This document shows, piece after piece, positions 1 to 64,000 of a stretch of DNA of 64,000 nt. Every line of letters starts with the position of its first letter. Within the stretch, counting starts at the first letter, position 1. The position numbers and the translations under genes are program-made. Under the pieces are notes generated by a model. That model saw nothing but the letters and a program-made list of their open reading frames with translations, made no database searches and was not told the DNA's origin. This stretch comes from Geomonas oryzisoli (GTDB lineage Bacteria > Desulfobacterota > Desulfuromonadia > Geobacterales > Geobacteraceae). The DNA is taken from contig NZ_CP076723.1 in NCBI RefSeq assembly GCF_018986915.1, positions 4,368,228-4,432,227 of the forward strand, given 5' to 3'.

Positions 1-2
1 GA

Positions 3-59
3 CAGGTGGTGAACGCTTCGTGGGAAAGGCTGTTGGATTTCCTGGGGAAGAGTGAATAA
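3..59 (+). CDS. 3' end of an unidentified protein (truncated by window start)
   Basis: An open frame runs in from the window edge and ends at the TAA at 57-59, giving the tail VVNASWERLLDFLGKSE. The pattern of a small residue, Trp, Arg and a hydrophobic helix ending in FLGK resembles the last helix of dienelactone hydrolase or other alpha/beta hydrolase proteins, but 18 residues are too few to decide. A perfect palindrome follows at 83-102, which fits the end of a transcription unit. Confidence 0.5.
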   Translation, partial: QVVNASWERLLDFLGKSE

Positions 60-82
60 GAGACGGCAGGCGCTGCAAAGGC

Positions 83-102
83 GGGCGAATGATCATTCGC
101 CC
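83..102. terminator. Perfect 20-bp palindrome after the first gene
   Basis: The sequence GGGCGAATGATCATTCGCCC is fully self-complementary and lies 24 bp after the stop codon at 59. There is no T-run, so it may be a weak terminator or an mRNA 3'-end stabiliser rather than a classical intrinsic terminator. Confidence 0.4.
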
Positions 103-139
103 CTGCCGTGCGCAGCGAAGCTGGATAGAGGATGAACGA

Positions 140-169
140 ATAAGGGGCGCCGGTGACGGCGCCCCTTAT
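140..169. terminator. Bidirectional terminator between convergent genes
   Basis: A 12-bp stem ATAAGGGGCGCC with its complement GGCGCCCCTTAT encloses a 6-nt loop and sits directly at the 3' end of the minus-strand EamA gene (stop at 174). A/T-rich flanks lie on both sides, which suits termination of converging transcripts. Confidence 0.75.
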
Positions 170-173
170 CTAT

Positions 174-1088
174 TTATACGGCACGCTTGCCGGACATGGA
201 GTAGGCGAGGACGGCTAGGCCCGCAAAGAGAAGCGGGATCCCGGCCATCGCGGTGGGGGTCAGGTGCTCCCGCAGGAACAGGATCCCCAACAAAGCGGCG
301 ACCAGCGGCTCGGCAAGGGAAAGGGTCACCGCCGAGGCGACCGGAACGCTGCGCAGCCCCATGGCGAAGAGGACGTAGGACAGGGCGGTGACCACGACGC
401 CGAGGTAAAGAACAACCATGGTCCCTCGGGGTGTGACTACCCAGGCGAGATCGGTGAAGAACAGCACCGGCAGGAGCAGGAGCGCGCCCAGGCAGAAAAC
501 GACGGCCATGACAGCTTCAGAGCTGCGACCGGGCAGCAGCACCTTGATGGCCATGGTGTAGCAGGCGTAGGAGGTGCCTGCGCCAAGGGCCAACAGGATG
601 CCCAACACGTCAATGGCGATGTCACCGCCACCGGTGACCAACAGGCTGCAACCGGCGAGGGCGAGCACGGTGGCGATCCCCCATGCCCGACCCGGACGCT
701 CCCCTCGGACTATGAAGCCCAGAATGCCGGCGATCACAGGGGAACTGCCGATGGCGACCAGCGTGCCGACAGCGACGCCGGTCCTATGCACCGCGGTGAA
801 AAAGGTGAGTTGGTAGATGGCGACGAAACCGCCCGCGGCCAGCGTCGCCCAGAAGGGCCAGCGCCCCTTGCCGAGGCCGCCTTTCAAGAAGGCAAGCACC
901 ATCAGGGCCGCGCCTCCCACGATAAGGCGAAAGGCGCCGACGCTCCAGGGACTGACGCCCGCAGGCGAGAGGGCCTGGGCGGTGCCGGAGGTTCCCCAAA
1001 GGGTGGCAGCGGCAAGTACCAGCAGGGCGCCGCCAGCGGCGCCGGTGGTTGCCGGGGCGGGTGCGGTGGAGTCGGGTGCGGTTTCCAT
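174..1088 (-). CDS. EamA/DMT-family transporter
   Basis: A 304-residue polytopic membrane protein with about ten hydrophobic segments arranged as two EamA halves. The first TM holds the family-like stretch LWGTSGTAQAL, and the second half contains the ALSYVLFAMGLRSVP and SLAEPLVAALLG motifs typical of drug/metabolite transporters (RhaT/YdcZ type). The frame extends 16 codons further to a TTG at 1136, but the ATG at 1088 is preferred because it starts just before the Ala/Pro-rich leader to TM1; neither start has a convincing ribosome binding site. Substrate cannot be predicted. It is a single-gene unit ending at the hairpin at 140-169, and lies just downstream of prfC on the same strand. Confidence 0.85.
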   Translation of the reverse strand: METAPDSTAPAPATTGAAGGALLVLAAATLWGTSGTAQALSPAGVSPWSVGAFRLIVGGAALMVLAFLKGGLGKGRWPFWATLAAGGFVAIYQLTFFTAVHRTGVAVGTLVAIGSSPVIAGILGFIVRGERPGRAWGIATVLALAGCSLLVTGGGDIAIDVLGILLALGAGTSYACYTMAIKVLLPGRSSEAVMAVVFCLGALLLLPVLFFTDLAWVVTPRGTMVVLYLGVVVTALSYVLFAMGLRSVPVASAVTLSLAEPLVAALLGILFLREHLTPTAMAGIPLLFAGLAVLAYSMSGKRAV

Positions 1089-1159
1089 GGCGGGTTTCTC
1101 GTTGAGGCAGTCGGACCGGTCCGACTGGTGGGACAAGGTGGAGACTGCCTGATGCTGCC

Positions 1160-2740
1160 TTAGCTATGCTCGCGGGTGGCGTGGAAGCTGAGTTCCTTCC
1201 AGTTCTCCATGGTGTTTTCCAGGCGCCACTGGCTCCCGGCGAGATAGGCCAGGTTCCCTTCGCCATCCAGGTAGAGGTTCATGGCCTCCTTCTTCTGGAA
1301 CTCGTCCAGTTTCTTCCTGTCGCCGGTAACCCAGCGGGCGGTAACGTAGGAAACGGGCTCGTAGACGGCCTTGACGCCGTACTCGTGCTCCAGGCGGTGC
1401 ATGACGACGTCGAACTGGAGCATGCCGACCGCACCGACGATCCAGTCCGCCCCCATCAGCGGGCGGAACACCTGGGTGGTCCCCTCCTCGGCGAGTTGCA
1501 CCAGCCCCTTCTCGAGGGATTTCGACTTGAGCGGGTTCAGGATGCGCACTTTCCGGAAATGTTCCGGCGCGAAATTGGGAATACCGGTATATTTGAGGTC
1601 TTCACCCTGGGTGAAGGTATCGCCGATCTTGATGGTGCCGTGGTTATGGATGCCGATGATGTCGCCGGCATAGGCCTCATCCACGTTGGTGCGGTCCTGG
1701 GCCATGAAGATGGTGGCGTTGGCTATCTGCACCTCGCGCCCCAGCCTCAGGTGTTTCACCTTCATGCCGCGTACGAATTTCCCCGAGCAGATCCTGAAGA
1801 AGGCGATGCGGTCGCGGTGTGCCGGGTCCATGTTCGCCTGGATCTTGAAGGTGAAGCCGGTAAAGGGCTCCTCGTACGGGGACACGATACGGCTGGTGGT
1901 TTCACGCGACAGCGGCGCAGGCGCGTTCTCCACGAAGGAATCCAGCAGCTGCTGCACGCCGAAGGTGTTGATCGCGGAACCGAAGAAGACCGGGGTCTGC
2001 TTGCCGGCGAGATAGGCCTCGGGGTCGAAGGGGTGGGCAGCTCCTTCCAGGAGTTCGACGTCGTTGCGCAGCTCCTCAACCTGGCTCCCCAGGAGCTCGT
2101 CCAGCAGGGGATCGTCCAGGCCCTTGACCGTGATGATCTCGCCCACGCCCCGGTCCGCCTCGGGATCGTAGAAGGTGATCTCCTTGGTGTAGAGGTGGTA
2201 GGTGCCGCGGAAGCGTTTGCCCATGCCGATGGGCCAGGTCATGGGGGCGCACTGGATATTGAGGGTGCTTTCGATGTCGTCCAGGAGGTCGAGCGGCTCA
2301 CGTCCCTCACGGTCCAGCTTGTTGATGAAGGTCATGATCGGGGTATGACGCAGGCGGCAGACCTCGAGGAGCTTCTTGGTCTGGCTCTCGACACCCTTCA
2401 CCGAATCGATAACCATCAATACAGAGTCAACTGCTGTTAAGGTTCTGTAGGTATCTTCCGAAAAGTCATTATGACCCGGGGTATCGAGGAGGTTGATCTC
2501 GAAATCGCGATAGGTGAACTTCATGACGGAGGAGGTGACCGAGATACCACGCTGCTTCTCCATCTCCATCCAGTCACTGGTGGCGTGACGCGCCGACTTC
2601 CGGGCGCGCACCTCGCCCGCCTGTTGAATGGCGCCGCCAAAGAGCAGCAGCTTCTCGGTTATGGTAGTCTTACCTGCGTCCGGATGGCTGATGATGGCGA
2701 AGGTGCGACGCTTCTCTATTTCCTGTTCGTTGAACCGCAT
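1160..2740 (-). CDS. prfC: Peptide chain release factor 3 (RF3)
   Basis: A 526-residue translational GTPase that recycles RF1/RF2 from the ribosome after peptide release. All G motifs are visible: HPDAGKTT (G1), the switch II motif DTPGHNDF, and NKLD (G4) near residue 140. The RF3 signature [17 protein letters not shown] follows the effector loop, and the length matches RF3 (about 527), shorter than EF-G. The ATG at 2740 was chosen over the in-frame TTG just upstream (2743) because GGGAG lies about nine bases before it. The intergenic gap to the EamA gene is short (about 70 bp), so the two may be co-transcribed. Confidence 0.95.
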
Positions 2741-2872
2741 CAACTGGAACTCCCGTTAAAATTCTCTGGACAAAAGAAAGGCGAAGAGGGTATCTTCGCC
2801 GGACCATTACAGCACAGCATAATCGCACAGTAACCGCCTAAAGGGCAATAATTTTTTTCCGGTGAAACGTCC

Positions 2873-3583
2873 ATGAACGACATCTATCAGCGGCTGCATG
2901 TTGCCGACGAAGCACAGGACAATGCCGAGATCATCGCCACTCTCGCTGCGATCAAAGCGGGCAGGCTGAAAAACGACCTGAGGCTTCTGAACTTCTACCG
3001 CGAGGTTCCCGTCAGCTACGCTGCCGAGGTACTGACCGTGGAAGAGCACGACGCGGAACTGCTGGTGAACCAGATACAGGCCGTGGTGATCGCGCATGAA
3101 AAGCTGACGGTGATCAAAAGCAGCCACTTCCGCAGGGACGTGGCCGCCACGGTGACCTACGTCAACGTGGAAAAATCGCGGGTGGTGCTCTCCAACCTGA
3201 GCTATGCCCTGGTGCGCGCCGACCGGCGCATGTCGGTACGGGTGCAGCTCGGCTCCGCCATCGACGCCACCTTCGCCGCCCCGGAACTCGACGAGGTGCA
3301 CGGCCGCCTGCACGACATGTCGCTCACCGGCATGTCCATCAACGTGGCGCGCGATCCCCACCTCACACTCACCCAGAAGGGCGAACTCAGCATCGCACTC
3401 CCCTCAGGTTCCATCACGGTCGCGGCGTCGCTGTTGAAGGTGTTCACTCTCGACAGCGGGTTCCGGCTGGTCTTCGAGATCGAGCCATCGCGCGCGGCGG
3501 AGCTCAGCATTTCGCAGTACATCTTCCAGCGCCAGGTGGAGATCATCAAGGAACTCAAGGACCACCCGGGCGTAAGCGGCTAG
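2873..3583 (+). CDS. PilZ-domain protein (c-di-GMP receptor candidate)
   Basis: A 236-residue cytosolic protein. The C-terminal half is a PilZ domain with the arginine-rich RADRRMSVRV segment at about residue 112 followed by DMSLTGM at about 148, matching the RxxxR and (D/N)xSxxG c-di-GMP contacts. The N-terminal 105 residues resemble a YcgR-like flagellar-brake module or a second PilZ-related fold (conserved EEHDAELLV..., QIQAVVI). It probably binds c-di-GMP and acts on motility, pili or secretion; no partner is encoded beside it. The stop codon is only 4 bp before tatD, suggesting co-transcription. Confidence 0.85.
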   Translation: MNDIYQRLHVADEAQDNAEIIATLAAIKAGRLKNDLRLLNFYREVPVSYAAEVLTVEEHDAELLVNQIQAVVIAHEKLTVIKSSHFRRDVAATVTYVNVEKSRVVLSNLSYALVRADRRMSVRVQLGSAIDATFAAPELDEVHGRLHDMSLTGMSINVARDPHLTLTQKGELSIALPSGSITVAASLLKVFTLDSGFRLVFEIEPSRAAELSISQYIFQRQVEIIKELKDHPGVSG

Positions 3584-3587
3584 CATC

Positions 3588-4379
3588 ATGCTTTTTGACA
3601 GCCACTGCCACCTGGATGACCCGCAGCTCTTACCCCGCCTGGGCGCGCTCATTCCGGAGGCCGAGGCTGCCGGCGTCGCGGCCTTCCTGGTACCGGGGGT
3701 GCACCCCTCGGGTTGGCCGGTGATCCAGGCACTCTCGCAAAAGATTCCCCGCATCTTCCCCGCCTACGGCGTCCACCCCATGCACGCCGACCTCGTCACT
3801 CCCGCGATCCTGTCCGACCTCAGGCGCCACGCGACCTCTGCCCGTGCCATCGGCGAGATCGGGCTCGACTACCTGCTCCCCTCCCCTTCCCGGCAGTTGC
3901 AACGGGAGGCCTTCATAGCGCAGCTGCACGTCGCCATCGAGACCGGACTGCCGGTCCTGCTCCACTGCCGCAAGGCCTTCGAGGACCTGACCGCCATCCT
4001 CCGTGATCTGGGGGGCGCCGGCTCCATCGGCGGCGTCATGCACTCATTTTCCGGGAGTCTCGAATCGGCCGAGGTCTGCCTCAAGCTCGGACTGCACATC
4101 TCCCTCTCCGGAACGGTTACCTACGCCAACGCGCGCCGCCCGGTCGAGGTGGCCGCGGCGGTTCCGCTGGAACGGCTGCTGCTGGAAACGGACGCACCCG
4201 ACCTGGCGCCGGAGCCGTACCGCGGCACCGTCAACGTACCGGCCCTGCTCGTCACCACGGCACGACGTGTCGCTGACATCAGGGGCATCGCCTTCGAAGA
4301 ACTCGCCCGCCGCACCTTTGACAATGCCTCCCGGCTCTTCAAACCGGACCTGTCCCTGTCCTCCCCTTCATCGCATTAG
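3588..4379 (+). CDS. TatD-family metal-dependent hydrolase / DNase
   Basis: A 263-residue amidohydrolase-fold protein. The metal-ligand motifs are in order: DSHCHLD at the N-terminus, EIGLDY near residue 90, LLHCRKAF near 125, MHSFSG near 150 and ETDAPDL near 200. These are the TatD signatures for Mg/Mn-dependent deoxyribonuclease activity on DNA repair or degradation substrates. Length is typical (about 260). It follows the PilZ gene with a 4-bp gap and no separate promoter is apparent. It could be TatD itself or the YcfH/YjjV paralogue; the sequence does not distinguish these. Confidence 0.92.
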   Translation: MLFDSHCHLDDPQLLPRLGALIPEAEAAGVAAFLVPGVHPSGWPVIQALSQKIPRIFPAYGVHPMHADLVTPAILSDLRRHATSARAIGEIGLDYLLPSPSRQLQREAFIAQLHVAIETGLPVLLHCRKAFEDLTAILRDLGGAGSIGGVMHSFSGSLESAEVCLKLGLHISLSGTVTYANARRPVEVAAAVPLERLLLETDAPDLAPEPYRGTVNVPALLVTTARRVADIRGIAFEELARRTFDNASRLFKPDLSLSSPSSH

Positions 4380-4405
4380 ACTGTTTTCATTGCTATTTCA
4401 GTCGT

Positions 4406-4433
4406 TTGACCTCCTGAGCTGCTTCGATATACT
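4406..4433 (+). promoter_or_regulatory. Sigma70-type promoter for the ferritin-like gene
   Basis: TTGACC (4406-4411) and TATACT (4428-4433) are separated by 16 bp (17 if TTTGAC is used). They lie 43 bp upstream of the ATG at 4476, giving a short leader with its own GGAGG ribosome binding site. Confidence 0.7.
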
Positions 4434-4475
4434 CTTGCCAGGCAATTCCCATTGAACCGTTACGGAGGTACAGCC

Positions 4476-4973
4476 ATGTTCAAGGAATACACACTGCAGG
4501 AAGCGTTGAAACTGGCCATCAAGACCGAGAAAGAGAGCATGGACTTCTACCGTCGGGCGGGGTCAGTGAGCAAGGATGAGAGATCGAAGAAGGTGTTCGA
4601 CCTTTTGGCCAACGAGGAGGCCGGGCACCTGCGCGCCTTCTTCGACCACTATCGCGGCGGCGACCTGGGCGACATCGACAGCTACCTCGCCTCTCCGCCG
4701 GACAAGCAGTCGGCCACCCATCTCGCGCTGGAACAGGCCATCGCGGCCGAGAGCCATGAGCAGAAGGCGCTGGAGATCGCCCTGAAGGAGGAGAAATCCT
4801 GTATCGACTTCTACACCATCCTGGTGAAGGACGTGGTGGACCCGCTGGTGCGCCGCGTCTTCGAAACGGTGATCAGGGAGACCCAGGGCCACTACGACAT
4901 GATCGAGGACGAGTACATGCGGATCATGACCATGGTGCACAGCTCGGATCAGAACATCTATGTGAGGGAGTAA
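4476..4973 (+). CDS. Ferritin-like (rubrerythrin-type) di-iron protein
   Basis: A 165-residue all-helical protein of the ferritin/rubrerythrin superfamily. Iron ligands are visible as two E...ExxH pairs: EKESMDFY with NEEAGHLRAF, and EEKSCIDFY with ETQGHYDMIEDE. It lacks the C-terminal rubredoxin-like Cys4 domain of true rubrerythrins, so electron donors would have to come from another protein. The likely role is peroxide reduction or iron handling in an anaerobe. The ATG at 4476 is chosen because GGAGG lies seven bases upstream; an upstream in-frame start at 4452 has no such site. It has its own promoter and is separate from tatD. Confidence 0.88.
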   Translation: MFKEYTLQEALKLAIKTEKESMDFYRRAGSVSKDERSKKVFDLLANEEAGHLRAFFDHYRGGDLGDIDSYLASPPDKQSATHLALEQAIAAESHEQKALEIALKEEKSCIDFYTILVKDVVDPLVRRVFETVIRETQGHYDMIEDEYMRIMTMVHSSDQNIYVRE

Positions 4974-5041
4974 GCTGGGGGAAGGCACCCGAAGGGCGCC
5001 GGTCAATGGGGCAAGAGCAGCGGCCGAGGGAGGGGCTTTCT

Positions 5042-5085
5042 GTGGACCCGGTGGACAAAAAGTGGACATGGTGGACGCGGTGGAC
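5042..5085. repeat. Five tandem GTGGAC units
   Basis: GTGGAC occurs at 5042, 5051, 5062, 5071 and 5080, a near-regular 9-11-bp spacing, in the 3' region of the ferritin-like gene. The units between are CCG, AAAAA, ATG and GCG-type spacers. No coding function is apparent. Confidence 0.7.
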
Positions 5086-5114
5086 GTAGAGAGAGCCGTA
5101 AAACCACCAATGTG

Positions 5115-5149
5115 AAAAGCCTCCGCACCTGTTGGTGCGGAGGCTTTTT
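5115..5149. terminator. Strong intrinsic terminator
   Basis: A 15-bp stem, AAAAGCCTCCGCACC with GGTGCGGAGGCTTTT, around a TGTT loop and ending in a T-run on the plus strand and A-run on the other side. It terminates the ferritin-like transcript and can also serve the convergent transglycosylase gene. Confidence 0.9.
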
Positions 5150-5192
5150 GCTTTGGTTGCTGCTCAACCTTAACCTCGACCTCGACCTGCCT

Positions 5193-5978
5193 CTACGCCA
5201 GGTACTGGGCATAGTACCCTTTGACCCGGGCCAGATAGGTCCTGGTCTCCCGGGGGAGGGTGTCGGTTCCGTGACGGTCGACGTTGCCGGGACCCCAGTT
5301 GTAGGCGGCCAACGCTTCGTCAACGTTGCCGTTGTAACGCCGCAGCATGTCCTTCAAAAACCTGGTGCCGGCCATGATGTTCTGCTCGGGGTCGAAAGCA
5401 TCGGTCACGCCGAGCCCACGCGCGGTCGCCGGCATCAACTGCATCAGCCCCTGGGCCCCGGCAGAACTGACGGCACGGGGATCAAAATTGCTCTCGGCCT
5501 TGATGACGGCCCGGATCAACCCGCTGTCGACACCGTAACGCTGGCTCGCCCGCTGGATGATGGAGTCGGTGCTGCGGTCATCGGATACCGCCGGGACCGT
5601 CGGCAGCTGGCCGGCTTGAAAATGCGCCTGCTGTGCCTGAAACGCCGCCTCGGCCCCCTGGTCGGCCGCCACCTCACGGGTCTCGGCCACCGCGCTGCCC
5701 CCGGAGGGGAGCTGTTCGAGGAACCGGTTCAACAACCCCTGCACGTTGACGTTGGCTGTGGACGGGGCCGACGCGGCCGACTCACCGCCTATGGCCAGGG
5801 CGGAGCTGAGCATCTTCAGCCGCAACGCTTCGGCTGCGGCCTGCGGCGTCACGTGCGCGCCGGCGCCACCTTTGTCCAGCATCTCCTGGAACGGTACAGC
5901 CGGTGAACCGGCGGCGGGGGCGGCCTTCTTGCCCCCTTCGACGCCCGCCGGCGCCGTGGTTATCGGATTGATCGACAT
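5193..5978 (-). CDS. SLT-domain lytic transglycosylase
   Basis: A 261-residue protein whose last 120 residues form an SLT (goose lysozyme-like) domain: catalytic Glu162 in KAESNFDPRAV, then AGAQGLMQLMP and the AYNWGPGNV motif near 235. It cleaves peptidoglycan glycan strands to 1,6-anhydro products. The first 130 residues are low complexity (Ala/Gly/Gln-rich) and there is no signal peptide, which suits export by a flagellar or other dedicated apparatus rather than Sec. It lies 11 bp downstream of the NtrC-type regulator gene on the same strand and next to chemotaxis genes, which supports a link to motility or cell-envelope remodelling, but this is inference. Confidence 0.88.
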   Translation of the reverse strand: MSINPITTAPAGVEGGKKAAPAAGSPAVPFQEMLDKGGAGAHVTPQAAAEALRLKMLSSALAIGGESAASAPSTANVNVQGLLNRFLEQLPSGGSAVAETREVAADQGAEAAFQAQQAHFQAGQLPTVPAVSDDRSTDSIIQRASQRYGVDSGLIRAVIKAESNFDPRAVSSAGAQGLMQLMPATARGLGVTDAFDPEQNIMAGTRFLKDMLRRYNGNVDEALAAYNWGPGNVDRHGTDTLPRETRTYLARVKGYYAQYLA

Positions 5979-5989
5979 ATGCTCCCCTC

Positions 5990-7396
5990 TTACGGGGAAA
6001 GCGGAGTCTCCCCGTAAACCAGTTTCTTCTTCTTCAACTTCTCGATCAGCGTGGTGCGCTTCAAGTTCAGGAGTTCGGCGGCCTCTTTCTTGTTGCCGCC
6101 GCTCTTCTCCAGCGCCTGCATGATCAGCCGGTTCTCGAATTCCTCGACGGCGCTGTTCAGGCAGAAGCCGTCGTCGGGAAGGTTGATCATGTGCTCGCCG
6201 TGCACCACCGGGGTGCTGCGGCCGCCGCGGTACTTCTCGGGGAGGTCGTGAATGTTGATCACGCCGGTCCCTTTGATGATCACCAGGCGCTCCACCAGGT
6301 TCTCCAACTCGCGCACGTTGCCGGGCCAGTCGTAGCTCCCCAGGGTCTCCATGACCTGCTTGTCAAAACCTTGAACCTTGCGCTGCTTGCTCCGGTTGAA
6401 CTTCTCCAAAAAGCTGTTCAGCAAAAGCGGGATGTCGGCGCCGCGCTCCCGCAACGGCGGCAGCATGATCGGAATCACGGAAAGCCTGTAATACAGGTCC
6501 TCGCGGAATTCCTTGGAGGCCACCATGTGGTCCAGGTTCTGGTTGGTGGCCGCGATGATCCGGACATCAACCTTCTTGGAACGGGTGGAACCCACCGGCT
6601 CCAACTCCCGGCTCTGCAGCACGCGCAAAAGCTTCACCTGCAGGTTCGCCTTCATGTCCCCGATCTCGTCGAGGAACAGGGTCCCTTTGTCGGCCATTTC
6701 GAAGCGGCCGACGCGGGTGGCGACGGCCCCGGTGAAGGAGCCCTTGACATGGCCGAACAGCTCACTCTCCAAAAGCTCGTCGGGAATGGCGGCGCAGTTG
6801 AGCGCAACGAAGTTCTTGTCGGAACGGTTGGAAAGGTCGTGAATGGCGCGCGCCACCAGTTCCTTGCCGGTCCCCGACTCACCCTGGATCAGCACGGTGG
6901 AGTCGGAGGTAGCCACCTTTTCGATCATCTCGAACAGCGAGAGCATCTTCTCGCTCTCCCCGATGATGTTGTTCAAAAGCGCCCTGTTCTTTATGCAAGG
7001 CTTGGACCGGAAACTCTTGCTCTGCAGCGCCTGGTGCTCCAGGCCGCGTTTGACGTGGGTTTCCAGCTCCTCGAGGTTGAAGGGCTTTTCCAGATAGAAG
7101 AACGCCCCCGCCTTGAGGAGATTTGCCGTCATCTCGTTGTTGGCGAAGGCGCTGTAGGCTATGGTAACTATCTCCGGCCGGAGCGATTTAAGCTGCCGAA
7201 TGAACTCCAGACCGTTCACCCGCGGCATCATGATATCGGTGATAACCATCTGCACGTCGTGCATCTCGATCTTCTGCAGGGCGTCCTGCCCGTCGAAGGC
7301 TTGGTAGACCTGGTACCCTTTGTAGCTCAGGAAGGCGGCCACGAAGTCCCGCGTCTTCTTGTCGTCGTCTGCGATCAGTATTTTCGGCGTTTCCAT
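5990..7396 (-). CDS. Sigma54-dependent NtrC-family response regulator
   Basis: A 468-residue transcription activator. Residues 1-120 are a receiver domain with the acidic pair D10/D11 and phospho-acceptor D54 in VITDIMMPR. The AAA+ domain follows with Walker A GESGTGKE near residue 172, the sigma54-contact loop as GSFTGA (the usual form is GAFTGA), Walker B GTLFLDEIGD and the R-finger region. A Fis-type helix-turn-helix ends the protein (KKEAAELLNLKRTTLIEKL). The linker and HTH resemble FlrC/FleQ-like regulators, and the flanking transglycosylase and che operon suggest motility or envelope targets. The cognate kinase is not in the immediate neighbourhood. Confidence 0.92.
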   Translation of the reverse strand: METPKILIADDDKKTRDFVAAFLSYKGYQVYQAFDGQDALQKIEMHDVQMVITDIMMPRVNGLEFIRQLKSLRPEIVTIAYSAFANNEMTANLLKAGAFFYLEKPFNLEELETHVKRGLEHQALQSKSFRSKPCIKNRALLNNIIGESEKMLSLFEMIEKVATSDSTVLIQGESGTGKELVARAIHDLSNRSDKNFVALNCAAIPDELLESELFGHVKGSFTGAVATRVGRFEMADKGTLFLDEIGDMKANLQVKLLRVLQSRELEPVGSTRSKKVDVRIIAATNQNLDHMVASKEFREDLYYRLSVIPIMLPPLRERGADIPLLLNSFLEKFNRSKQRKVQGFDKQVMETLGSYDWPGNVRELENLVERLVIIKGTGVINIHDLPEKYRGGRSTPVVHGEHMINLPDDGFCLNSAVEEFENRLIMQALEKSGGNKKEAAELLNLKRTTLIEKLKKKKLVYGETPLSP

Positions 7397-7485
7397 CGTT
7401 TCCCCGATTTCGGTTAAAGTTGCTGCGAATCAAGCCGATACAAAAACGGTCAACGTTCGAAACTATAGCGGGATATTTCGGCAAT

Positions 7486-7499
7486 GTCAATTAAATGAC
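7486..7499. promoter_or_regulatory. Short palindrome in the 317-bp divergent region before cheW
   Basis: The 317-bp gap 7397-7713 separates the divergent regulator gene and the che operon and must hold both promoters. The only symmetric element I see is GTCAATTAAATGAC, with GTCA/TGAC arms. No clean -24/-12 or -35/-10 pair could be assigned. The rest is an A-run (7618-7628) and GC-rich DNA before a GAGGGAGG ribosome binding site for cheW. Confidence 0.25.
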
Positions 7500-7713
7500 T
7501 TACTCGAAAAGTCACCCCTGTCAATAATTTGCTTGTACCCCGGAAACGGCAGGCATTGCGGGGGCCAAAACCGCGCCGGGTGCAGCCTGGCGCCGTCGGC
7601 CCCGAAATTGCGTTAGAGAAAAAAAATATTCAACCTTTGTCCTGCCCCGCCGATTAGGGGTCAATAGGGCGGGCGCCCCGCGTCCCCCTGATTTCACCGC
7701 AGAGGGAGGGTCC

Positions 7714-8211
7714 ATGGAGACCGCACTCACCAAGGTAAAAAGCGAAGAGTACGGGGGGGAGCTGATCCAGCTGGTGAGCTTCAACCTCGAGAAGGAAGAG
7801 TACGGCATCAACGTCCTGATGGTGCGCGAGATCATCCGGATGCTCAACATCACCCGGGTCCCCAACACCCCCCACTACGTGGAGGGAGTCATCAACCTGC
7901 GCGGCAAGGTCATCCCGATCATCAACCTGCGCAAGAAGTTCGACCTGATGGACGCCGAGTACGACAAGCGCACCCGCATCATGGTGATGGAGGTGGTGGG
8001 CGAGCTGATGGGGTTCATCGTGGACGAGGTTTCCGAGGTGATCCGCATCTCGGAGAAGGAGATCCAGCCTCCTCCCCCGGTGGTCTCCAGCGGCATCGAG
8101 CAGGAATGCATGGCCGGCGTCATCAACCAGGCGGACCGGCTCCTGGTACTGCTCGACCTGGAGAAGATGTTCACAGCCGACGAAAGAAGGCTGTTCAGCA
8201 ACGTAGCATAA
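7714..8211 (+). CDS. cheW: Chemotaxis coupling protein CheW
   Basis: A 165-residue CheW-fold protein that couples receptors to CheA. Family hallmarks are the N-terminal QLVSFNLEKEEYGINVLMV strand, the IIRMLNITRVPNTPHYVEG region, INLRGKVIPIINLRKKF, and the C-terminal LLVLLDLEKMF. Length is usual. A strong AGGGAGG site precedes the ATG. It is the first gene of an operon cheW-cheA-cheR-HDOD-cheB, all on the plus strand with gaps of 42, 10, 10 and -4 bp. Confidence 0.95.
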   Translation: METALTKVKSEEYGGELIQLVSFNLEKEEYGINVLMVREIIRMLNITRVPNTPHYVEGVINLRGKVIPIINLRKKFDLMDAEYDKRTRIMVMEVVGELMGFIVDEVSEVIRISEKEIQPPPPVVSSGIEQECMAGVINQADRLLVLLDLEKMFTADERRLFSNVA

Positions 8212-8253
8212 GGCACCAACAGGGGGAAACGCTCCCCCTTTCCGGAGCACACA

Positions 8254-10095
8254 ATGGCCATAGACTGCGAAGATCAGGAGCTACTGGACGGCTTTCTCGC
8301 CGAAACCACCGAGCTCCTGGAAAAACTTGACGACGACCTGATCTCCCTGGAGAAGAGCCCGGAAGACGCCGACCTCATGAACCGGATCTTCCGATCCATC
8401 CACACGGTCAAGGGTGCCTCGAGCTTCCTGGGTTTCGACATGCTCGTCAAGGTCACGCACAAGACCGAGGACGTCCTGAACCGCCTGAGGAAGGTGGAAT
8501 TGACGCTCACCCCGGAGATCATGGACGTGATCCTCGAGGCGGTCGATCTCGTGAAGACCCTGGTGGCCGACATCAAGGGAGGCGACATCATTGAGAGGGA
8601 CCTGGAGGGGACGATCGCGAAGCTGATCCCCTTCCTCTCCGAGAACGCCGTGGAAGCGACCGTGCTCGCCCCCGTCTTCGCCCCCAAGGAGGAGAAGGAA
8701 GCGGCAGCCCCGGCCGCACCTGCTGAGCCCGCGGCTTCCCAGCAGGCGGAGGAGGCAGCGGCTGCACCCGCAGAGCCGCAGGGAGCAAAGGCGGAGCCCA
8801 AGGCCCAGCCTGCCGCCTCGCAGCAGGTGGCGCCAGCGCCGCAGCCCAAGCCCCAGCCGGTCAAGGAGCCCCAGAAGGCACCGGCCAAGGGGGGGGGCGA
8901 GGATCTCGCCGACAACTCCACGGTCAGGGTGGACGTGAAGCGCCTGGACGACCTGATGAACCAGGTGGGGGAGCTGGTGCTGGAGCGCAACCGCATGATC
9001 CAGCTGCACAGCGACTACCAGACCGGCCTCAATCCCGCCGAGTTCGGCGACGATTTCGGCAAGCTCTCCAAGCGGCTCAACTTCGTCACCTCGGAACTGC
9101 AGATGCAGGTCCTCAAGATGCGCATGCTTCCGGTGGAGAAGGTCTTCAAGAAGTTCCCGCGCATCGTCCGCAACCTGGCGCGCGACCTCGGCAAGGAGGT
9201 CGACCTGATCATCTACGGCGAGGAAACGGAGCTGGACCGCTCCGTGGTGGACGAGATCGGCGATCCGTTGATCCACCTGATCCGTAACGCCCTGGACCAC
9301 GGCCTGGAGACCCCGGACCAGCGACTCGCCGCCGGCAAGGACCGCACCGGCACGGTGGTCCTCTCCGCAGCCCACGAAGGGAACCAGATCGTGATCAGCA
9401 TCAAGGACGACGGCCGCGGCATCGACCCGGACAAGATCGCCCGCAAGGCCGTGGACAAAGGGCTGGTCACCGACGATCAGGTCGCCGCCATGGGGACCCG
9501 CGAGATCCTCGACCTCATCTTCCTCCCCGGCTTCTCCACCAAGGAGCAGACCACCGACCTTTCCGGGCGCGGCGTCGGCATGGACGTGGTGCGCACCAAC
9601 ATCCGGAAGCTCAACGGCATCATCGAGATCAAGAACGAGTTGGGGCGCGGCAGCGAGTTCATCCTGAAGCTCCCGCTTACCCTGGCCATCATCCAGTCCC
9701 TGCTGGTGGAGGTCGAGAAGGAGGTCTACTCGATCCCGCTGGCGTCGGTCATCGAGACCATGCGGGTCAGCAAGAAGGAGTTCCACATGATCGGCGGGCA
9801 GGAGGTGCTGAAACTGAGGGACTCGGTGCTGCCGCTTTTGAGGCTGCAGCAGACCTTCGGCTGCCACGAGGTCTACACCGACCGAGACACCTGCTACGTG
9901 GTCATCGTAGGGGTCGCAGAGAAGAGAATCGGCCTGATCGTCACCAGGCTGTTGGGGCAACAGGAGGTTGCCATCAAATCGCTGGGCAAGTTCCTGTCCA
10001 ACCTCCCGGGGATCGGCGGATCGACCATCATGGGAGACGGCAGGGTGGCGTTAATTGTTGATCCGATCGGACTGGTCGGCGGCGGAGCAGCCTGA
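8254..10095 (+). CDS. cheA: Chemotaxis histidine kinase CheA
   Basis: A 613-residue kinase. Residues 1-110 form the Hpt (P1) domain with phospho-acceptor His50 in RSIHTVKGASSFLGF. Residues 140-215 are an Ala/Pro/Gln/Glu-rich linker where CheA usually carries the CheY/CheB-docking P2 domain, so P2 seems to be absent. The dimerisation helices (P3) follow, then the HATPase domain with HLIRNALDHGLE (N box), DDGRGIDPDKI (G1) and GVGMDVV (G2), and a CheW-like P5 domain at the C-terminus. It phosphorylates response regulators under receptor control. No MCP or stand-alone cheY lies in this cluster. Confidence 0.95.
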   Translation: MAIDCEDQELLDGFLAETTELLEKLDDDLISLEKSPEDADLMNRIFRSIHTVKGASSFLGFDMLVKVTHKTEDVLNRLRKVELTLTPEIMDVILEAVDLVKTLVADIKGGDIIERDLEGTIAKLIPFLSENAVEATVLAPVFAPKEEKEAAAPAAPAEPAASQQAEEAAAAPAEPQGAKAEPKAQPAASQQVAPAPQPKPQPVKEPQKAPAKGGGEDLADNSTVRVDVKRLDDLMNQVGELVLERNRMIQLHSDYQTGLNPAEFGDDFGKLSKRLNFVTSELQMQVLKMRMLPVEKVFKKFPRIVRNLARDLGKEVDLIIYGEETELDRSVVDEIGDPLIHLIRNALDHGLETPDQRLAAGKDRTGTVVLSAAHEGNQIVISIKDDGRGIDPDKIARKAVDKGLVTDDQVAAMGTREILDLIFLPGFSTKEQTTDLSGRGVGMDVVRTNIRKLNGIIEIKNELGRGSEFILKLPLTLAIIQSLLVEVEKEVYSIPLASVIETMRVSKKEFHMIGGQEVLKLRDSVLPLLRLQQTFGCHEVYTDRDTCYVVIVGVAEKRIGLIVTRLLGQQEVAIKSLGKFLSNLPGIGGSTIMGDGRVALIVDPIGLVGGGAA

Positions 10096-10105
10096 GGGGA
10101 CGATA

Positions 10106-10978
10106 ATGGCATTAGACATGAAACCATTTGACGCTAAAAACGCCCCGAAGATTTCCGACAAGGATTTCGAACAGCTTCGGGACTACATATACAACGTCTG
10201 CGGCATCTACTTTCACAGCAGCAAGAAGTACTTCCTGGAAAGCAGGCTGGCCCGCAGGATGGAAGGAACCGGCTGCAAGACCCACGCGGACTACTACCAG
10301 TTCGTACGCAGCCCGGCCACCGGCAGGGCGGAACTGACCAAGCTCCTGGACGAGATCACCACCAACGAGACCTGCTTCTTCAGGAACATGCCCCAGTTGA
10401 ACGCGCTGGAAAACAAGTTCCTGCCTGAGATCATCGGGACCAAGGGGAAGATCGGGTTCAAGAAGCTGCGCATTTGGAGCGCCGGCTCCTCCTCGGGGGA
10501 GGAGGCCTACACCATGGCCATGATCCTGCTCGAGAAGCGCGCCGCACTCCTCAAGGACTGGATCATCGAGATCGTGGGGACCGACATCAACGAGACCGTG
10601 CTGGCCCAGGCCCGGGAAGGGGTCTACAACAGCTACTCGGTGCGCAACACCCCCGATTACTACCTGAAGAAGTACTTCAAGGAGGAGGCCCCGGGCCGGT
10701 TCGTGCTCTCCCCCGAGGTCAAGAAGCTGGCGACCTTCAGCCAGTTGAACCTCTACGACGACAACAAGATGCTCTTCATGAAGAGCTTCGACTTCATCTT
10801 CTGCGCCAACGTGCTCATCTACTTCGACACATCCTCGAAGAGCAAGGTAGTGCAGCACTTCTACAACAACCTGCAGCCGTATGGCTACTTCTTCGTGGGG
10901 CAGTCCGAGTCGCTGCACGGGGTGAACGACAAATTCAAGACCGTACACTTCCCGGGCGGGTTCACCTACAACAAGTGA
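10106..10978 (+). CDS. cheR: Chemotaxis methyltransferase CheR
   Basis: A 290-residue S-adenosylmethionine-dependent protein-glutamate methyltransferase that methylates chemoreceptors. Motifs: the N-terminal FHSSKKYFLESRLARRM segment, NETCFFRN, the SAM-binding IWSAGSSSGEEAYTMAM, GTDINETVLAQAREG and FCANVLIYFD. The ATG at 10106 was chosen because GAGGGGA precedes it; a longer frame from 10055 overlaps cheA without a ribosome binding site. It is 10 bp downstream of cheA. Confidence 0.95.
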   Translation: MALDMKPFDAKNAPKISDKDFEQLRDYIYNVCGIYFHSSKKYFLESRLARRMEGTGCKTHADYYQFVRSPATGRAELTKLLDEITTNETCFFRNMPQLNALENKFLPEIIGTKGKIGFKKLRIWSAGSSSGEEAYTMAMILLEKRAALLKDWIIEIVGTDINETVLAQAREGVYNSYSVRNTPDYYLKKYFKEEAPGRFVLSPEVKKLATFSQLNLYDDNKMLFMKSFDFIFCANVLIYFDTSSKSKVVQHFYNNLQPYGYFFVGQSESLHGVNDKFKTVHFPGGFTYNK

Positions 10979-10988
10979 GGATGATGCA

Positions 10989-11900
10989 ATGGAAAAAGCA
11001 GCCATGATGCAGACTGCCGAGGAGATGGTCGAGAGCTTCGTTGACCTCCCCACCATCCCGCACGTGGCCACCCGGGTGATCGAGCTCCTGGACCGTCCCG
11101 GGGTCGAGCTCGACGAGGTCGCCGACATGATCCTGGCGGACCAGGTGCTGGCGGCCCGGGTCATCAAGATGGTCAATTCGCCGCTGTACAAGCCGGCCAA
11201 CGAAATAAAATCCGTAAAAAGGGCCCTGATCTACCTGGGCTTCCGCCACATCCGCGAGCTCGCCTTCACCTGCTCCTTCGTCGACGTCTTCGAAGGGCGG
11301 GACGGCATCTTCGACGTCCGCAGTTTCTGGGAGCACTCCTTCGGCGTGGGCGTCGTTTCCAAGATCATCGCGCAACGGGTGCGTTACCCCGACACCGAAA
11401 AGGCCTACCTGGTGGGGATCGTGCACGACATCGGCGAGGTGTTTCTCTCCTACTACCGCCAGGACACCTTCCGCGCCCTGCTCGACTCGGTGAAGGGGCA
11501 GCCCTTCCGGCTGGTGGAAAAGGAGGCCGAGTACCTTGGCACCTCCCACAGCGAGATCGGCCTGTGCATCGCCAAGAAATGGAACTTCCCGGCCGACTAC
11601 TGCGAAGTGATCGGGCTGCACCACGACCCGGAGCAGGCGGTCCTCGATCCGACCCTGTGCGCCATCGTCAACCTGGCCGACCTGTTCTGCTCGGTGCGCC
11701 AGCTTGACTACGGCGGCAACTCCTGGGTTTCCTTCAACCTCGCCGAAGAGAAGGCCTGGGCGATCCTCAAGTCCTATGCGCCCAACCTCGCCGACCTCGA
11801 CGTGGAGCGCTTCTGCTACGAACTGGACGACCGCGTCCCCGAGATCCAGGACATGGTCAAATCGATCTTCCAAGGCATAGGAGCCAAAGAAACGTCATGA
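10989..11900 (+). CDS. HDOD-domain signalling protein
   Basis: A 303-residue protein dominated by an HDOD domain (about residues 18-215): LPTIPHVATRVIELLD, DMILADQVLAARVIKMVNSPLY, SVKRALIYLGFRHIRELA and, more C-terminally, GIVHDIGEVFLSYY. HDOD proteins are degenerate relatives of HD phosphodiesterases and act as regulatory adaptors; here HDIGE keeps an HD pair, so residual activity cannot be excluded. It lies between cheR and cheB and its TGA overlaps the cheB ATG, so it is translated with the chemotaxis genes and probably acts with them. Its biochemical role is unknown. Confidence 0.9.
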   Translation: MEKAAMMQTAEEMVESFVDLPTIPHVATRVIELLDRPGVELDEVADMILADQVLAARVIKMVNSPLYKPANEIKSVKRALIYLGFRHIRELAFTCSFVDVFEGRDGIFDVRSFWEHSFGVGVVSKIIAQRVRYPDTEKAYLVGIVHDIGEVFLSYYRQDTFRALLDSVKGQPFRLVEKEAEYLGTSHSEIGLCIAKKWNFPADYCEVIGLHHDPEQAVLDPTLCAIVNLADLFCSVRQLDYGGNSWVSFNLAEEKAWAILKSYAPNLADLDVERFCYELDDRVPEIQDMVKSIFQGIGAKETS

Positions 11901-12967
11901 TCCCCGCAACGTCGAGCAAACTGAAGGTACTGATCGTCGACGACTCCTCCTTCATGAGGATGGCGATCCGCGGCATTCTCACCAAGGCCCCCGGCGTGGA
12001 GATCGTCGGCATCGCGGCCGACGGCATGGAAGGGGTGGAAAAGGCCCTGGCTCTGAAGCCGGACCTGATCACCATGGATGTGGAGATGCCGCGCATGGAC
12101 GGCATCGCCGCGCTGAAGCAGATCATGGCCAAGCAGCCCACCCGGGTGCTCATGGTCTCCACACTCACCTGTGAAGGGGCGCGGGCCACCTTCGAAGCGC
12201 TGGAATCCGGCGCCATCGACTACGTCCCCAAGAACGTCAGCGACTGCAAGGACGCCCAGGCCACGTTCCAGAAGGCGCTCCTTGAGAAGGTGCGTGAGGC
12301 CTCGGTCTCCGCCATCCCCAGACGAGCCGGCATCGGCATGGTGCAGCGCGTCGCCCCGCCCGTCCAGGTGCGCCCGTCCCAGTTCGCCAACCGCCGCATA
12401 GGTTACGTCGGCATCGGCGCCTCTACCGGGGGGCCGGTGGCGCTCCAGGAAGTCATCTCCCGCATCCCGGTCAATTTCCCGCACGGCATCGTGGTGGCCA
12501 TCCACATGCCCAAGGCTTTCACCGGCCCTTACGCCGAGCGGCTCAACGCCAAGTGTTCGTTATCGATCAGGGAAGCGGTCGACGGCGACATCGTCAAGGG
12601 GGGGCAGGTGCTGATCGCCCCGGGCGGGATGCACACCAGCCTGGTCAGGCAGGGGAGCAACATCGTGGTGAAGACCTCGCCCACCAGCGAGTTCCCCCAG
12701 TACATCTACATCCCCTCGGTGGACCAAATGATCACCTCCATGGCGGACGCGAGCAACGGCGCCATGCTCGGGGTTATCCTCACCGGGATGGGGAACGACG
12801 GCTTCAAGGGGATGAAACATCTGAAGGAAAAGGGAGGGATCACCCTGGTGCAGAACGAGGCGACCTCCACCATCTACGGCATGCCGCGGGCGTGCATCGA
12901 CGGCAAGGTGGCCGACGTGGTGCTCCCGCTGGAGCAGATCGGTTTCGAGATCGGCAAGATAGGTTAA
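11897..12967 (+). CDS. cheB: Chemotaxis response regulator / protein-glutamate methylesterase CheB
   Basis: A 356-residue two-domain protein. The receiver domain has the acidic pair D15/D16 and phospho-acceptor D61 in ITMDVEMPRMDG; the methylesterase domain carries the Ser-His-Asp triad at S176 (GIGASTGGP), H203 (AIHMPKAFTGPY) and D301 (GMGNDGFKG). It removes methyl groups or deamidates receptor glutamates when phosphorylated by CheA. The ATGA overlap with the HDOD gene implies translational coupling. It is the last gene of the operon. Confidence 0.95.
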   Translation: MIPATSSKLKVLIVDDSSFMRMAIRGILTKAPGVEIVGIAADGMEGVEKALALKPDLITMDVEMPRMDGIAALKQIMAKQPTRVLMVSTLTCEGARATFEALESGAIDYVPKNVSDCKDAQATFQKALLEKVREASVSAIPRRAGIGMVQRVAPPVQVRPSQFANRRIGYVGIGASTGGPVALQEVISRIPVNFPHGIVVAIHMPKAFTGPYAERLNAKCSLSIREAVDGDIVKGGQVLIAPGGMHTSLVRQGSNIVVKTSPTSEFPQYIYIPSVDQMITSMADASNGAMLGVILTGMGNDGFKGMKHLKEKGGITLVQNEATSTIYGMPRACIDGKVADVVLPLEQIGFEIGKIG

Positions 12968-12985
12968 CGACCGGCTCCTGGTCCG

Positions 12986-13273
12986 TCAGCGTTGCGCGCG
13001 GATCAGGAGTCCCCCTTCACTCTCCTCCACACTGCAGCGCGAGAACCCCTGACGTTTCAATCTGAATAAGACCACGGACGCCGCCAGCGGCCGGCACTGC
13101 GGCACGAACAGCCGCACCTCACCTTTGCTGTCCAGGTAGAGCCCCATTCCCCTGCCGATATCGTCCGGCTCGCACGGCCTCACCTCGCCCGGCTGCGTCG
13201 GCTGCGGCGCGCCGCCACGAGGCGGCAGGACCAGTCGCCAGATAAGTTCCAGGGTTCTCAACGTTCTTTTCAT
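12986..13273 (-). CDS. Hypothetical protein, 95 residues, coupled to EamA gene
   Basis: A small protein (start ATG at 13273, stop at 12986) that overlaps the upstream EamA transporter gene by four bases (ATGA), which argues that it is real and translationally coupled. It starts with a basic amphipathic stretch (MKRTLRTLELIWRLVLPP), then a short Pro-rich segment and a basic/hydrophobic C-terminal region with three cysteines (C35, C60, C80). No known domain was recognised. A much longer frame covering it is only a shadow of the transporter. Confidence 0.6.
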   Translation of the reverse strand: MKRTLRTLELIWRLVLPPRGGAPQPTQPGEVRPCEPDDIGRGMGLYLDSKGEVRLFVPQCRPLAASVVLFRLKRQGFSRCSVEESEGGLLIRAQR

Positions 13274-14268
13274 GCTCTCGCCTCGCCTTGCCCGGCGCCT
13301 TCCGAGGTATTTCCCACACCCTCGGCCGGCAACGGCTGTGGATTCTTCCCGTCCGGCCTCACGTTGACCCGGCTCCCCAAGTAGACCCCGGCGACCACCA
13401 GCATGCCGCCCACGAGCTGCGGCAGCACCACCCTTTCCCCGAGAAAGAACGCGGCCTGCAGCGCCCCGAAGAACGGCACCAGGTTGACGAAGACGGCGGC
13501 CCGCGACGCCCCGATTCGCCCAACGCCCTGGTACCACCAGACGAAACCCACCACCGTTCCGAGCAGTGCCAGTTGCAGGATGGCGAGCCAGCCCACCAGG
13601 GTGAAGGAAGGCATGCGCCCGCCTATGACGGCGTGCTCCAGCAGCGCCGCCGGGACCAGGAGCATGGTCCCGAACAGGGCGGCGTAGGCGGTGGCGGCCA
13701 GCGGCGTGAACCGGGACAGCGCCTTCTTGCCCAGGATCGAGTAGAGCGCCCAGCACAGCGGTGCGCCCAGCATGATGAGGTCCCCCTTGTTGAAGGCGAA
13801 GCCGGCGAGGACGGCCCACGAGCCCTTGGAGATGACCACGGAGACACCAAGGAGCGAGACCAGCAGGCCAACCCCCTGGGTCAGGGTGACCCGCTCCCTG
13901 AGCCAGAGCGCCGACAGGACCGCAGTGATGAGGGGGTTGATGGCGACGATGAGCGCGCCGCTGGTGGCGGTGGTCAGCTTGAGGCCGGTGAAAAAGACGG
14001 CGTTGTAGCAGAAGATGCCGGTGACGCCCAGGCTGAATAGAAGGGCAAGCTCCCGCACCCCCTTGGGCACCGGGAAGGGTTTCCCCTCTTTGCCCGCATA
14101 CCAGGCGGTAAGCGCGATCAGGCAGGTCCCGGCTATTGAGAAGCGGCAGGTGGCCGCGAAGAAAGGAGGCGCCTCTTTTACCGCCAGACGCGCCGCGACG
14201 AAGGTGCCGCCCCAGAAAAAGGTGGTCAGCACCAGCTTCAGATATACCGATTTAAGATTACCAGTCAT
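13270..14268 (-). CDS. EamA/DMT-family transporter
   Basis: A 332-residue membrane protein with ten predicted TM segments in two EamA repeats. It begins with FFWGGTFVAARLA and has ATSGALIVAINPLITAVLSA at the end of the first repeat and SRAAVFVNLVPFFGALQA in the second, all typical of 10-TMS drug/metabolite exporters. A hydrophilic tail of about 40 residues follows TM10. The substrate is unknown. It is distinct from the EamA protein at 174-1088. The four-base overlap with the 95-residue gene downstream suggests co-expression. Confidence 0.88.
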   Translation of the reverse strand: MTGNLKSVYLKLVLTTFFWGGTFVAARLAVKEAPPFFAATCRFSIAGTCLIALTAWYAGKEGKPFPVPKGVRELALLFSLGVTGIFCYNAVFFTGLKLTTATSGALIVAINPLITAVLSALWLRERVTLTQGVGLLVSLLGVSVVISKGSWAVLAGFAFNKGDLIMLGAPLCWALYSILGKKALSRFTPLAATAYAALFGTMLLVPAALLEHAVIGGRMPSFTLVGWLAILQLALLGTVVGFVWWYQGVGRIGASRAAVFVNLVPFFGALQAAFFLGERVVLPQLVGGMLVVAGVYLGSRVNVRPDGKNPQPLPAEGVGNTSEGAGQGEARA

Positions 14269-14357
14269 GCCGACAGCACCCCGCCTAAGTCTTCACGGCG
14301 AAGCGCTGCACCTCTAGAGAAACTTCCTTCCCTCACTACCCCTCCAACCGCGGTCTG

Positions 14358-15377
14358 TCAGAACCAGCGGATCACTTCATGTTCCATATCGATCTGATAA
14401 CGGTACTTGCGCAGGAAATCCATCCCGAGCAGGCCGTCGTGCATGCCTGAGCTGCCGCTGTAGGAGATCAGTTCCACCTCCATCGGGGCGCGGGCGTAGG
14501 GGCCGACGGTTACAGCGTCGACGCGGACGATCCTGGAGCGTACCACCCTGCCGTCGGCCAACTCCGCCTGCGCGTTCGCGGCAGAGCGTAAATCAATGGG
14601 GAGCCTGTTGGCAACACTTTCGTGCAGCGCCGTCCTGGTGGCGCCGGTGTCGAGGATAAGTTCCAACCTGACCGCCTGCCCCCCATGCTTCACGGTCACC
14701 GGGACCAGCACCTGGTTGTCCACCACGCGCACCTTGGTGACATCGCCGGCGGGCGCAGTCGTCACCGTCGCGGTGGACCGTTCCTGACGCTGGGAGGGCT
14801 GTTCCGCCCTCCCCTTCTGCTCTCCTGCCCCCTCCTGCTCCGCCGTCGCCGGCACGGCTTCGTGAGGCTGTGGCTGCCCTTTGGGCTCGACCTCTTCCGC
14901 GATCTGCTGCTCCTGGGCAAGCTGGGCCTGCTCGCTGGAACCGTAGGGCCAGAGCAGGTAATACATGAGCCCCGCCACCGCCAAAAGCCCTGCCAGCCCC
15001 GCAAGGGTCCTTGCCGGCGGTGCCTGTCCGGCACGGCAGTCCTGCCGCACGGCGAGTTCCCGGGCATAGGCGGCCAGCTTCTTTCTGATCAGGGCATCCG
15101 GGCACACCTCGGCAAGCTTGGCAACAGCGCCCCCCGCACGTCCATCCCCTTCCTTGATCAGGGGGATGGCAATGGAACTTACCAGGTCCATGACCACATC
15201 CTGCAGACGGCCATACCCCTGCCTCCCCTCGGCCTGCCCAAGAGCCGGGAAGACGACCCGCTCCACATCGCAGAGCGCCGCGATCAGCAGTTCGTGCCTG
15301 GTGGAGGCATCGGTGCTCTCCCGCAGCTCAAGCGCGACCCTTTCCTTTATCCCCCTGCACAGATGCTCGAGATCCAT
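14358..15377 (-). CDS. Membrane-anchored retropepsin-like aspartic protease
   Basis: A 339-residue protein. An N-terminal helical domain of about 130 residues (cytosolic side) is followed by one TM segment (LAGLLAVAGLMYYLLW), a long Glu/Gln/Pro-rich linker, and a C-terminal clan AA domain with the single catalytic motif LILDTGATRT, flap region and LLGMDFL. One DTG per chain means that activity would need a homodimer, as in retropepsins. The protease domain would face the periplasm. The start at 15377 is preferred over a frame extension to 15413 because GGGGGA lies six bases upstream. Substrate unknown. Confidence 0.82.
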   Translation of the reverse strand: MDLEHLCRGIKERVALELRESTDASTRHELLIAALCDVERVVFPALGQAEGRQGYGRLQDVVMDLVSSIAIPLIKEGDGRAGGAVAKLAEVCPDALIRKKLAAYARELAVRQDCRAGQAPPARTLAGLAGLLAVAGLMYYLLWPYGSSEQAQLAQEQQIAEEVEPKGQPQPHEAVPATAEQEGAGEQKGRAEQPSQRQERSTATVTTAPAGDVTKVRVVDNQVLVPVTVKHGGQAVRLELILDTGATRTALHESVANRLPIDLRSAANAQAELADGRVVRSRIVRVDAVTVGPYARAPMEVELISYSGSSGMHDGLLGMDFLRKYRYQIDMEHEVIRWF

Positions 15378-15512
15378 AGCGATCCCCCACGGCAGCACGA
15401 GTCCGCGACGCATGGCAACTATTCGGCAACTTCAGGAAATTCTAGCGTATTATGGCCAACTCTGCGCTGGTGACCGTCTAGGGAAAAATAGCAGCCGACT
15501 TTCGGGAAACCG

Positions 15513-16898
15513 TCAACGACTCTCTTCTCCCGCCTCGTGCTCCCCCACGGCGGCACCGTCCATGGCGGTGGCGAGCCGCAGGACATAGAGCAGGATGACG
15601 CAGGCCGCGCCCCAGGTGATCAGCAGAATGCCGCACCAGATGCCGGTAAGCCCCCAGCCGAGCAGGTCGGCCATCAGGTAGAACACCGGGATCGGGAACA
15701 CGATCTGCCGGGCGAGGCCGATCACCAGCGGGAAGACTGGTCGTTTCAGCCCCTGCAGCACGGCAACGCTGGTGTAGAGGATGACGTAGGCGGTGAAGAC
15801 GAATGCCTCGATGTGCAGGTAGTGCACGCCGAGGTCCACCACCACGGGGTCCTTGGTGAAAAGTGACATCAGCGGGCGGGCAGCGAGGAAGACGGCGGCC
15901 GTGCCCAAACTCATCAGGGTCATGCCGACACGCAGCGAAGTCCGTATGGTCTGCACCACGCGCTCTATCTGCCGTGCCCCGCTGTTTTGCGCCACCAGCG
16001 CCAGGGTAGCAACATTCATCCCCATGACCGGCAGCAGTGCGATCTGCTCGATCCTGGTACCGATGCCGTAGGCGGCGACCGCGTCGCTGCCGAAGCGGGC
16101 CACGAAGCGGGTGATGACGAAGATGCCGATAGCGACGGTCATCATGTTGAGGCTGGACGGGAATCCCAGCTTGGCCAGCTGGAAGTAGGCGTGCCGGTCC
16201 GGAACCAATTCGGGCAGGCGGAAGTGTCTGAGCATGCCGGACTGCCTGACCCGCATCAGCATGTAGCAGTTGCCGATAGCCTGGACGAACACCGTGGCCC
16301 ACGCGATGCCGGGCAGCCCCATGGCGGGGACGCCAAGGCCGCCGTACATGAACCAGGGGTCGAAGGCCAGGTTCAGGAAGAAGCCGAGCACCAGGTAGTT
16401 GCGAAAGCTGCGGCTGTCTCCGGTCGCGTTCAGGATCGCGTTCAGGACGTAGTTGACCAGGAAGAAGACGCTGCCGGTGAAGATGCACCCCATGTACTGC
16501 AGGGCCAGTTCCAGCACAGTGCCGTGGGCGCCCAAAAGGCCAAAGAGAAAGGGGGCGGCGGTAAGCCCTAATGCCGTCAGCAGGAGCCCGTGCAGCAATC
16601 CGAAGGAGAGGGTTTGGCCGGCGAGGTGGCGCGCACCTTCGCGGTCTCCGGCGCCGAGGGCGTGCCCGATAAGCGAAGTGGCACCAGTGGAGATGCCGGC
16701 CCCGATGGCGATGATCAGGAAGAAGACCGGAAACGAGAGGGAGAGCGCCGCCAGGGCGTCCGTGGAGATGCGGCCGCCGTAGAAGGTGTCCACCACGTTG
16801 AACATGGTGTTGAAGAAGTAGCCCACGCTGGTCGGCAGCGCGATCTTGCGGATCAGGCCGGGTATGGGTTGGTTCAGCAGGTCGTGACCATGGTTCAT
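15513..16898 (-). CDS. MATE-family efflux transporter
   Basis: A 461-residue membrane protein with 12 hydrophobic segments. It starts with LLNQPIPGLIRKIALPTSVGYFFNTMFNVVDTFY-type sequence (only partly quoted: PTSVGYFFNTMFNVVDTF) and has AGISTGATSLIGHALGAGDR, both MatE hallmarks, plus the second-half LTKDPV loop. It exchanges cationic compounds for Na+ or H+. Length is usual. It stands alone, followed upstream by a repeat-rich gap. The specific substrate cannot be inferred. Confidence 0.92.
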   Translation of the reverse strand: MNHGHDLLNQPIPGLIRKIALPTSVGYFFNTMFNVVDTFYGGRISTDALAALSLSFPVFFLIIAIGAGISTGATSLIGHALGAGDREGARHLAGQTLSFGLLHGLLLTALGLTAAPFLFGLLGAHGTVLELALQYMGCIFTGSVFFLVNYVLNAILNATGDSRSFRNYLVLGFFLNLAFDPWFMYGGLGVPAMGLPGIAWATVFVQAIGNCYMLMRVRQSGMLRHFRLPELVPDRHAYFQLAKLGFPSSLNMMTVAIGIFVITRFVARFGSDAVAAYGIGTRIEQIALLPVMGMNVATLALVAQNSGARQIERVVQTIRTSLRVGMTLMSLGTAAVFLAARPLMSLFTKDPVVVDLGVHYLHIEAFVFTAYVILYTSVAVLQGLKRPVFPLVIGLARQIVFPIPVFYLMADLLGWGLTGIWCGILLITWGAACVILLYVLRLATAMDGAAVGEHEAGEESR

Positions 16899-16930
16899 GG
16901 AGCCCTCAATACGCGGCCTTCGCAGGCATG

Positions 16931-17076
16931 TTTCCCCCTCCCTGTCCCTCCCCCTCCGGGGGAGGGGACGCGTGAGCCAGGGCAGCGATTTGTCCGGCTG
17001 CCCCTCGCTTGAGCAGCATCGGGTTCCTAAGCTCCTCCCCCCGGAGGGGGGAGGCTGGGAGGGGGGCAGGTTGGCT
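16931..17076. repeat. Paired GC-rich repeat block (family A)
   Basis: Two arms in opposite orientation: 16931-16970 (CCCCTCCCTGTCCCTCCCCC then CTCCGGGGGAGGGGACG) and 17031-17076 (CTCCTCCCCCCGGAGGGGGG then AGGCTGGGAGGGGGGC). Each arm holds its own CTCC...GGAG palindrome. The same arrangement recurs at 25890, 27190/27404, 29420/29497, 31553/31607, 37300/37362 and 40893/40936. Confidence 0.85.
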
Positions 17077-17110
17077 GTCTCAAGGCCTCAAGCTTACACG
17101 CCCTCCGGGC

Positions 17111-17138
17111 AAAAAAAAAGAGCGGCGAGGCCGCTCTT
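17111..17138 (-). terminator. Intrinsic terminator of the ATP synthase operon
   Basis: Read on the minus strand, AAGAGCGGC, a CTC loop and GCCGCTCTT are followed by a run of nine T. It lies 24 bp after the atpC stop codon and ends the operon transcript. Confidence 0.92.
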
Positions 17139-17162
17139 CTCATTTGTTTCTGTGTCGGACGC

Positions 17163-17579
17163 TTAGCGCCCGCCTGCCTTGCCGGCCACCTGCACCCTGA
17201 TCAGGGCACGCTCGAGAGCGGCCTGGTAGATGCGGAAGTTCTTGTCTTCCGGGGTAAGCGACTTGAGCTCGGTCTCGGCACGCCCAAGGGCTGCCTTGGC
17301 ACGCTCCAGGTCAATCTCGTCGGCCCTCTCGGCGGTCTCAACCAGTACGGTGACCTGGTCGTTCTCCACTTCGAAGTAGCCCCAGTTGAGCGCCAGGTGG
17401 TGCAGCACGCCGTCCTTCTTGTAGGCCAGCTCGCCGATCTTCAGCGAGGTGAGGAAGGGGGCATGGCCCGGAAGGACGCCGAATTCGCCGAGTGCACCGG
17501 TGGCGGTGATCTCGTCCACTTCTTCGGACATGACCTTCTTGTACGGCGTTACCAGTTCAACCTTCAGTTTTTCAGCCAT
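17163..17579 (-). CDS. atpC: ATP synthase F1 epsilon subunit
   Basis: A 138-residue epsilon subunit of the F1 rotor, which inhibits ATP hydrolysis and couples the c-ring to gamma. The N-terminal beta-sandwich contains KLKVELVTPYKKVMSEEVDE and the GEFGVLPGHAPFLTSLKIGE signature; the helical C-terminal part is ALGRAETELKSL onward. It is the last gene of atpF'-F-H-A-G-D-C. A GGGGAC hairpin repeat (17611-17645) sits between atpD and this gene. Confidence 0.95.
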   Translation of the reverse strand: MAEKLKVELVTPYKKVMSEEVDEITATGALGEFGVLPGHAPFLTSLKIGELAYKKDGVLHHLALNWGYFEVENDQVTVLVETAERADEIDLERAKAALGRAETELKSLTPEDKNFRIYQAALERALIRVQVAGKAGGR

Positions 17580-17610
17580 ATAAACCTCTTGAGGCTAAGG
17601 TGCGTGGAGA

Positions 17611-17645
17611 GGGGGACTGGCACCTGGCGGAGCCAGTCCCCTTCC
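17611..17645. repeat. GGGGAC hairpin repeat (family D) inside the atp operon
   Basis: GGGGACTGGC and GCCAGTCCCC form a near-perfect ten-base stem around ACCTGGCGGA. Variants (GGGGACTGGCTCCGC...GTCCCC) occur at 38507-38536 and 42689-42717. The form resembles REP elements mobilised by REP-associated Tyr transposases (RAYTs); no such transposase is in the window. Confidence 0.8.
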
Positions 17646-17671
17646 TTAAGCCTTTAGCCGTACCAGATTAA

Positions 17672-19126
<1,455 letters not shown>

Positions 19127-19135
19127 TTATAAGTG

Positions 19136-19999
<864 letters not shown>

Positions 20000-20019
20000 T
20001 CGCTAAGTCCGTCCTTGGT

Positions 20020-21528
<1,509 letters not shown>

Positions 21529-21537
21529 AGAACCGTC

Positions 21538-22080
21538 TCACCCCTTCTGTAATATATCCTGAATGTTAGCTAACTGAGTCCTTACCGAGCCGTCGAATAC
21601 CTTGTCGCCGATCTGCGTTACCACACCGCCGATGAGCGACGGGTCAACCACAACTTTGAGTTCAACCTTTTTCCCGGTCGACTTGGCCAGGGCGCCCTTG
21701 ATCTCCTCGACTTGGGCCGCGTCCAGCGGCAAGCCGGAGGAAAGGGTCGGCCTGATCACGCCGGAGAGCTCGTCGGCGAAGACGCCGTAGTTCTCCGCGA
21801 TCTGCGGCAGCACCGAGAGGCGGCCGCGCTCGAGGAGGAGCATCATCAGGTTGGAGATCATCGGGGAGATGGAGAGCTTGGCCACCAGGTCCTTGAGGAT
21901 CTCTTTCTTTTCTTCGATGCCGTAGGCAGGGTTGGCGAAGATCGCCGAAAGCTCGCGGCTGTCGGTCAGGACAGTGCTGAAGCGGGACAGTTCGCTGTTG
22001 AACCCTTCCACGCTCCCTGCTTCCGAGCCAATCTGCACGAGTGCCTTGGCGTAACGTTTGGCAATAGCGTTAGTACTCAA
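21538..22080 (-). CDS. atpH: ATP synthase F1 delta subunit
   Basis: The 180-residue peripheral-stalk delta (OSCP) subunit: [13 protein letters not shown] at the N-terminus and the C-terminal [22 protein letters not shown] signature (partly quoted). The start is a TTG at 22080, within a TTGA overlap with the atpF stop codon, so translation is probably coupled; an AAGGTGG site is about ten bases upstream. Confidence 0.95.
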
Positions 22081-22688
22081 TGTAGAGTCACCACCTTGGA
22101 GATATAGTCGCCCACCAGCTTGTCCTGGTCGCCTTTTGCAATGTTCTGCTTGATCTTCTGCTCAGCCAGCTCGACCGCGAGGCGTGCTGCCTCGGCGCGG
22201 AGCTCGTCTTTCGCCTTGAGGACTTCCTGGGCCGCTGCGGCCTCGGCCTGTGCCTTGATGCGGGCGGCGGCGTCCTTGGCTTCGGCGATGATGCGCTCTT
22301 TCTCGAGCTCACCCTCGCGCTTCATGTTGGCGGAAATCACCTCGATCTCCTGGTTGGCCTGGTCCAGGCGCTGGGAGTACTCGGCGAATTTCTTCTCGGC
22401 GGCTTCCTTGGCGGCGACCGCTTCCTGCAGGGTCTTCTCGATGCCGGCGCGGCGTGCGGCCAGGGTGCCTTTCACGTCGGCCTTCTTGAGAGCCCAGACG
22501 GCGATGGCGACCAGGGCGGCGAAGTCGATGCAGCGCCACATGAAGTCCTTCATCTGTGCGGCCTGGTGGCCCCCTTCGTGTGCGGCGCCTGCGTGCTCGG
22601 CGGCCTCCTCGGCGAAACCGAGGGAAGCCAGGGCGATGATCGCGCCGACCGTGAGCAGGGAAACGATGAGCTTCTTGTTCATATGCAT
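22077..22688 (-). CDS. atpF: ATP synthase Fo b subunit with N-terminal signal-like segment
   Basis: A 203-residue peripheral-stalk b subunit. Unusually it starts with a Sec-type leader, [20 protein letters not shown] followed by GFAEE, and a His/Ala-rich stretch before the usual membrane anchor ([20 protein letters not shown]). The rest is the long charged helix of the stator. The second hydrophobic N-terminal segment is a feature known from Geobacter-type b subunits. Two ATGs (22688 and 22682) are possible; the first has GGGAGGAG nine bases upstream. It pairs with the shorter b' gene directly upstream. Confidence 0.9.
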
Positions 22689-22689
22689 G

Positions 22690-23115
22690 CTAGAGACTCC
22701 TCCCGAGAACTTTTTCGCAGATTTCGGAGGACAGGGTCTCGGCGCTTGCGGTCAGCATGCGACGTGCCTCTTCGGCCTCCTGGGCCACCTTGGCCTTGAT
22801 GGAGGAAAGGGACTCGGTAGCTTCGGCACGCGCCTTGTCGAGGATGGCGGCCTCCTGCTGCTGGGCCTCCTTCTTCAGGGCACCACGCTCGTCGGCAGCA
22901 CCGGCGCGGATTTCGCGCATGCGTGCCTCGTAGCTGGCCAGCTTCTCCTGCACTTCCCTGTCGACTTCGGCGCTTTTCTGCTTCGCCCCGTTGATCTGGG
23001 CGGCGCGGTCGGCGAGCTGCTTCCTGATCGGCTTGTAGAGGAAGACGTTCAGGAGCAGTACCAGCACCAGGAAGTTCACCAGCTGGAATACAAATGCGAT
23101 GTCTAAATTGATCAC
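22690..23115 (-). CDS. ATP synthase Fo b' subunit (second b-type stator)
   Basis: A 141-residue b-type subunit: one N-terminal TM helix (DIAFVFQLVNFLVLVLLLNV) followed by KPIRKQLADRAAQINGAK and a long coiled helix. It is the partner of AtpF, giving a b/b' heterodimer as in photosynthetic and delta-proteobacterial ATP synthases. The GTG at 23115 is chosen because AGAGG lies seven bases before it, while the TTG one codon upstream is too close. It is the first gene of the operon; genes for Fo a and c are not here. Confidence 0.9.
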   Translation of the reverse strand: MINLDIAFVFQLVNFLVLVLLLNVFLYKPIRKQLADRAAQINGAKQKSAEVDREVQEKLASYEARMREIRAGAADERGALKKEAQQQEAAILDKARAEATESLSSIKAKVAQEAEEARRMLTASAETLSSEICEKVLGRSL

Positions 23116-23142
23116 CAAACCACCTCTATTCGAACATTTTTA

Positions 23143-23158
23143 AAGGCGTATACGCCTT
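23143..23158. promoter_or_regulatory. Perfect 16-bp palindrome in the atp leader
   Basis: AAGGCGTATACGCCTT is self-complementary and lies between the predicted -10 and the b' ribosome binding site, so it is in the transcribed leader. It could be an operator or an RNA hairpin; no matching factor is named. Confidence 0.4.
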
Positions 23159-23191
23159 CAGACTGTGAATGGGTCCGCGCAAAACAGGTGA

Positions 23192-23221
23192 TTGCTATCA
23201 CATAAATGCTTTTTGTGTCAA
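23192..23221 (-). promoter_or_regulatory. Sigma70-type promoter for the atp operon
   Basis: On the minus strand TTGACA (23216-23221) and TAGCAA (23192-23197) are separated by 18 bp and lie about 75 bp upstream of the b' start. The -35 is consensus, the -10 weak. Confidence 0.55.
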
Positions 23222-23554
23222 GCGATTTATCCGTTTGAGCGAAGAATTGTATACACTTACACAAGGCCTAACTTCGGTATTTTGAGACGTCGAAGCTGTG
23301 CCAGTCGGGGTGCCGCCGGACTGTCACAAGGGCGCGAACCGAGTGTTAGCGCGGGTTTTGTAGACAGCATCGTGTATGACATTTGGAACGATGTTCGATT
23401 TGCTTCCCCATGCGGGGATGGATCTGAAACAGGTACGGCAGGTGTTACTGAGGAAAAAGGAAGAAGCGACGTCTCATCCCCCCTCCCCTCGCGGGAAGGG
23501 ATTATTGGTGTCGCCACGGAACACGCTGCCACGAAGCGCGGCACGTGAACAACG

Positions 23555-23662
23555 TCCCCCCCTTTGCGAAGGGGGGTCAGGGGGGATTTAGCCGAGGTAG
23601 CCACAGCAACCTCGGTTGCCACTGCGTTAAATCCCCCTCAATCCCCCTTTGCAAAAGGGGGA
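23555..23662. repeat. Large inverted AAATCCCCC element (family B)
   Basis: The 591-bp gap 23116-23706 contains the atp promoter region and, near parB, this inverted pair: CCCCCCCTTTGCGAAGGGGG with GGGGGGATTTA at 23555-23590, and the reverse-complement copy TAAATCCCCCTCAATCCCCC with TTTGCAAAAGGGGG at 23628-23662. The middle holds another small hairpin (CCGAGGT...ACCTCGG). Related single copies lie at 29551 and 56866. Between 23222 and 23554 I see no gene or other feature. Confidence 0.8.
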
Positions 23663-23706
23663 AGCTCGATGGAGCCGGGAAAAGCGTGACGCAGGCGTGC
23701 GCGCGT

Positions 23707-24546
23707 CTACAGGTTCAACAGCTCCACGATGCGGGTCAGCTCCTTCATGTCGCCGAAACTGATCTCCAGTTTGCCGCCGCGCCCGGCCCGCTTCAGGGCG
23801 ACTTTGGCGGCGAAGTGGCGCTGCATGCGGTCAACGAGGTCCTTCTGGTCCGGATCGAGCGAAGGCTTGGCGGCCTTCTTGGGCGGCCCCGCCTTCTTGC
23901 GCTTCACCAGCGCCTCGGTCTCGCGCACCGACAGGTGCCCCTTGACGATCTCGTCGCGCACCGCCTTCTGCTCCTCGACGTCCTCGAGGGTCAACAGGGC
24001 GCGGGCGTGCCCCATGGAGATGCGGTCCTCGGCCACGTCGCGCTTGATCTCGGCGGGAAGACGCAAAAGACGCAGGGCGTTGGCGATGGTGGAACGCTCC
24101 TTACCCACCCTCTTGGCGAGCTCCTCCTGGGACAGGGAAAACCGTTCCAGGAGCGCGTGGTAGGCCTCGGCCTCCTCGACCGCGTTCAGGTCCTCGCGCT
24201 GGATGTTCTCGATGAGCGCCATCTCCAGAGCGGTCTCCTCGGAGACGTCCTGGATGACGACCGGTACTTCCCTCAGACCCGCTTTCTGGGCGGCGCGCCA
24301 GCGCCGCTCGCCGGCGATCAGCTCGTAATGGCCGGCCTTCTTGACCACCACCAGGGGCTGGATGATCCCTTTTTCCTTGATGGAGGCGGCCAGCTCCTCG
24401 AGCTTCTCGTTGACGAAGGTCTTGCGGGGCTGTTCCTTGTTGGGCTTTATGTCTTCGATGGGGCAGGAGAAGTATTTCTTGCCGTGATCCTCCACGACCG
24501 GGAGCAGCGCCCCCATCCCCTTGCCCAGACCCATTTTTTTAACCAT
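23707..24546 (-). CDS. parB: Chromosome partitioning protein ParB
   Basis: A 279-residue parS-binding CTPase of the ParB/Spo0J family. Motifs include IKPNKEQPRKTF, LIAGERRWRAAQKAGL, ALIENIQREDLNAVEEAEAY (the GERR-type CTP-binding region and box II), LAKRVGKERSTIANALRLLRL helix-turn-helix and ISMGHARALLTLED. A C-terminal dimer domain follows. It overlaps parA by 8 bp. No canonical parS 16-mer was found by eye near it. Confidence 0.96.
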   Translation of the reverse strand: MVKKMGLGKGMGALLPVVEDHGKKYFSCPIEDIKPNKEQPRKTFVNEKLEELAASIKEKGIIQPLVVVKKAGHYELIAGERRWRAAQKAGLREVPVVIQDVSEETALEMALIENIQREDLNAVEEAEAYHALLERFSLSQEELAKRVGKERSTIANALRLLRLPAEIKRDVAEDRISMGHARALLTLEDVEEQKAVRDEIVKGHLSVRETEALVKRKKAGPPKKAAKPSLDPDQKDLVDRMQRHFAAKVALKRAGRGGKLEISFGDMKELTRIVELLNL

Positions 24547-25312
24547 GCGACACCTCGCGCGCGATGAGTTCCTTGGCCAGATCCATGTAGCTGGTCGCCC
24601 CCTTGGAGGTGATGTCGTACAGGCAGATCGGCTTGCCGTGCGACGGCGCCTCGGACAGCCTCACGTTCCTCGGGATCACGGTCTGCAAGGTCTCCTTGGG
24701 GAAGTGGGCGCGCATCTCCTCGCCTACCTGGCGCGACAGGTTGTTCCTGGCGTCAAACATGGTGAGCAGGATCCCCTCGATGGAGAGCGACTTGTTCAGC
24801 CCCTGCTGGATCAGGTTGATGGTTTTGAGTATCTGCGAAAGCCCTTCCATGGCGTAGAACTCACACTGCAGCGGAATCAGTACGGAATTCGCCGCGGTCA
24901 TCGCGTTGATGGTGAGGAGGTTCAGCGAAGGGGGGCAGTCGATGAAGATGTAGTCGTAGGAGTCGGAGAGCGAGGTCAGGATCTTCTTCAGCTTCCTCTC
25001 GCGGTCGGTGACGCTCACCAGTTCCAGCTCGGCGCCGGCGAGGTCGGAGGTTGCCGGCAAGAGGTGCAGGTAGGGGAGTTCCGTCTTCAACACGATGCGC
25101 GACGCCGGTGCATCGTCGATGAGGGCATCGTAGATGCTTTCCTCGAGGACGTCCTTGTCGGCGCCCACGCCGCTTCCGGCGTTCCCCTGCGGATCCATGT
25201 CCACCAGGAGCACGCGGCGTTCGGCCACAGCCAGCGAGGCCGACAGGTTCACGGCCGTCGTGGTCTTGCCCACCCCACCCTTTTGATTCGCCACACAGAT
25301 GATCTTAGCCAT
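24539..25312 (-). CDS. parA: Chromosome partitioning ATPase ParA (Soj)
   Basis: A 257-residue deviant-Walker ATPase. It has the signature KGGVGKTTTAVNLSASLA at the N-terminus, VDMDPQGNAGSGVG, and FIDCPPSLNLLTINA. It drives origin segregation with ParB. Length is normal (about 257) and there is no N-terminal DNA-binding domain, as in chromosomal Soj. The parA-parB-atp order suggests that this region is not far from the replication origin; this is inferred from conservation in related genomes. Confidence 0.96.
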   Translation of the reverse strand: MAKIICVANQKGGVGKTTTAVNLSASLAVAERRVLLVDMDPQGNAGSGVGADKDVLEESIYDALIDDAPASRIVLKTELPYLHLLPATSDLAGAELELVSVTDRERKLKKILTSLSDSYDYIFIDCPPSLNLLTINAMTAANSVLIPLQCEFYAMEGLSQILKTINLIQQGLNKSLSIEGILLTMFDARNNLSRQVGEEMRAHFPKETLQTVIPRNVRLSEAPSHGKPICLYDITSKGATSYMDLAKELIAREVSHG

Positions 25313-25426
25313 AGTCTCTTCTCGATTTGTGAATGATCCGAGTGTTACCGAAAATGCAAAGCAGGGAAAATTACCATACTGCCGGAGCTATGAAAAGTGT
25401 TTTCTCGGACAACGCAGCTATGCGTT

Positions 25427-25444
25427 CCTTGACTTAGGTCAAGG
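25427..25444. promoter_or_regulatory. CRP/FNR-type palindrome upstream of the cytochrome gene
   Basis: CCTTGACTTAGGTCAAGG is an 18-bp dyad with TTGAC-N4-GTCAA arms, the geometry bound by CRP/FNR-superfamily regulators. Its centre is 84 bp upstream of the cytochrome ATG, a plausible activator position. A half site CCTTGACC follows at 25447. Confidence 0.55.
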
Positions 25445-25519
25445 CGCCTTGACCGGCGGCGGTTTATGCTGGCGGCGCTGAATCAGATGGTAACCCGATA
25501 TCGTGGAAGGAGTCCCCGC

Positions 25520-25771
25520 ATGAAGAAAACGCTTTTGGTCCTGTCGCTGCTGCTCGCCGCCCCCGCCGCCTATGGCTTTGAGTGCAACGTCTGTCATAGC
25601 AAGAACCCGGCGATGGTGAAGATGCACAAGGCCCTGAAAGGAAGGAACTGCTTCGACTGCCACAAGATGGGCGAGAAGCTGATGGGCAAGGGTATCCCCA
25701 AAGACAAGGCCGCCCAGATCAAGCGGCGCGAGACGGAAGAGATCTGCTTCGAGTGCCACAAAAAGAACTGA
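25520..25771 (+). CDS. Small periplasmic three-haem c-type cytochrome
   Basis: An 83-residue preprotein with an 18-residue signal peptide (MKKTLLVLSLLLAAPAAYG) and three haem-binding motifs, CNVCH, CFDCH and CFECH. Apart from the CXXCH histidines only one further His is present (KMH at about residue 35), while several Met residues (AMVKM, MGEKLMGKG) could be sixth ligands, so mixed His/His and His/Met ligation is possible. This differs from the all-bis-His PpcA/c7 cytochromes. It probably relays electrons in the periplasm. The ATG at 25520 follows a GGAAGGAG site. It is monocistronic, with a terminator at 25823-25859. Confidence 0.85.
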   Translation: MKKTLLVLSLLLAAPAAYGFECNVCHSKNPAMVKMHKALKGRNCFDCHKMGEKLMGKGIPKDKAAQIKRRETEEICFECHKKN

Positions 25772-25774
25772 CGG

Positions 25775-25808
25775 ACGTTCTAAGTTCTACGTTCCAGGTT
25801 CTACGTTG
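25775..25808. repeat. Short tandem GTTCTAcGTT repeats
   Basis: ACGTTCTAAGTTCTACGTTC and GGTTCTACGTTGAAC are imperfect tandem copies of a GTTCTA(C/A)GTT unit between the cytochrome stop and its terminator. Confidence 0.5.
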
Positions 25809-25822
25809 AACCCAGCACCTGT

Positions 25823-25859
25823 GCCCCATCCGCCCTCTCCTGCGGATGGGGCTTTTTTT
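25823..25859 (+). terminator. Intrinsic terminator of the cytochrome gene
   Basis: GCCCCATCCGC pairs with GCGGATGGGGC around CCTCTCCT, followed by TTTTTTT. Confidence 0.92.
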
Positions 25860-25889
25860 GTCCCGCGTTCTATGGGTGGTTGGGACGAG

Positions 25890-25928
25890 AAGCCTCCCCC
25901 TGGAGGGGGGAGGTTGGAGGGGGGCTTC
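25890..25928. repeat. GC-rich repeat arm (family A), split from its mate by the IS
   Basis: AGCCTCCCCCTGGAGGGGGG with AGGTTGGAGGGGGGCTT lies just left of the IS; the partner arm lies at 27190. Insertion of the IS at 25937 separated the pair. Confidence 0.75.
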
Positions 25929-25973
25929 GGAGGCAGTGGCCTATCTTCGCAATAGAGGACACGTTAGAAACCC

Positions 25974-26792
25974 TTATGCTGCCATCTTCAACTCCTGCTG
26001 CTCGAACTCTTCTGGGGAGCAATAGCCGATGGCAGAGTGTAGCCTCTTGCGATTGTAAAAACCTTCGATGTAGCAAAAGATCCGGCTTTGCGCCTCCTGC
26101 CGGGTTTTGAAGGAGCAGTGGTAAACCAATTCTCTCTTCAGTGTCGAGAAGAATGTCTCCGTCACAGCGTTGTCGTAGCAGCATCCGGTGCCGCTCATGC
26201 TTTGTACGCCGCCAGCTTTGCTGATCGTGGTACCGAAGCGCTTACTGCAGTACTGCGAACCGCGATCGCTGTGGAAGATGAAGCCAGCTCCTGGCCGACG
26301 CTTCACCGCTGCATTGGCAAAAGCCGTTACAACCAGGTCGTCTGTCATTCGGTCGCTCATGCTCCAGCCAACGATCCGGCGGGAGAAGAGATCCAGCACG
26401 ACTGCCAGGTACAACCAGCCCTGGGCAGTCTCGATGTACGTGATGTCACCAGTCCAAACCTGATTAGGGGCTGGAGCAGAGAAATTCCGCTGTAAAAGGT
26501 TTGGCGCGACAGGACGTTTGTGATCCGAGTTCGTGGTGACTTTGAATCGCCGCTTAGTCTTCACTCGCAGATCATTTTCACGCATCAGGCGCCAGACGCG
26601 GTTCTTTCCGACGTACTTTTGTTGCTTTTGCAGCTCTTTGACTACTCGTACTGCACCGTACGTCTTGTCGCTGTCGTGAAAGGCTTTTTTGATAGCTGGT
26701 AGCAGTGCCTGGTCTTCACGCTGCCGCTTGGTTACCCGGCCGGCTGCATGGGCGTAGTACCAACTCCGAGTCACTCCAAGAACTCGGCACAT
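25974..26792 (-). CDS. IS3-family transposase OrfB (DDE catalytic part)
   Basis: 272 residues from the first internal Met; the true product is probably an OrfAB fusion made by -1 frameshifting at the A7 run (26873-26879), which would extend the frame to the orfA start at 27124. The DDE triad is visible: D in WTGDITYIET, D in FHSDRGSQY and E in TETFFSTLKREL with K/R at +7. The upstream region carries the HTH_21 segment (RVLGVTRSWYYA). The C-terminus has RLHSAIGYCSPEEFE. Confidence 0.95.
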   Translation of the reverse strand: MCRVLGVTRSWYYAHAAGRVTKRQREDQALLPAIKKAFHDSDKTYGAVRVVKELQKQQKYVGKNRVWRLMRENDLRVKTKRRFKVTTNSDHKRPVAPNLLQRNFSAPAPNQVWTGDITYIETAQGWLYLAVVLDLFSRRIVGWSMSDRMTDDLVVTAFANAAVKRRPGAGFIFHSDRGSQYCSKRFGTTISKAGGVQSMSGTGCCYDNAVTETFFSTLKRELVYHCSFKTRQEAQSRIFCYIEGFYNRKRLHSAIGYCSPEEFEQQELKMAA

Positions 26793-26824
26793 CTCCTGAA
26801 CTCCGAATTCGGAGCGGTGCTCGG

Positions 26825-27124
26825 TTATGAACCCGAATATCGATTCGGATCCGTCGAGAAGATGGCCACTGCTTTTTTTAGGATTTCACGCTCGCGCAGT
26901 AGCCTCTCGTTCTCTTTACGCAGGTGCTTCAGTTCGGCTTCAACTGATGCATGCTTAACTTTTACAGGATCTTGTTGGTCCCGATGTTTCTGGACCCACC
27001 CTTTGAGAACCCCATGGGTGATCCCTAGGCTGCTCTCTACCTCACGGATGGTACGGCCTTCATCAATGACTAACTTGATCGCTTCTCGTTTAAACTCTGA
27101 ATCGTACTTGCGATTCGATCTCAT
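26825..27124 (-). CDS. IS3-family transposase OrfA
   Basis: A 99-residue protein with a helix-turn-helix for IS end binding (EAIKLVIDEGRTIREVESSL, then GITHGVLKGWVQKH) and a leucine-zipper stretch (AELKHLRKENERLLRER). Its 3' part holds the slippery sequence A AAA AAG; after the shift the frame continues as SSGHLLDGSESIFGF into OrfB, a typical IS3 OrfAB joint. Confidence 0.94.
   Translation of the reverse strand: MRSNRKYDSEFKREAIKLVIDEGRTIREVESSLGITHGVLKGWVQKHRDQQDPVKVKHASVEAELKHLRKENERLLREREILKKAVAIFSTDPNRYSGS
26873..26879 (-). other. Programmed -1 ribosomal frameshift site of the IS
   Basis: A run of seven A on the minus strand in codons ATC CTA AAA AAA GCA. Slippage by -1 joins OrfA residues EILKK to an open frame that reaches the DDE domain. 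This is the standard mechanism for IS3 transposases; here it is inferred from the frames. Confidence 0.8.
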
Positions 27125-27189
27125 GACACACCCTCCTAGCTCGTTAGGATATATGGTGTGTCCTCAAAAGTGAAGATAGCTCACAGCCA

Positions 27190-27466
27190 TCTACCCCCTC
27201 CCTGTCCCTCCCCCTCCGGGGGCGGGGACGCTCCGGACTTGTCCACCGTAGCCTTGGCGAAGGGATTTGATCTCGCTTCCAAGGTCCGCCTTGGGAACGC
27301 AAAGCTTTTCAGAAGCTCAAGCTTCCCTCGGATTCATAGCTGGAGCTTTGCGTCATATGGGGTTCCCAAGCTGGAGCTTGGGAACCAGGGACAGGCAAAA
27401 GCCCCCCTCCCTGTCCCTCCCCCTCCGGGGGCGGGAACGCTCCGGACTTGTCCACCGTAGCCTTGT
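27190..27466. repeat. Composite repeat region: two family A arms around a 125-bp palindromic element (family C)
   Basis: The 355-bp gap 27184-27538 is filled with repeats. A 63-bp direct repeat (ACCCCCTCCCTGTCCCTCCC ... TCCACCGTAGCC) occurs at 27193-27255 and 27402-27465. Between them, 27266-27390 is a composite of hairpins: CCAAGGTCCGCCTTGG, AGCTTTT/AAGCT, and GTTCCCAAGCTGGAGCTTGG. The latter block is repeated in inverse orientation at 56742-56866. The last 70 bp lead to the GGAGG site of the next gene. Confidence 0.85.
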
Positions 27467-27538
27467 TGAAGGTGGATTGCACCTTCTACCTCCTCCGCTA
27501 TAATTTCCCCTTCAGTGCTATGAATTCCAGGAGGATGC

Positions 27539-28741
27539 ATGACCCGCCCGGCAGATTTCTCCATCCGCACCAAGTTCTTCGGCCTGATGTCCCTACTCCT
27601 GATCGCCCTCCTGCTCGCCTCCGGCATGTTCCTGTACCAGCGCCAGAAAAACTTCGTGCTCCGCTTCGCGGTGGACAACGCCCGCAGCTTCGCGACGCAG
27701 CTCATCGAGACCCGCGAGTACATGTCCTCGGTGGTGAAAAACGAACCGGAAACGAACTACAGCCTGGTCCCGCAGGTGGTGGCGACCCAGGTGGCCAAGC
27801 GTGTCACCCAGAACAGCAAGTTCTACGTGCGCCAGGTGTCGCTGCGCTACCGCAACCCGGAAAACCGCCCGGACGGCTACGAGGCGGCGCAACTGCAGAA
27901 GTTCATCAAGAACCCCACCGCGGAAAGCTACGACATCGTACAAAGCGGCGACACCAGCTTCTTCCGTTACCTGCAGCCGATGCGCGCCACTCCCTCCTGC
28001 CTGGGGTGCCACGGCAGCTACGACAGCGCACCCGACTTCGTGAAGAAGCGCTTCCCGCCCGGCCACTATTCCTACAACTACAAGGTTGGCGAGGTGATCG
28101 GTGCGGTATCGGTGAGCATCCCGGTTAAGGACCTGTACGCCCAGTTGGGGGCCAACTTCAAACTCGACCTGCTGGCCCGCGCACTGGTGTACCTCATCGT
28201 CACGGTGGTTATGGGAATCATCATGAGCCGACAGATCATCACGCCGGTGAAGCTCCTTTCGGACCGGATCATCGACGTCACACGGACCGGCAACTACCAG
28301 GAAAAACTCCCCCAGAAAAGCCGCGACGAGATCGGCATGCTCATCGCCGCCTTCAACGACATGATGGAGGAACTCTCCCATCGCACGGTCCAGTCCCGCG
28401 AGGCGGACGAGCGCTACCGCCGCTTCATCGAGGTCGCCGCCTCGGCGGTGGTGACCTTCTTGAAGGACGGCAAGATGGTGATCGTCAACGAGAAGGCGGA
28501 GGCGCTCTTCGGCCGGAACCGGCAGATGCTGCTCGGCGAATCGATCTTCGATTTCCTGGAACAGGGGGATGAACTGCGGCAGCGGATCGAACAGCCCGGC
28601 GAGTTCAAGGAGGAGACCACGCGGCAGCGGGTGATCAGTGCGGCCGGCAAGCCGGTCACCGTCGAAATGGTCGTTTCCGCTTCCAAGGCAGACCGGGAGC
28701 CGCTCTACACTGCCATCCTCCGGGAGCGTAACGGCGGCTAA
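27539..28741 (+). CDS. Haem c-binding periplasmic sensor with HAMP and PAS, no output domain
   Basis: A 400-residue membrane protein. TM1 (about 12-33) leads to a periplasmic Tll0287-like sensor domain (about 40-190) that carries one covalent haem motif, CLGCH, at 154-158. TM2 (about 197-218) is followed by a HAMP domain with SRDEIGMLIAAFNDMMEELS and a PAS domain (about 300-395). The protein ends there: there is no histidine kinase, GGDEF, EAL or MCP module, so its signal must pass to another protein. It is probably a redox or gas sensor. GGAGG precedes the ATG. Confidence 0.88.
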   Translation: MTRPADFSIRTKFFGLMSLLLIALLLASGMFLYQRQKNFVLRFAVDNARSFATQLIETREYMSSVVKNEPETNYSLVPQVVATQVAKRVTQNSKFYVRQVSLRYRNPENRPDGYEAAQLQKFIKNPTAESYDIVQSGDTSFFRYLQPMRATPSCLGCHGSYDSAPDFVKKRFPPGHYSYNYKVGEVIGAVSVSIPVKDLYAQLGANFKLDLLARALVYLIVTVVMGIIMSRQIITPVKLLSDRIIDVTRTGNYQEKLPQKSRDEIGMLIAAFNDMMEELSHRTVQSREADERYRRFIEVAASAVVTFLKDGKMVIVNEKAEALFGRNRQMLLGESIFDFLEQGDELRQRIEQPGEFKEETTRQRVISAAGKPVTVEMVVSASKADREPLYTAILRERNGG

Positions 28742-28824
28742 GGCAGCGGAGGGAGAGAAAGTTTTGCTGTGCCGCCGCGTGTTGTGCTAGAGTGTGCCGA
28801 CAAAATCAAGGAGAGTTAGATTCC

Positions 28825-29400
28825 ATGGCAAAAGCAGGTAAAGAACTTTACGTAGGCAGCCTGTCCTACGATGTCACCGAATACGAGTTGCAGAAGCTGT
28901 TCGCCGTTTCCGGCACGGTCACCTCGATGCACCTGATTAGGGATCCGGAAACCGGCCAGTTCAAGGGATGCGGCTACGTCAGGATGTCCACAGAGGCCGA
29001 GGCGCGGGATGCCATTGACTCTCTGGACGGCGCCTGGCTCATCGACAAGCACATCACCGTATCCTACGCCAACCCGCAGAAGATGAAGGCGGGCGGTGGC
29101 GGCGCCAAGGGCGTCCCGAGGTGGCAGATCGAGGCGGCGGAGAAAAAGGCAGCAGAGAAGAAAGCAGCGGCGGCAGCAGCAGCCAAACCTGCAGCCAAAC
29201 CGGCAACCAAACCGGCGGCCAAACCGGCGGCAAAGGCAGCCAAGCCGACGGCGAGTGCGGCCGCGAAGCCGGCCGCCAGACCGGCCACAGCAAAAACGGG
29301 AGCGGCCAGACCGGCAGGGGCCGGAAGACCCGCTGGTGCAAAACCGGCATCGCGTCCCGGCGGCGCCGCCAAGCCCGGCAACAGGACCGGCAAGCGCTAG
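28825..29400 (+). CDS. RRM-type RNA-binding protein with Lys/Ala/Pro tail
   Basis: A 191-residue protein. The first 80 residues are one RNA recognition motif: RNP2 LYVGSL and RNP1 KGCGYVRM, as in bacterial Rbp proteins. From residue 105 it is a low-complexity tail of KPAAKPAT-type units rich in Lys, Ala, Pro and later Arg/Gly, likely disordered and nucleic-acid binding. ATG at 28825 follows AAGGAGAG. Probably a post-transcriptional or cold-shock regulator; targets unknown. Confidence 0.9.
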   Translation: MAKAGKELYVGSLSYDVTEYELQKLFAVSGTVTSMHLIRDPETGQFKGCGYVRMSTEAEARDAIDSLDGAWLIDKHITVSYANPQKMKAGGGGAKGVPRWQIEAAEKKAAEKKAAAAAAAKPAAKPATKPAAKPAAKAAKPTASAAAKPAARPATAKTGAARPAGAGRPAGAKPASRPGGAAKPGNRTGKR

Positions 29401-29419
29401 CCATCATCACCCGTCAACC

Positions 29420-29532
29420 TCTCCCTCCCCCGGAGGGGGAGGGCTGGGGAGGGGGAAAGCCTTAACCGCCCCTACCCCCCCCTACCCCCTACCCCCCCCC
29501 CTCCCAACCTCCCCCTCCGGGGGGAGGAGCTG
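29420..29532. repeat. Paired GC-rich repeat block (family A)
   Basis: The 253-bp gap 29401-29653 holds arms at 29420-29456 (CTCCCTCCCCCGGAGGGGGA then GGGCTGGGGAGGGGG) and 29497-29532 (inverted), with a C-rich CCCCTACCCCCC spacer between. Confidence 0.8.
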
Positions 29533-29550
29533 AAGCCTTCCACAACAAAA

Positions 29551-29589
29551 AGCAAATCCCCCTAAATCCCCCTTCGCAAAGGGGGACTT
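29551..29589. repeat. AAATCCCCC element (family B), 39 bp
   Basis: AGCAAATCCCCCTAAATCCC then CCTTCGCAAAGGGGGACTT; the same 39 bases occur unchanged at 56866-56904. The CCCCCTTCGCAAAGGGGG part is a hairpin. Confidence 0.85.
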
Positions 29590-29653
29590 CAAACAATGCT
29601 CCTTAAAACAACGCACCTTCCCTTCTAACCAGCAACCGTCTATACTACGCCTC

Positions 29654-31489
29654 ATGATAACCCAGGAGATGATCAAGAACTTCCCTACCTCCCCCGGCGT
29701 CTACCTTATGAAGACCTCGGACGGCACCGTCATCTACGTCGGCAAGGCGCGCAACCTGAGAAACCGCGTACGCGCCTACGTCGGCGACACCCGCGACTCC
29801 CGCGTCCACATCCGTTTCATGGTGCAGCTGGTCGAGGCGGTCGACTACCTGGTCACCGACACCGAAAAGGAAGCGCTGATCCTCGAGAACACGCTGATCA
29901 AGCAGCACCGCCCGAAGTACAACATCAACCTGCGCGACGACAAGACCTACTTCTCGCTGCGCATGGACATGAAGGAAGAGTTCCCGCGCCTGTCGCTGGT
30001 AAGAAAGATCCCCTCTGATGGCGCGCGCTACTTCGGCCCCTACTCTTCTGCCACCGCCGCCAAGGAGGTGCTGAAGCAGCTTTACAAGATGTTCCCGCTG
30101 CGCCACTACCCGCTGGCGACCTGCATGGCGCGCAAACGCCCCTGCCTGTACCACCAGATCAAGCAATGCTCGGCCCCCTGCTGCGGGCTGATCACCAAAG
30201 AGGAATACGCGGCCCTCGCCGAGGGGGCGGCGCTGTTCCTGGAGGGCAAGAACACCGAGATCGCCCGCCTCTACCGCGCCAAGATGAACCAGGCATCCCA
30301 GGAGATGCGCTACGAGGACGCGGCCCGCTACCGCGACCTGGTGCGCGCCATCGAGGTGACCGTGGAGCGCCAGAAGATGGTGGCACAGGGTGGCGACAGC
30401 GACGTGTTCGGCGTGCATCGCGAGGGGGACCAGATGCAGATCGCCCTCTTGCATATCCGCGGCGGCACGGTGACCGGCGGCCGGACCTTCCTCTTCGATT
30501 GGGAGCTGGAGACCGAGGAGGGGCTGGCCTCGTTCCTGAACGAGTACTACGACCTTGATGCCCCGCTTCCCCCGCAGGTGCTGATCCCGTTCCCCATCCC
30601 GGAGCCGGGGCCGCTCGAAGAGCTTCTCTCCGAGAAAGCGGGCAAGAAGGTGATCATTGCCGCCCCGCAGCGCGGTCCCAAGCTGGAGATGGTGAAGCTG
30701 GCCCAGAAGAACGCGGAGACGGCGGCTCAGGAACGGCTGGCCAAGGAGGGCTCATCCGCCACACTCTTGACCGAACTTGCCGAGAAGCTGCATCTCTCCC
30801 GCACGCCGAGGAGGATCGAGTGCTACGACATCTCTAACATCCAGGGGGAGATGGCGGTCGGGAGCCGGGTGGTCTTCATCGACGGCAAGGCCGACAAGAA
30901 CCTGTACCGGCGCTACCGGATCAAGGGAGTGCTCCAGTCCGACGACTTCGCCATGATGCGCGAGGTGCTGTCGCGCCGGTTCAAGGCGGAGACTACCGAG
31001 GAACAGCCCGACCTGATCGTAGTGGACGGCGGCCTCGGGCAGTTGGGCGTACTGAACGCGGTACTGGACGAACTGGGTGTGACCGGGGTGGAGGCGGCGG
31101 GCCTGGCCAAGAGCCGCACCTTCAGAGACATGGAAAGCGAGGAGATCTCGAAGAGCGACGAGCGGGTGTTCCGCCCAGGACGCAAGAACCCGATCACGCT
31201 CCGGCAGAGTTCGGCGCCGCTGTTGCTTTTGGCGCGCATCAGGGACGAGGCTCACCGCTTCGCCGTCACCTACCACAAGGCCGTGCGAAGCAAGGTCCTG
31301 ACCGGATCTTCACTGGACCAGGTGCCGGGGATCGGCGCCAAGAGGAAGAAGGCACTGTTGAAGCACTTCGGAAGTTTAAGGGGGGTGCAGGGGGCGACGC
31401 TGGAGGAACTTAAAGCGGCGCCGGGGATGACGGAGAGCGCAGCGAAGGCGTTGTGGGAACACCTCCACCAGGGGACAGAAGACGCCTAG
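29654..31489 (+). CDS. uvrC: Excinuclease ABC subunit C
   Basis: A 611-residue nucleotide excision repair endonuclease that makes both incisions around UvrB-marked DNA lesions. The N-terminal GIY-YIG domain starts SPGVYLMKTSDGTVIYVGKA; the UvrB-interacting UVR motif lies near 210; the C-terminal RNase H-like domain has IECYDISNIQGEM and LIVVDGGLGQLG; a helix-hairpin-helix pair (VPGIGAKRKKALLKHFGS) ends it. Length is typical. The leader contains a TATACT box at 29641 but no clear -35. Confidence 0.96.
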   Translation: MITQEMIKNFPTSPGVYLMKTSDGTVIYVGKARNLRNRVRAYVGDTRDSRVHIRFMVQLVEAVDYLVTDTEKEALILENTLIKQHRPKYNINLRDDKTYFSLRMDMKEEFPRLSLVRKIPSDGARYFGPYSSATAAKEVLKQLYKMFPLRHYPLATCMARKRPCLYHQIKQCSAPCCGLITKEEYAALAEGAALFLEGKNTEIARLYRAKMNQASQEMRYEDAARYRDLVRAIEVTVERQKMVAQGGDSDVFGVHREGDQMQIALLHIRGGTVTGGRTFLFDWELETEEGLASFLNEYYDLDAPLPPQVLIPFPIPEPGPLEELLSEKAGKKVIIAAPQRGPKLEMVKLAQKNAETAAQERLAKEGSSATLLTELAEKLHLSRTPRRIECYDISNIQGEMAVGSRVVFIDGKADKNLYRRYRIKGVLQSDDFAMMREVLSRRFKAETTEEQPDLIVVDGGLGQLGVLNAVLDELGVTGVEAAGLAKSRTFRDMESEEISKSDERVFRPGRKNPITLRQSSAPLLLLARIRDEAHRFAVTYHKAVRSKVLTGSSLDQVPGIGAKRKKALLKHFGSLRGVQGATLEELKAAPGMTESAAKALWEHLHQGTEDA

Positions 31490-31552
31490 ATCACCTCTCT
31501 CAGCCGAGTGCCCTCTCGCAAAGGGCGAGGGGTGACAACCGAAGCAGATGCC

Positions 31553-31651
31553 GCTAGCTCCTCCCCCCGGAGGGGGGAGGCTGGGAGGGGGGAAGATCCT
31601 TTGGCCCCTCTTCCCCCTCCCCAACCCTCCCCCTCCGGAGGAGGGAGCTAG
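31553..31651. repeat. Paired GC-rich repeat block (family A) with GCTAGC ends
   Basis: GCTAGCTCCTCCCCCCGGAG at 31553 and the inverted partner ending CGGAGGAGGGAGCTAGC at 31651 form a long inverted repeat of about 99 bp after uvrC. Confidence 0.85.
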
Positions 31652-31662
31652 CGACCACTAAA

Positions 31663-31693
31663 AAGGGGGCGCCGGTTTATCCGGCGCCCCCTT
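31663..31693. terminator. Bidirectional terminator between uvrC and mglA
   Basis: AAGGGGGCGCCGG and CCGGCGCCCCCTT form a 13-bp stem around TTTAT, with A and T runs outside. It serves the convergent genes uvrC and mglA. Confidence 0.88.
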
Positions 31694-31729
31694 CTCTTTA
31701 TCTTGTCACCACCGTACTGGCGGCTTGTG

Positions 31730-32317
31730 CTATTTCCCTTTCTTCAGGTCGAACAGGATCAGCTTGGCGATCGCCTTCAGCGTCTCGAAGACCCCTTCGC
31801 CGGTGGTGGCGCAGGCTTCGAAATCGGGAACGTTGGTCGGGTTCAGCTCGCGACGCAGCTCCTCGACGCTGACCACGTTGGGAAGGTCCCGCTTGTTGTA
31901 CTGGACCACGTACGGGATCTTGTCGAGGTCGTACCCCTGCTCGATCAGGTTGATGCGCAGGTTCTCAACGCTCTCGATGTTGGCGTCCATGCGCTCTTCC
32001 TGGGAGTCGGCCACGAAGACCACGCCGTCCACACCCTTCAGGATCAGCTTACGGGAAGCGTCATAGAAGACCTGTCCGGGGACGGTGTACAGGTGGAAGC
32101 GCGTCTTGAAGCCGCGGATCTCGCCCAGGGCCAGGGGGAGGAAGTCGAAGAAAAGGGTACGCTCGGTCTCGGTCGCGAGACTGATCATCTTCCCTTTCGC
32201 ATCGGCAGCCGTTTTTTGGTAGACGTACTGAAGGTTGGTGGTCTTGCCGCAGAGACCCGGGCCGTAGTAGACGATCTTGCAGTTTATTTCGCGCGAAGCG
32301 TAGTTGATGAAAGACAT
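31730..32317 (-). CDS. mglA: Ras-like GTPase MglA (polarity/motility switch)
   Basis: A 195-residue small GTPase of the MglA family. G1 is GPGLCGKTT at 19-27, the TVPGQ motif (G3) replaces the DxxG of eukaryotic Ras, and G4 is [21 protein letters not shown] is an MglA trait. It sets cell polarity and pole-to-pole dynamics of pili or gliding motors, with MglB as GAP. It is transcribed after mglB with a 179-bp gap. Confidence 0.95.
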
Positions 32318-32496
32318 CCTACATTACCTCTTGTAATTGATGCATTGCATTGTCTATCTGCATCTGACCAGTTACTTTGTCCCCTTCCCCCCGGGCGGGG
32401 GACGTTAGGGGCAGCGTCCTCCCCCCCGTCCCCTCCTGTCTTCGTGGACCGCAGCGCTTGTGCGCCCAGGCCTGTCAAGAAAAGGGGGAGAGCCAA

Positions 32497-32988
32497 CTAG
32501 CTGAACAGGTTGTCGATATCGTCGTCGGTGATCTCGGCGAAGGGGAACTCGCTGTCGCCGCTCTTCTCCTTCTCCTCGTTCTTCTGCAGCAGGCGGTTGA
32601 AGATGGCGGTCAGTTCCTCGGAGGCCTTCTTCACGCGCAGACGAACCAGCCCCAGGGAAGAGCGGGTATCGAAGAGCACCACCAGGATGACGCGGCCGGC
32701 GACGATGGAGATGTGCAGGTTGTCCTTCTCACCCTCGTGGAAGAGGATGGAGAACTCTTTTTCCCCGATCAGCTTGGCGAGACCGCCCGTGGCGGCGATG
32801 TTGCCGGCGGTGAGCGAGGCGAGCGAGGTGGTGTCGAAGCGCTCGGTTTCGCCGCAACCGGTGATCAGCTGGCCGTTCTTGTCCACCAGAAAGATCACCT
32901 TGGCGTTAGCCTCGCGCAGCAGCTTGTCGAGCGCGACGTTTATCTGTTTGAATTCCTCATCGTACATAATCAACTGAGGATTCGACAT
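32497..32988 (-). CDS. mglB: Roadblock/LC7 protein MglB (MglA GAP)
   Basis: A 163-residue roadblock/LC7-domain protein: DKNGQLITGCGETERFDTTS (20 residues quoted), SLASLTAGNIAATGGLAKLIG and a C-terminal acidic tail. In Myxococcus and Thermus MglB forms homodimers that stimulate MglA GTPase activity and keep it at the leading pole. The next gene is mglA. A promoter is visible upstream. Confidence 0.93.
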   Translation of the reverse strand: MSNPQLIMYDEEFKQINVALDKLLREANAKVIFLVDKNGQLITGCGETERFDTTSLASLTAGNIAATGGLAKLIGEKEFSILFHEGEKDNLHISIVAGRVILVVLFDTRSSLGLVRLRVKKASEELTAIFNRLLQKNEEKEKSGDSEFPFAEITDDDIDNLFS

Positions 32989-33030
32989 GGATGTCTCCTT
33001 GGTGGGGGGTACTTTTTCCGCGAAGCTTAT

Positions 33031-33059
33031 TCTATAACAGAAGCGTTACGCCATTTCAA
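33031..33059 (-). promoter_or_regulatory. Sigma70-type promoter for mglBA
   Basis: Minus strand TTGAAA (33054-33059) and TATAGA (33031-33036) with 17-bp spacing, about 40 bp upstream of the mglB start. Confidence 0.55.
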
Positions 33060-33086
33060 GGTAATTGCCTTAGCGATAACCGCTCC

Positions 33087-34496
33087 TTACACGCTCGCTA
33101 TGCTGCGCGCGGCCTCCAGAAGGAGCGCGACCTTCGCCGGATCCCCCGCCTCGCTGTACAGCCTGAGCACCGGCTCCGTGCCCGAGGGACGGATCAACAG
33201 CCAGGCGCCGTCCTCGAAAATGAACTTGAAGCCGTCGCTGAAATTGTGGCGCGCCACAGTGAACCCGGCGATGCTGGTGATGCCCCCAGCCTTCATCCGC
33301 TCCAGTAACTGCTGCTTCGCCTGCGCGTCGATTGGGAGGTCGATGCGGGAGTAGTGGAAGTGCCCGATCTCGTCCATGGTCTCCTCGAGCAGAGCCCGTA
33401 GTCCCTTGCCGCTCATGGCCATCGCCTCCAGGAGCAGGAGCGCCATCAAGATGCCGTCGCGTTCCGGGATATGCCCCTTCACCCCAAGGCCGCCGGACTC
33501 CTCCCCGCCCATCAGGATGTCGTTCTCCAGCATCATCTCGCAGATATGCTTGAAACCGATCTGGGTCTCGAAGAGCTCAAGGCCGAACTTTTCCGCCAGG
33601 AGGTCGATCATCTGCGTGGTGGAGACGGTCTTGACCACGGCGCCGCGCACCCCTTTCCTTTCGTAGAGGTGGCGCAAGAGCACGGTGAAGATGCAGTGCG
33701 AGGAGAAGAATTCGCCGGTCTCGTCGACGGCGCCGATCCGGTCGGCATCGCCGTCCAGCGCCAGTCCTACCTGGAACTTGCCTGCCTGAACCAGTGTCGC
33801 CAGCTCGACCAGGTGCTCGGCGATCGGCTCGGGGGGATGCCCGCCGAAGGAGGGATTCTCCGACCCGTGGATCTCCTCGACCCCCGGGACCAGCAGCGGC
33901 AGCAGCCCGGAACCGGCGCCGAACATCGGGTCGGCGACGGCCTTGATGCCGGCGGAACGGATCCGCTCCAGGTCGACGTAGCGCCCCAACTGGGCCAGGT
34001 ACGGGGCCGTGGCATCGAAGAGTTCCACCTGCCCCGCCGCCACGGCCTCGGCCAGTGCCAGCGCCTGCACCGGACGGGATGCCGCCTGGTTCTCAGCCAC
34101 CATCTTCTCCAGCACCTTGGTCGTGGAAGGACGTGCTGAACCGCCAAACGATTCCTTCACCTTGAAGCCGTTGTAGCGCGGCGGGTTGTGGCTCGCGGTG
34201 ATCATGACGCCGGCCCCGGCTTTCTTCTCGTGAACCGCCCAGGAAACGGCGGGGGTGGGTGCGTATCCATCGGAGAGCCAGGTCTTGATCCCATTGCCGG
34301 CCGCAATGGTGGCAACGCGTTCGGCGAACTCCCTGGAAAGGAAGCGGCGGTCGTAGCCGATCACCAGGCCTTGTCCCGCAAGCCCCTCGTTATGCAGATA
34401 ATCCATGGTGGCCTGCGCCACCAGCGACAGATTTTCAAAGGTAAAGGTGTCGGCGATGACGCCGCGCCACCCGTCGGTACCGAATTGTATCTGCAA
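33087..34496 (-). CDS. Phosphoglucomutase/phosphomannomutase family protein
   Basis: A 469-residue alpha-D-phosphohexomutase. Motifs are ASHNPPRYNGFK (the phosphoserine loop), DGDADRIGAVD (metal binding), GGEESGGLG (sugar binding) and RPSGTEPVLRLY (phosphate binding). It interconverts hexose 1- and 6-phosphates for polysaccharide synthesis. The start is taken as TTG at 34496 because GGAGG sits seven bases before it; the TTG at 34502 directly abuts that site. It is the only gene of its strand here; sugar specificity is uncertain. Confidence 0.93.
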   Translation of the reverse strand: MQIQFGTDGWRGVIADTFTFENLSLVAQATMDYLHNEGLAGQGLVIGYDRRFLSREFAERVATIAAGNGIKTWLSDGYAPTPAVSWAVHEKKAGAGVMITASHNPPRYNGFKVKESFGGSARPSTTKVLEKMVAENQAASRPVQALALAEAVAAGQVELFDATAPYLAQLGRYVDLERIRSAGIKAVADPMFGAGSGLLPLLVPGVEEIHGSENPSFGGHPPEPIAEHLVELATLVQAGKFQVGLALDGDADRIGAVDETGEFFSSHCIFTVLLRHLYERKGVRGAVVKTVSTTQMIDLLAEKFGLELFETQIGFKHICEMMLENDILMGGEESGGLGVKGHIPERDGILMALLLLEAMAMSGKGLRALLEETMDEIGHFHYSRIDLPIDAQAKQQLLERMKAGGITSIAGFTVARHNFSDGFKFIFEDGAWLLIRPSGTEPVLRLYSEAGDPAKVALLLEAARSIASV

Positions 34497-34587
34497 GTGC
34501 AATCCTCCATAAACGTTAATGATTGGGCATTTTCCACGGCGGCACCTGATCTGTCAACCCTTAGTTGCCGGAAAGGCTCCGAAGTGG

Positions 34588-34616
34588 TTGACCGCGGGCA
34601 GGGATTGGCTTATAAG
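34588..34616 (+). promoter_or_regulatory. Sigma70-type promoter for the cyclophilin gene
   Basis: TTGACC (34588-34593) and TATAAG (34611-34616), 17-bp spacer, 38 bp upstream of the start codon. Confidence 0.75.
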
Positions 34617-34654
34617 GGTGCAACGATTACCAATCCCAGTGGAGGTACGAAAAC

Positions 34655-35236
34655 ATGCTGAAAAGATTCATCTACGCTCTGATCCTGGGGCTCTTCCTTG
34701 CGGGCGGCGCCATCGCTGCCGAGACGAAGAACCCGGTGGTGCTGATCGAGACCAACCAGGGCAACGTGAAGGTCGAGCTGTTCCAGAAGGAAGCGCCGAT
34801 TTCTGTTAAGAACTTCCTCGACTATGCGAACAGCGGCTTTTACAACGGGACCATCTTCCACCGCGTCATCCGCAACTTCATGATCCAGGGCGGAGGCTTC
34901 GGCCAGGACCTCAATCCCAAGCCGACCAAGGCCATGATCAAGAACGAGGCATCCAACGGCCTCAAGAACGATCGCGGCACCCTCGCCATGGCCCGCACCA
35001 TGGTGGTCGACTCCGCCACCGCGCAGTTCTTCATCAACGTGGTGAACAACGACTTCCTGAACCACAAGCCCGGCGGCGGGCAGATCGGGTACGGCTATGC
35101 CGTGTTCGGCAAGGTGATCGAGGGGATGAACGTGGTCGACAAGATCGCGACCACCCCCACCGGCCGCGGCGCCAACGGTATGCCGGACGTTCCGCAGACC
35201 CCGATGATCATCAAGAGCGTCAAAGTCCTCCAGTAA
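34655..35236 (+). CDS. Exported cyclophilin-type peptidyl-prolyl isomerase
   Basis: A 193-residue protein with a signal peptide (MLKRFIYALILGLFLAGGAI) and one cyclophilin domain: TIFHRVIRNFMIQGGGF with catalytic Arg, and DSATAQFFINVVNN. It catalyses cis-trans proline isomerisation and assists folding of exported proteins, in the periplasm. GGAGG precedes the ATG; its own promoter and terminator make it monocistronic. Confidence 0.95.
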   Translation: MLKRFIYALILGLFLAGGAIAAETKNPVVLIETNQGNVKVELFQKEAPISVKNFLDYANSGFYNGTIFHRVIRNFMIQGGGFGQDLNPKPTKAMIKNEASNGLKNDRGTLAMARTMVVDSATAQFFINVVNNDFLNHKPGGGQIGYGYAVFGKVIEGMNVVDKIATTPTGRGANGMPDVPQTPMIIKSVKVLQ

Positions 35237-35241
35237 TGTAA

Positions 35242-35274
35242 AAAGGGGCGCCTCGCGGCGCCCCTTTCCTTTTT
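35242..35274. terminator. Bidirectional terminator
   Basis: AAAGGGGCGCC, TCGC loop and GGCGCCCCTTT with T-run, between the convergent cyclophilin and ResB-like genes. Confidence 0.88.
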
Positions 35275-35951
35275 CATCTCCCCTTGCGCTGCGCCAGCAG
35301 CATCAGGTTCCCCACCGTGAAAATCAAGGCACCTATGAAAGCCGTCAAGGCGCCGGGCTCCTTGTGCACCTCGAAGAGCGCCACCGGCACCGGGCTGAGC
35401 GCCACGTCCTTCACATAGATGCCGTACCCCTTGTGGAAGAACGGCTGGTTGGGCTGCACGGAGTGCAGACCATCCGAGAGCCTCAGGTCGGCGCGGTAGC
35501 CGCTCATCATCCCCATCGGGCCTACCTGTCCCGTGATCCTCTCCACCACGACCCGCTCGCCGTCAGGGAAGCCGAAGGAGTCGCCCTGCGGCAGTTGCAT
35601 CTGCTGCTTGAAACCGCCGTAGGCGGAAAGTAAGTGCGCCAGAACGATGAGCAGGAAGCCCGCGTGCATCAGGTGCGGCGCCACGCTGCGCCCTTTTCTT
35701 CTCAGCGCGTCGACGAAGCAGACGAGGGCATTGACGAAAAGGACCGCGATGCAGGCCACGCAAAGCCACAGCCACCAGGAGTAGCCCAAGGGCGCGCGCT
35801 GCAGCCAGAAGAGGAGCGGCATGTCGTTGAGACCGCCCTGTTCGGAACTGGCGCTGGAGAAGGAGCCCAGGGCCAGGGTGACCATCACCCCGGTCATGAG
35901 CCAGAGGCCAAGGTTGAGGGAGGTTAGTCTAGAATAGATGGCTTTCAGCAC
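35274..35951 (-). CDS. ResB-like cytochrome c biogenesis membrane protein
   Basis: A 225-residue membrane protein that resembles the N-terminal TM part of ResB/Ccs1 of System II cytochrome c maturation: TM1 in LTSLNLGLWLMTGVMVTLAL, then WWLWLCVACIAVLFVNAL, APHLMHAGFLLIVLAHLL, a periplasmic domain of about 85 residues and a last TM. Full ResB proteins are usually longer. The GTG at 35951 is selected because GGAG lies seven bases upstream; the frame reaches a TTG at 36002 with no ribosome binding site. The gene partner, ccsA-like, is at 36555, with a GxxExxY cassette between. Confidence 0.72.
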   Translation of the reverse strand: MLKAIYSRLTSLNLGLWLMTGVMVTLALGSFSSASSEQGGLNDMPLLFWLQRAPLGYSWWLWLCVACIAVLFVNALVCFVDALRRKGRSVAPHLMHAGFLLIVLAHLLSAYGGFKQQMQLPQGDSFGFPDGERVVVERITGQVGPMGMMSGYRADLRLSDGLHSVQPNQPFFHKGYGIYVKDVALSPVPVALFEVHKEPGALTAFIGALIFTVGNLMLLAQRKGR

Positions 35952-35978
35952 TTTCACGCTCCATAAATCAAATGCATC

Positions 35979-36535
35979 GCACACGGATTTCGCGGAAACC
36001 AAGGCAATAACTGCGGATAAATCTTATAGATGAACACCGCATTTGAATTCGCCTTTGCGCAAAGCCTGCTTTACATCATTCGAGAAAATTATTCTCTTGA
36101 ACTGCGGTTTTTTACCGAAGTTCAGGAGCAACCCCAGCTCCTTATCCGAAGCTTTAAGATAATTCGTCAGTTGAGCGTAATGCTCGTCACGTAATGCTTC
36201 TGCAGCTTTTAACTCGAGGATGACAACGCCTTGGACCACGACATCGGCGAAATACTCTCCTACGAGCAAGCCGTCGTAATAGACTGGAATTTTCGGTTGC
36301 TGATTAACCTCAAGCCCCAACTTAGCCAGCTCGATTACCAGGGCGTTTTCGTACACCTTCTCCAGAAATCCAAAGCCCAAAGTGTTATAAACTTTGAAAA
36401 ATCCCTTCAGTATCCTGTCCGTTGTCTCTTCATGAATCATTTCACCCCCCCATGCCCGAGAAATTGAAAAGATTCTACCGTACGGACTCAGATTTTAATC
36501 CGCTCTAATCAGCCCACTCCGTATAATCCGTGTGC
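35979..36535. mobile_element. Putative cassette carrying a GxxExxY gene, bounded by inverted repeats
   Basis: GCACACGGATT (35979-35989) recurs inverted as AATCCGTGTGC (36525-36535), and CGGA also follows after three bases on both sides. A nested pair, GCGGATAAATC and GATTTTAATCCGC, lies nearer the gene. The bounded 557 bp hold only the GxxExxY gene and split two cytochrome c assembly genes. No transposase is present, so movement would need trans-acting help. No target duplication was identified. Confidence 0.5.
36024..36440 (-). CDS. GxxExxY protein
   Basis: A 138-residue protein of the GxxExxY family (PF13366): ILKGFFKVYNTLGFGFLEKV with the motif G-FLE-KVY, followed by QQPKIPVYYDGLLVGEYFAD and LELKAAEAL, a layout compatible with a PD-(D/E)xK nuclease-like fold (D-x(n)-ELK). 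Function is unknown. Codon use is visibly more A/T-rich than the neighbours, suggesting acquisition. It sits inside a cytochrome c assembly locus with which it has no evident connection. Confidence 0.85.
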   Translation of the reverse strand: MIHEETTDRILKGFFKVYNTLGFGFLEKVYENALVIELAKLGLEVNQQPKIPVYYDGLLVGEYFADVVVQGVVILELKAAEALRDEHYAQLTNYLKASDKELGLLLNFGKKPQFKRIIFSNDVKQALRKGEFKCGVHL

Positions 36536-36554
36536 AACGCCGTTGACTTTGCCT

Positions 36555-37271
36555 CTAGAAGCTGTGCGAGCTCCGCATAAGCATGCTGACGCCCAGGTAG
36601 GTGAACAGCGTCACCAGGAAGCCGATGATCCCAAGCCAGGCGAAGCCGCGCTCCCAGGACTGCCCCTTCAGGCGCAGGTGCAGGTAGAGCGAATAGAAGA
36701 TCCAGAGGATGGAGGTCCAGAGCTCTTTCGGGGTCCAGAGCCAGTAGGTGCCCCAGGCGTAGTAGCCCCAGATGCCCCCCGACACCATGGAAAGCGAGAA
36801 GAAGCTGTAGCCTACCAGTGCCGCCCGGTACTGCAGGTCGAGCGCCGGCTTCCCCCCGCCCTGCAGGAAGGCCACACCCAGCAGCGCCGCAATCCCGAAG
36901 AGGCCGTAGGCGAAGAAGGCCAGCGCCACGTGCAGCTCGAACCAGTAGGTATCGAGGATCGGGGGGAGCGGCATGTTGAGCGTCGGGAAGGGAAGCGCCA
37001 GAGCGGCGAAGAGGCCGGCCAGCGCTCCGCACCCCCAGCAGAACCAGCGCACGCCCGCCGTCTGCCGGCTATAGATGAAGGGGAGCCCCATGAGCCCCAG
37101 AGCGCCAGAGAAGAAGGCCAGGGTATCCTGCGGTCCGATCAGGGGAAGCCGTCCCAGCGCCATGCCGCGCGAGGCGAGGTAGGCGAGGCTGCAGCCGAGC
37201 GCCACCACGAAAATCGGTCGGCGGATCGAAGCGACGTAAAGCAGCGCGGAGGTGATGAGAAGCCATTTCAT
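36555..37271 (-). CDS. CcsA/CcmC-type cytochrome c assembly protein
   Basis: A 238-residue polytopic membrane protein with the tryptophan-rich haem-handling (WWD-type) motif WGYYAWGTYWLWTPKELW near residue 170. About seven TM helices. It is the haem delivery part of System II and would work with the ResB-like protein. Family members are annotated CcsA, CcsB or ResC; the sequence does not decide the name. Start ATG at 37271 lies after a repeat block. Confidence 0.85.
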   Translation of the reverse strand: MKWLLITSALLYVASIRRPIFVVALGCSLAYLASRGMALGRLPLIGPQDTLAFFSGALGLMGLPFIYSRQTAGVRWFCWGCGALAGLFAALALPFPTLNMPLPPILDTYWFELHVALAFFAYGLFGIAALLGVAFLQGGGKPALDLQYRAALVGYSFFSLSMVSGGIWGYYAWGTYWLWTPKELWTSILWIFYSLYLHLRLKGQSWERGFAWLGIIGFLVTLFTYLGVSMLMRSSHSF

Positions 37272-37299
37272 AGGGGATCCAGAAGTTAGGCGGTTAGCA

Positions 37300-37393
37300 T
37301 TCCCTCCCCCGGAGGGGGAGGGTCAGGGAGGGGGCGCGCAGCGTCTTTATGAAGCTTCCCCCCTCCCAACCTCCCCCCTCCGGGGGGAGGAGT
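37300..37393. repeat. Paired GC-rich repeat block (family A)
   Basis: Arms at 37300-37339 (TCCCTCCCCCGGAGGGGGAG then GGTCAGGGAGGGGG) and 37356-37393 (inverted) between def and the CcsA-like gene. Confidence 0.8.
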
Positions 37394-37410
37394 GCGATCC
37401 GTTGTAGTGG

Positions 37411-37917
37411 CTACTTGTAAGATTTGCGCCTGAACAGGCCGGTCTTCAGCGAGGCGATGCGGTCCAGGAACAGGAAACCGTCCAGGTGGTCCATCTCGTG
37501 CTGAATGGCCACCGCCTCGAACCCGGAGGCCTCGAATTCACGCACGTTGCCGTCGGGCTCGGTGAAGCGCAGGGTCAGTTCGGTGGCGCGCTCGACGTCG
37601 CCGGTATAATCCGGCACGCTCATGCACCCCTCGCGCATCACGGCGCCGCCGCTCTTGGCAAGGATCTCCGGGTTGATCATCAGCAAAAGGCCATGGTTGT
37701 TGTCCTTGCCGTGACGGTTCTTGGAGACGTCGATGACGCAGACGCGCCGGGAAACGCCGATCTGGGGCGCGGCGACACCGACGGAACCGGGGCCGGCATG
37801 CATGGTGTCCACCAGGTCTTCGATCAGCTCTTTTATCTCATCGTCGATGGCCTGCACCGGGGCGCAGACCTGCTTCAATATCGGGTCGGGATAGACGACT
37901 ATCGGTTTGACTGCCAT
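37411..37917 (-). CDS. def: Peptide deformylase
   Basis: A 168-residue metalloenzyme that removes the N-formyl group from nascent proteins. Motif II EGCMSVP supplies a Cys ligand and motif III QHEMDHLDG the HExxH ligands and catalytic Glu. Motif I reads SVGVAAPQ, with Ser in place of the first Gly of the usual GxGxAAxQ. The ATG at 37917 (MAVKPIVVYPDP) fits the family start; the frame continues upstream into the ACT-protein gene, which ends 7 bp away, so the two are probably coupled. Confidence 0.94.
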   Translation of the reverse strand: MAVKPIVVYPDPILKQVCAPVQAIDDEIKELIEDLVDTMHAGPGSVGVAAPQIGVSRRVCVIDVSKNRHGKDNNHGLLLMINPEILAKSGGAVMREGCMSVPDYTGDVERATELTLRFTEPDGNVREFEASGFEAVAIQHEMDHLDGFLFLDRIASLKTGLFRRKSYK

Positions 37918-37924
37918 ATAGAAA

Positions 37925-38491
37925 TCAGAGGGAGACGGGCGTAATGAGTCGCACCGAGATCTCCACACTCAGCTCCTTTTTCAAGTTTTCCAGCAGGGCG
38001 GAGGCGTCCTCCACCGAGAGCCCCTGGGGAAGCGCCGCTTCGAGCACCAGCACGTAAACCGGCTCGGTCGGCTTGCCGATCAGCTTGGTGTTGAGGTCGG
38101 TGATGCTGACGCCGCGGTCGGCAAGCTCGCGGGTGACGCGATAGACGATGCCCGGCTTGTCGGAGCCGTACACCGAGATGAGGCACAGCTCCCCTTCCGG
38201 CCCCTGGTAGCAGACCTCGTCGTCCTTCAAGGTCCTGACGAAGGCGGAAAGTCCGGTGCCGGTAGTCTTGGCGGCGAACTCCTCTTCCAGCTTCTTCTTG
38301 GAGAAGGGCTTCTCGTGGGAGACGATGAGGATCATGGCGAACTCGCCGCCGAGCATGGTGCAGCTCGAATCCTCGACGTTGCAGCCGAGCTTGTAGAGCA
38401 CCTCGGAGGTGTCCGCCACGATACCGGTGCGGTCCTTGCCGATTATGGTGACGGCGAAATGAGCCAGGTTAGGCTTGCGACAAAGGTTCAT
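37925..38491 (-). CDS. Double ACT-domain regulator (GcvR-like)
   Basis: A 188-residue protein with two ACT domains: FAVTIIGKDRTGIVADTSEV (about 12-85) and LCLISVYGSDKPGIVYRVTR (about 100-175). This is the layout of GcvR, the glycine cleavage system repressor partner in E. coli, and of related amino-acid-binding regulators. No gcv genes are nearby, so the role is inferred only from fold. It shares a transcript with def. Confidence 0.8.
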   Translation of the reverse strand: MNLCRKPNLAHFAVTIIGKDRTGIVADTSEVLYKLGCNVEDSSCTMLGGEFAMILIVSHEKPFSKKKLEEEFAAKTTGTGLSAFVRTLKDDEVCYQGPEGELCLISVYGSDKPGIVYRVTRELADRGVSITDLNTKLIGKPTEPVYVLVLEAALPQGLSVEDASALLENLKKELSVEISVRLITPVSL

Positions 38492-38506
38492 TGGGCCTCC
38501 TTGTAT

Positions 38507-38536
38507 GGGGGACTGGCTCCGCAGGTGCCTGTCCCC
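38507..38536. repeat. GGGGAC hairpin repeat (family D)
   Basis: GGGGACTGGCTCCGCAGGTG then CCTGTCCCC, between ftsK and the ACT-domain gene. Confidence 0.8.
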
Positions 38537-38544
38537 TTAAGCGA

Positions 38545-40869
38545 CTAGATCTTGTTGATAAAAACTTCTCTGGGCTTGCTGGTGCCGTCGGAGGGACCGA
38601 TGACCCCTTCCTGCTCCATCTTTTCGATGATGCGGGCGGCGCGGTTGTAGCCGATCCTCAGGCGACGCTGGATCATGGAGATGGAGGCCATCTTCGCCTC
38701 GGCCACCAGGGCCAGGGCGTCGTCGTAACGCTCGTCGACCTCTTCCTCGTCGTCGCCGCCCCCCTTCTCGTCCGAGGCCTTCATCTCCAGGATGGACTTC
38801 TCGTAGACCGGTTTCCCCTGCTTCTTCAGGAACTCGACCACGCGCTGTACTTCGGCGTCGGAAACGAAGGCCCCGTGGGAGCGCAGCATTTTGGAGGTCC
38901 CCGGCGGCAGAAAGAGCATGTCACCCATGCCCAAGAGCGATTCGGCGCCGTTGCCATCCAGGATGGTGCGCGAGTCGATCTTCGAGGAGACCTGGAAGGA
39001 GATCCTGGCCGGAAAGTTCGCCTTGATGAGGCCGGTGATGACGTCGACCGAGGGGCGCTGGGTCGCGAGGATCAGGTGGATGCCCGCGGCACGCGCCATC
39101 TGGGCCAGGCGGGCGATCGATTCCTCGATCTCGCGACCGGCCACCATCATCAGGTCGGCAAGCTCGTCGACGATGACCACGATGTACGGAAGGTGGCCGT
39201 GCTCCAGCTGCTCTTCCTTGGCGAGGAAGGCCTGGATGGCCGCCTCGCGCGCCTCCATGTCCTCCGGGTCCTCGAGGTGATCGGCCTCGTCGATCTCCTC
39301 CACCACGACCGTCTCGCGCGCCCTGTTCTCGGCATCTTCCTTCTCCTGCCGCTCCAGCTCGCGGTTGTAGGAATCGATGTTCCTGACCCCCTTGTCGGAC
39401 ATGAGCCGGTAGCGCCGCCCCATTTCCTCGACAGCCCACTTGAGCGCGAGGGCGGCCTTCTTCGGGTTGGTGACCACCGGGAGCAAAAGGTGCGGGATAC
39501 CTTCGTAGACCGAGAGTTCCAGCATCTTCGGGTCGACCATGATGATCCTGACGTCGTTGGGGGTCGAGGTGTACAAAAGCGACAGGATCATGGTGTTGAT
39601 GGCGACGGATTTACCGGAACCGGTGGCGCCGGCGACCAAAAGGTGCGGCATCTTGGCCAGGTCGGTAACCAACGGGTTGCCCGCGATGTCCTTGCCCAGT
39701 GCCATCGGGAGCTTCATCTTGCCCCTGTGGAACTGCTCGGTGCCGAAGATCTCGCGCAACGACACCATGTCGCGCTCCCGGTTGGGGAGTTCGATGCCGA
39801 CTACGCCCTTGCCCGGGATCGGGGCCACGATGCGGATCGAGTGCGCCTGCAGCGCCATAGTCAGGTCGTCCTGCAGACCGGCGATGCGGCTTACCTTGAT
39901 GCCGGGGCCCGGGGAGAACTCGTACATGGTGATGACCGGGCCTGGGCAGATCTCCACCACCTCCCCTTCGACACCGAAGTCCTTGAGCTTTTTCTCCATG
40001 AGCCGCGCGTTCATGGTGAGGGTTTCTTTGTCCTGACGCTTGGCCCCTTCCGGCGGCGGATCGAGCAGGGACAGCGGCGGGGTCTTGAAATCCCCTTCAG
40101 CCTTGATGAAGTCGAAGGCCTCCTGCACCGGGGCGGTCTTCTTGTCGTCCTTTTTCTTTTCCTTCTTGGCCACCGGCGCGGGGACCGGCGGCGGCACCGC
40201 GGCCGGCTTGATGGTGGGGGCCGCGTGCTGCCGGGGCTTCTCGTCCTTCTCCCCCTTCTCGGAGGCCAGCTCGCGTGCCAGGGCCCGGCGCTGCTTCCTC
40301 TTCTCCCAGCTCTCCTTGAGGGCGGTGAGCCACCAGTTGGCGAACAGGACGAAGGAGAAGCGCGACAGCAGCATGGCGCTTGCGGCCAGCATCGGGAGCA
40401 GGATCAGGAGCGCCCCGATCTTGCCGAAGGCGCGCTTCAGGAGTTCGGCGCTCTGGTAGCCGACGAAGCCCCCGGTGGGGACCCGCTGTCCCAGGAACTC
40501 GGTGAACTGCAAGTTGAAGGCGAAAAGCCCTGAGATGGAGAGCACCAGCAGGCCGAAACCGACCAGCTTGTAGCGGCGCCACCGGATCGGGTCCGAGCTG
40601 AAGGCGCGGTAGGTCAGGTAGAACAGGGTGCAGGGGAAGATGTAGGCGGCAAGGCCGAACAGCTGCAGAAAGCAGTCCGCCAGCTCCGCTCCGAAGCGCC
40701 CCCCCAGGTTTTTAGTCTGGGCAAAGGTGGAGACGCTGTTGAAGGAGAGGTCCTCGCCGTGGAAGGAGGCCAGCGCGATGAACAGGAAGATGCCGGCGAC
40801 GCCGAAGCCCATCCCCTTCACTTCCTTGGTCACCTTTTCCTTCTTTTCGATCTTCTCTTCAGTCGTCAT
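38545..40869 (-). CDS. ftsK: DNA translocase FtsK
   Basis: A 774-residue septal DNA pump. The N-terminal 200 residues have four TM segments; a Lys/Glu/Pro-rich linker follows (about 205-270); the motor has Walker [14 protein letters not shown], Walker [12 protein letters not shown] and [19 protein letters not shown]; the C-terminal gamma winged-helix domain that reads KOPS ends the protein ([20 protein letters not shown]-like, with [16 protein letters not shown]). An insertion rich in Glu/Arg between the RecA core strands (about 505-545) is longer than usual. A REP follows downstream. Confidence 0.96.
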
Positions 40870-40892
40870 GCGTTGTCCGTGTTCCTGTGCTC

Positions 40893-40973
40893 CCGCCCCC
40901 GGAGGGGGAGGGTTGGGGAGGGGGAAAGTTTGGCTTCCCCCCTCCTGACTTCCCCCCTCCGGGGGGAGGAACG
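40893..40973. repeat. Paired GC-rich repeat block (family A)
   Basis: Arms at 40893-40924 and 40936-40973 with opposite orientation fill the gap between rnj and ftsK. Confidence 0.8.
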
Positions 40974-40992
40974 TGAATGGCTGCTTTCTGCC

Positions 40993-42669
40993 CTACATTT
41001 CCAGAACCAGCGGCAGTATCACCGGCCGCCGCTCGATGGTCTTGTTGAAGAAGCGGCGCAGCACCCGGCGCACCTCCAGCTTCACCTCGTTCCAGTCGGT
41101 CATCGTTTCGGCGCTCACCAGGGCCAGCGTGTCCAGCACCACCTGCTTCGCCTCGTCCAGGTACTGCTGGCTTTCGTCCTCGAAGATGAACCCGCGCGAC
41201 ACGATGTCGGGGCCGTAGATGATCTCGCCGCTCACCTGGTTGATGCCGACGATGACCACCACCATGCCGTCCTCGGAGAGGTGCTTCCGGTCCTTCAAGA
41301 CCACGTTTCCGACGTCGCCGACCCCCTTGCCGTCCACGAAGACCCGACCGGTGTTGACCTGGTCCACGATGACCGCCTCATCGCCGGAGAAGAGCACCAC
41401 GTCACCGTTGACCGCGAGGATGCAGCGCTCCTCCGGGGTGCCGACCTTCTGGGCCAGTTGGGCGTGCTTCACCAGGTGCCGGTATTCGCCATGCACCGGG
41501 ACGAAGAAGCGGGGCTTGACCAGGTTGTGCAAAAGCTTCAGCTCTTCCTGACTGGCATGACCGGAGACGTGCACCTCCGAGACCTTCTCGTGGATCACCT
41601 CGGCGCCGCGCCGGTACAGGTGGTTCATCAGGTCGGAGATGGTCTTCTCGTTGCCCGGGATGAACCGGGACGAAAGGATCACGGTATCGCCGCGCTCGAG
41701 CTTGATCTGCTTGTGGTCGTCCATGGCGATGCGGATCAGCGAGCTTCTCGGCTCCCCCTGGCTCCCGGTGGTGATCATGCAGACCTGCTCCTTGGGGAGC
41801 TTGGGGAGCTCCTTCAAGTCCATGAGGAGATCGTCGGGTATGGTGAGGTAGCCGAGCTCGCGGGCGATCTGCACGTTGGCGATCATGGAGCGACCGTTCA
41901 GAAGCACCTTCCTGCCGCTTTTCTGCGCCGCATGCACCACCTGCTGGACCCGGTGGATGTTGCTGGAGAAGGCGGCGACGATCACCCTCCCCGGACAGTT
42001 GGGGAAGATCTCGTCGAAGGCCTCACCCACCACCCGTTCCGAAAGGGTGTACCCCTCGCGCTCGATGTTGGTGGAGTCGGCGAAGAGCGCCAGCACCCCC
42101 GCCTGACCGTAGCGGGCGAAGGTGGGGAGGTCGGTGAGCTCGCCGTCCACCGGGGTCTGGTCGAGCTTGAAGTCGCCGGTGTGGATCACCACCCCTTCGG
42201 GACAGGTCAGCGCCAGGGCGCAGCCGTCCACCGTGGAGTGGGCGACGCGGATGAACTCGACGATGAAGTCGCCCAGTTCCACCACGTCCCTCGGTTTCAC
42301 CACGCGCAGGTCGACCTTCTGGTCGAGTTCGAACTCCTTCAGCTTTTCCTTGACGAAGCCCAGGGTGAGGGCGGTGCCGTAGATGGGGGGATTGATGTCG
42401 CGCAGCACGTAGGGGAGCGCGCCGATGTGGTCCTCGTGGCCGTGGGTGAGCAGTATGGCGCGGATCCGGTCCGCCCGCTCCACGAGGTAGCCGATGTCCG
42501 GGATGACCACGTCGATCCCCAGCATGTACGGCTCCGGGAACATGAGGCCGCAGTCGACGATGACGATGTCGTCGCCGTACTCGAAGGCGGCCATGTTCAG
42601 GCCGATCTCCCCGAGTCCGCCCAGCGCCACGAACTTCAATCCGGTATTTTCAATGTTGCTTGCTTCCAA
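40993..42669 (-). CDS. rnj: Ribonuclease J
   Basis: A 558-residue metallo-beta-lactamase/beta-CASP ribonuclease. It has HGHEDHIGALPY with the metal ligands, VHTGDFKLDQTP and the beta-CASP region, with HASQEELKLL and VPVHGEYRH. It degrades and processes RNA, with 5' exo- and endonuclease activity. Start: TTG at 42669 preceded by AAAGGA at suitable spacing; no ATG suits and the frame upstream runs through a hairpin repeat. Length then matches RNase J. Confidence 0.94.
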   Translation of the reverse strand: MEASNIENTGLKFVALGGLGEIGLNMAAFEYGDDIVIVDCGLMFPEPYMLGIDVVIPDIGYLVERADRIRAILLTHGHEDHIGALPYVLRDINPPIYGTALTLGFVKEKLKEFELDQKVDLRVVKPRDVVELGDFIVEFIRVAHSTVDGCALALTCPEGVVIHTGDFKLDQTPVDGELTDLPTFARYGQAGVLALFADSTNIEREGYTLSERVVGEAFDEIFPNCPGRVIVAAFSSNIHRVQQVVHAAQKSGRKVLLNGRSMIANVQIARELGYLTIPDDLLMDLKELPKLPKEQVCMITTGSQGEPRSSLIRIAMDDHKQIKLERGDTVILSSRFIPGNEKTISDLMNHLYRRGAEVIHEKVSEVHVSGHASQEELKLLHNLVKPRFFVPVHGEYRHLVKHAQLAQKVGTPEERCILAVNGDVVLFSGDEAVIVDQVNTGRVFVDGKGVGDVGNVVLKDRKHLSEDGMVVVIVGINQVSGEIIYGPDIVSRGFIFEDESQQYLDEAKQVVLDTLALVSAETMTDWNEVKLEVRRVLRRFFNKTIERRPVILPLVLEM

Positions 42670-42688
42670 AATAGTCCTTTGGGTTGGA

Positions 42689-42717
42689 GGGGACTGGCTC
42701 CGAAGGTGCCTGTCCCC
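42689..42717. repeat. GGGGAC hairpin repeat (family D)
   Basis: GGGGACTGGCTCCGAAGGTG then CCTGTCCCC, just upstream of the rnj start codon. Confidence 0.8.
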
Positions 42718-42811
42718 CTTTGGCTCTATATGGTGGTTGCCGAGGAGGCGCCAAGGCCGCGGCGCCATAAGGGTGGTTCCAGCCCCCGCCCCTAATCCCT
42801 AGCCCCTGCCC

Positions 42812-43207
42812 TTACCGTCCCTGCTGCGCCACCAGTGCGGCAATGCGGGCGTCGCAGCGCTGGATCCAATCCTGTCCGGGGGAGTAGAGGCCGGCCACGG
42901 CGTAAAACGAGCTCCTCAGGGCGCGGTAGGCGATCAGCGCGCGCGCCGTATCGTGGCCTCCCTCGGCCATCTGCCCGAGATCCCAGAGCTTCTGGGCGCT
43001 GCGGGGGACGATGGAACTGCCCGGGGTGTACATATGAATGGCGGCCTCGTAGCCGGCCACCGCAGCGGGGTAATCCCCGGAAGCCGTCGCCTTTTCACCC
43101 TTTTCGAACTGCACGTACTGCCGGTACAGCGCGTTGCCCCAGAACAGGGCGATGGAGATCAGCGCGATCGCCGCTACGTTTACCGCTAAGGTCTTGACCT
43201 TTTCCAT
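42812..43207 (-). CDS. Small membrane-anchored TPR-like protein
   Basis: A 131-residue protein with one N-terminal TM segment (VAAIALISIALFWGNALY) and a soluble part with two helical hairpins that resemble a tetratricopeptide repeat (EKGEKATASGDYPAAVAGYE, AIHMYTPG). Conserved domain is not certain. It lies in a minus-strand run of plsC, a 60-residue protein, this gene and rnj, each separated by short gaps. Confidence 0.65.
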   Translation of the reverse strand: MEKVKTLAVNVAAIALISIALFWGNALYRQYVQFEKGEKATASGDYPAAVAGYEAAIHMYTPGSSIVPRSAQKLWDLGQMAEGGHDTARALIAYRALRSSFYAVAGLYSPGQDWIQRCDARIAALVAQQGR

Positions 43208-43237
43208 GTCTCTTTCTGATTCCTGTGTCGCAGGGGG

Positions 43238-43420
43238 TTACCCCTGGAAGAAGTTGGGTGCCACGAAGAGCAGCGTCCCGAGCAGGGCGAGCACCACGCC
43301 CACAAGAACGGTAGCGGCCGCAACGACGTTCAGCGGCGAGCGCAGCCGGTGCGCCGCGGGAAGGCCCCAGCCGATCAGGGCGACCCCGAACAGGGCCAGC
43401 GCCAGGTAAACCATGACCAT
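43238..43420 (-). CDS. Small two-TM membrane protein, 60 residues
   Basis: Sixty residues with two hydrophobic segments (VYLALALFGVALIGWGL and VVAAATVLVGVVLALLGTLL) joined by a short basic loop. Its ATG overlaps the plsC stop codon (TAATG), so translation is coupled. The function is unknown. Confidence 0.6.
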   Translation of the reverse strand: MVMVYLALALFGVALIGWGLPAAHRLRSPLNVVAAATVLVGVVLALLGTLLFVAPNFFQG

Positions 43421-44115
43421 TACGTAACCTCCAGGTTTGCTGCGATCGCCGAACGCACCCGCTCCATCAGTTCGGCCTCCGGGACTCCAGCGACCTCGAT
43501 GGGCGCTGCGAAACTGATCCTGATGGTTCCGGGTCTCAACTCGAGACGGTTGCGCGGGTTGATCGCCCGGCTGCCGTTGATGGTGAAGGGGACGATGGGG
43601 ACGCCGGCGCGGGCGGCCAGCATGAAAGCGCCGCGCTTGAAGGGAAGCAGGTTGCCGTCCTTGGTGCGGGTCCCTTCGGGGAAGATCACCACGCTTGCCC
43701 CCGCGGCGATGCGCTGCGCCGCCTGGTTCATGCTCCTGAGCGCCTTCCTGCCGTCGCTTCTGTCCAGCGGGATGTACCCCGCCCGGCGCATCGCCGCGCC
43801 GAACACCGGCACCCTGAAAAGTTCTTCCTTGGCGACCCAGGAGAACAGGCGCGGGATGGCGCGGCTCAGGGCCAGGATGTCGAAGTTCCCCTGGTGGTTC
43901 CCCATGTAGATGACCGGCCCCTCGGTCGGGACCTGTTCCAGCCCCTCCACTTGCAGCTTGATGCGGGCCGCCCAGAGAGAGCCGATGCCCCAGATCCTGG
44001 CGACGGCGTGACCGGCCCTGCCTGAGGCGTCGAAAAGTCCGCCGATCACGGCGGCCAGGCTGCACAACAACGTGTACGGAACGAAGAAAAGAAGGTAGAT
44101 ACGAGCTCTCAGCAT
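43420..44115 (-). CDS. plsC: 1-acyl-sn-glycerol-3-phosphate acyltransferase
   Basis: A 231-residue membrane acyltransferase that makes phosphatidic acid. The catalytic motif NHQGNFD (NHx4D) and the FPEGTRTKDG motif, plus a GYIPLDRSDG loop, are in the usual order. An N-terminal TM anchors it. It acts in phospholipid synthesis at the inner membrane. Confidence 0.92.
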   Translation of the reverse strand: MLRARIYLLFFVPYTLLCSLAAVIGGLFDASGRAGHAVARIWGIGSLWAARIKLQVEGLEQVPTEGPVIYMGNHQGNFDILALSRAIPRLFSWVAKEELFRVPVFGAAMRRAGYIPLDRSDGRKALRSMNQAAQRIAAGASVVIFPEGTRTKDGNLLPFKRGAFMLAARAGVPIVPFTINGSRAINPRNRLELRPGTIRISFAAPIEVAGVPEAELMERVRSAIAANLEVT

Positions 44116-44162
44116 GACCGGTTACGTTACTTTTTTTTACGATGAGAGTCAAACAATATCGC

Positions 44163-44189
44163 TTGCCATGAAGCCGTGATTTCTATACA
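44163..44189 (+). promoter_or_regulatory. Candidate promoter for ssb
   Basis: TTGCCA (44163-44168) and TATACA (44184-44189) with a short 15-bp spacer, 45 bp upstream of the ssb start. Confidence 0.35.
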
Positions 44190-44233
44190 CTTCCCCAATT
44201 CAAAACGCGACACGAACGAAAAGGAGAACCCCC

Positions 44234-44674
44234 ATGGCAAGTCTCAACAAGGTGATGCTCATAGGCAACCTGGGCAAGGACCCCGAGGTGCGCTACACCG
44301 CCGGCGGTACCGCCGTAGCCTCCTTCTCCCTGGCCACCACCGACCGCATCAAGGGCAAGGACGGCAACTGGGAAGACAAGACCGAATGGCACAACATCAC
44401 CCTCTGGGCGCGTCTTGCCGAGATCGCCGGCGAGTACCTCTCCAAGGGGAAGACCGTATATATCGAGGGACGTCTACAGACCCGCAAGTGGACCGACAAG
44501 GACGGCAAGGACCGCTACACCACCGAGATCGTCGGTGAGAAGATGCAGATGCTTTCCGCCAAGGGCGAAGGCGGCGGCCAGCGCCAGGGCGGCGGCAGGC
44601 CCCAGCAGGATTACAACCAGGGCGGCGGTTACGAGGAGCCGGTGTTCAACCCGGACGACGAGATCCCGTTCTAG
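44234..44674 (+). CDS. ssb: Single-stranded DNA-binding protein
   Basis: A 146-residue protein with an OB fold ([36 protein letters not shown]), a Gly/Gln-rich linker and the acidic tail DDEIPF that recruits repair and replication proteins. AAGGAG lies before the ATG. Monocistronic, with a strong terminator. Confidence 0.97.
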
Positions 44675-44692
44675 CCGACCCGCCACAAGCAC

Positions 44693-44727
44693 AAAAAGAC
44701 GCAGCCTTACAGGCTGCGTCTTTTTTT
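44693..44727. terminator. Bidirectional terminator after ssb
   Basis: AAAAAGACGCAGCC, TTACA loop and GGCTGCGTCTTTTTTT, between the convergent ssb and LamG-protein genes. Confidence 0.92.
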
Positions 44728-44787
44728 ATTTATGCTGCCAGTCATCTCCCACCTGAATAGCGTCGGGCAGCTTTCCCGGACCCGCGC

Positions 44788-47700
44788 TTACGGGCGACGG
44801 GCCGGTGTGGCTGATGCGCTGGACGCGGCCTTGACCTTCGCCTGTGTGGCTGGCGCAGTAGAGGCGCTTTTCGTTTTGACCTGCGGGGCAGGTGCGCTGG
44901 TGGTGACCTTTCCCGACTTGTCGTGAAGCACGGTTACCGTCGCCGTCTGGGTTGTCGTCATCCCTCCAACAGTGGTAACTGCAACAGTTATCGTGTACTT
45001 CCTGCCGTCCTTGTCTGTTCCATTGCACCACGCGTCCAGCATGACGGTGCTGCCGAGGGTGAGGTTTTTGTACTGGATCTTTCCATACTCGTCGCTGACC
45101 GACACCGAGGTGGAAGCGATGCGGGAACCGTAGGCTTCAACTCCTCCGGTTATCTTCACCGGCACCATCTTCTTCTTTGGCGGCCAGATCACATCCGGGG
45201 TCACATCGACTGTTATCTCAGGGGCTTTGGTCACCACAGCAATAGTCGTTGTCGCCGTGACCACGTTACCTGCCACATCAGTCGAGGCGGCGGTGATGAC
45301 GTTTTCGCCTTCAGCGAGGCCGGACACAGCCGCCCGCCAGGTTGTCGCGGTCGGATAGCTGACTTCTCCCACGGTTGCCGTGGCGCAGGCCACCGTCACC
45401 ACGGCATCAGCTTCCCTCACGCCGCTTACCGTCCCGTTCAATTGGCTCGTCGGAGTGACAACCGGATCGATGCCGAGGACCGGCGGCGTAATGTCGTAAA
45501 TGACGTTGCGCTGGACAGTGGCGGAGGTCCCCGCCTCGTTGGTAGCCGTTACGGTGATGCTGTAGGTCTTCTCTTCGCTGAAGCTCACCACCGTCTCGAA
45601 TGTACCGTCGATCACCGGAACCGTGAGCACCTTGCCGTCCACGGTTACCGTGACGCCAACCGCGGTAAGGGCGTCATACACCGTCCCCTTGATGGTCAGA
45701 CTGCTCTGGTTGGTACGGACGTCCTGGTTCGGCACGGTCACGGCCAAGGAAGGCACCTGCTCATCGAATACCACCGTCCGCTTCTGTGAACTCTGGTTAC
45801 CGGCCAAGTCGGTGGCGGTTACCTCGATGGTATCGTACCCGGGGTCGAGGCTAACCGTGGCAGTGAAATCGCCACCATTCATGACCGCAGTCTGAACCAC
45901 ATCCCTCCGTTTGACCGTTACTGTGGATGCCTTGTCGACTGCACCTGCCAATTCCAGCAGGCCGACTCCCGTCTTGATGTTGTCCGCAGGTCTTTTTACT
46001 ACCAGGACCGGCGCAGTCTGATCCAGCGTAACAGTCCGGGTGCTTGTTGCCTTGTTGCCGGCCAGGTCTGTTGCTGTGATCGTCACGTCATTCGGGCCTG
46101 CCCTCAGCACCAGCGGATAACTGAAGCTGCCGTCCGCATTCGCCTGTACCGCTAACTGGTTGACAGTGAATTCCTTTACCCCGGTGCTGTCGGTAACCGT
46201 TCCCGAGATGTTCAGGATCTCGTTATTGGTGAGCGCACCGTCACTCAGTGCTGAGATGGTCAGGAGCGGGGGAGTGTTGTCGATGATGTAATTTTCGCTT
46301 TTGATCTCGCTGTCATTACCGGTGAGGTCCTTGGCAAAATACTTGAGGGTCGCTCCAGCTGGTATGGAGATCGGCTCAACGTATGTGGCTGCGCTCGTGG
46401 TAGGGGTCGAGCCGTCAATTGTGTAATAGATGATACCCGCCTCATTCGCGGCAAGGACCACGTTCTGGGCCGAGGTGTAGATCCCTCCGGCGGGCGTCGC
46501 GCTGACCGAGGGTGAGACAGTGTCGACGATGATCGTCGCGGTGGCCGGTGCACTGGCGTTGCCCGCCGCATCGTAGGCGTATGCCGTTACGTAATTCGCC
46601 CCGTCCTTCAAGCCCCAGACGTTGACGCTCCAGGTCGTGGCTGTCGGGTAGGAGATGGTTCCTACGAAAGCATCCGGGCAGAGAACTTTGATGGTATCGC
46701 TGTCGCCGGTTCTGGTGCCGGTGATGGTCTTTGTGGGAAGACGAATGGCCCCGGCCGGGTCAATCACCGGTGCTGCAGGAGGCGTGCAGTCGACGGAGAA
46801 AGGAAGGCTGTAGGTCGTAGCGTTACCCAACACGTCGGTCGGCCTTACGGTCATCGTGTAGGAACCTTCGCGGAGTGGGACAGAGGGGGTGAAGAAGATC
46901 GAACCGCTAGAACCGCTCCCGGAGGTGCTCCACGTACCGGAGATCTGTAAACCAGAAGCGCTTGTCACCGCCGCGCCACTCAAGGTGGCGGCAAAATTGA
47001 GACTGGATACCGTGTCTGCCAGGGTTACAACCAATGAAGCTGGAGCGGCGTTCACAACCGCGTTACGCGCCGGCATGGTGGCTGTCACCTGGGGCGGAGT
47101 CGTGTCTGACACGACGTTCACAATGACGGGGAGGCTGCTGCGCTTCTGCGTATCGACCGCCGTGACTGAGATGGTGTTCGTTCCCTGTGCCAGGGAATAG
47201 CTCCCCTGCCAACTGGTCGTACCGTCAAGCGGCACCAGTATGTTCCCGTTCACTGCGATGGCAGTATTGGTCTGCTTGGTTCCGCCGAGGGTGATGACGG
47301 ATTTTGCGGTCGGCGATGCGACAGACATTACCGTTGGGGCGCTGACCACGTAGTTGTTGAACTGCTCCTGTACTTCCGATGCTGTCAGTGCGCGGTTGTA
47401 GACGCGAACCTCGTCGATCAACCCTTTGAAGAACTGGCCCGCATACACATTGGAAGTACCGATCCGGAGCGGGAGCGTGGAGTACCCTATAGCACCAGTT
47501 TTAGCGGTGGTAGCCTTTAAGATGCCATTGACATACAGCCTGATCGCAGCACCGTCATAGGTACCGACAAGATGCGTCCAAGCGTTGGGGACGATGACTT
47601 CCGTATCTACGGCACTAGCACCACTCCCCACAGTGCCGTTGCTGATGGCGAAGACCCACTTGTTGCTCGCTCCCCCGCCGTTGCTTGTCAGTACGTAAGA

Positions 47701-48348
47701 GCTGTACGGACTGTTTTGCTCATCGTACCGCTTAGTGACTACCTGGTGCCAAGTGACGGTGTCCGCAGGCCTCACCCATGCCTCCACAGACACAGCGGTT
47801 GCGGGAGTCAGCGTGGCTGACGATGGAATGCTGACATAGTCATCAACCCCGTCGAAGCTGCCCGATTGAGTCCCCACCTTTGCAGTGGTGCTGAATGCCA
47901 CTCCGTTGTTCGGAGAACCGTTGTTTCCCGCAACGGACCCGTCACTCCAGGTCCCATCCATACGCCACAGGCCGACCAGACCCAGCTTATTAATTTTAAT
48001 CTCTTGGCCCTTTGCGGGACTTTCGATGTTGCCGGCCAAGTCGGTTGACCTGAATTGCACAAAGGAGCTTCCATCTTTATCAATGACAAACGGTGCACTG
48101 TAGGGTTGCCATGACGCGTTGTCGATGTTGTACTCGGTCTTAGCCACACCCGAACCATCCGCGCCATCTGCCCCCACAAGGGTCACTGTTACCGGTGTGG
48201 AGTACCAACCATCGGTTCCCTTTGTACCGGCAAGCGCAACAGAGGTCGTCGGCTGGGTAGTGTCCATCGCCGCCACAGATCGCACTGGCAGCGATGCAAG
48301 CACTAGCAGCATCGATACAGCTACCATCAGATTCCCTTGCGTTTTCAT
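44788..48348 (-). CDS. Large secreted LamG/Ig-like repeat protein under riboswitch control
   Basis: A 1186-residue exported protein. A signal peptide of about 27 residues ends at SVAA. Next is an OmpL47-type repeat (about 35-100), then a laminin-G-like/concanavalin domain (about 115-335, with SFDGVDDYVSIPSSATLTPA and GLIDEVRVYNRAL), and then seven or more Ig-like/Big domains, one a chitobiase-type C-terminal domain (YYTIDGSTPTTSAATY), to about 1130. The tail is Lys/Ala/Ser/Thr/Pro-rich, without a sorting motif. The phrase SYPTATTW occurs twice in two Ig-like units. It probably binds surfaces or polysaccharides outside the cell. The start at 48348 follows GGAGAGACTA. Confidence 0.85.
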   Translation of the reverse strand: MKTQGNLMVAVSMLLVLASLPVRSVAAMDTTQPTTSVALAGTKGTDGWYSTPVTVTLVGADGADGSGVAKTEYNIDNASWQPYSAPFVIDKDGSSFVQFRSTDLAGNIESPAKGQEIKINKLGLVGLWRMDGTWSDGSVAGNNGSPNNGVAFSTTAKVGTQSGSFDGVDDYVSIPSSATLTPATAVSVEAWVRPADTVTWHQVVTKRYDEQNSPYSSYVLTSNGGGASNKWVFAISNGTVGSGASAVDTEVIVPNAWTHLVGTYDGAAIRLYVNGILKATTAKTGAIGYSTLPLRIGTSNVYAGQFFKGLIDEVRVYNRALTASEVQEQFNNYVVSAPTVMSVASPTAKSVITLGGTKQTNTAIAVNGNILVPLDGTTSWQGSYSLAQGTNTISVTAVDTQKRSSLPVIVNVVSDTTPPQVTATMPARNAVVNAAPASLVVTLADTVSSLNFAATLSGAAVTSASGLQISGTWSTSGSGSSGSIFFTPSVPLREGSYTMTVRPTDVLGNATTYSLPFSVDCTPPAAPVIDPAGAIRLPTKTITGTRTGDSDTIKVLCPDAFVGTISYPTATTWSVNVWGLKDGANYVTAYAYDAAGNASAPATATIIVDTVSPSVSATPAGGIYTSAQNVVLAANEAGIIYYTIDGSTPTTSAATYVEPISIPAGATLKYFAKDLTGNDSEIKSENYIIDNTPPLLTISALSDGALTNNEILNISGTVTDSTGVKEFTVNQLAVQANADGSFSYPLVLRAGPNDVTITATDLAGNKATSTRTVTLDQTAPVLVVKRPADNIKTGVGLLELAGAVDKASTVTVKRRDVVQTAVMNGGDFTATVSLDPGYDTIEVTATDLAGNQSSQKRTVVFDEQVPSLAVTVPNQDVRTNQSSLTIKGTVYDALTAVGVTVTVDGKVLTVPVIDGTFETVVSFSEEKTYSITVTATNEAGTSATVQRNVIYDITPPVLGIDPVVTPTSQLNGTVSGVREADAVVTVACATATVGEVSYPTATTWRAAVSGLAEGENVITAASTDVAGNVVTATTTIAVVTKAPEITVDVTPDVIWPPKKKMVPVKITGGVEAYGSRIASTSVSVSDEYGKIQYKNLTLGSTVMLDAWCNGTDKDGRKYTITVAVTTVGGMTTTQTATVTVLHDKSGKVTTSAPAPQVKTKSASTAPATQAKVKAASSASATPARRP

Positions 48349-48501
48349 TAGTCTCTCCTCCGTGTGCGGCACAACAGTATTTTGCATTGCAATTAAAGAA
48401 GACACTTCCGGAAAAGGAAGGCTTGCATAACAATCGGCCCGCCTAGCCACTTGGTCATCCATGCAAGGCAAGTCGGACCACAACCGATCAAAAGAACGAA
48501 G

Positions 48502-48546
48502 AGAAAAAAAAAGAGCATTGCCGTCTAGATAGATGACAATGCTCTT
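48502..48546 (-). terminator. Rho-independent terminator, expression platform of the GEMM riboswitch
   Basis: Read on the minus strand AAGAGCATTG and CAATGCTCTT form a ten-base stem around a 17-nt loop, followed by a run of nine T. It lies 35-40 nt downstream of the aptamer and 150 nt upstream of the start codon, so it would cut the LamG message short. Alternative pairing with the aptamer's 3' side decides its formation; that switch is inferred. Confidence 0.8.
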
Positions 48547-48567
48547 GTGTCGTGAAAAAACCGGGTG

Positions 48568-48672
48568 CCAAGATGCAAATCATCTCTTCGGCAACCCGGC
48601 GATCCTGGTGTTAGGACCCGTGGCTTTGCGTCACCAGATTACTCTGGTTTTGCCCGTTCGGAGAACGCTTTT
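48568..48672 (-). ncRNA. GEMM-I cyclic dinucleotide riboswitch
   Basis: On the minus strand the aptamer has all the GEMM-I landmarks: GGGCAAAACC at the 5' core, hairpin P2 CCAGA-GTAA-TCTGG with a GNRA tetraloop, the invariant GACGCAAAGCC strand, CACGGGTCCTAACACCAGGA hairpin P3 with the tetraloop receptor, and CGCCGGGTTGCCGA at the 3' core. Retention of G in GGGC (rather than A in cGAMP-selective versions) points to c-di-GMP as ligand, though the extra A in AAAACC adds doubt. It controls the LamG/Ig-like gene at 44788-48348. Confidence 0.92.
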
Positions 48673-48686
48673 TCAGTTATGAATCT

Positions 48687-48715
48687 CTCATATCACCATA
48701 TTGAGAAGATTGCAA
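48687..48715 (-). promoter_or_regulatory. Sigma70-type promoter upstream of the riboswitch
   Basis: TTGCAA (48710-48715) and TATGAG (48687-48692), 17-bp spacer, minus strand. Transcription would begin about 8 nt before the riboswitch region. Confidence 0.6.
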
Positions 48716-48782
48716 CTATTATTTTCCCTTTCTTTTTGATCCTACGGAGCTGACACTGACACTGGTGTGGACCTAGAGGCCC

Positions 48783-49172
48783 GTTCTGAGAATGAGCAGC
48801 ACCTGCGCATACTCTCCCGGAGCCCTCGATCACTGGATCTGCCAGCAAGCTTATTTCTATCTCCAGTGCCTGCAGACTGGGGTCTACCAGCGAAACCGTC
48901 TTTCCCACCGCCTCCAATACCCTGAAGCGAACCTTCTCCTTCCCCGGGCTGAGGAAATTTCTGAAGTTACCGATGGTGCCGGGCATCTGCGTGATGGCCT
49001 GCATCATCTTTCCTACCTTGTCGTCCAGGTATTCTTCGGAAAGCTCCCCCAACCGGAGTGTCCTCGGAAGATCCTGGGCCAAAAGGGCGAGCACGTTGAG
49101 TGGCTGGCGCCACTGGTGGGCGATGTTGCTGATCATTTCCCCCATTGCCGCCAAGCGTCCCTGCTGGATCAA
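48783..49172 (-). pseudogene. Remnant of a histidine kinase (HisKA plus start of ATPase domain)
   Basis: A fragment of about 130 codons from LIQQGRLAAMGEMISNIAHQ to IEISLLADPVIEG, closely matching residues 218-350 of the intact kinase at 51903-53234, including the His of IAHQWRQPLN. It has no start of its own, joins directly onto the last codons of the 845-residue kinase, and loses frame near 48822 (shifting by one recovers EYAQVLL, the counterpart of DYSQVLL). The ATPase domain is missing. It is a decayed duplicate. Confidence 0.82.
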
Positions 49173-51706
49173 TAGGCGTAGCCCAGTCCCTCGGTGAAAT
49201 AGAAGGTAGCCCCGCTGCCGGGCTCGGATTCCGCCCATACCTTGCCGCCGTGCATTTCGATGACGCGTTGTACCGTGGCTAACCCGATACCGGTGCCATC
49301 GAATTTGGCCGTTGCCTCCAGCCGCTCGAAAGGAAGGAATATCTTGTGGGCATAGGCCATATCGAAGCCGATGCCGTTGTCCCGCACATAGTAGACGCTC
49401 TCGCCGCCCCTGCGGAAGTGGCCGAACTCTATCTTGGCGCCATCGACCCTGCTCGTGTATTTCCAGGCATTGCCCAACAGGTTGTACAGCGCAAGCTTCG
49501 CCAGGGCCGGATCAAACTGCCCCCAGCTTCCCTCGGCAACCTCCGTCTCCACCCTGCGTTTCGGCTCCTGCGTTACAAGCTCATTGACGATCTCGCCAAC
49601 CATCTCGGAGAGGTTGATCGTCTCCCGAACCATCTCCCTGCGCGTCACCCTCGAGAGCAGCAGGAGCCCCTCGACCAGGTGCCCCATCCGCGACGCGCTC
49701 GCCGCAATCCGCTCGAGGTAGTTCCTGCCCTCCGGGTCCATCCGCTCGCCATACTCCTCTAGGACGATGGCACTGAAGCAGTTCATGCTCCTCAAGGGCG
49801 AACCCAATTCATGGGCTACGGAGTAGCAGAAGGATTCCAGCTCCTTGTTGATCGCGGTGAGCTTCACCGTCCTTTCCTGGACCCGCTGCTCCAGCTCCTG
49901 GTTCAAAAGCCGCAGCGCGTCCTGTGCATTCAACGCCTCCTGCCTGGACTCCTGCAGGTCCATTGCCTGTAAGCGCAGCGCTTCGTCGGCGCGCAGCCGG
50001 CAGATCGTGTCCGCTGTCTGTCGGGAGAGGAGATCGAGCCGGCGCAGCGTCGCCTCGTCGGGCCGGCAGGCATTGCGGTAGTGGGTGGAAAACATGCCGA
50101 CCAGTTCACCCGACCGGCTTAACAGAGGGGTCGACTGCACCGCCCGCACTCCTGCACGCCGCTGGATCTCCAGCGCATCAGTTCCGACAAAGATGTCACT
50201 TTGCTCCACATCCTCTACGACGATCCGTTGACCAATGGCCGCAGACGCCCCGCAAGTCCCCTTTCCCTGCGCCGTCTGTTGCCAATAGTCGATCCACCAC
50301 TGAGGGAACCCCCTTTGCGCCACAATCACTAGGTCACCAGTCGCTGGGTCCATTAGCTGGATGTTGCCGAAATCTGCCCCTGTAATGGCAATAGCGGCAT
50401 CTACCACCTCCTCCAGCACCGACTGAAGGTTACCGTCGTGCACGAAGAGGGTACTGAGTTTCTGCAACCGCGTCATGGTGTCCAGCTCGCCGGCCAACTG
50501 ACGTTCCACCTCTTTGCGCTGGGTAACGTCCTCTATCAGCGCGACCATCCAACGGGGAGTCCCATCGGAGTCACGCACCAGCGACACGCTCTTACGCACC
50601 CAGATCGGATCCCCTCCTTTGCGCAGGTAACGGTTCTCCACCGTGAAATTAGGCAGCTCGCCGCCTAGCATGCGGCGAGCCAACTCCATGTTTTCTGCGC
50701 GGTCGTCCGGGTGGATCAACTGCGCCTGTCCCACTTGCTGCAGTTCGGTGAGCGTGTAGCCGGTGAGCTCCGTAAAGGCGGGATTGACGTCGATGAAGCG
50801 ACCCTTAACGGTCGCCATGGCGAAGCCGATGGTAGCGTGGGCAAACGCCGAGCGGATCTTTTCGTCTGTGCCATTCAACGCGAGGACCAGGACATCGTCA
50901 AAAGACTCCCCGGTCCTTCGCGCGCTGCGATCGGCAACCAGCAGGGCCGCCAGGAAGTACAACTCGCCGAGGTAGAGCGAGAACCGCCCCACCCACCCCA
51001 CCGGGCTCCCCACGCTGTGCTGAAGGAAGAAACCGGCCATACCTGTGGCCGTCAGGCCAAGGGCCCCGGCATACCACAGCAGAAAAGGCTCTCGATTGCG
51101 CTGGTAGGTGGCCAGAAAGGCTGTGAAGGAAAACAGGTTCAGCACAATCACGGAACCTAGCACCACCTGCCGGATCAAGGTCGCCCCCGTTCCTTGCACG
51201 AAGAAGAGCGGAAGCACGTCCTGCATGGTGCCTAAGACAAGCAGGGCAATGAAAAGGATTACCAAGCCGTAGGAGCAGGCGAGTAGCGCCGGTCGCCGCC
51301 GGGGAGCTGTTTGCGGATGTAACCCGGCAGCGAGGATGAATGCTACAAAGGCGTGCAGCAGCGCTCCAAGCAAGGCGGCGCAGTTGTAAATGGTGACATT
51401 GAGATTGGCACCGCCGGGAAGCCCGCGCACGATGCCCGCGAGTATGGCGCTGACGCCAACCGACAACATGGCCGATCCCAGCAGCAGCATCTTGATGCGA
51501 CCCGAAACCTGGTAATTCCGGGCCGCGATGACTGCCACCAGCAAGCTGACGCAGCCCACAAAAAGGGTATTGGTGATAAACAGGAGCCACGGAGGATCGT
51601 AGCAGAGGTGAGAGGCCGTGCGATGCAGAACAATCATCGGCAGCGGTAAGGCGAAGAAGGGCAGCAAAACATACCGGCGTCGCAACTGTAGTAGGAACGT
51701 CAGCAT
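49169..51706 (-). CDS. Membrane hybrid sensor: 7TM, PAS, GAF, histidine kinase
   Basis: An 845-residue sensor kinase. Residues 1-265 have seven or eight TM helices (a MASE-type integral membrane sensor; exact class uncertain). A PAS domain (about 285-400, ATIGFAMATVKGRFIDVNPAF) is followed by a GAF domain (about 420-570, TGADFGNIQLMDPATGDL), a coiled coil, HisKA with phospho-acceptor in CYSVAHELGSPLRSMN (about residue 630), and HATPase with LLGNAWKYT, RDNGIGFDMAY and GTGIGLATVQRVIEMHGG. Its C-terminal TEGLGYAY runs into the remnant of another kinase. No response regulator is adjacent. Confidence 0.9.
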   Translation of the reverse strand: MLTFLLQLRRRYVLLPFFALPLPMIVLHRTASHLCYDPPWLLFITNTLFVGCVSLLVAVIAARNYQVSGRIKMLLLGSAMLSVGVSAILAGIVRGLPGGANLNVTIYNCAALLGALLHAFVAFILAAGLHPQTAPRRRPALLACSYGLVILFIALLVLGTMQDVLPLFFVQGTGATLIRQVVLGSVIVLNLFSFTAFLATYQRNREPFLLWYAGALGLTATGMAGFFLQHSVGSPVGWVGRFSLYLGELYFLAALLVADRSARRTGESFDDVLVLALNGTDEKIRSAFAHATIGFAMATVKGRFIDVNPAFTELTGYTLTELQQVGQAQLIHPDDRAENMELARRMLGGELPNFTVENRYLRKGGDPIWVRKSVSLVRDSDGTPRWMVALIEDVTQRKEVERQLAGELDTMTRLQKLSTLFVHDGNLQSVLEEVVDAAIAITGADFGNIQLMDPATGDLVIVAQRGFPQWWIDYWQQTAQGKGTCGASAAIGQRIVVEDVEQSDIFVGTDALEIQRRAGVRAVQSTPLLSRSGELVGMFSTHYRNACRPDEATLRRLDLLSRQTADTICRLRADEALRLQAMDLQESRQEALNAQDALRLLNQELEQRVQERTVKLTAINKELESFCYSVAHELGSPLRSMNCFSAIVLEEYGERMDPEGRNYLERIAASASRMGHLVEGLLLLSRVTRREMVRETINLSEMVGEIVNELVTQEPKRRVETEVAEGSWGQFDPALAKLALYNLLGNAWKYTSRVDGAKIEFGHFRRGGESVYYVRDNGIGFDMAYAHKIFLPFERLEATAKFDGTGIGLATVQRVIEMHGGKVWAESEPGSGATFYFTEGLGYAY

Positions 51707-51801
51707 AAGCTTGAGCCTTTCAGTTTTAAAATGCTGCTAATTGTTTTGGCGCAACACTACCATAGCTTTTCCTCTGTTTTCAATACAATTCGTTAAAACC
51801 G

Positions 51802-51813
51802 ACTCACGTGAGT
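51802..51813. promoter_or_regulatory. 12-bp palindrome between two kinase genes
   Basis: ACTCACGTGAGT is fully self-complementary, about 100 bp upstream of the 845-residue kinase gene. A candidate operator only. Confidence 0.3.
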
Positions 51814-51821
51814 GACAGGGG

Positions 51822-51867
51822 GGCATTAAAAGCCGCGGACTTTTGACAGTCGCACGGCTTTAATGCC
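51822..51867. terminator. Long hairpin after the GAF kinase gene
   Basis: GGCATTAAAAGCCGCGGACT and AGTCGCACGGCTTTAATGCC pair almost fully around TTTGAC. It lies 36 bp past the 51903 stop codon. There is no strong T-run on the minus strand, so it may be a 3'-end stabiliser. Confidence 0.6.
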
Positions 51868-51902
51868 TAAAGAGGGTGCCGGTTACAGTACCAGGGATGC
51901 CG

Positions 51903-53234
51903 TCAGACCAGCAACCGGAACCTTGCGCCGCCATCGACGTTGCCGGCGGTGAGGGAGCCTCCCATATTTCTCTCTATGATCATCTTGGCCATGTACAGCC
52001 CAATCCCGGTCGCCTGCGGCCCCTTGGTGGTGAAATAGGGGTCGAAGATCTTCTCGGCGATTTCCGCCGGGATCCCCCCCCCGTTGTCCACGAGCGTCAC
52101 CACGGAATGTCCATCGCTCTCCCCAACCTCGATCCTGATGGTGGGATGCTCTACCTTCCTGGCTGCAAACACGTCCCTCGCGTTGATCAGTATGTTGAGC
52201 AGCACCTGTGAATAGTCGCCGGGATACCCTTCGACCATCGGGTCGGCGAAGGAGGAAACCGTTATATCGATGCTGAGTTCGCGCAGGCTGGCATGTACCA
52301 GAGACACCGTCTTTTGCACCGCCTCCAACACCCGGAAACGAACCTTCTCCGTCCCCGGGCTGAAGAAGTTCCTGAAATTGTCGATGGTGCGCGACATCTG
52401 CGTGATGGCCTCCATCATCTTGCGCACCTTCTCGTCAAGGTAGTCCTGGTCAAACTCCCCCAACCGGTAGGTCATGGGGAGGTCCTGGGCCAGCAAAGCG
52501 AGCACGTTCAGCGGCTGGCGCCACTGGTGCGCGATGTTGCTGATCATTTCGCCCATCGCCGCCAGGCGACCCTGCTGGATCAGCATCTGGTCCATCTGCC
52601 TCAACTGCTCGGCGGTACGCAACCGCTCCTCGCTTTCCCGTTGCAAGTCCCGATGGGCCCGGCACAACTCCTCGTGTTTTTCCTCCATCCTCTTCTCCGC
52701 GAGGGTCCTGGTACAAATCTCGGAGCGAAGCTGGATCTCAGTCATGACGGAAGCCGCCAGGTCCTCGATTACCGCTACCTGTGCGGAGGTCCACCTTCTT
52801 GGTTTGGAATCAATGACGCAGAACGAGCCGAGGATGTAGCCGTCGACGGTGGCGAGCGGGATACCCAGGTAGGCGATCACGTTCAGGTCCTTGATGGCGG
52901 GGTTGTCCTTGAAGAACGGGTGGAGCCGGGCGTCCGCGATGAGCAGCGGCTGCCTGGCGATGCGGTTGTATTGGCAGAAGGAGTGACTGAGCGGGGTCTC
53001 GCGGCGGGACTGCCACGGTTCGGGGAGGCCGACGCAGCTCTTGAAAAACTGCCGGTCCGCGTCCACCAGGCTGACCAGGGAGACCGGCGCGTCGACGAAC
53101 CGGGTCGCCAGCCGGGTCAGCCGATCAAAGGCTTCCTCGGCCGGGGTGTCAAGCAGGGCCACCGCTCGCAGCGCCGCGAGTCGGGTGGGATCGGCCACAT
53201 GGGTCGAGATGTCGCTGAAATTGTGATCGGTCAT
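51903..53234 (-). CDS. GAF-domain sensor histidine kinase (HQWRQPLN type)
   Basis: A 443-residue cytosolic kinase. A GAF domain (about 28-165: DTPAEEAFDRLTRLA, PLSHSFCQYNRIARQPLLIA, FKDNPAIKDL, IAYLGIPL) is followed by a coiled coil (175-217), HisKA with His236 in IAHQWRQPLN, and HATPase with LLNILINARD, DNGGGIP, FDPYFTTK and GTGIGLYMAK. The H-box belongs to the group common in Geobacter. Signal unknown. A partial copy of this gene lies at 48783-49172. Confidence 0.92.
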   Translation of the reverse strand: MTDHNFSDISTHVADPTRLAALRAVALLDTPAEEAFDRLTRLATRFVDAPVSLVSLVDADRQFFKSCVGLPEPWQSRRETPLSHSFCQYNRIARQPLLIADARLHPFFKDNPAIKDLNVIAYLGIPLATVDGYILGSFCVIDSKPRRWTSAQVAVIEDLAASVMTEIQLRSEICTRTLAEKRMEEKHEELCRAHRDLQRESEERLRTAEQLRQMDQMLIQQGRLAAMGEMISNIAHQWRQPLNVLALLAQDLPMTYRLGEFDQDYLDEKVRKMMEAITQMSRTIDNFRNFFSPGTEKVRFRVLEAVQKTVSLVHASLRELSIDITVSSFADPMVEGYPGDYSQVLLNILINARDVFAARKVEHPTIRIEVGESDGHSVVTLVDNGGGIPAEIAEKIFDPYFTTKGPQATGIGLYMAKMIIERNMGGSLTAGNVDGGARFRLLV

Positions 53235-53467
53235 TTAGCTTTCCCACGGTATCGGCCAAGAGCACAGGTGGAAAAGTATCAGGAATTTGCCGGGTTTCAA
53301 GCATTGCCGCCTTTGGGGCGAGGTTGCATGGAGGCGCCGCCCCCGCCGGCATCAGCCACTCGCCATGAGAATTCCCTCTCTATTTTGGGTATTTACACGT
53401 TTCCGGCAAATCAAATATGATGTGGAGGGTTTTGTAAACGAATGCGGCATTCACGGTAGGAACAGGC

Positions 53468-53821
53468 ATGGCCAAGATCATTTCATTGGAGCAGACGCGG
53501 CAGGCGATCGAAAAAAGAAGGGAAGCGGAGACGCTTTTGCGCAGCACCGAGGATGACATCACCGCCATCCTCAACGATTACTCCCTGACACCGGCCAACC
53601 GGCGCTGGAAGCTGGAAAACATGCTGATGGACGTCGATGAGCAGCTGGACCAGTACCGCAAGGAGCTCGAGACCGCAGAGAGGAAGCTGAACGCACTCGT
53701 GGCAAGCGCCGAAGGCGAAATCGCACGTGCCTATGGCGAGTTTGAAACCAAGGTGCGCGGCATGACCATCGCCGTCAGGAAGCTGACCGGCTCCCCGCAC
53801 CCCGATCCCGTCACCGAATAA
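53468..53821 (+). CDS. Hypothetical coiled-coil protein, 117 residues
   Basis: A soluble, charged, mostly helical protein with heptad-like segments (TRQAIEKRREAETLLRSTED; EQLDQYRKELETAERKLNAL). No family recognised. The start has AGGAACAGGC upstream rather than a strong site. A GC-rich hairpin without T-run (53827-53848) follows. It is followed on the same strand by the selenoprotein gene, 132 bp on. Confidence 0.6.
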   Translation: MAKIISLEQTRQAIEKRREAETLLRSTEDDITAILNDYSLTPANRRWKLENMLMDVDEQLDQYRKELETAERKLNALVASAEGEIARAYGEFETKVRGMTIAVRKLTGSPHPDPVTE

Positions 53822-53826
53822 CAACC

Positions 53827-53848
53827 GGCGCCCCTGCCGGGCGCCGCC
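53827..53848. terminator. GC-rich hairpin, weak terminator candidate
   Basis: GGCGCC, CCTGCC loop and GGGCGCC after the coiled-coil gene; no T-run. Confidence 0.35.
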
Positions 53849-53953
53849 CCCTCCCCCCGTCACCGACCGCAGGTTAAGGTTTCCAGAGGCTCGCGTTTGT
53901 GCTAGTTATGTACACGTTCCGTCAGCACAGCTCTCCCTGCAAGGAGGTGGACC

Positions 53954-54208
53954 ATGAAAATCCGTAAGAAGATCCTGGATTTCGAGTATGAGGAAGTGCT
54001 CGAGGTCAAGTACCGGGAACTGATCCGCGTCGCCTGCGCCGTGGCCGTCGGCTGTCCGGACTGACTGAAGAAACACTTCGCGGTCGCGAAGGAGGCAGGC
54101 GCCACCGAAGCGGAACTGAACGAAGCCATGGCCTACGGCATCATCGCGCCGTCGGGACGGGCCAAGAACTTCGTGCGCAGCCAGGAAGACATTTTAAAAG
54201 AGCTGTAG
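53954..54208 (+). CDS. AhpD-like (carboxymuconolactone decarboxylase family) selenoprotein, UGA read as Sec
   Basis: Eighty-four codons start at the ATG at 53954, three bases after a perfect AAGGAGGTGG site. Codon 37 is TGA (54062-54064) and the frame continues to TAG at 54206-54208. With Sec at position 37 the core reads VAVGCPDULKKHF, exactly the AhpD active-site pattern CxxCxxxH with Sec in place of the second Cys, then KEAGATEAELNEAMAYG, a family hallmark. Eleven bases after the TGA lies a hairpin, CTTCGC-GGTC-GCGAAG (54076-54091), with the GGUC loop of bacterial SECIS elements. It is likely a thiol/selenol peroxidase or disulfide oxidoreductase. An ordinary gene caller would cut it at 36 codons. 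Confidence 0.88.
54076..54091 (+). other. Bacterial SECIS element within the AhpD-like gene
   Basis: A 6-bp stem with the four-base loop GGTC, 11 nt after the in-frame TGA, in line with the E. coli fdhF element (loop containing GGUC, 11-nt spacing). SelB would bind it to direct selenocysteine incorporation. Confidence 0.85.
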
Positions 54209-54215
54209 TGCCAAC

Positions 54216-54294
54216 AGGGACGAAGGGGGTGCAGGGGATACCGCCGGTTGCGGCCGCGCGCTATCCCTTTTATCCCCTTCATCCCTGTTCGCCG
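54216..54294. repeat. Imperfect long hairpin (family E) before the MATE gene
   Basis: CAGGGACGAAGGGGGTGCAG with GGGATA, and the inverted partner TATCCCTTTTATCCCCTTC with ATCCCTG, around a GC-rich loop. It may end the selenoprotein transcript. Confidence 0.6.
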
Positions 54295-54310
54295 TAAGGT
54301 TTTCCCCATC

Positions 54311-55654
54311 TTGAAACGTCTCACTCTCAACAAATCGACCAAGCGGGTATCGATCCGGCGTAACGTCGCTGCACTGTCGATGCCGGTGCTCCTCTCCTCG
54401 CTGTTCCAGCGCCTGGTTTCCATCGTGGACATCTTCATGGTCGGGGGGCTCGGGGCCGCGGCCATTGCGGCAACCGGCCTCGGGCAGCTCCTCATCTTCG
54501 TCACCATGACGGTATTCTGGGGCTTCTCCACCGGCGCCAACGTGGTCATCGCCCATCTCTGGGGCGCGGGACGGCGCCTGGAAGCCCGCCGGACCGCCTT
54601 CGCCTCGCTCCTCTTCTGCGCGCTCCTCGCCGTGGCCGCAACCTTCCTGGGTATGGGATTCGGCAGGGACATCGCGGTGTTTCTCGGCGCGAGCCCGGAC
54701 GTGCTCGCCTACGCCTCGGACTACATCCGCCTGGTCTTCCTCTATTTCGGCTTCACCGCCGGACTCAATATCCTGTCCGCCATCATGCAGGGGACCGGCA
54801 ACACCCGCACCCCGATGGAAGGGATCCTCTTGGTGAACGTCCTGCACGTTGCCATCGCCTATCCCCTGATCTACGGGCACCTTGGCTTCCCGCGCTACGG
54901 CGTACTCGGGGCCGCCTACGCCATCAACCTCTCCGAAGCTGCCGGCTTCAGCTACCTCTTGATCCAGGCTCTCAGGAAGGGATACCTGAAGATCGGGCGC
55001 CCCGACCTGGCCCTGTTGCAGAAGGTGATCGGCATCGGCTACCCGGTGGCGCTGGAGCGCGTGGCCCAGCAGTCAGGCCAGCTGTTCTACTCCAAGTTCA
55101 TCATCGGCTTCGGCACCGCCGCCTACGCCGCCCACCAGATCGGCCTCTCCATCGAATCGCTCTCCTTCATGCCCGGCGCGGGGATGGGGATCGCCGCGGC
55201 GACCCTTATGGGACAATCAATAGGAGCCAGAAAGCTCAGGCGCGCCCATATGAGTCACACCGAAGCCCTCCGGCTGGCGGTCCTGGTCATGGGGGCCATG
55301 GCCCTGCTCTTCTTCTTCCTGCCGCACCACCTGATCGCCCTTTTCACCCACGACCCGGACGTTATCGAGAAGGGAAGCGTCTTCCTGCGGCTGGTCGCCT
55401 TCGCCCAGGTACCGCTCGCCATCTCCTTCGTCTACGCCGGGAGCCTGCGCGGCACCGGCGACACCCACTACGTCTTCCTGGTGACCCTGGTGTCCATGTG
55501 GGGGATCCGGGTGCTCCTCTCCTACATCGCCGCCGTCCCGCTGCAGCTCTCTCTCTACGCCGTCTGGGGCGTCTTCCTTATCGACTGGTTCTTCCGGGCC
55601 GGCGCCTTCTGGTGGCGCTACCAGCGCCGCGACCTGCACCAGGTCATCATCTGA
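54311..55654 (+). CDS. MATE-family efflux transporter
   Basis: A 447-residue exporter with 12 TM segments (NVAALSMPVLLSSLFQRLVS, IVDIFMVGGLGAAAIAATGL, FSTGANVVIAHLWGAGRR, GMGIAAATLMGQSIGA in order). It exchanges organic cations for Na+/H+. The TTG at 54311 (LKRLTLNKSTKR) is preferred as start since the upstream part up to 54248 lies in a hairpin repeat; the choice is not certain. The methyltransferase gene follows after 2 bp. Confidence 0.88.
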   Translation: MKRLTLNKSTKRVSIRRNVAALSMPVLLSSLFQRLVSIVDIFMVGGLGAAAIAATGLGQLLIFVTMTVFWGFSTGANVVIAHLWGAGRRLEARRTAFASLLFCALLAVAATFLGMGFGRDIAVFLGASPDVLAYASDYIRLVFLYFGFTAGLNILSAIMQGTGNTRTPMEGILLVNVLHVAIAYPLIYGHLGFPRYGVLGAAYAINLSEAAGFSYLLIQALRKGYLKIGRPDLALLQKVIGIGYPVALERVAQQSGQLFYSKFIIGFGTAAYAAHQIGLSIESLSFMPGAGMGIAAATLMGQSIGARKLRRAHMSHTEALRLAVLVMGAMALLFFFLPHHLIALFTHDPDVIEKGSVFLRLVAFAQVPLAISFVYAGSLRGTGDTHYVFLVTLVSMWGIRVLLSYIAAVPLQLSLYAVWGVFLIDWFFRAGAFWWRYQRRDLHQVII

Positions 55655-55656
55655 CC

Positions 55657-56703
55657 ATGCAGCTTTCGTTCATACCGTCCACAGACGAGCGCGAGATCAA
55701 ACTGCGCCTGGAACGACTCCTCGTCCCCGGTTCCCTGCTCGACGCCCGATTGGAGCGTCGCATCCAGCGCCTCGGCGCCGAGTTCGCAAGCTACGCCGCC
55801 GGCTATCCTCTCCCCCTGTGGGCTCCCGGCCTCGCCGTTAACAACGAGATGCGGGGGGTGACCGAGGCCCTGTTTCCCCTGGCCCGCCCCCGCGCCGTGT
55901 TCGAACTGGTTCTGCGCCGGGGGTGCCGCTTCTCCCCTCTTTTGTCCGCGAGCTACCTGCACAGCTCGGCGAGCTGGATCGACCTGCTCCAGAAGCTCAC
56001 GCCACGAATCAGTGCCGATCCCGTTCCGGCGTTGCGCCTGATCGCCGAGGACGGGGATACCCGCGCCGCGTTTCTGTTCGCCCTGATGCTGCCACAGCAC
56101 TTCGGCGGCGGCTTCGACCGCTATCCGGAGCAGTACCGGTGGCTGGCCCGGTGGCTTGGCGAGCAGGCAGGACAATTCTCCACGGGGATGAGGGTTCTCG
56201 ATGCCGCCTGCGGCAGCGGCGAAGGAACCTACCAGGCGGCACAGCTGCTGGCGCAGGCGGGGCTCGGCGCCCAAAGTACGGTGCACGGTTCGACACTGGA
56301 GCCGATCGAACTGTTCGCTGCCGCTCATCTTCATTTCCCCCACGATCTCGAACGGGAGCGAGAGTACCGGGCCCAGGTCCAACCGCTCTTGGACGGCAAC
56401 TGCGCGCCCACCCTCGAGTTCTACCTGGACCGCGTGGACGCCGCACCGCAGCGGGAGCCGTACCACCTGGTGCTCTGCAACGGGCTGCTGGGTGGACCGC
56501 TGCTGCACGAGCCGACCCAGTTAGCCGAGGCCTTTGCAGGGCTTGCCGCCCGACTCGCACCCGGCGGGCTGCTGCTCGCCGCCGACCGCTTCCATGCCGG
56601 CTGGCGCCTGCGCGTACCGCGGGAGGCGCTAATCGCCTGCCTGCGCACCGCGGGTCTCACACCGACCCAAGTTCCCGAAGGGATCGCAGGGATAAAGCAT
56701 TAA
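55657..56703 (+). CDS. SAM-dependent methyltransferase domain protein
   Basis: A 348-residue soluble protein with a class I methyltransferase SAM motif I, VLDAACGSGEGTYQAA, near residue 182, a GSTLEPIELFAAAHLH acidic strand, and YHLVLCNGLLGG as motif IV. The layout resembles CheR-like methyltransferases. The N-terminal 150 residues are of unknown function. Its ATG is 2 bp after the MATE stop codon, hence co-translated. Substrate is unknown; the pairing may reflect a small-molecule modification and export function. Confidence 0.75.
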   Translation: MQLSFIPSTDEREIKLRLERLLVPGSLLDARLERRIQRLGAEFASYAAGYPLPLWAPGLAVNNEMRGVTEALFPLARPRAVFELVLRRGCRFSPLLSASYLHSSASWIDLLQKLTPRISADPVPALRLIAEDGDTRAAFLFALMLPQHFGGGFDRYPEQYRWLARWLGEQAGQFSTGMRVLDAACGSGEGTYQAAQLLAQAGLGAQSTVHGSTLEPIELFAAAHLHFPHDLEREREYRAQVQPLLDGNCAPTLEFYLDRVDAAPQREPYHLVLCNGLLGGPLLHEPTQLAEAFAGLAARLAPGGLLLAADRFHAGWRLRVPREALIACLRTAGLTPTQVPEGIAGIKH

Positions 56704-56741
56704 GAAGGGAAAAGATAGCCCACTTCGCATAAATAGACTTT

Positions 56742-56866
56742 TCCTGGTTCCCAAGCTCCAGCTTGGGAACCCCATATTGTACAAAGCTCCAGCTTTGCAT
56801 CCGAGGGGTGTTGGAGCTTTCGAGAAGCTTTGCGTTCCCAAGGTGAACCTTGGGAACGAGATCAAA
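56742..56866. repeat. 125-bp composite palindromic element (family C), inverted copy of 27266-27390
   Basis: Three hairpins in order: GGTTCCCAAGCTCCAGCTTG then GGAACC (56746-56771, perfect), AAAGCTCCAGCTTT, and TTCCCAAGGTGAACCTTGG. The 316-bp gap 56704-57019 is filled by this element, the family B copy and a terminator. Confidence 0.88.
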
Positions 56867-56904
56867 GCAAATCCCCCTAAATCCCCCTTCGCAAAGGGGG
56901 ACTT
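56866..56904. repeat. AAATCCCCC element (family B), 39 bp
   Basis: Identical over 39 bases to 29551-29589. It abuts the family C element. Confidence 0.85.
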
Positions 56905-56931
56905 TTCCCGCGTCACTGATCCGAGTAAATA

Positions 56932-56966
56932 AAAAGGGGATGGCGCCGACAGGCCCATCCCCTTTT
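56932..56966. terminator. Bidirectional terminator
   Basis: AAAAGGGGATGG and CCATCCCCTTTT around a GC-rich loop, between the convergent methyltransferase and fabH genes. Confidence 0.82.
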
Positions 56967-57019
56967 GCTATCTCTGTTTTTACTCAATCTTTATCTCAGT
57001 CTTAGTCTCGATTGCGCCT

Positions 57020-58000
57020 TTAGGCCCTAAACAGCACCCCTCCCCAGGAAAGCCCGCCGCCGAACCCCATCATCAGCACCAGGTCCCCCGGCTTGATCAC
57101 GCCGTTTCTCCGGTTCTCGTCCAGGGCGAGCCCCACCGACCCCGCCGCCGTGTTGCCGTAACGGTCCAGGTTGAGCAGGAACTTCTCCTTGGGTATGCCG
57201 GTCTTCTTGGAGATGAAGTCGATGATGCGCACGTTGGCCTGGTGCGGGATGATGTGGTCTATTGCCTCAGGGGTGATGCCGCCGCGTTCGGCCAGGTCGG
57301 AGATGATGCGGGGAATGACGTCGGTGGCGAAGGTGAAGACACTCTTGCCCGCCATCTTGAAGGTGTTTTCCTTGGCGGCGATGCTCTCGGCGCTAACCGG
57401 CTTGCGCGATCCCGAAGACGGGACCTGGATCAGCTCCCAACCGTTGCCGTCGCTTTTCATCACGGTTTGCTGGATCCCCTTGCCGGAGAGCCCCGCCCCC
57501 AGGATCAGCGCGCCGGCGCCGTCGCCGAAAAGGGGCGCCGTCCCTTTGTCGTCGAAGTCGAGGATCTTCGAATACGTGTCCGCCCCGATCAGGAGCACCT
57601 TGCGGTATTTCCCGGAGCGAATCAGGTTGTCGGCCAGCTCCACGCCGTAGATGAAGCTGCTGCAGACCGCGTTCATGTCGAAAGCGAAGGCGTTGGCGGC
57701 ACCGATGTTCTTCTGCACCATGCAGGCCGTGGCGGGCAGGATCATGTCGGGGGTGGAGGTGGCGACGATGATGCAGTCCAGGTCGAGGGGGTCGAGGTCG
57801 GCGTTTTCGAGGGCGAGGAGGGCGGCGTTGGTGGCGAGATCGGAGGTCGCCTCCTCCGCTGCCGCGAAGCGTCGTTCACGGATGCCGGTCCGGGAGTGGA
57901 TCCACTGGTCCGCATCATCCACCAGGTAATCGAAGTGAGTATTGGGAACGACCCGGGCCGGGACATAGCCGCCGGTTCCCAGAATTTCAGCACGTATCAT
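57020..58000 (-). CDS. fabH: 3-oxoacyl-[acyl-carrier-protein] synthase III
   Basis: A 326-residue thiolase-fold condensing enzyme that starts fatty acid synthesis by joining acetyl-CoA and malonyl-ACP. Triad: Cys113 in NAVCSSFIYG, His in IIPHQANVRI and Asn in RYGNTAAGS. The start codon ATG at 58000 (MIRAEILGTGGY) fits the family; the frame runs 11 codons further. The usual neighbours plsX and fabD are not here, so this may be a second copy or a separately placed one. Confidence 0.93.
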   Translation of the reverse strand: MIRAEILGTGGYVPARVVPNTHFDYLVDDADQWIHSRTGIRERRFAAAEEATSDLATNAALLALENADLDPLDLDCIIVATSTPDMILPATACMVQKNIGAANAFAFDMNAVCSSFIYGVELADNLIRSGKYRKVLLIGADTYSKILDFDDKGTAPLFGDGAGALILGAGLSGKGIQQTVMKSDGNGWELIQVPSSGSRKPVSAESIAAKENTFKMAGKSVFTFATDVIPRIISDLAERGGITPEAIDHIIPHQANVRIIDFISKKTGIPKEKFLLNLDRYGNTAAGSVGLALDENRRNGVIKPGDLVLMMGFGGGLSWGGVLFRA

Positions 58001-58076
58001 GTAGAGAGCGCCTCCCTTGCTTCCCGCTTGCACAGCCGGGAAGCGCTACCCTTATCTCACAATAAAATAACGTTTG

Positions 58077-58388
58077 TCAATTGTCTCCTTTGAAAAATGC
58101 GGCATCGACCACTCCGTACGCCCATACGATCATGAATCCACCCAAAAGCCATTTTACGTAAGGGGCATCCATCTGGATCGCCCCCAGCACCTGCTCCGGA
58201 GTGAGCCCCTGCCGTCCGGCCGCGATGAGCTTCCCCGCACTGCGCAGGCCGACGAACAGCCCTCCCAGCAGAAAGATGTTGTCGAGCAGGAGCATCACCC
58301 CTCCCTTGACCCGGCTCCCCCGGTACAGCTGCCCCAACCCGGGGAGCACCAGGGCGGAAAGTGCGATGCATTTGATCCTGTTTGCCAT
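58077..58388 (-). CDS. Small membrane protein (TM2/DUF5683-like), 103 residues
   Basis: Starts MANRIKCIALSALVLPGLGQ and LYRGSRVKGG, a motif like those of TM2-domain/DUF5683 proteins, followed by about three hydrophobic segments (LLLDNIFLLGGLFVGL, YVKWLLGGFMIVWAYGVV). AAGGAG lies upstream of the ATG at 58388. Function unknown. Confidence 0.7.
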   Translation of the reverse strand: MANRIKCIALSALVLPGLGQLYRGSRVKGGVMLLLDNIFLLGGLFVGLRSAGKLIAAGRQGLTPEQVLGAIQMDAPYVKWLLGGFMIVWAYGVVDAAFFKGDN

Positions 58389-58476
58389 CCAATATCTCCT
58401 TATCTCGCCCGCCGCTGGGCGGGGATTGATTAAATTGTGTTGTGCCGCGGGCAGAATTTTGTTAGTTATCATCGCT

Positions 58477-59052
58477 ATGGACCATGCCGAACGCATCAAA
58501 AGGCGCGACGCCATCATCCCGCTTTTAAAGGACCCGGACGCGGAGGTACGCCTGGCTGCCTCGACCGCCCTGGAGGCGCTGGAGGCGGCTGAGAGCCTGG
58601 AGGAGGTCTTCGACCGCCTGAAGCGGGGCGACCGCGCCACCAAGGTCGCCGCCATCTACGCCCTCGGGCGGATCGGCGACGACAAGGTGCTGCCGATCCT
58701 CTACTACTGCGCCGGGAGGCCGGAAGAAGACATCCGTTGCGCGGCGGTCAAGGTCCTGGGAGAACTCGCCCGCCCCGATGCGCTCGCCACGCTGCTGGAA
58801 AAGCTTCAGGATCCTGCCGTCACCGTACGGGCACTGGCCATCGAGGCGGTGTCGCGCTACCGCAACCCCTCCCTGGCAAGCAGACTGGCCCCGTTCCTCG
58901 AGGCCAACGACGGCATCCTGGATGCCGAAGCCGCCCTCGCCCTGGGGCGCATCGGGGGAAGCTCCCTCTCCGATGCCGTGATCAAGCTCCTCTCCTCGCC
59001 CTTCGACAAGACCCGCGCCGCCGCCGTTACGGCCCTGGCGCAGCTCCCCTGA
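58477..59052 (+). CDS. HEAT-repeat protein
   Basis: A 191-residue alpha-solenoid with about five HEAT/PBS-lyase-like repeats: PLLKDPDAEVRLAASTALEA, VAAIYALGRIGDDKVLPIL, RCAAVKVLGELARPDALATL, LAIEAVSRYRNPSLASRL, AALALGRIGGSSLSDAVIKL. A binding or scaffold protein. The ATG at 58477 gives a sensible repeat start. It is convergent with the HD-GYP gene. Confidence 0.85.
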   Translation: MDHAERIKRRDAIIPLLKDPDAEVRLAASTALEALEAAESLEEVFDRLKRGDRATKVAAIYALGRIGDDKVLPILYYCAGRPEEDIRCAAVKVLGELARPDALATLLEKLQDPAVTVRALAIEAVSRYRNPSLASRLAPFLEANDGILDAEAALALGRIGGSSLSDAVIKLLSSPFDKTRAAAVTALAQLP

Positions 59053-59058
59053 TCCCGC

Positions 59059-59799
59059 TCACACACCCGCGTCCGTCAGCTCCAGCAACCCTTCCACGAT
59101 ACTGCCGTCCAACACGGTGCCGCGCGCCCTTCTGAGCGCCTCGACCGCCTCGTCCCGCAACATCGGCCGCTGGTAGGTCCTCAGCGTCGTGGTCGCGTCG
59201 TAAAAGTCCGCCACCGCGACGACGGCACACGGTACCCCGAGGCAGAGGGTACGAGCCGACTCGGGGTAGCCGGTGCGGTCGAAGCGGACGTGATGCGCAA
59301 GCACCGCCTCCACCACGCTCGCCGGCACCCCGGCCATCCCGCGCACGATCTCGGCACCGTATTCGGGATGCTTCTGCATCTCCAGTACCTCGTCCCCCGA
59401 AAGCTTGCCCGGCTTGTCCAGTATGCAGAGGTCGACCCGGCTCTTGCCGATGTCGTGGAGAAATCCGGCCAACCCGCACTCGGCCACCTGCTCCCCGTCA
59501 TGCCCAAGCGACGCCGCCAGCGCCAGGGCCAGTACGCCCACGCCCACGCTGTGCTGAAAGGTGTAGTCGTCATCTTCGCGGGTCGGGGCCAACAGCAGCA
59601 GGGACGCAGGGTCCTTCAGGGCGGCATGCGCCAGGGCGCGTACCCGCTCCATGAGAGGCTCGGCGGCCGGGATCATCCCGTCCCCGATCTCCCGGAAGAC
59701 CACCCTCAGCGCGCCGACCGCGTCGAGACAGAGCGCAGACAGACGGTCCATCTCGCGGGGGGAAAGTGACTTTGCTCTTTTCTTGTCGGCAGTCGCCAC
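59059..59799 (-). CDS. HD-GYP domain protein (c-di-GMP phosphodiesterase candidate)
   Basis: A 246-residue protein. A helical N-terminus of about 85 residues precedes an HD-GYP domain: YTFQHSVGVGVLALALA, GFLHDIGKSRV, HPEYGAEIVRG, VLAHHVRFDRTGYPESART, VAVADFYDATTTLR. The metal-binding HD and the RTGYP version of the GYP motif are intact (HHVRFDRTGYP for HHExxDGxGYP), so activity is plausible. GTG at 59799 or 59802 near AGGAGG is taken as start. Together with the PilZ protein and the riboswitch it implies c-di-GMP signalling. Confidence 0.85.
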   Translation of the reverse strand: MATADKKRAKSLSPREMDRLSALCLDAVGALRVVFREIGDGMIPAAEPLMERVRALAHAALKDPASLLLLAPTREDDDYTFQHSVGVGVLALALAASLGHDGEQVAECGLAGFLHDIGKSRVDLCILDKPGKLSGDEVLEMQKHPEYGAEIVRGMAGVPASVVEAVLAHHVRFDRTGYPESARTLCLGVPCAVVAVADFYDATTTLRTYQRPMLRDEAVEALRRARGTVLDGSIVEGLLELTDAGV

Positions 59800-59976
59800 C
59801 ACGCCTCCTGGATCGGGCAAACCTTCAAAAAGAAGCCGTGATTTTATCTTAGCCGGGGAAAGCTTGTCAAACTGAAGTCGAGGTTCGAGCCCGAACGCGC
59901 GCCGCAGTTGACACGTTTTCCCAAAAAGCTTAGGATTACGTAGTTTTTGACCCGCGATCCGCGGGGCTGGGGGGGT

Positions 59977-61338
59977 ATGGCAAAGGTAAAGGTGAAGACC
60001 GGGTACGTCTGTTCCGACTGCGGCGCGACCTATCCCAAATGGCAGGGGCACTGCGGCGCCTGCGACGCCTGGAGCACCATCAAAGAGGTGCGCCTGGGCG
60101 CCGAGCCCCGTGCCGGCCGCCGTGACGGTTTCGCCGGAGCCACCTCGGCGGTGACCTTGCTGGGCGAGGTGAGCTGTACCGAGGAGGCCCGCTTTTCCAG
60201 CGGCAGCGAAGAATTCGACCGGGTGCTGGGGGGAGGTTTCGTCCCCGGCTCCGTCATCCTGATCGGCGGCGACCCCGGCGCCGGGAAGAGCACCATCCTG
60301 CTGCAGACCATGTGTCACGCCGCGGCCAGCAAGGAGGTGCTCTACGTTTCCGGAGAGGAGTCGCTGCAGCAGATCGCGGGGCGCGCCCGCAGGCTGCAGC
60401 TGCCGCTGGACCGGGTCAAGATGCTGGCGGAGAGTTCCGTGGAGCGGGTCCTGGAGGCGGCCGAGAGCGTACGCCCCGAGGTGGTGGTCATCGACTCGAT
60501 CCAGGTGATGCAGTCCGCGGGGATCGACGCGGCCCCGGGCGGGGTGTCCCAGGTCCGCGAGTCCGCAGCGGCCTTCACCTGCTACGCCAAGACCTCCGGT
60601 GTGGTGCTGATCATGGTCGGCCACGTCACCAAGGACCAGGCGCTGGCCGGCCCCATGACCCTGTCGCACATGGTCGACACCCAGGTGATGCTCTCCTCCA
60701 CCGAGGACGCCCGCTACCGGCTCATGCGCACCACCAAGAACCGCTTCGGCCCGGTGAACGAGCTCGGCGTGTTCGCGATGACCGAGCGGGGGCTGCGCGA
60801 GGTGAAGAATCCCTCGGCCATCTTCCTGACCCGCACCGAGACGGAGGCGCCGGGGAGCCTGATCAGCGTGCTCTGGGAAGGTACCCGGCCGCTGCTGGTC
60901 GAGATACAGTCGCTGGTGGTATCGGCCCAATACGGCTCGCCGCGCCGACTCGGCATCGGCCTGGACCAGAACCGCATCGCCATGATCCTCGCCGTGATCA
61001 CCAAGCACGGCGGGCTGGTCCTCGCCGATCAGGACGTCTTCGTCAACGTGGTGGGAGGGATCCGGGTGCTGGAAACCAGCGCCGACCTGGCCGTGGCCTT
61101 GGCCATCGTCTCCAGCTTCAGGAACTCGGTGCTGCCCCAGGACCTGCTGGTATTCGGCGAGGTGGGGCTCTCCGGCGAGATCCGCCCGGTTTCCAACGGC
61201 GAATCAAGGCTCAAAGAAGGGGTGAAGCACGGTTTCACCCGCGCCATCGTCCCCAAGGGGAACGCACCCAAGAAGGAGATCGCGGGCATGAAGGTCGTCG
61301 GGGTCAACTCTCTCGCCGAGGCGCTCGACGCCATCTAG
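59977..61338 (+). CDS. radA: DNA repair protein RadA (Sms)
   Basis: A 453-residue recombination helicase: zinc finger C-x2-C-x(n)-C-x2-C (YVCSDCGATYPKWQGHCGAC) at 7-30, Walker A GGDPGAGKST, RadA motif KNRFGPVNELGVF, and a Lon-like C-terminal domain (GEVGLSGEIRPV). It promotes branch migration in recombination. ATG at 59977 lies directly after a run of G and gives the family start. Confidence 0.95.
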   Translation: MAKVKVKTGYVCSDCGATYPKWQGHCGACDAWSTIKEVRLGAEPRAGRRDGFAGATSAVTLLGEVSCTEEARFSSGSEEFDRVLGGGFVPGSVILIGGDPGAGKSTILLQTMCHAAASKEVLYVSGEESLQQIAGRARRLQLPLDRVKMLAESSVERVLEAAESVRPEVVVIDSIQVMQSAGIDAAPGGVSQVRESAAAFTCYAKTSGVVLIMVGHVTKDQALAGPMTLSHMVDTQVMLSSTEDARYRLMRTTKNRFGPVNELGVFAMTERGLREVKNPSAIFLTRTETEAPGSLISVLWEGTRPLLVEIQSLVVSAQYGSPRRLGIGLDQNRIAMILAVITKHGGLVLADQDVFVNVVGGIRVLETSADLAVALAIVSSFRNSVLPQDLLVFGEVGLSGEIRPVSNGESRLKEGVKHGFTRAIVPKGNAPKKEIAGMKVVGVNSLAEALDAI

Positions 61339-61464
61339 CGCCGTTTCGGGAGGCCGGACGGCCGACATTTGGATTTCGGCAACTTTTGGTTAAGAGGAAA
61401 ATTTCACTTTACTAATTTACAAAAATCCTCTTTAATGTCGTATTGATTAGAAAGGGTAGGTGTC

Positions 61465-61821
61465 ATGAATTCGGAAAAGCTCGAGTACTTCAGAGGTATC
61501 CTCCAGGAAGAGAAACGATCGCTCTTGGAAGAGGCTGGCCGGACCGTCATGGAAATGAACTCCGACACGACCAACTTCCCTGACCCGACCGACCGTGCCA
61601 CCCAGGAATCGGACCGCACTTTCGAACTGCGCATCCGGGACCGCGAGCGCAAACTGATCGTCAAGATCCAGGAAGCGCTGAACCGCATCGATCAGGGCAC
61701 CTTCGGCATCTGCGAGGTGTGCGAAGAGGACATCAGTGAAGCGCGCCTGAAGGCCCGCCCGGTGACCACCCTCTGCATCGACTGCAAGATGGAGCAGGAA
61801 AAGAAGGAAAGGTTCCGCTAG
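61465..61821 (+). CDS. dksA: DksA/TraR-family RNA polymerase-binding regulator
   Basis: A 118-residue protein with a coiled-coil (ILQEEKRSLLEEAGRTVME) carrying the DPTDRATQESDR tip, with two Asp residues, and a Cys4 zinc finger CEVCEEDI...TTLCIDCK. It binds the secondary channel of RNA polymerase and works with ppGpp. A GAAAGGGTAGG stretch precedes the ATG. Followed by a kinase gene. Confidence 0.93.
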   Translation: MNSEKLEYFRGILQEEKRSLLEEAGRTVMEMNSDTTNFPDPTDRATQESDRTFELRIRDRERKLIVKIQEALNRIDQGTFGICEVCEEDISEARLKARPVTTLCIDCKMEQEKKERFR

Positions 61822-61859
61822 ATCTCCCATCCCACGAGTTTTCGTCCTTCGGAGTGCGC

Positions 61860-64000
61860 ATGGCTGCCCGGAAGGGAAATAACCTCCTGGAGCAAGCGTT
61901 ACGTGTTGCCCAGTCTTCCGGCCGCTCGCACCAGGGCCGGCTTCGCAGCCTGCTCCGCCTGGCTGCCCGCACCCCCGGCATTGCCTCCGCCGACCTGTTT
62001 CTCCCCGATTCCGCAGAACCCGCTCTCAGCGAATGTTTCAGCTCGCTGCTCTCCGGCGCCAGCCGCAGCTGCCTGATCCCTTACGGCCAGGGGTGCGCCG
62101 GCCGTGCCGCCTCCGATTTGCGCGAGGTTTATGGCACCTCCGTCGACCTGCACCCCGAGGAGCGCGGCAGCGGTGAGGCCGGCCGGTTCGTCGCCCTTCC
62201 CATCCTGGACGGCACCGGGCTCGCCGCTATCCTATCCCTCGCCTGTCCCGACCCCGAGCTTCCCGCCGAAAGCCTGGCGCTTTGCCGGCAACTGGTCCCC
62301 GTTTTCTCGCTTACCCTGTCCGGCCTCGCCGCCGAGCAGGAGGCCCACAAGGCCCGCCGCAACCTGTCGCTGCTCGCCTCGCTCGGCCAACTGCTGGCGG
62401 CCCCCACCCCGACCGCCGCCCTGCTATCCCAGGTCGTCAAACTCTGCACCGGCTCGGGACTCGCCGGCTGCGCGGTGATCCGGCTCGCCCCCAAGGGGCG
62501 CAACCGGGGCAGGGTGTACAAAGGGTGCCACAGCAGTTCCAGACGAGAGCTGACGGCGTTACTCGAGTTCGAGCAGAGGTTCTCGGCTCGCGCCCTTGCC
62601 GCCGGCGCCCCCCGTACCGACAAGCTCCCCCTGCCGGGATCGTGCCGCTATGCCCTCTGCGCCCCGCTCAGCTGCAACGGTCAACTCCTGGGCACCCTCT
62701 CCCTGTTCGGCAGGGCGGACCTGCTGTCCGCGGAACAGGCGGAATTTACCGGGACCATGGCCCGCCTGGTCGCCGGTGCGCTCACCGAGGCGATCTGCGA
62801 GGAGCGGGTGGCGAGCTTCGACACGGAGAACGAGAAGAAACTGAAGGAACTGTCCCTTCTGTACCGGCTGAGCAACACCATGCTCTCCACCATCAAGCTG
62901 AACAAGCTGATCCACCTGACCCTTACCGCCCTCACCTCAGGCCCAACACCGTTCTTCGACCGGGCCATGCTGTTTCTCTCCAACGAGCGTTCAGGGTCGC
63001 TGGTGGGGATGCTAGGGGTTACTTCCGAGAACGCCCCTCCCCTTCCCATGCCGCAAGGGGGAGGCGACGACCTCCTCTCCAGCCGTTGGGACATAACCGA
63101 GGCTGAGATGGCGGCTCAGCGGGAGTCCGAATTCTCCCGGCAGGTGCAGGGCAAGAGGCTGGAGCTGGACCCGACCTTGAACATCGCATCGCAGGCCGTG
63201 CTCGAGAGGCGGTTGATATACATCCCGGAAGAGACCGGCATCGGCGCCGACACGGCCGCGGTCTCCCGCACCGCGCTGGCAGCTTCCCCCCTGATCGCCC
63301 ACGGCCAGACGGTCGGGGTGGTGCTGGTCGACAACGCGCTCACCCTCTCCCCGATCACCCAGGAGCACCTGCGTTTTTTGCAGCTTTTTACCAACCAGGC
63401 CGGCATGGCGATCGAGAACTCGATGCTCTACAACCGGATCGAGGACGCCCACCGCCAGTTGAGCGAGGCCCAGGAGAGCCTGCTCCAGAAGGAGCGGCTG
63501 GCAACCATCGGTGAGATGGCCGCGGGCATCGCGCACGAACTGAAGGGACCGCTGGTCTCCATCGGCGGTTTCGCCGGGCGCCTCGCGCGCAAGCTCCCCG
63601 CCGAGAGCGACGAGCGGGCCAGCGCCGACCTGATCGTGCGGGAGGTCGTGCGCCTGGAAGGGATCCTCTCCGAGATCCTGCTCTTTTCCAAAAAGACCAC
63701 CATCTGCTACACCCGCTGCAACATCGTGGATATCGTCAACGAGACCCTTGCCATGACCGCGCCCACGGTCGAGGAGAAGCAGATCGAGATCAGCACCAAG
63801 TTCCCGCGTCAGCGCCAGTTACTCCTCGGCGACTGCCAGCAGTTGAAGCAGGTGTTTATCAACATCATCCAGAACTCCATCGAGGCCATGGCGCCGGGGG
63901 GGCAGCTCTCGATCCAGGTGCACCCCGCCGAGTTGGACGGCAAGGAAGCCATCTCGGTGAAGATCGTCGATACCGGCGGCGGCATCCCGCTCGAGCAGTT
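61860..64000 (+). CDS. GAF-containing sensor histidine kinase, 3' truncated by window end
   Basis: At least 713 codons, open at the window end. Two GAF-like domains (about 15-140 and 180-310) are followed by a third GAF (about 335-530), with ELSLLYRLSNTMLSTIKLNK and TNQAGMAIENSMLYNRIE; then HisKA with GEMAAGIAHELKGPLVSIGG (His about residue 560) and HATPase with QLKQVFINIIQNSIEAM and DTGGGIP. No TM segment, so it is cytosolic. It starts at ATG 61860, 38 bp after dksA; a GGAG-type sequence (CGGAGTG) precedes it. Confidence 0.88.
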   Translation, partial: MAARKGNNLLEQALRVAQSSGRSHQGRLRSLLRLAARTPGIASADLFLPDSAEPALSECFSSLLSGASRSCLIPYGQGCAGRAASDLREVYGTSVDLHPEERGSGEAGRFVALPILDGTGLAAILSLACPDPELPAESLALCRQLVPVFSLTLSGLAAEQEAHKARRNLSLLASLGQLLAAPTPTAALLSQVVKLCTGSGLAGCAVIRLAPKGRNRGRVYKGCHSSSRRELTALLEFEQRFSARALAAGAPRTDKLPLPGSCRYALCAPLSCNGQLLGTLSLFGRADLLSAEQAEFTGTMARLVAGALTEAICEERVASFDTENEKKLKELSLLYRLSNTMLSTIKLNKLIHLTLTALTSGPTPFFDRAMLFLSNERSGSLVGMLGVTSENAPPLPMPQGGGDDLLSSRWDITEAEMAAQRESEFSRQVQGKRLELDPTLNIASQAVLERRLIYIPEETGIGADTAAVSRTALAASPLIAHGQTVGVVLVDNALTLSPITQEHLRFLQLFTNQAGMAIENSMLYNRIEDAHRQLSEAQESLLQKERLATIGEMAAGIAHELKGPLVSIGGFAGRLARKLPAESDERASADLIVREVVRLEGILSEILLFSKKTTICYTRCNIVDIVNETLAMTAPTVEEKQIEISTKFPRQRQLLLGDCQQLKQVFINIIQNSIEAMAPGGQLSIQVHPAELDGKEAISVKIVDTGGGIPLEQ

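Follow-up and report, generated by a model that had tools for sequence, protein, structure and literature searches.

A selenoprotein gene of the GSU3128 family with an in-frame TGA and a conserved SECIS-like hairpin

The window, a stretch of 64,000 nucleotides, carries a short gene which is almost certainly a selenoprotein gene of the GSU3128 family, and its product is most likely a small selenol/thiol redox enzyme. The frame of 84 codons with a TGA at codon 37 that the first-pass annotation had proposed was borne out at 53954-54208 (+): it opens with ATG at 53954, ends with TAG at 54208 and holds a single internal TGA, in the context CPDU-LKKH. The claimed ribosome binding site was likewise found ahead of the ATG, and the features of the gene are collected in Table 1. 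A scan of 53400-54420 for sigma-70 promoters found none, and in the same interval there are four terminator-like sites (1.5 expected), which all lie on the minus strand and of which the SECIS-like hairpin itself is one. An imperfect inverted repeat at 54213-54290, in the gap separating the selenoprotein gene from the MATE exporter gene, is possibly a terminator or an intergenic repeat.

Table 1. Features of the selenoprotein gene in the window, with the observation on which each of them is based.
Feature	Position	Strand	Basis
Selenoprotein gene, 84 residues, GSU3128 family (NF041047), predicted CMD/AhpD core fold	53954..54208	+	TGA translated as U, profile scores
Ribosome binding site AAGGAGGTGG	53941..53950	+	Just 5' of the ATG, sequence reading
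Sec37, in-frame TGA read as selenocysteine; place of AhpD Cys133	54062..54064	+	U in 98/98 genomes over the cut-off
Glu22 codon; place of AhpD Glu118	54017..54019	+	Invariant in 30/30 rows of alignment A1
Cys34 codon; place of AhpD Cys130	54053..54055	+	Invariant in 30/30 rows; CxxUxxxH in 103/103 genes
His41 codon; place of AhpD His137	54074..54076	+	Invariant in 30/30 rows; CxxUxxxH in 103/103 genes
SECIS-like hairpin CTTCGC-GGTC-GCGAAG	54076..54091	+	All six pairs in 99/103 distinct genes

The translated protein reaches 161.7 bits with the NCBIfam model NF041047, "GSU3128 family (seleno)protein" (cut-off 110), residues 1-78 lying on profile positions 1-79 of 84, and it has the CxxU motif given for this family in a passage of PMC13188914, here as CPDU with the in-frame TGA. 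The Pfam domain CMD (PF02627) matches with 51.1 bits (gathering cut-off 23) over residues 13-62, a span which includes the TGA. The term AhpD-like, used in the first-pass annotation, is justified as far as the CMD/AhpD core domain goes, where TIGR00778 gives 37.5 bits (cut-off 27.8), and fails for the AhpD family proper, where TIGR00777 gives 14.5 bits against a cut-off of 191.95. The 4-carboxymuconolactone decarboxylase PcaC (TIGR02425) was also considered and rejected, with 21.3 bits against a cut-off of 155.7.

The family is known from earlier work. In a passage of a 2026 review (PMC13188914), NF041047 is described as a "distant alkylhydroperoxidase (AhpD) homolog" with the motif CxxU, in a row which cites reference 12 of that review, Zhang et al. 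2006 being its reference 118; a distant AhpD homolog with CxxU is also among the entries seen in a 2022 review (PMC9312934). A passage of Zhang et al. 2006 (PMC1794560) assigns to both Geobacter sulfurreducens and G. uraniireducens (spelled differently there) a selenoprotein named "distant AhpD homolog", and part of a prediction paper of 2005 (PMC1242214) has a G. sulfurreducens candidate matching 4-carboxymuconolactone decarboxylase, which is probably the same protein as the GSU3128-family member. Since the selenoprotein family to which it belongs has been reported before from Geobacter relatives, the gene is genuine but not new, and since NF041047 is a curated NCBIfam model and the family is listed in reviews, its earlier description as hidden is out of date as far as the family is concerned. 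The window gene agrees with the family in length, in its full-length profile match, in the CxxU motif and in its presence in Geobacter relatives; no difference of weight was found, and we regard it simply as the member of the family in its genome. Our literature search found no description of the function of the GSU3128 family. Beyond the published passages cited here, the additions of this study are small, namely that Sec is kept in every genome over the family cut-off, that the hairpin has seemingly moved by one codon in one genus, and that the UGA gene is kept in two genomes without visible Sec machinery.

The genome of the window (4,846,465 bases in one contig) has the complete decoding set on which the proposal of a selenoprotein depended, each gene being over its cut-off: selA with 600.7 bits, selB with 393.5 bits, selD with 360.6 bits and likewise with an internal TGA, and tRNA-Sec (selC) with a score of 74.9 against a gathering score of 47.

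Conservation of the selenocysteine was followed in two surveys. In the same order, 141 genomes were covered, 91 of which have a match to NF041047 over the cut-off, each with exactly one TGA, while a draw of 395 genomes from the phylum gave 16 over the cut-off, nine of them already among the 91, together with five weaker matches (65.6-71.1 bits at E<=1e-15), all 21 matches having one TGA. The total over the cut-off is therefore 98 genomes, and 103 distinct genes were read (98 strong, five weak); one row, L125 of genome G133, which lies below the cut-off and has a run of unread bases, was left out of the counts. The residue at the TGA is U and never Cys in 98 of the 98 genomes, even though a Cys codon is one base away from UGA, and in all 103 distinct genes U stands at residue 36-38 within C-x-x-U-x-x-x-H. 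A scan of GTDB contigs with a Cys-coded pattern returned 45 loci, many from the same genomes, and all 42 close loci have U, so that no Cys form over the cut-off was found in the 98 genomes or among these 42 loci; we would expect the NF041047 profile not to disfavour Cys. The matches listed below the cut-off, many of them without the stop, are other CMD proteins. One locus, L208, has Cys at the position but looks like a general CMD protein, and the patterns found in L209 fall outside its tblastn match. Homologues with Cys or Sec at this position, which the selenoprotein claim called for, accordingly exist, and over the cut-off they are Sec homologues.

Six distant relatives below the NF041047 cut-off, with about 66-81 bits (L065-L069 and L207), come from other families of the phylum and, in the case of L207, from a Coriobacteriales MAG in which U again stands at the position. 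All six have U and a hairpin at the same place, and four of the six carry CSHU, CAHU or CGHU, which resembles the CSHC of AhpD.

Presence of the gene goes together with presence of the machinery, with some exceptions. Among the order genomes, selA is found in 87 of the 91 with the gene and in 33 of the 50 without it (Fisher p 5e-6, with relatedness ignored, which makes the value too small because related genomes are not independent). Defining an exception as no selA match at E<=1e-60, there are four among the 91, namely G072, G081, G091 and G100. Of these, G072 and G100 are 66% complete and both have selB, G100 also having tRNA-Sec. The other two, G081 (gene L102; 96% complete) and G091 (gene L096; 99% complete), have an intact UGA gene with its hairpin, and in both the searches for selA (E<=0.001) and selB (E<=1e-60) found nothing, nor did any of the 150 tRNA candidates scored per genome (of 332 and 373, respectively) exceed the gathering score for tRNA-Sec. 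No selD over the cut-off was found in G081, while G091 has a selD without a TGA, as does G096, which has selA and selB. By coordinates, selA and selB are adjacent in six of ten relatives of that genus, so that a single gap or a single loss could be enough to take away the pair. G081 and G091 speak against a strict tie between gene and machinery, the plain explanations being assembly gaps or recent loss.

The hairpin starting 11 nt after the TGA, which the first-pass annotation had described as SECIS-like with a GGUC loop, is present with six perfect pairs and a GGTC loop and is conserved in sequence and place, but a search with Rfam for bacterial SECIS found none at E<=1; the Rfam hits listed were four microRNA models far below their gathering scores, lying on the inverted repeat after the stop codon. 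All six pairs occur at +11 in 99 of the 103 distinct genes, the outermost pair being C-G in 95, U-A in three and U-G in one. The loop is GGTC in 68 of these hairpins, GGCC in 10, GGGC in nine, CCTG in five, AGGT in three and another sequence in four, with GG present in 91 and lacking in eight. The hairpin of L058, L080, L082 and L089 lies one codon further downstream, with 6-8 pairs and a GGCA loop, and these four genes belong to one genus of the order. As seven of the eight genes whose hairpin lacks GG have the LAK peptide variant and come from that same genus, the SECIS signal seems to be moving by one codon there. In alignment A3 (25 rows), five of the six pairs are invariant and a change on both sides is present in just two cells, so that covariation alone is thin. 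Taken in the single sequence, the hairpin is weak evidence by itself; the comparative evidence exceeds chance.

Two readings of the same data would deny either the hairpin or the selenocysteine itself. According to one, the gene encodes a selenoprotein, the hairpin is a mere by-product, owed to the GC-rich codons that encode HFAVAK, and the true SECIS signal is located elsewhere, which we consider very improbable. Codons +4 to +9 after the UGA, which are the six codons of the hairpin, form the longest and strongest run of synonymous freeze in the 98 genes (Phe +5 is TTC in 94 of 94, Val is GTC in 68 of 69, Ala +8 is GCG in 94 of 98 and Lys +9 is AAG in 95 of 98, in contrast to Phe +36 with TTC in 42 and TTT in 56), and this speaks against a by-product, although such a hairpin also arises there in 8.5% of 200,000 sequences made by drawing synonymous codons for this peptide at random from local usage. 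Eight codons outside the hairpin were also flagged with smaller effects (-33, -26, -14, -13, -8, +23, +24 and +32). The 50-nt segment shows no unusual stability (z -1.04). Folded at lowest energy, it adopts another structure, which, together with the pairs that never vary in A3 and the loops without GG, would suit a by-product; the change of C-G to U-A in three of the 103 genes, the displaced GGCA-loop hairpin in just those four genes that lack the one at +11, and the ability of the SelD gene of the same genome to form a hairpin whose loop has its GG equally far from the UGA all argue for a genuine signal. The other reading takes the TGA as the true stop that it is under table 11, leaving a 36-residue peptide and a downstream half that is a relic or untranslated, and G081 and G091, which keep the gene though Sec machinery was not found there, are in line with it. 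We hold it to be extremely improbable, since pN/pS over all pairs of the 98 genes is 0.207 before the TGA and 0.219 after it (0.239 after it when the first nine codons are excluded), which means that selection is alike on both sides. In addition, invariant residues flank the TGA, so that the earlier statement of conserved residues on both sides stands, the CMD domain extends across it, and the genome has all four Sec genes.

The predicted model of the protein, with Sec folded as Cys, has a pLDDT of 95.4 and begins with a beta hairpin at its N-terminus (4-7, 10-13), after which come the helices 18-32, 35-47 and 52-83. When 246 chains were aligned, the nearest were CMD/AhpD-like proteins: RclX (7y4r_B), the best structural match, gave Z 10.5 with rmsd 3.7 over 79 residues, and 3bey_A gave Z 9.9 and rmsd 3.3 over 74 residues, Z values which, being below about 13 in helical bundles, may reflect a common arrangement only. 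The best Foldseek E-value is 1.5e-3, to 3bey, while in the comparison of the sequence profile with solved structures the best match is 7y4r_A, again RclX, with E 9.1e-13. Because Z is modest for a helical protein and the Foldseek E-value is weak, the assignment of the fold also leans on the sequence profiles, and from both we predict a minimal CMD/AhpD-core protein with a CMD/AhpD-like fold.

The residues E22, C34, U37 and H41 are invariant in the 30 rows of alignment A1, which were chosen from the 103 distinct genes. The relay residues of M. tuberculosis AhpD include Glu118, Cys130, His132, Cys133 and His137, according to a passage of PMC3141380, and the Glu, the Cys, the second Cys/Sec and the His have the same spacing in both proteins, so that the TGA does stand in the place of the second active-site Cys of AhpD and is followed by the His, as had been claimed. 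The core of the window protein also superposes on AhpD (1gu9_H) with Z 6.2 and rmsd 1.5 over 67 residues. In contrast to AhpD, the window protein has Sec for Cys133 and, in the model, the N-terminal beta hairpin; its length is 84 residues, compared with about 175, and with its score it stays well short of the cut-off for the AhpD family. Of the five relay residues, His132 is not kept, being replaced by Asp36 in the window protein and by Thr in 68 of the 98 genes. With regard to RclX, passages of PMC7950407 state that P. aeruginosa needs it against HOCl and HOSCN, that it has four catalytic residues with CXXC, and that rclX is regulated by rclR against HOCl/HOSCN. The likeness to RclX lies in its being the best match both in structure and in sequence among solved structures, whereas RclX carries Cys where the window protein has Sec and is longer, at 112 residues, and nothing of the rclR/HOCl/HOSCN regulation was seen for the window gene.

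The neighbourhood was surveyed in 104 distinct loci with roughly 0.4 to 4 kb of flanking sequence to either side, and the representatives of the clusters were judged by eye. Neighbour open reading frames were called longest first with TGA as a stop, and in some loci antisense frames were taken (e.g., cluster 6 over the MATE gene); because this calling is crude, the counts are lower bounds. The nearest downstream gene is a MATE exporter in at least 25 of 102 cases, the identity coming from the Pfam match of the window's gene. Upstream, the nearest gene belongs in at least 24 of 103 cases to a cluster that we take from its sequences to be GlnE-like, and in at least eight of 103 to one presumed HemG-like on the same basis. 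No clear functional partner emerged among the neighbours of these 104 loci. The gene after the MATE gene, at 55654-56700 (+), has a weak methyltransferase match (20.2 bits, below the cut-off of 27), and its relatives form cluster 8, present in nine of the 104 loci. Ahead of the selenoprotein gene, at 53468-53821 (+), lies a frame for a 117-residue protein with no Pfam match, and proteins similar to it by eye form a cluster in eight of the 104 loci. On the minus strand, the frames 48693-49238 and 51903-53234 have a near-identical histidine-kinase stretch in common, and the former may be a broken copy of the latter.

As to the mechanism, SelB carrying Sec-tRNA-Sec would bind the predicted SECIS hairpin soon after the UGA and insert Sec at residue 37, as the conserved hairpin and the complete sel gene set suggest. 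Conservation and spacing place the pair of Cys34-Pro-Asp-Sec37 opposite Glu22 and His41, with the residues spaced as in the proton relay of AhpD. In AhpD, the second Cys is the residue that attacks the substrate. By analogy of position, the His41/Glu22 relay would activate the Sec37 selenolate, which would go on to reduce a peroxide or some other oxidised thiol substrate; Cys34 as the resolving partner would then form a selenenyl-sulfide with it, and a thioredoxin-like or lipoyl donor may reduce this bond again. In our judgment, peroxide reduction or an adaptor function is slightly favoured over some other redox reaction; the peroxidase part rests on family resemblance, because no peroxiredoxin or thioredoxin was recognised by eye among the neighbour clusters inspected.

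The substrate could also be of another kind. ArsM-AhpD (NF041537) and MduS (NF045649) have a related CMD core in their C-terminal part, and it can be hypothesized that the selenoprotein is the stand-alone counterpart of this AhpD domain, carrying out thiol/selenol chemistry on arsenic, selenium or metal-thiol adducts, with peroxide not being its substrate; we think this a possible but rather unlikely reading. Four of the distant members (L065, L066, L069 and L207) score 42-53 bits with the C-terminal part of NF041537 (ArsM_AhpD_UU) and 39-53 with NF045649, the window protein reaching 33.3 and 32.7, but none of these values comes near the respective cut-offs, which are 510 and 380 bits, and since all these domains share one core, they indicate kinship of domains and not a shared substrate. 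Judging by the names of the models, ArsM-AhpD and MduS are methyltransferase fusions, in contrast to the window gene, which stands alone. The methyltransferase-like neighbour would fit this chemistry, yet it is set apart from the selenoprotein gene by the MATE gene and has relatives in few loci. Chemistry which needs Sec is suggested by the finding of no Cys forms over the family cut-off. A further thought, which we regard as doubtful, is that the GSU3128 family is obligately Sec-dependent, with a reaction that is maybe impossible for Cys, and that the UGA gene is maybe decoded by an unrecognised route in the two relatives without the machinery. If this were true, examples of substrates would be selenium, arsenic or chlorine oxidant adducts, not ordinary peroxides.

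The gene is a clean case of Sec recoding, with one stop codon, one hairpin, four decoding genes and Sec kept throughout the genomes examined over the cut-off. It represents no new type of system. The small and confidently predicted protein would be a suitable test case for two questions, namely why no Cys forms are seen of some CxxU enzymes and which partner reduces AhpD-like selenoproteins.

A second and shorter CMD family with an in-frame TGA was encountered in the same order, in the eight loci L210-L216 and L218, with the motif CxxU-L-x-W/Y/H-H and with GCCCGTGAGG after the TGA in all eight. The three of its proteins that were compared with NCBIfam are over no cut-off there except that of the general ahpD_dom, and both proteins checked with Pfam have a CMD match. 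It is probably another AhpD-like selenoprotein family.
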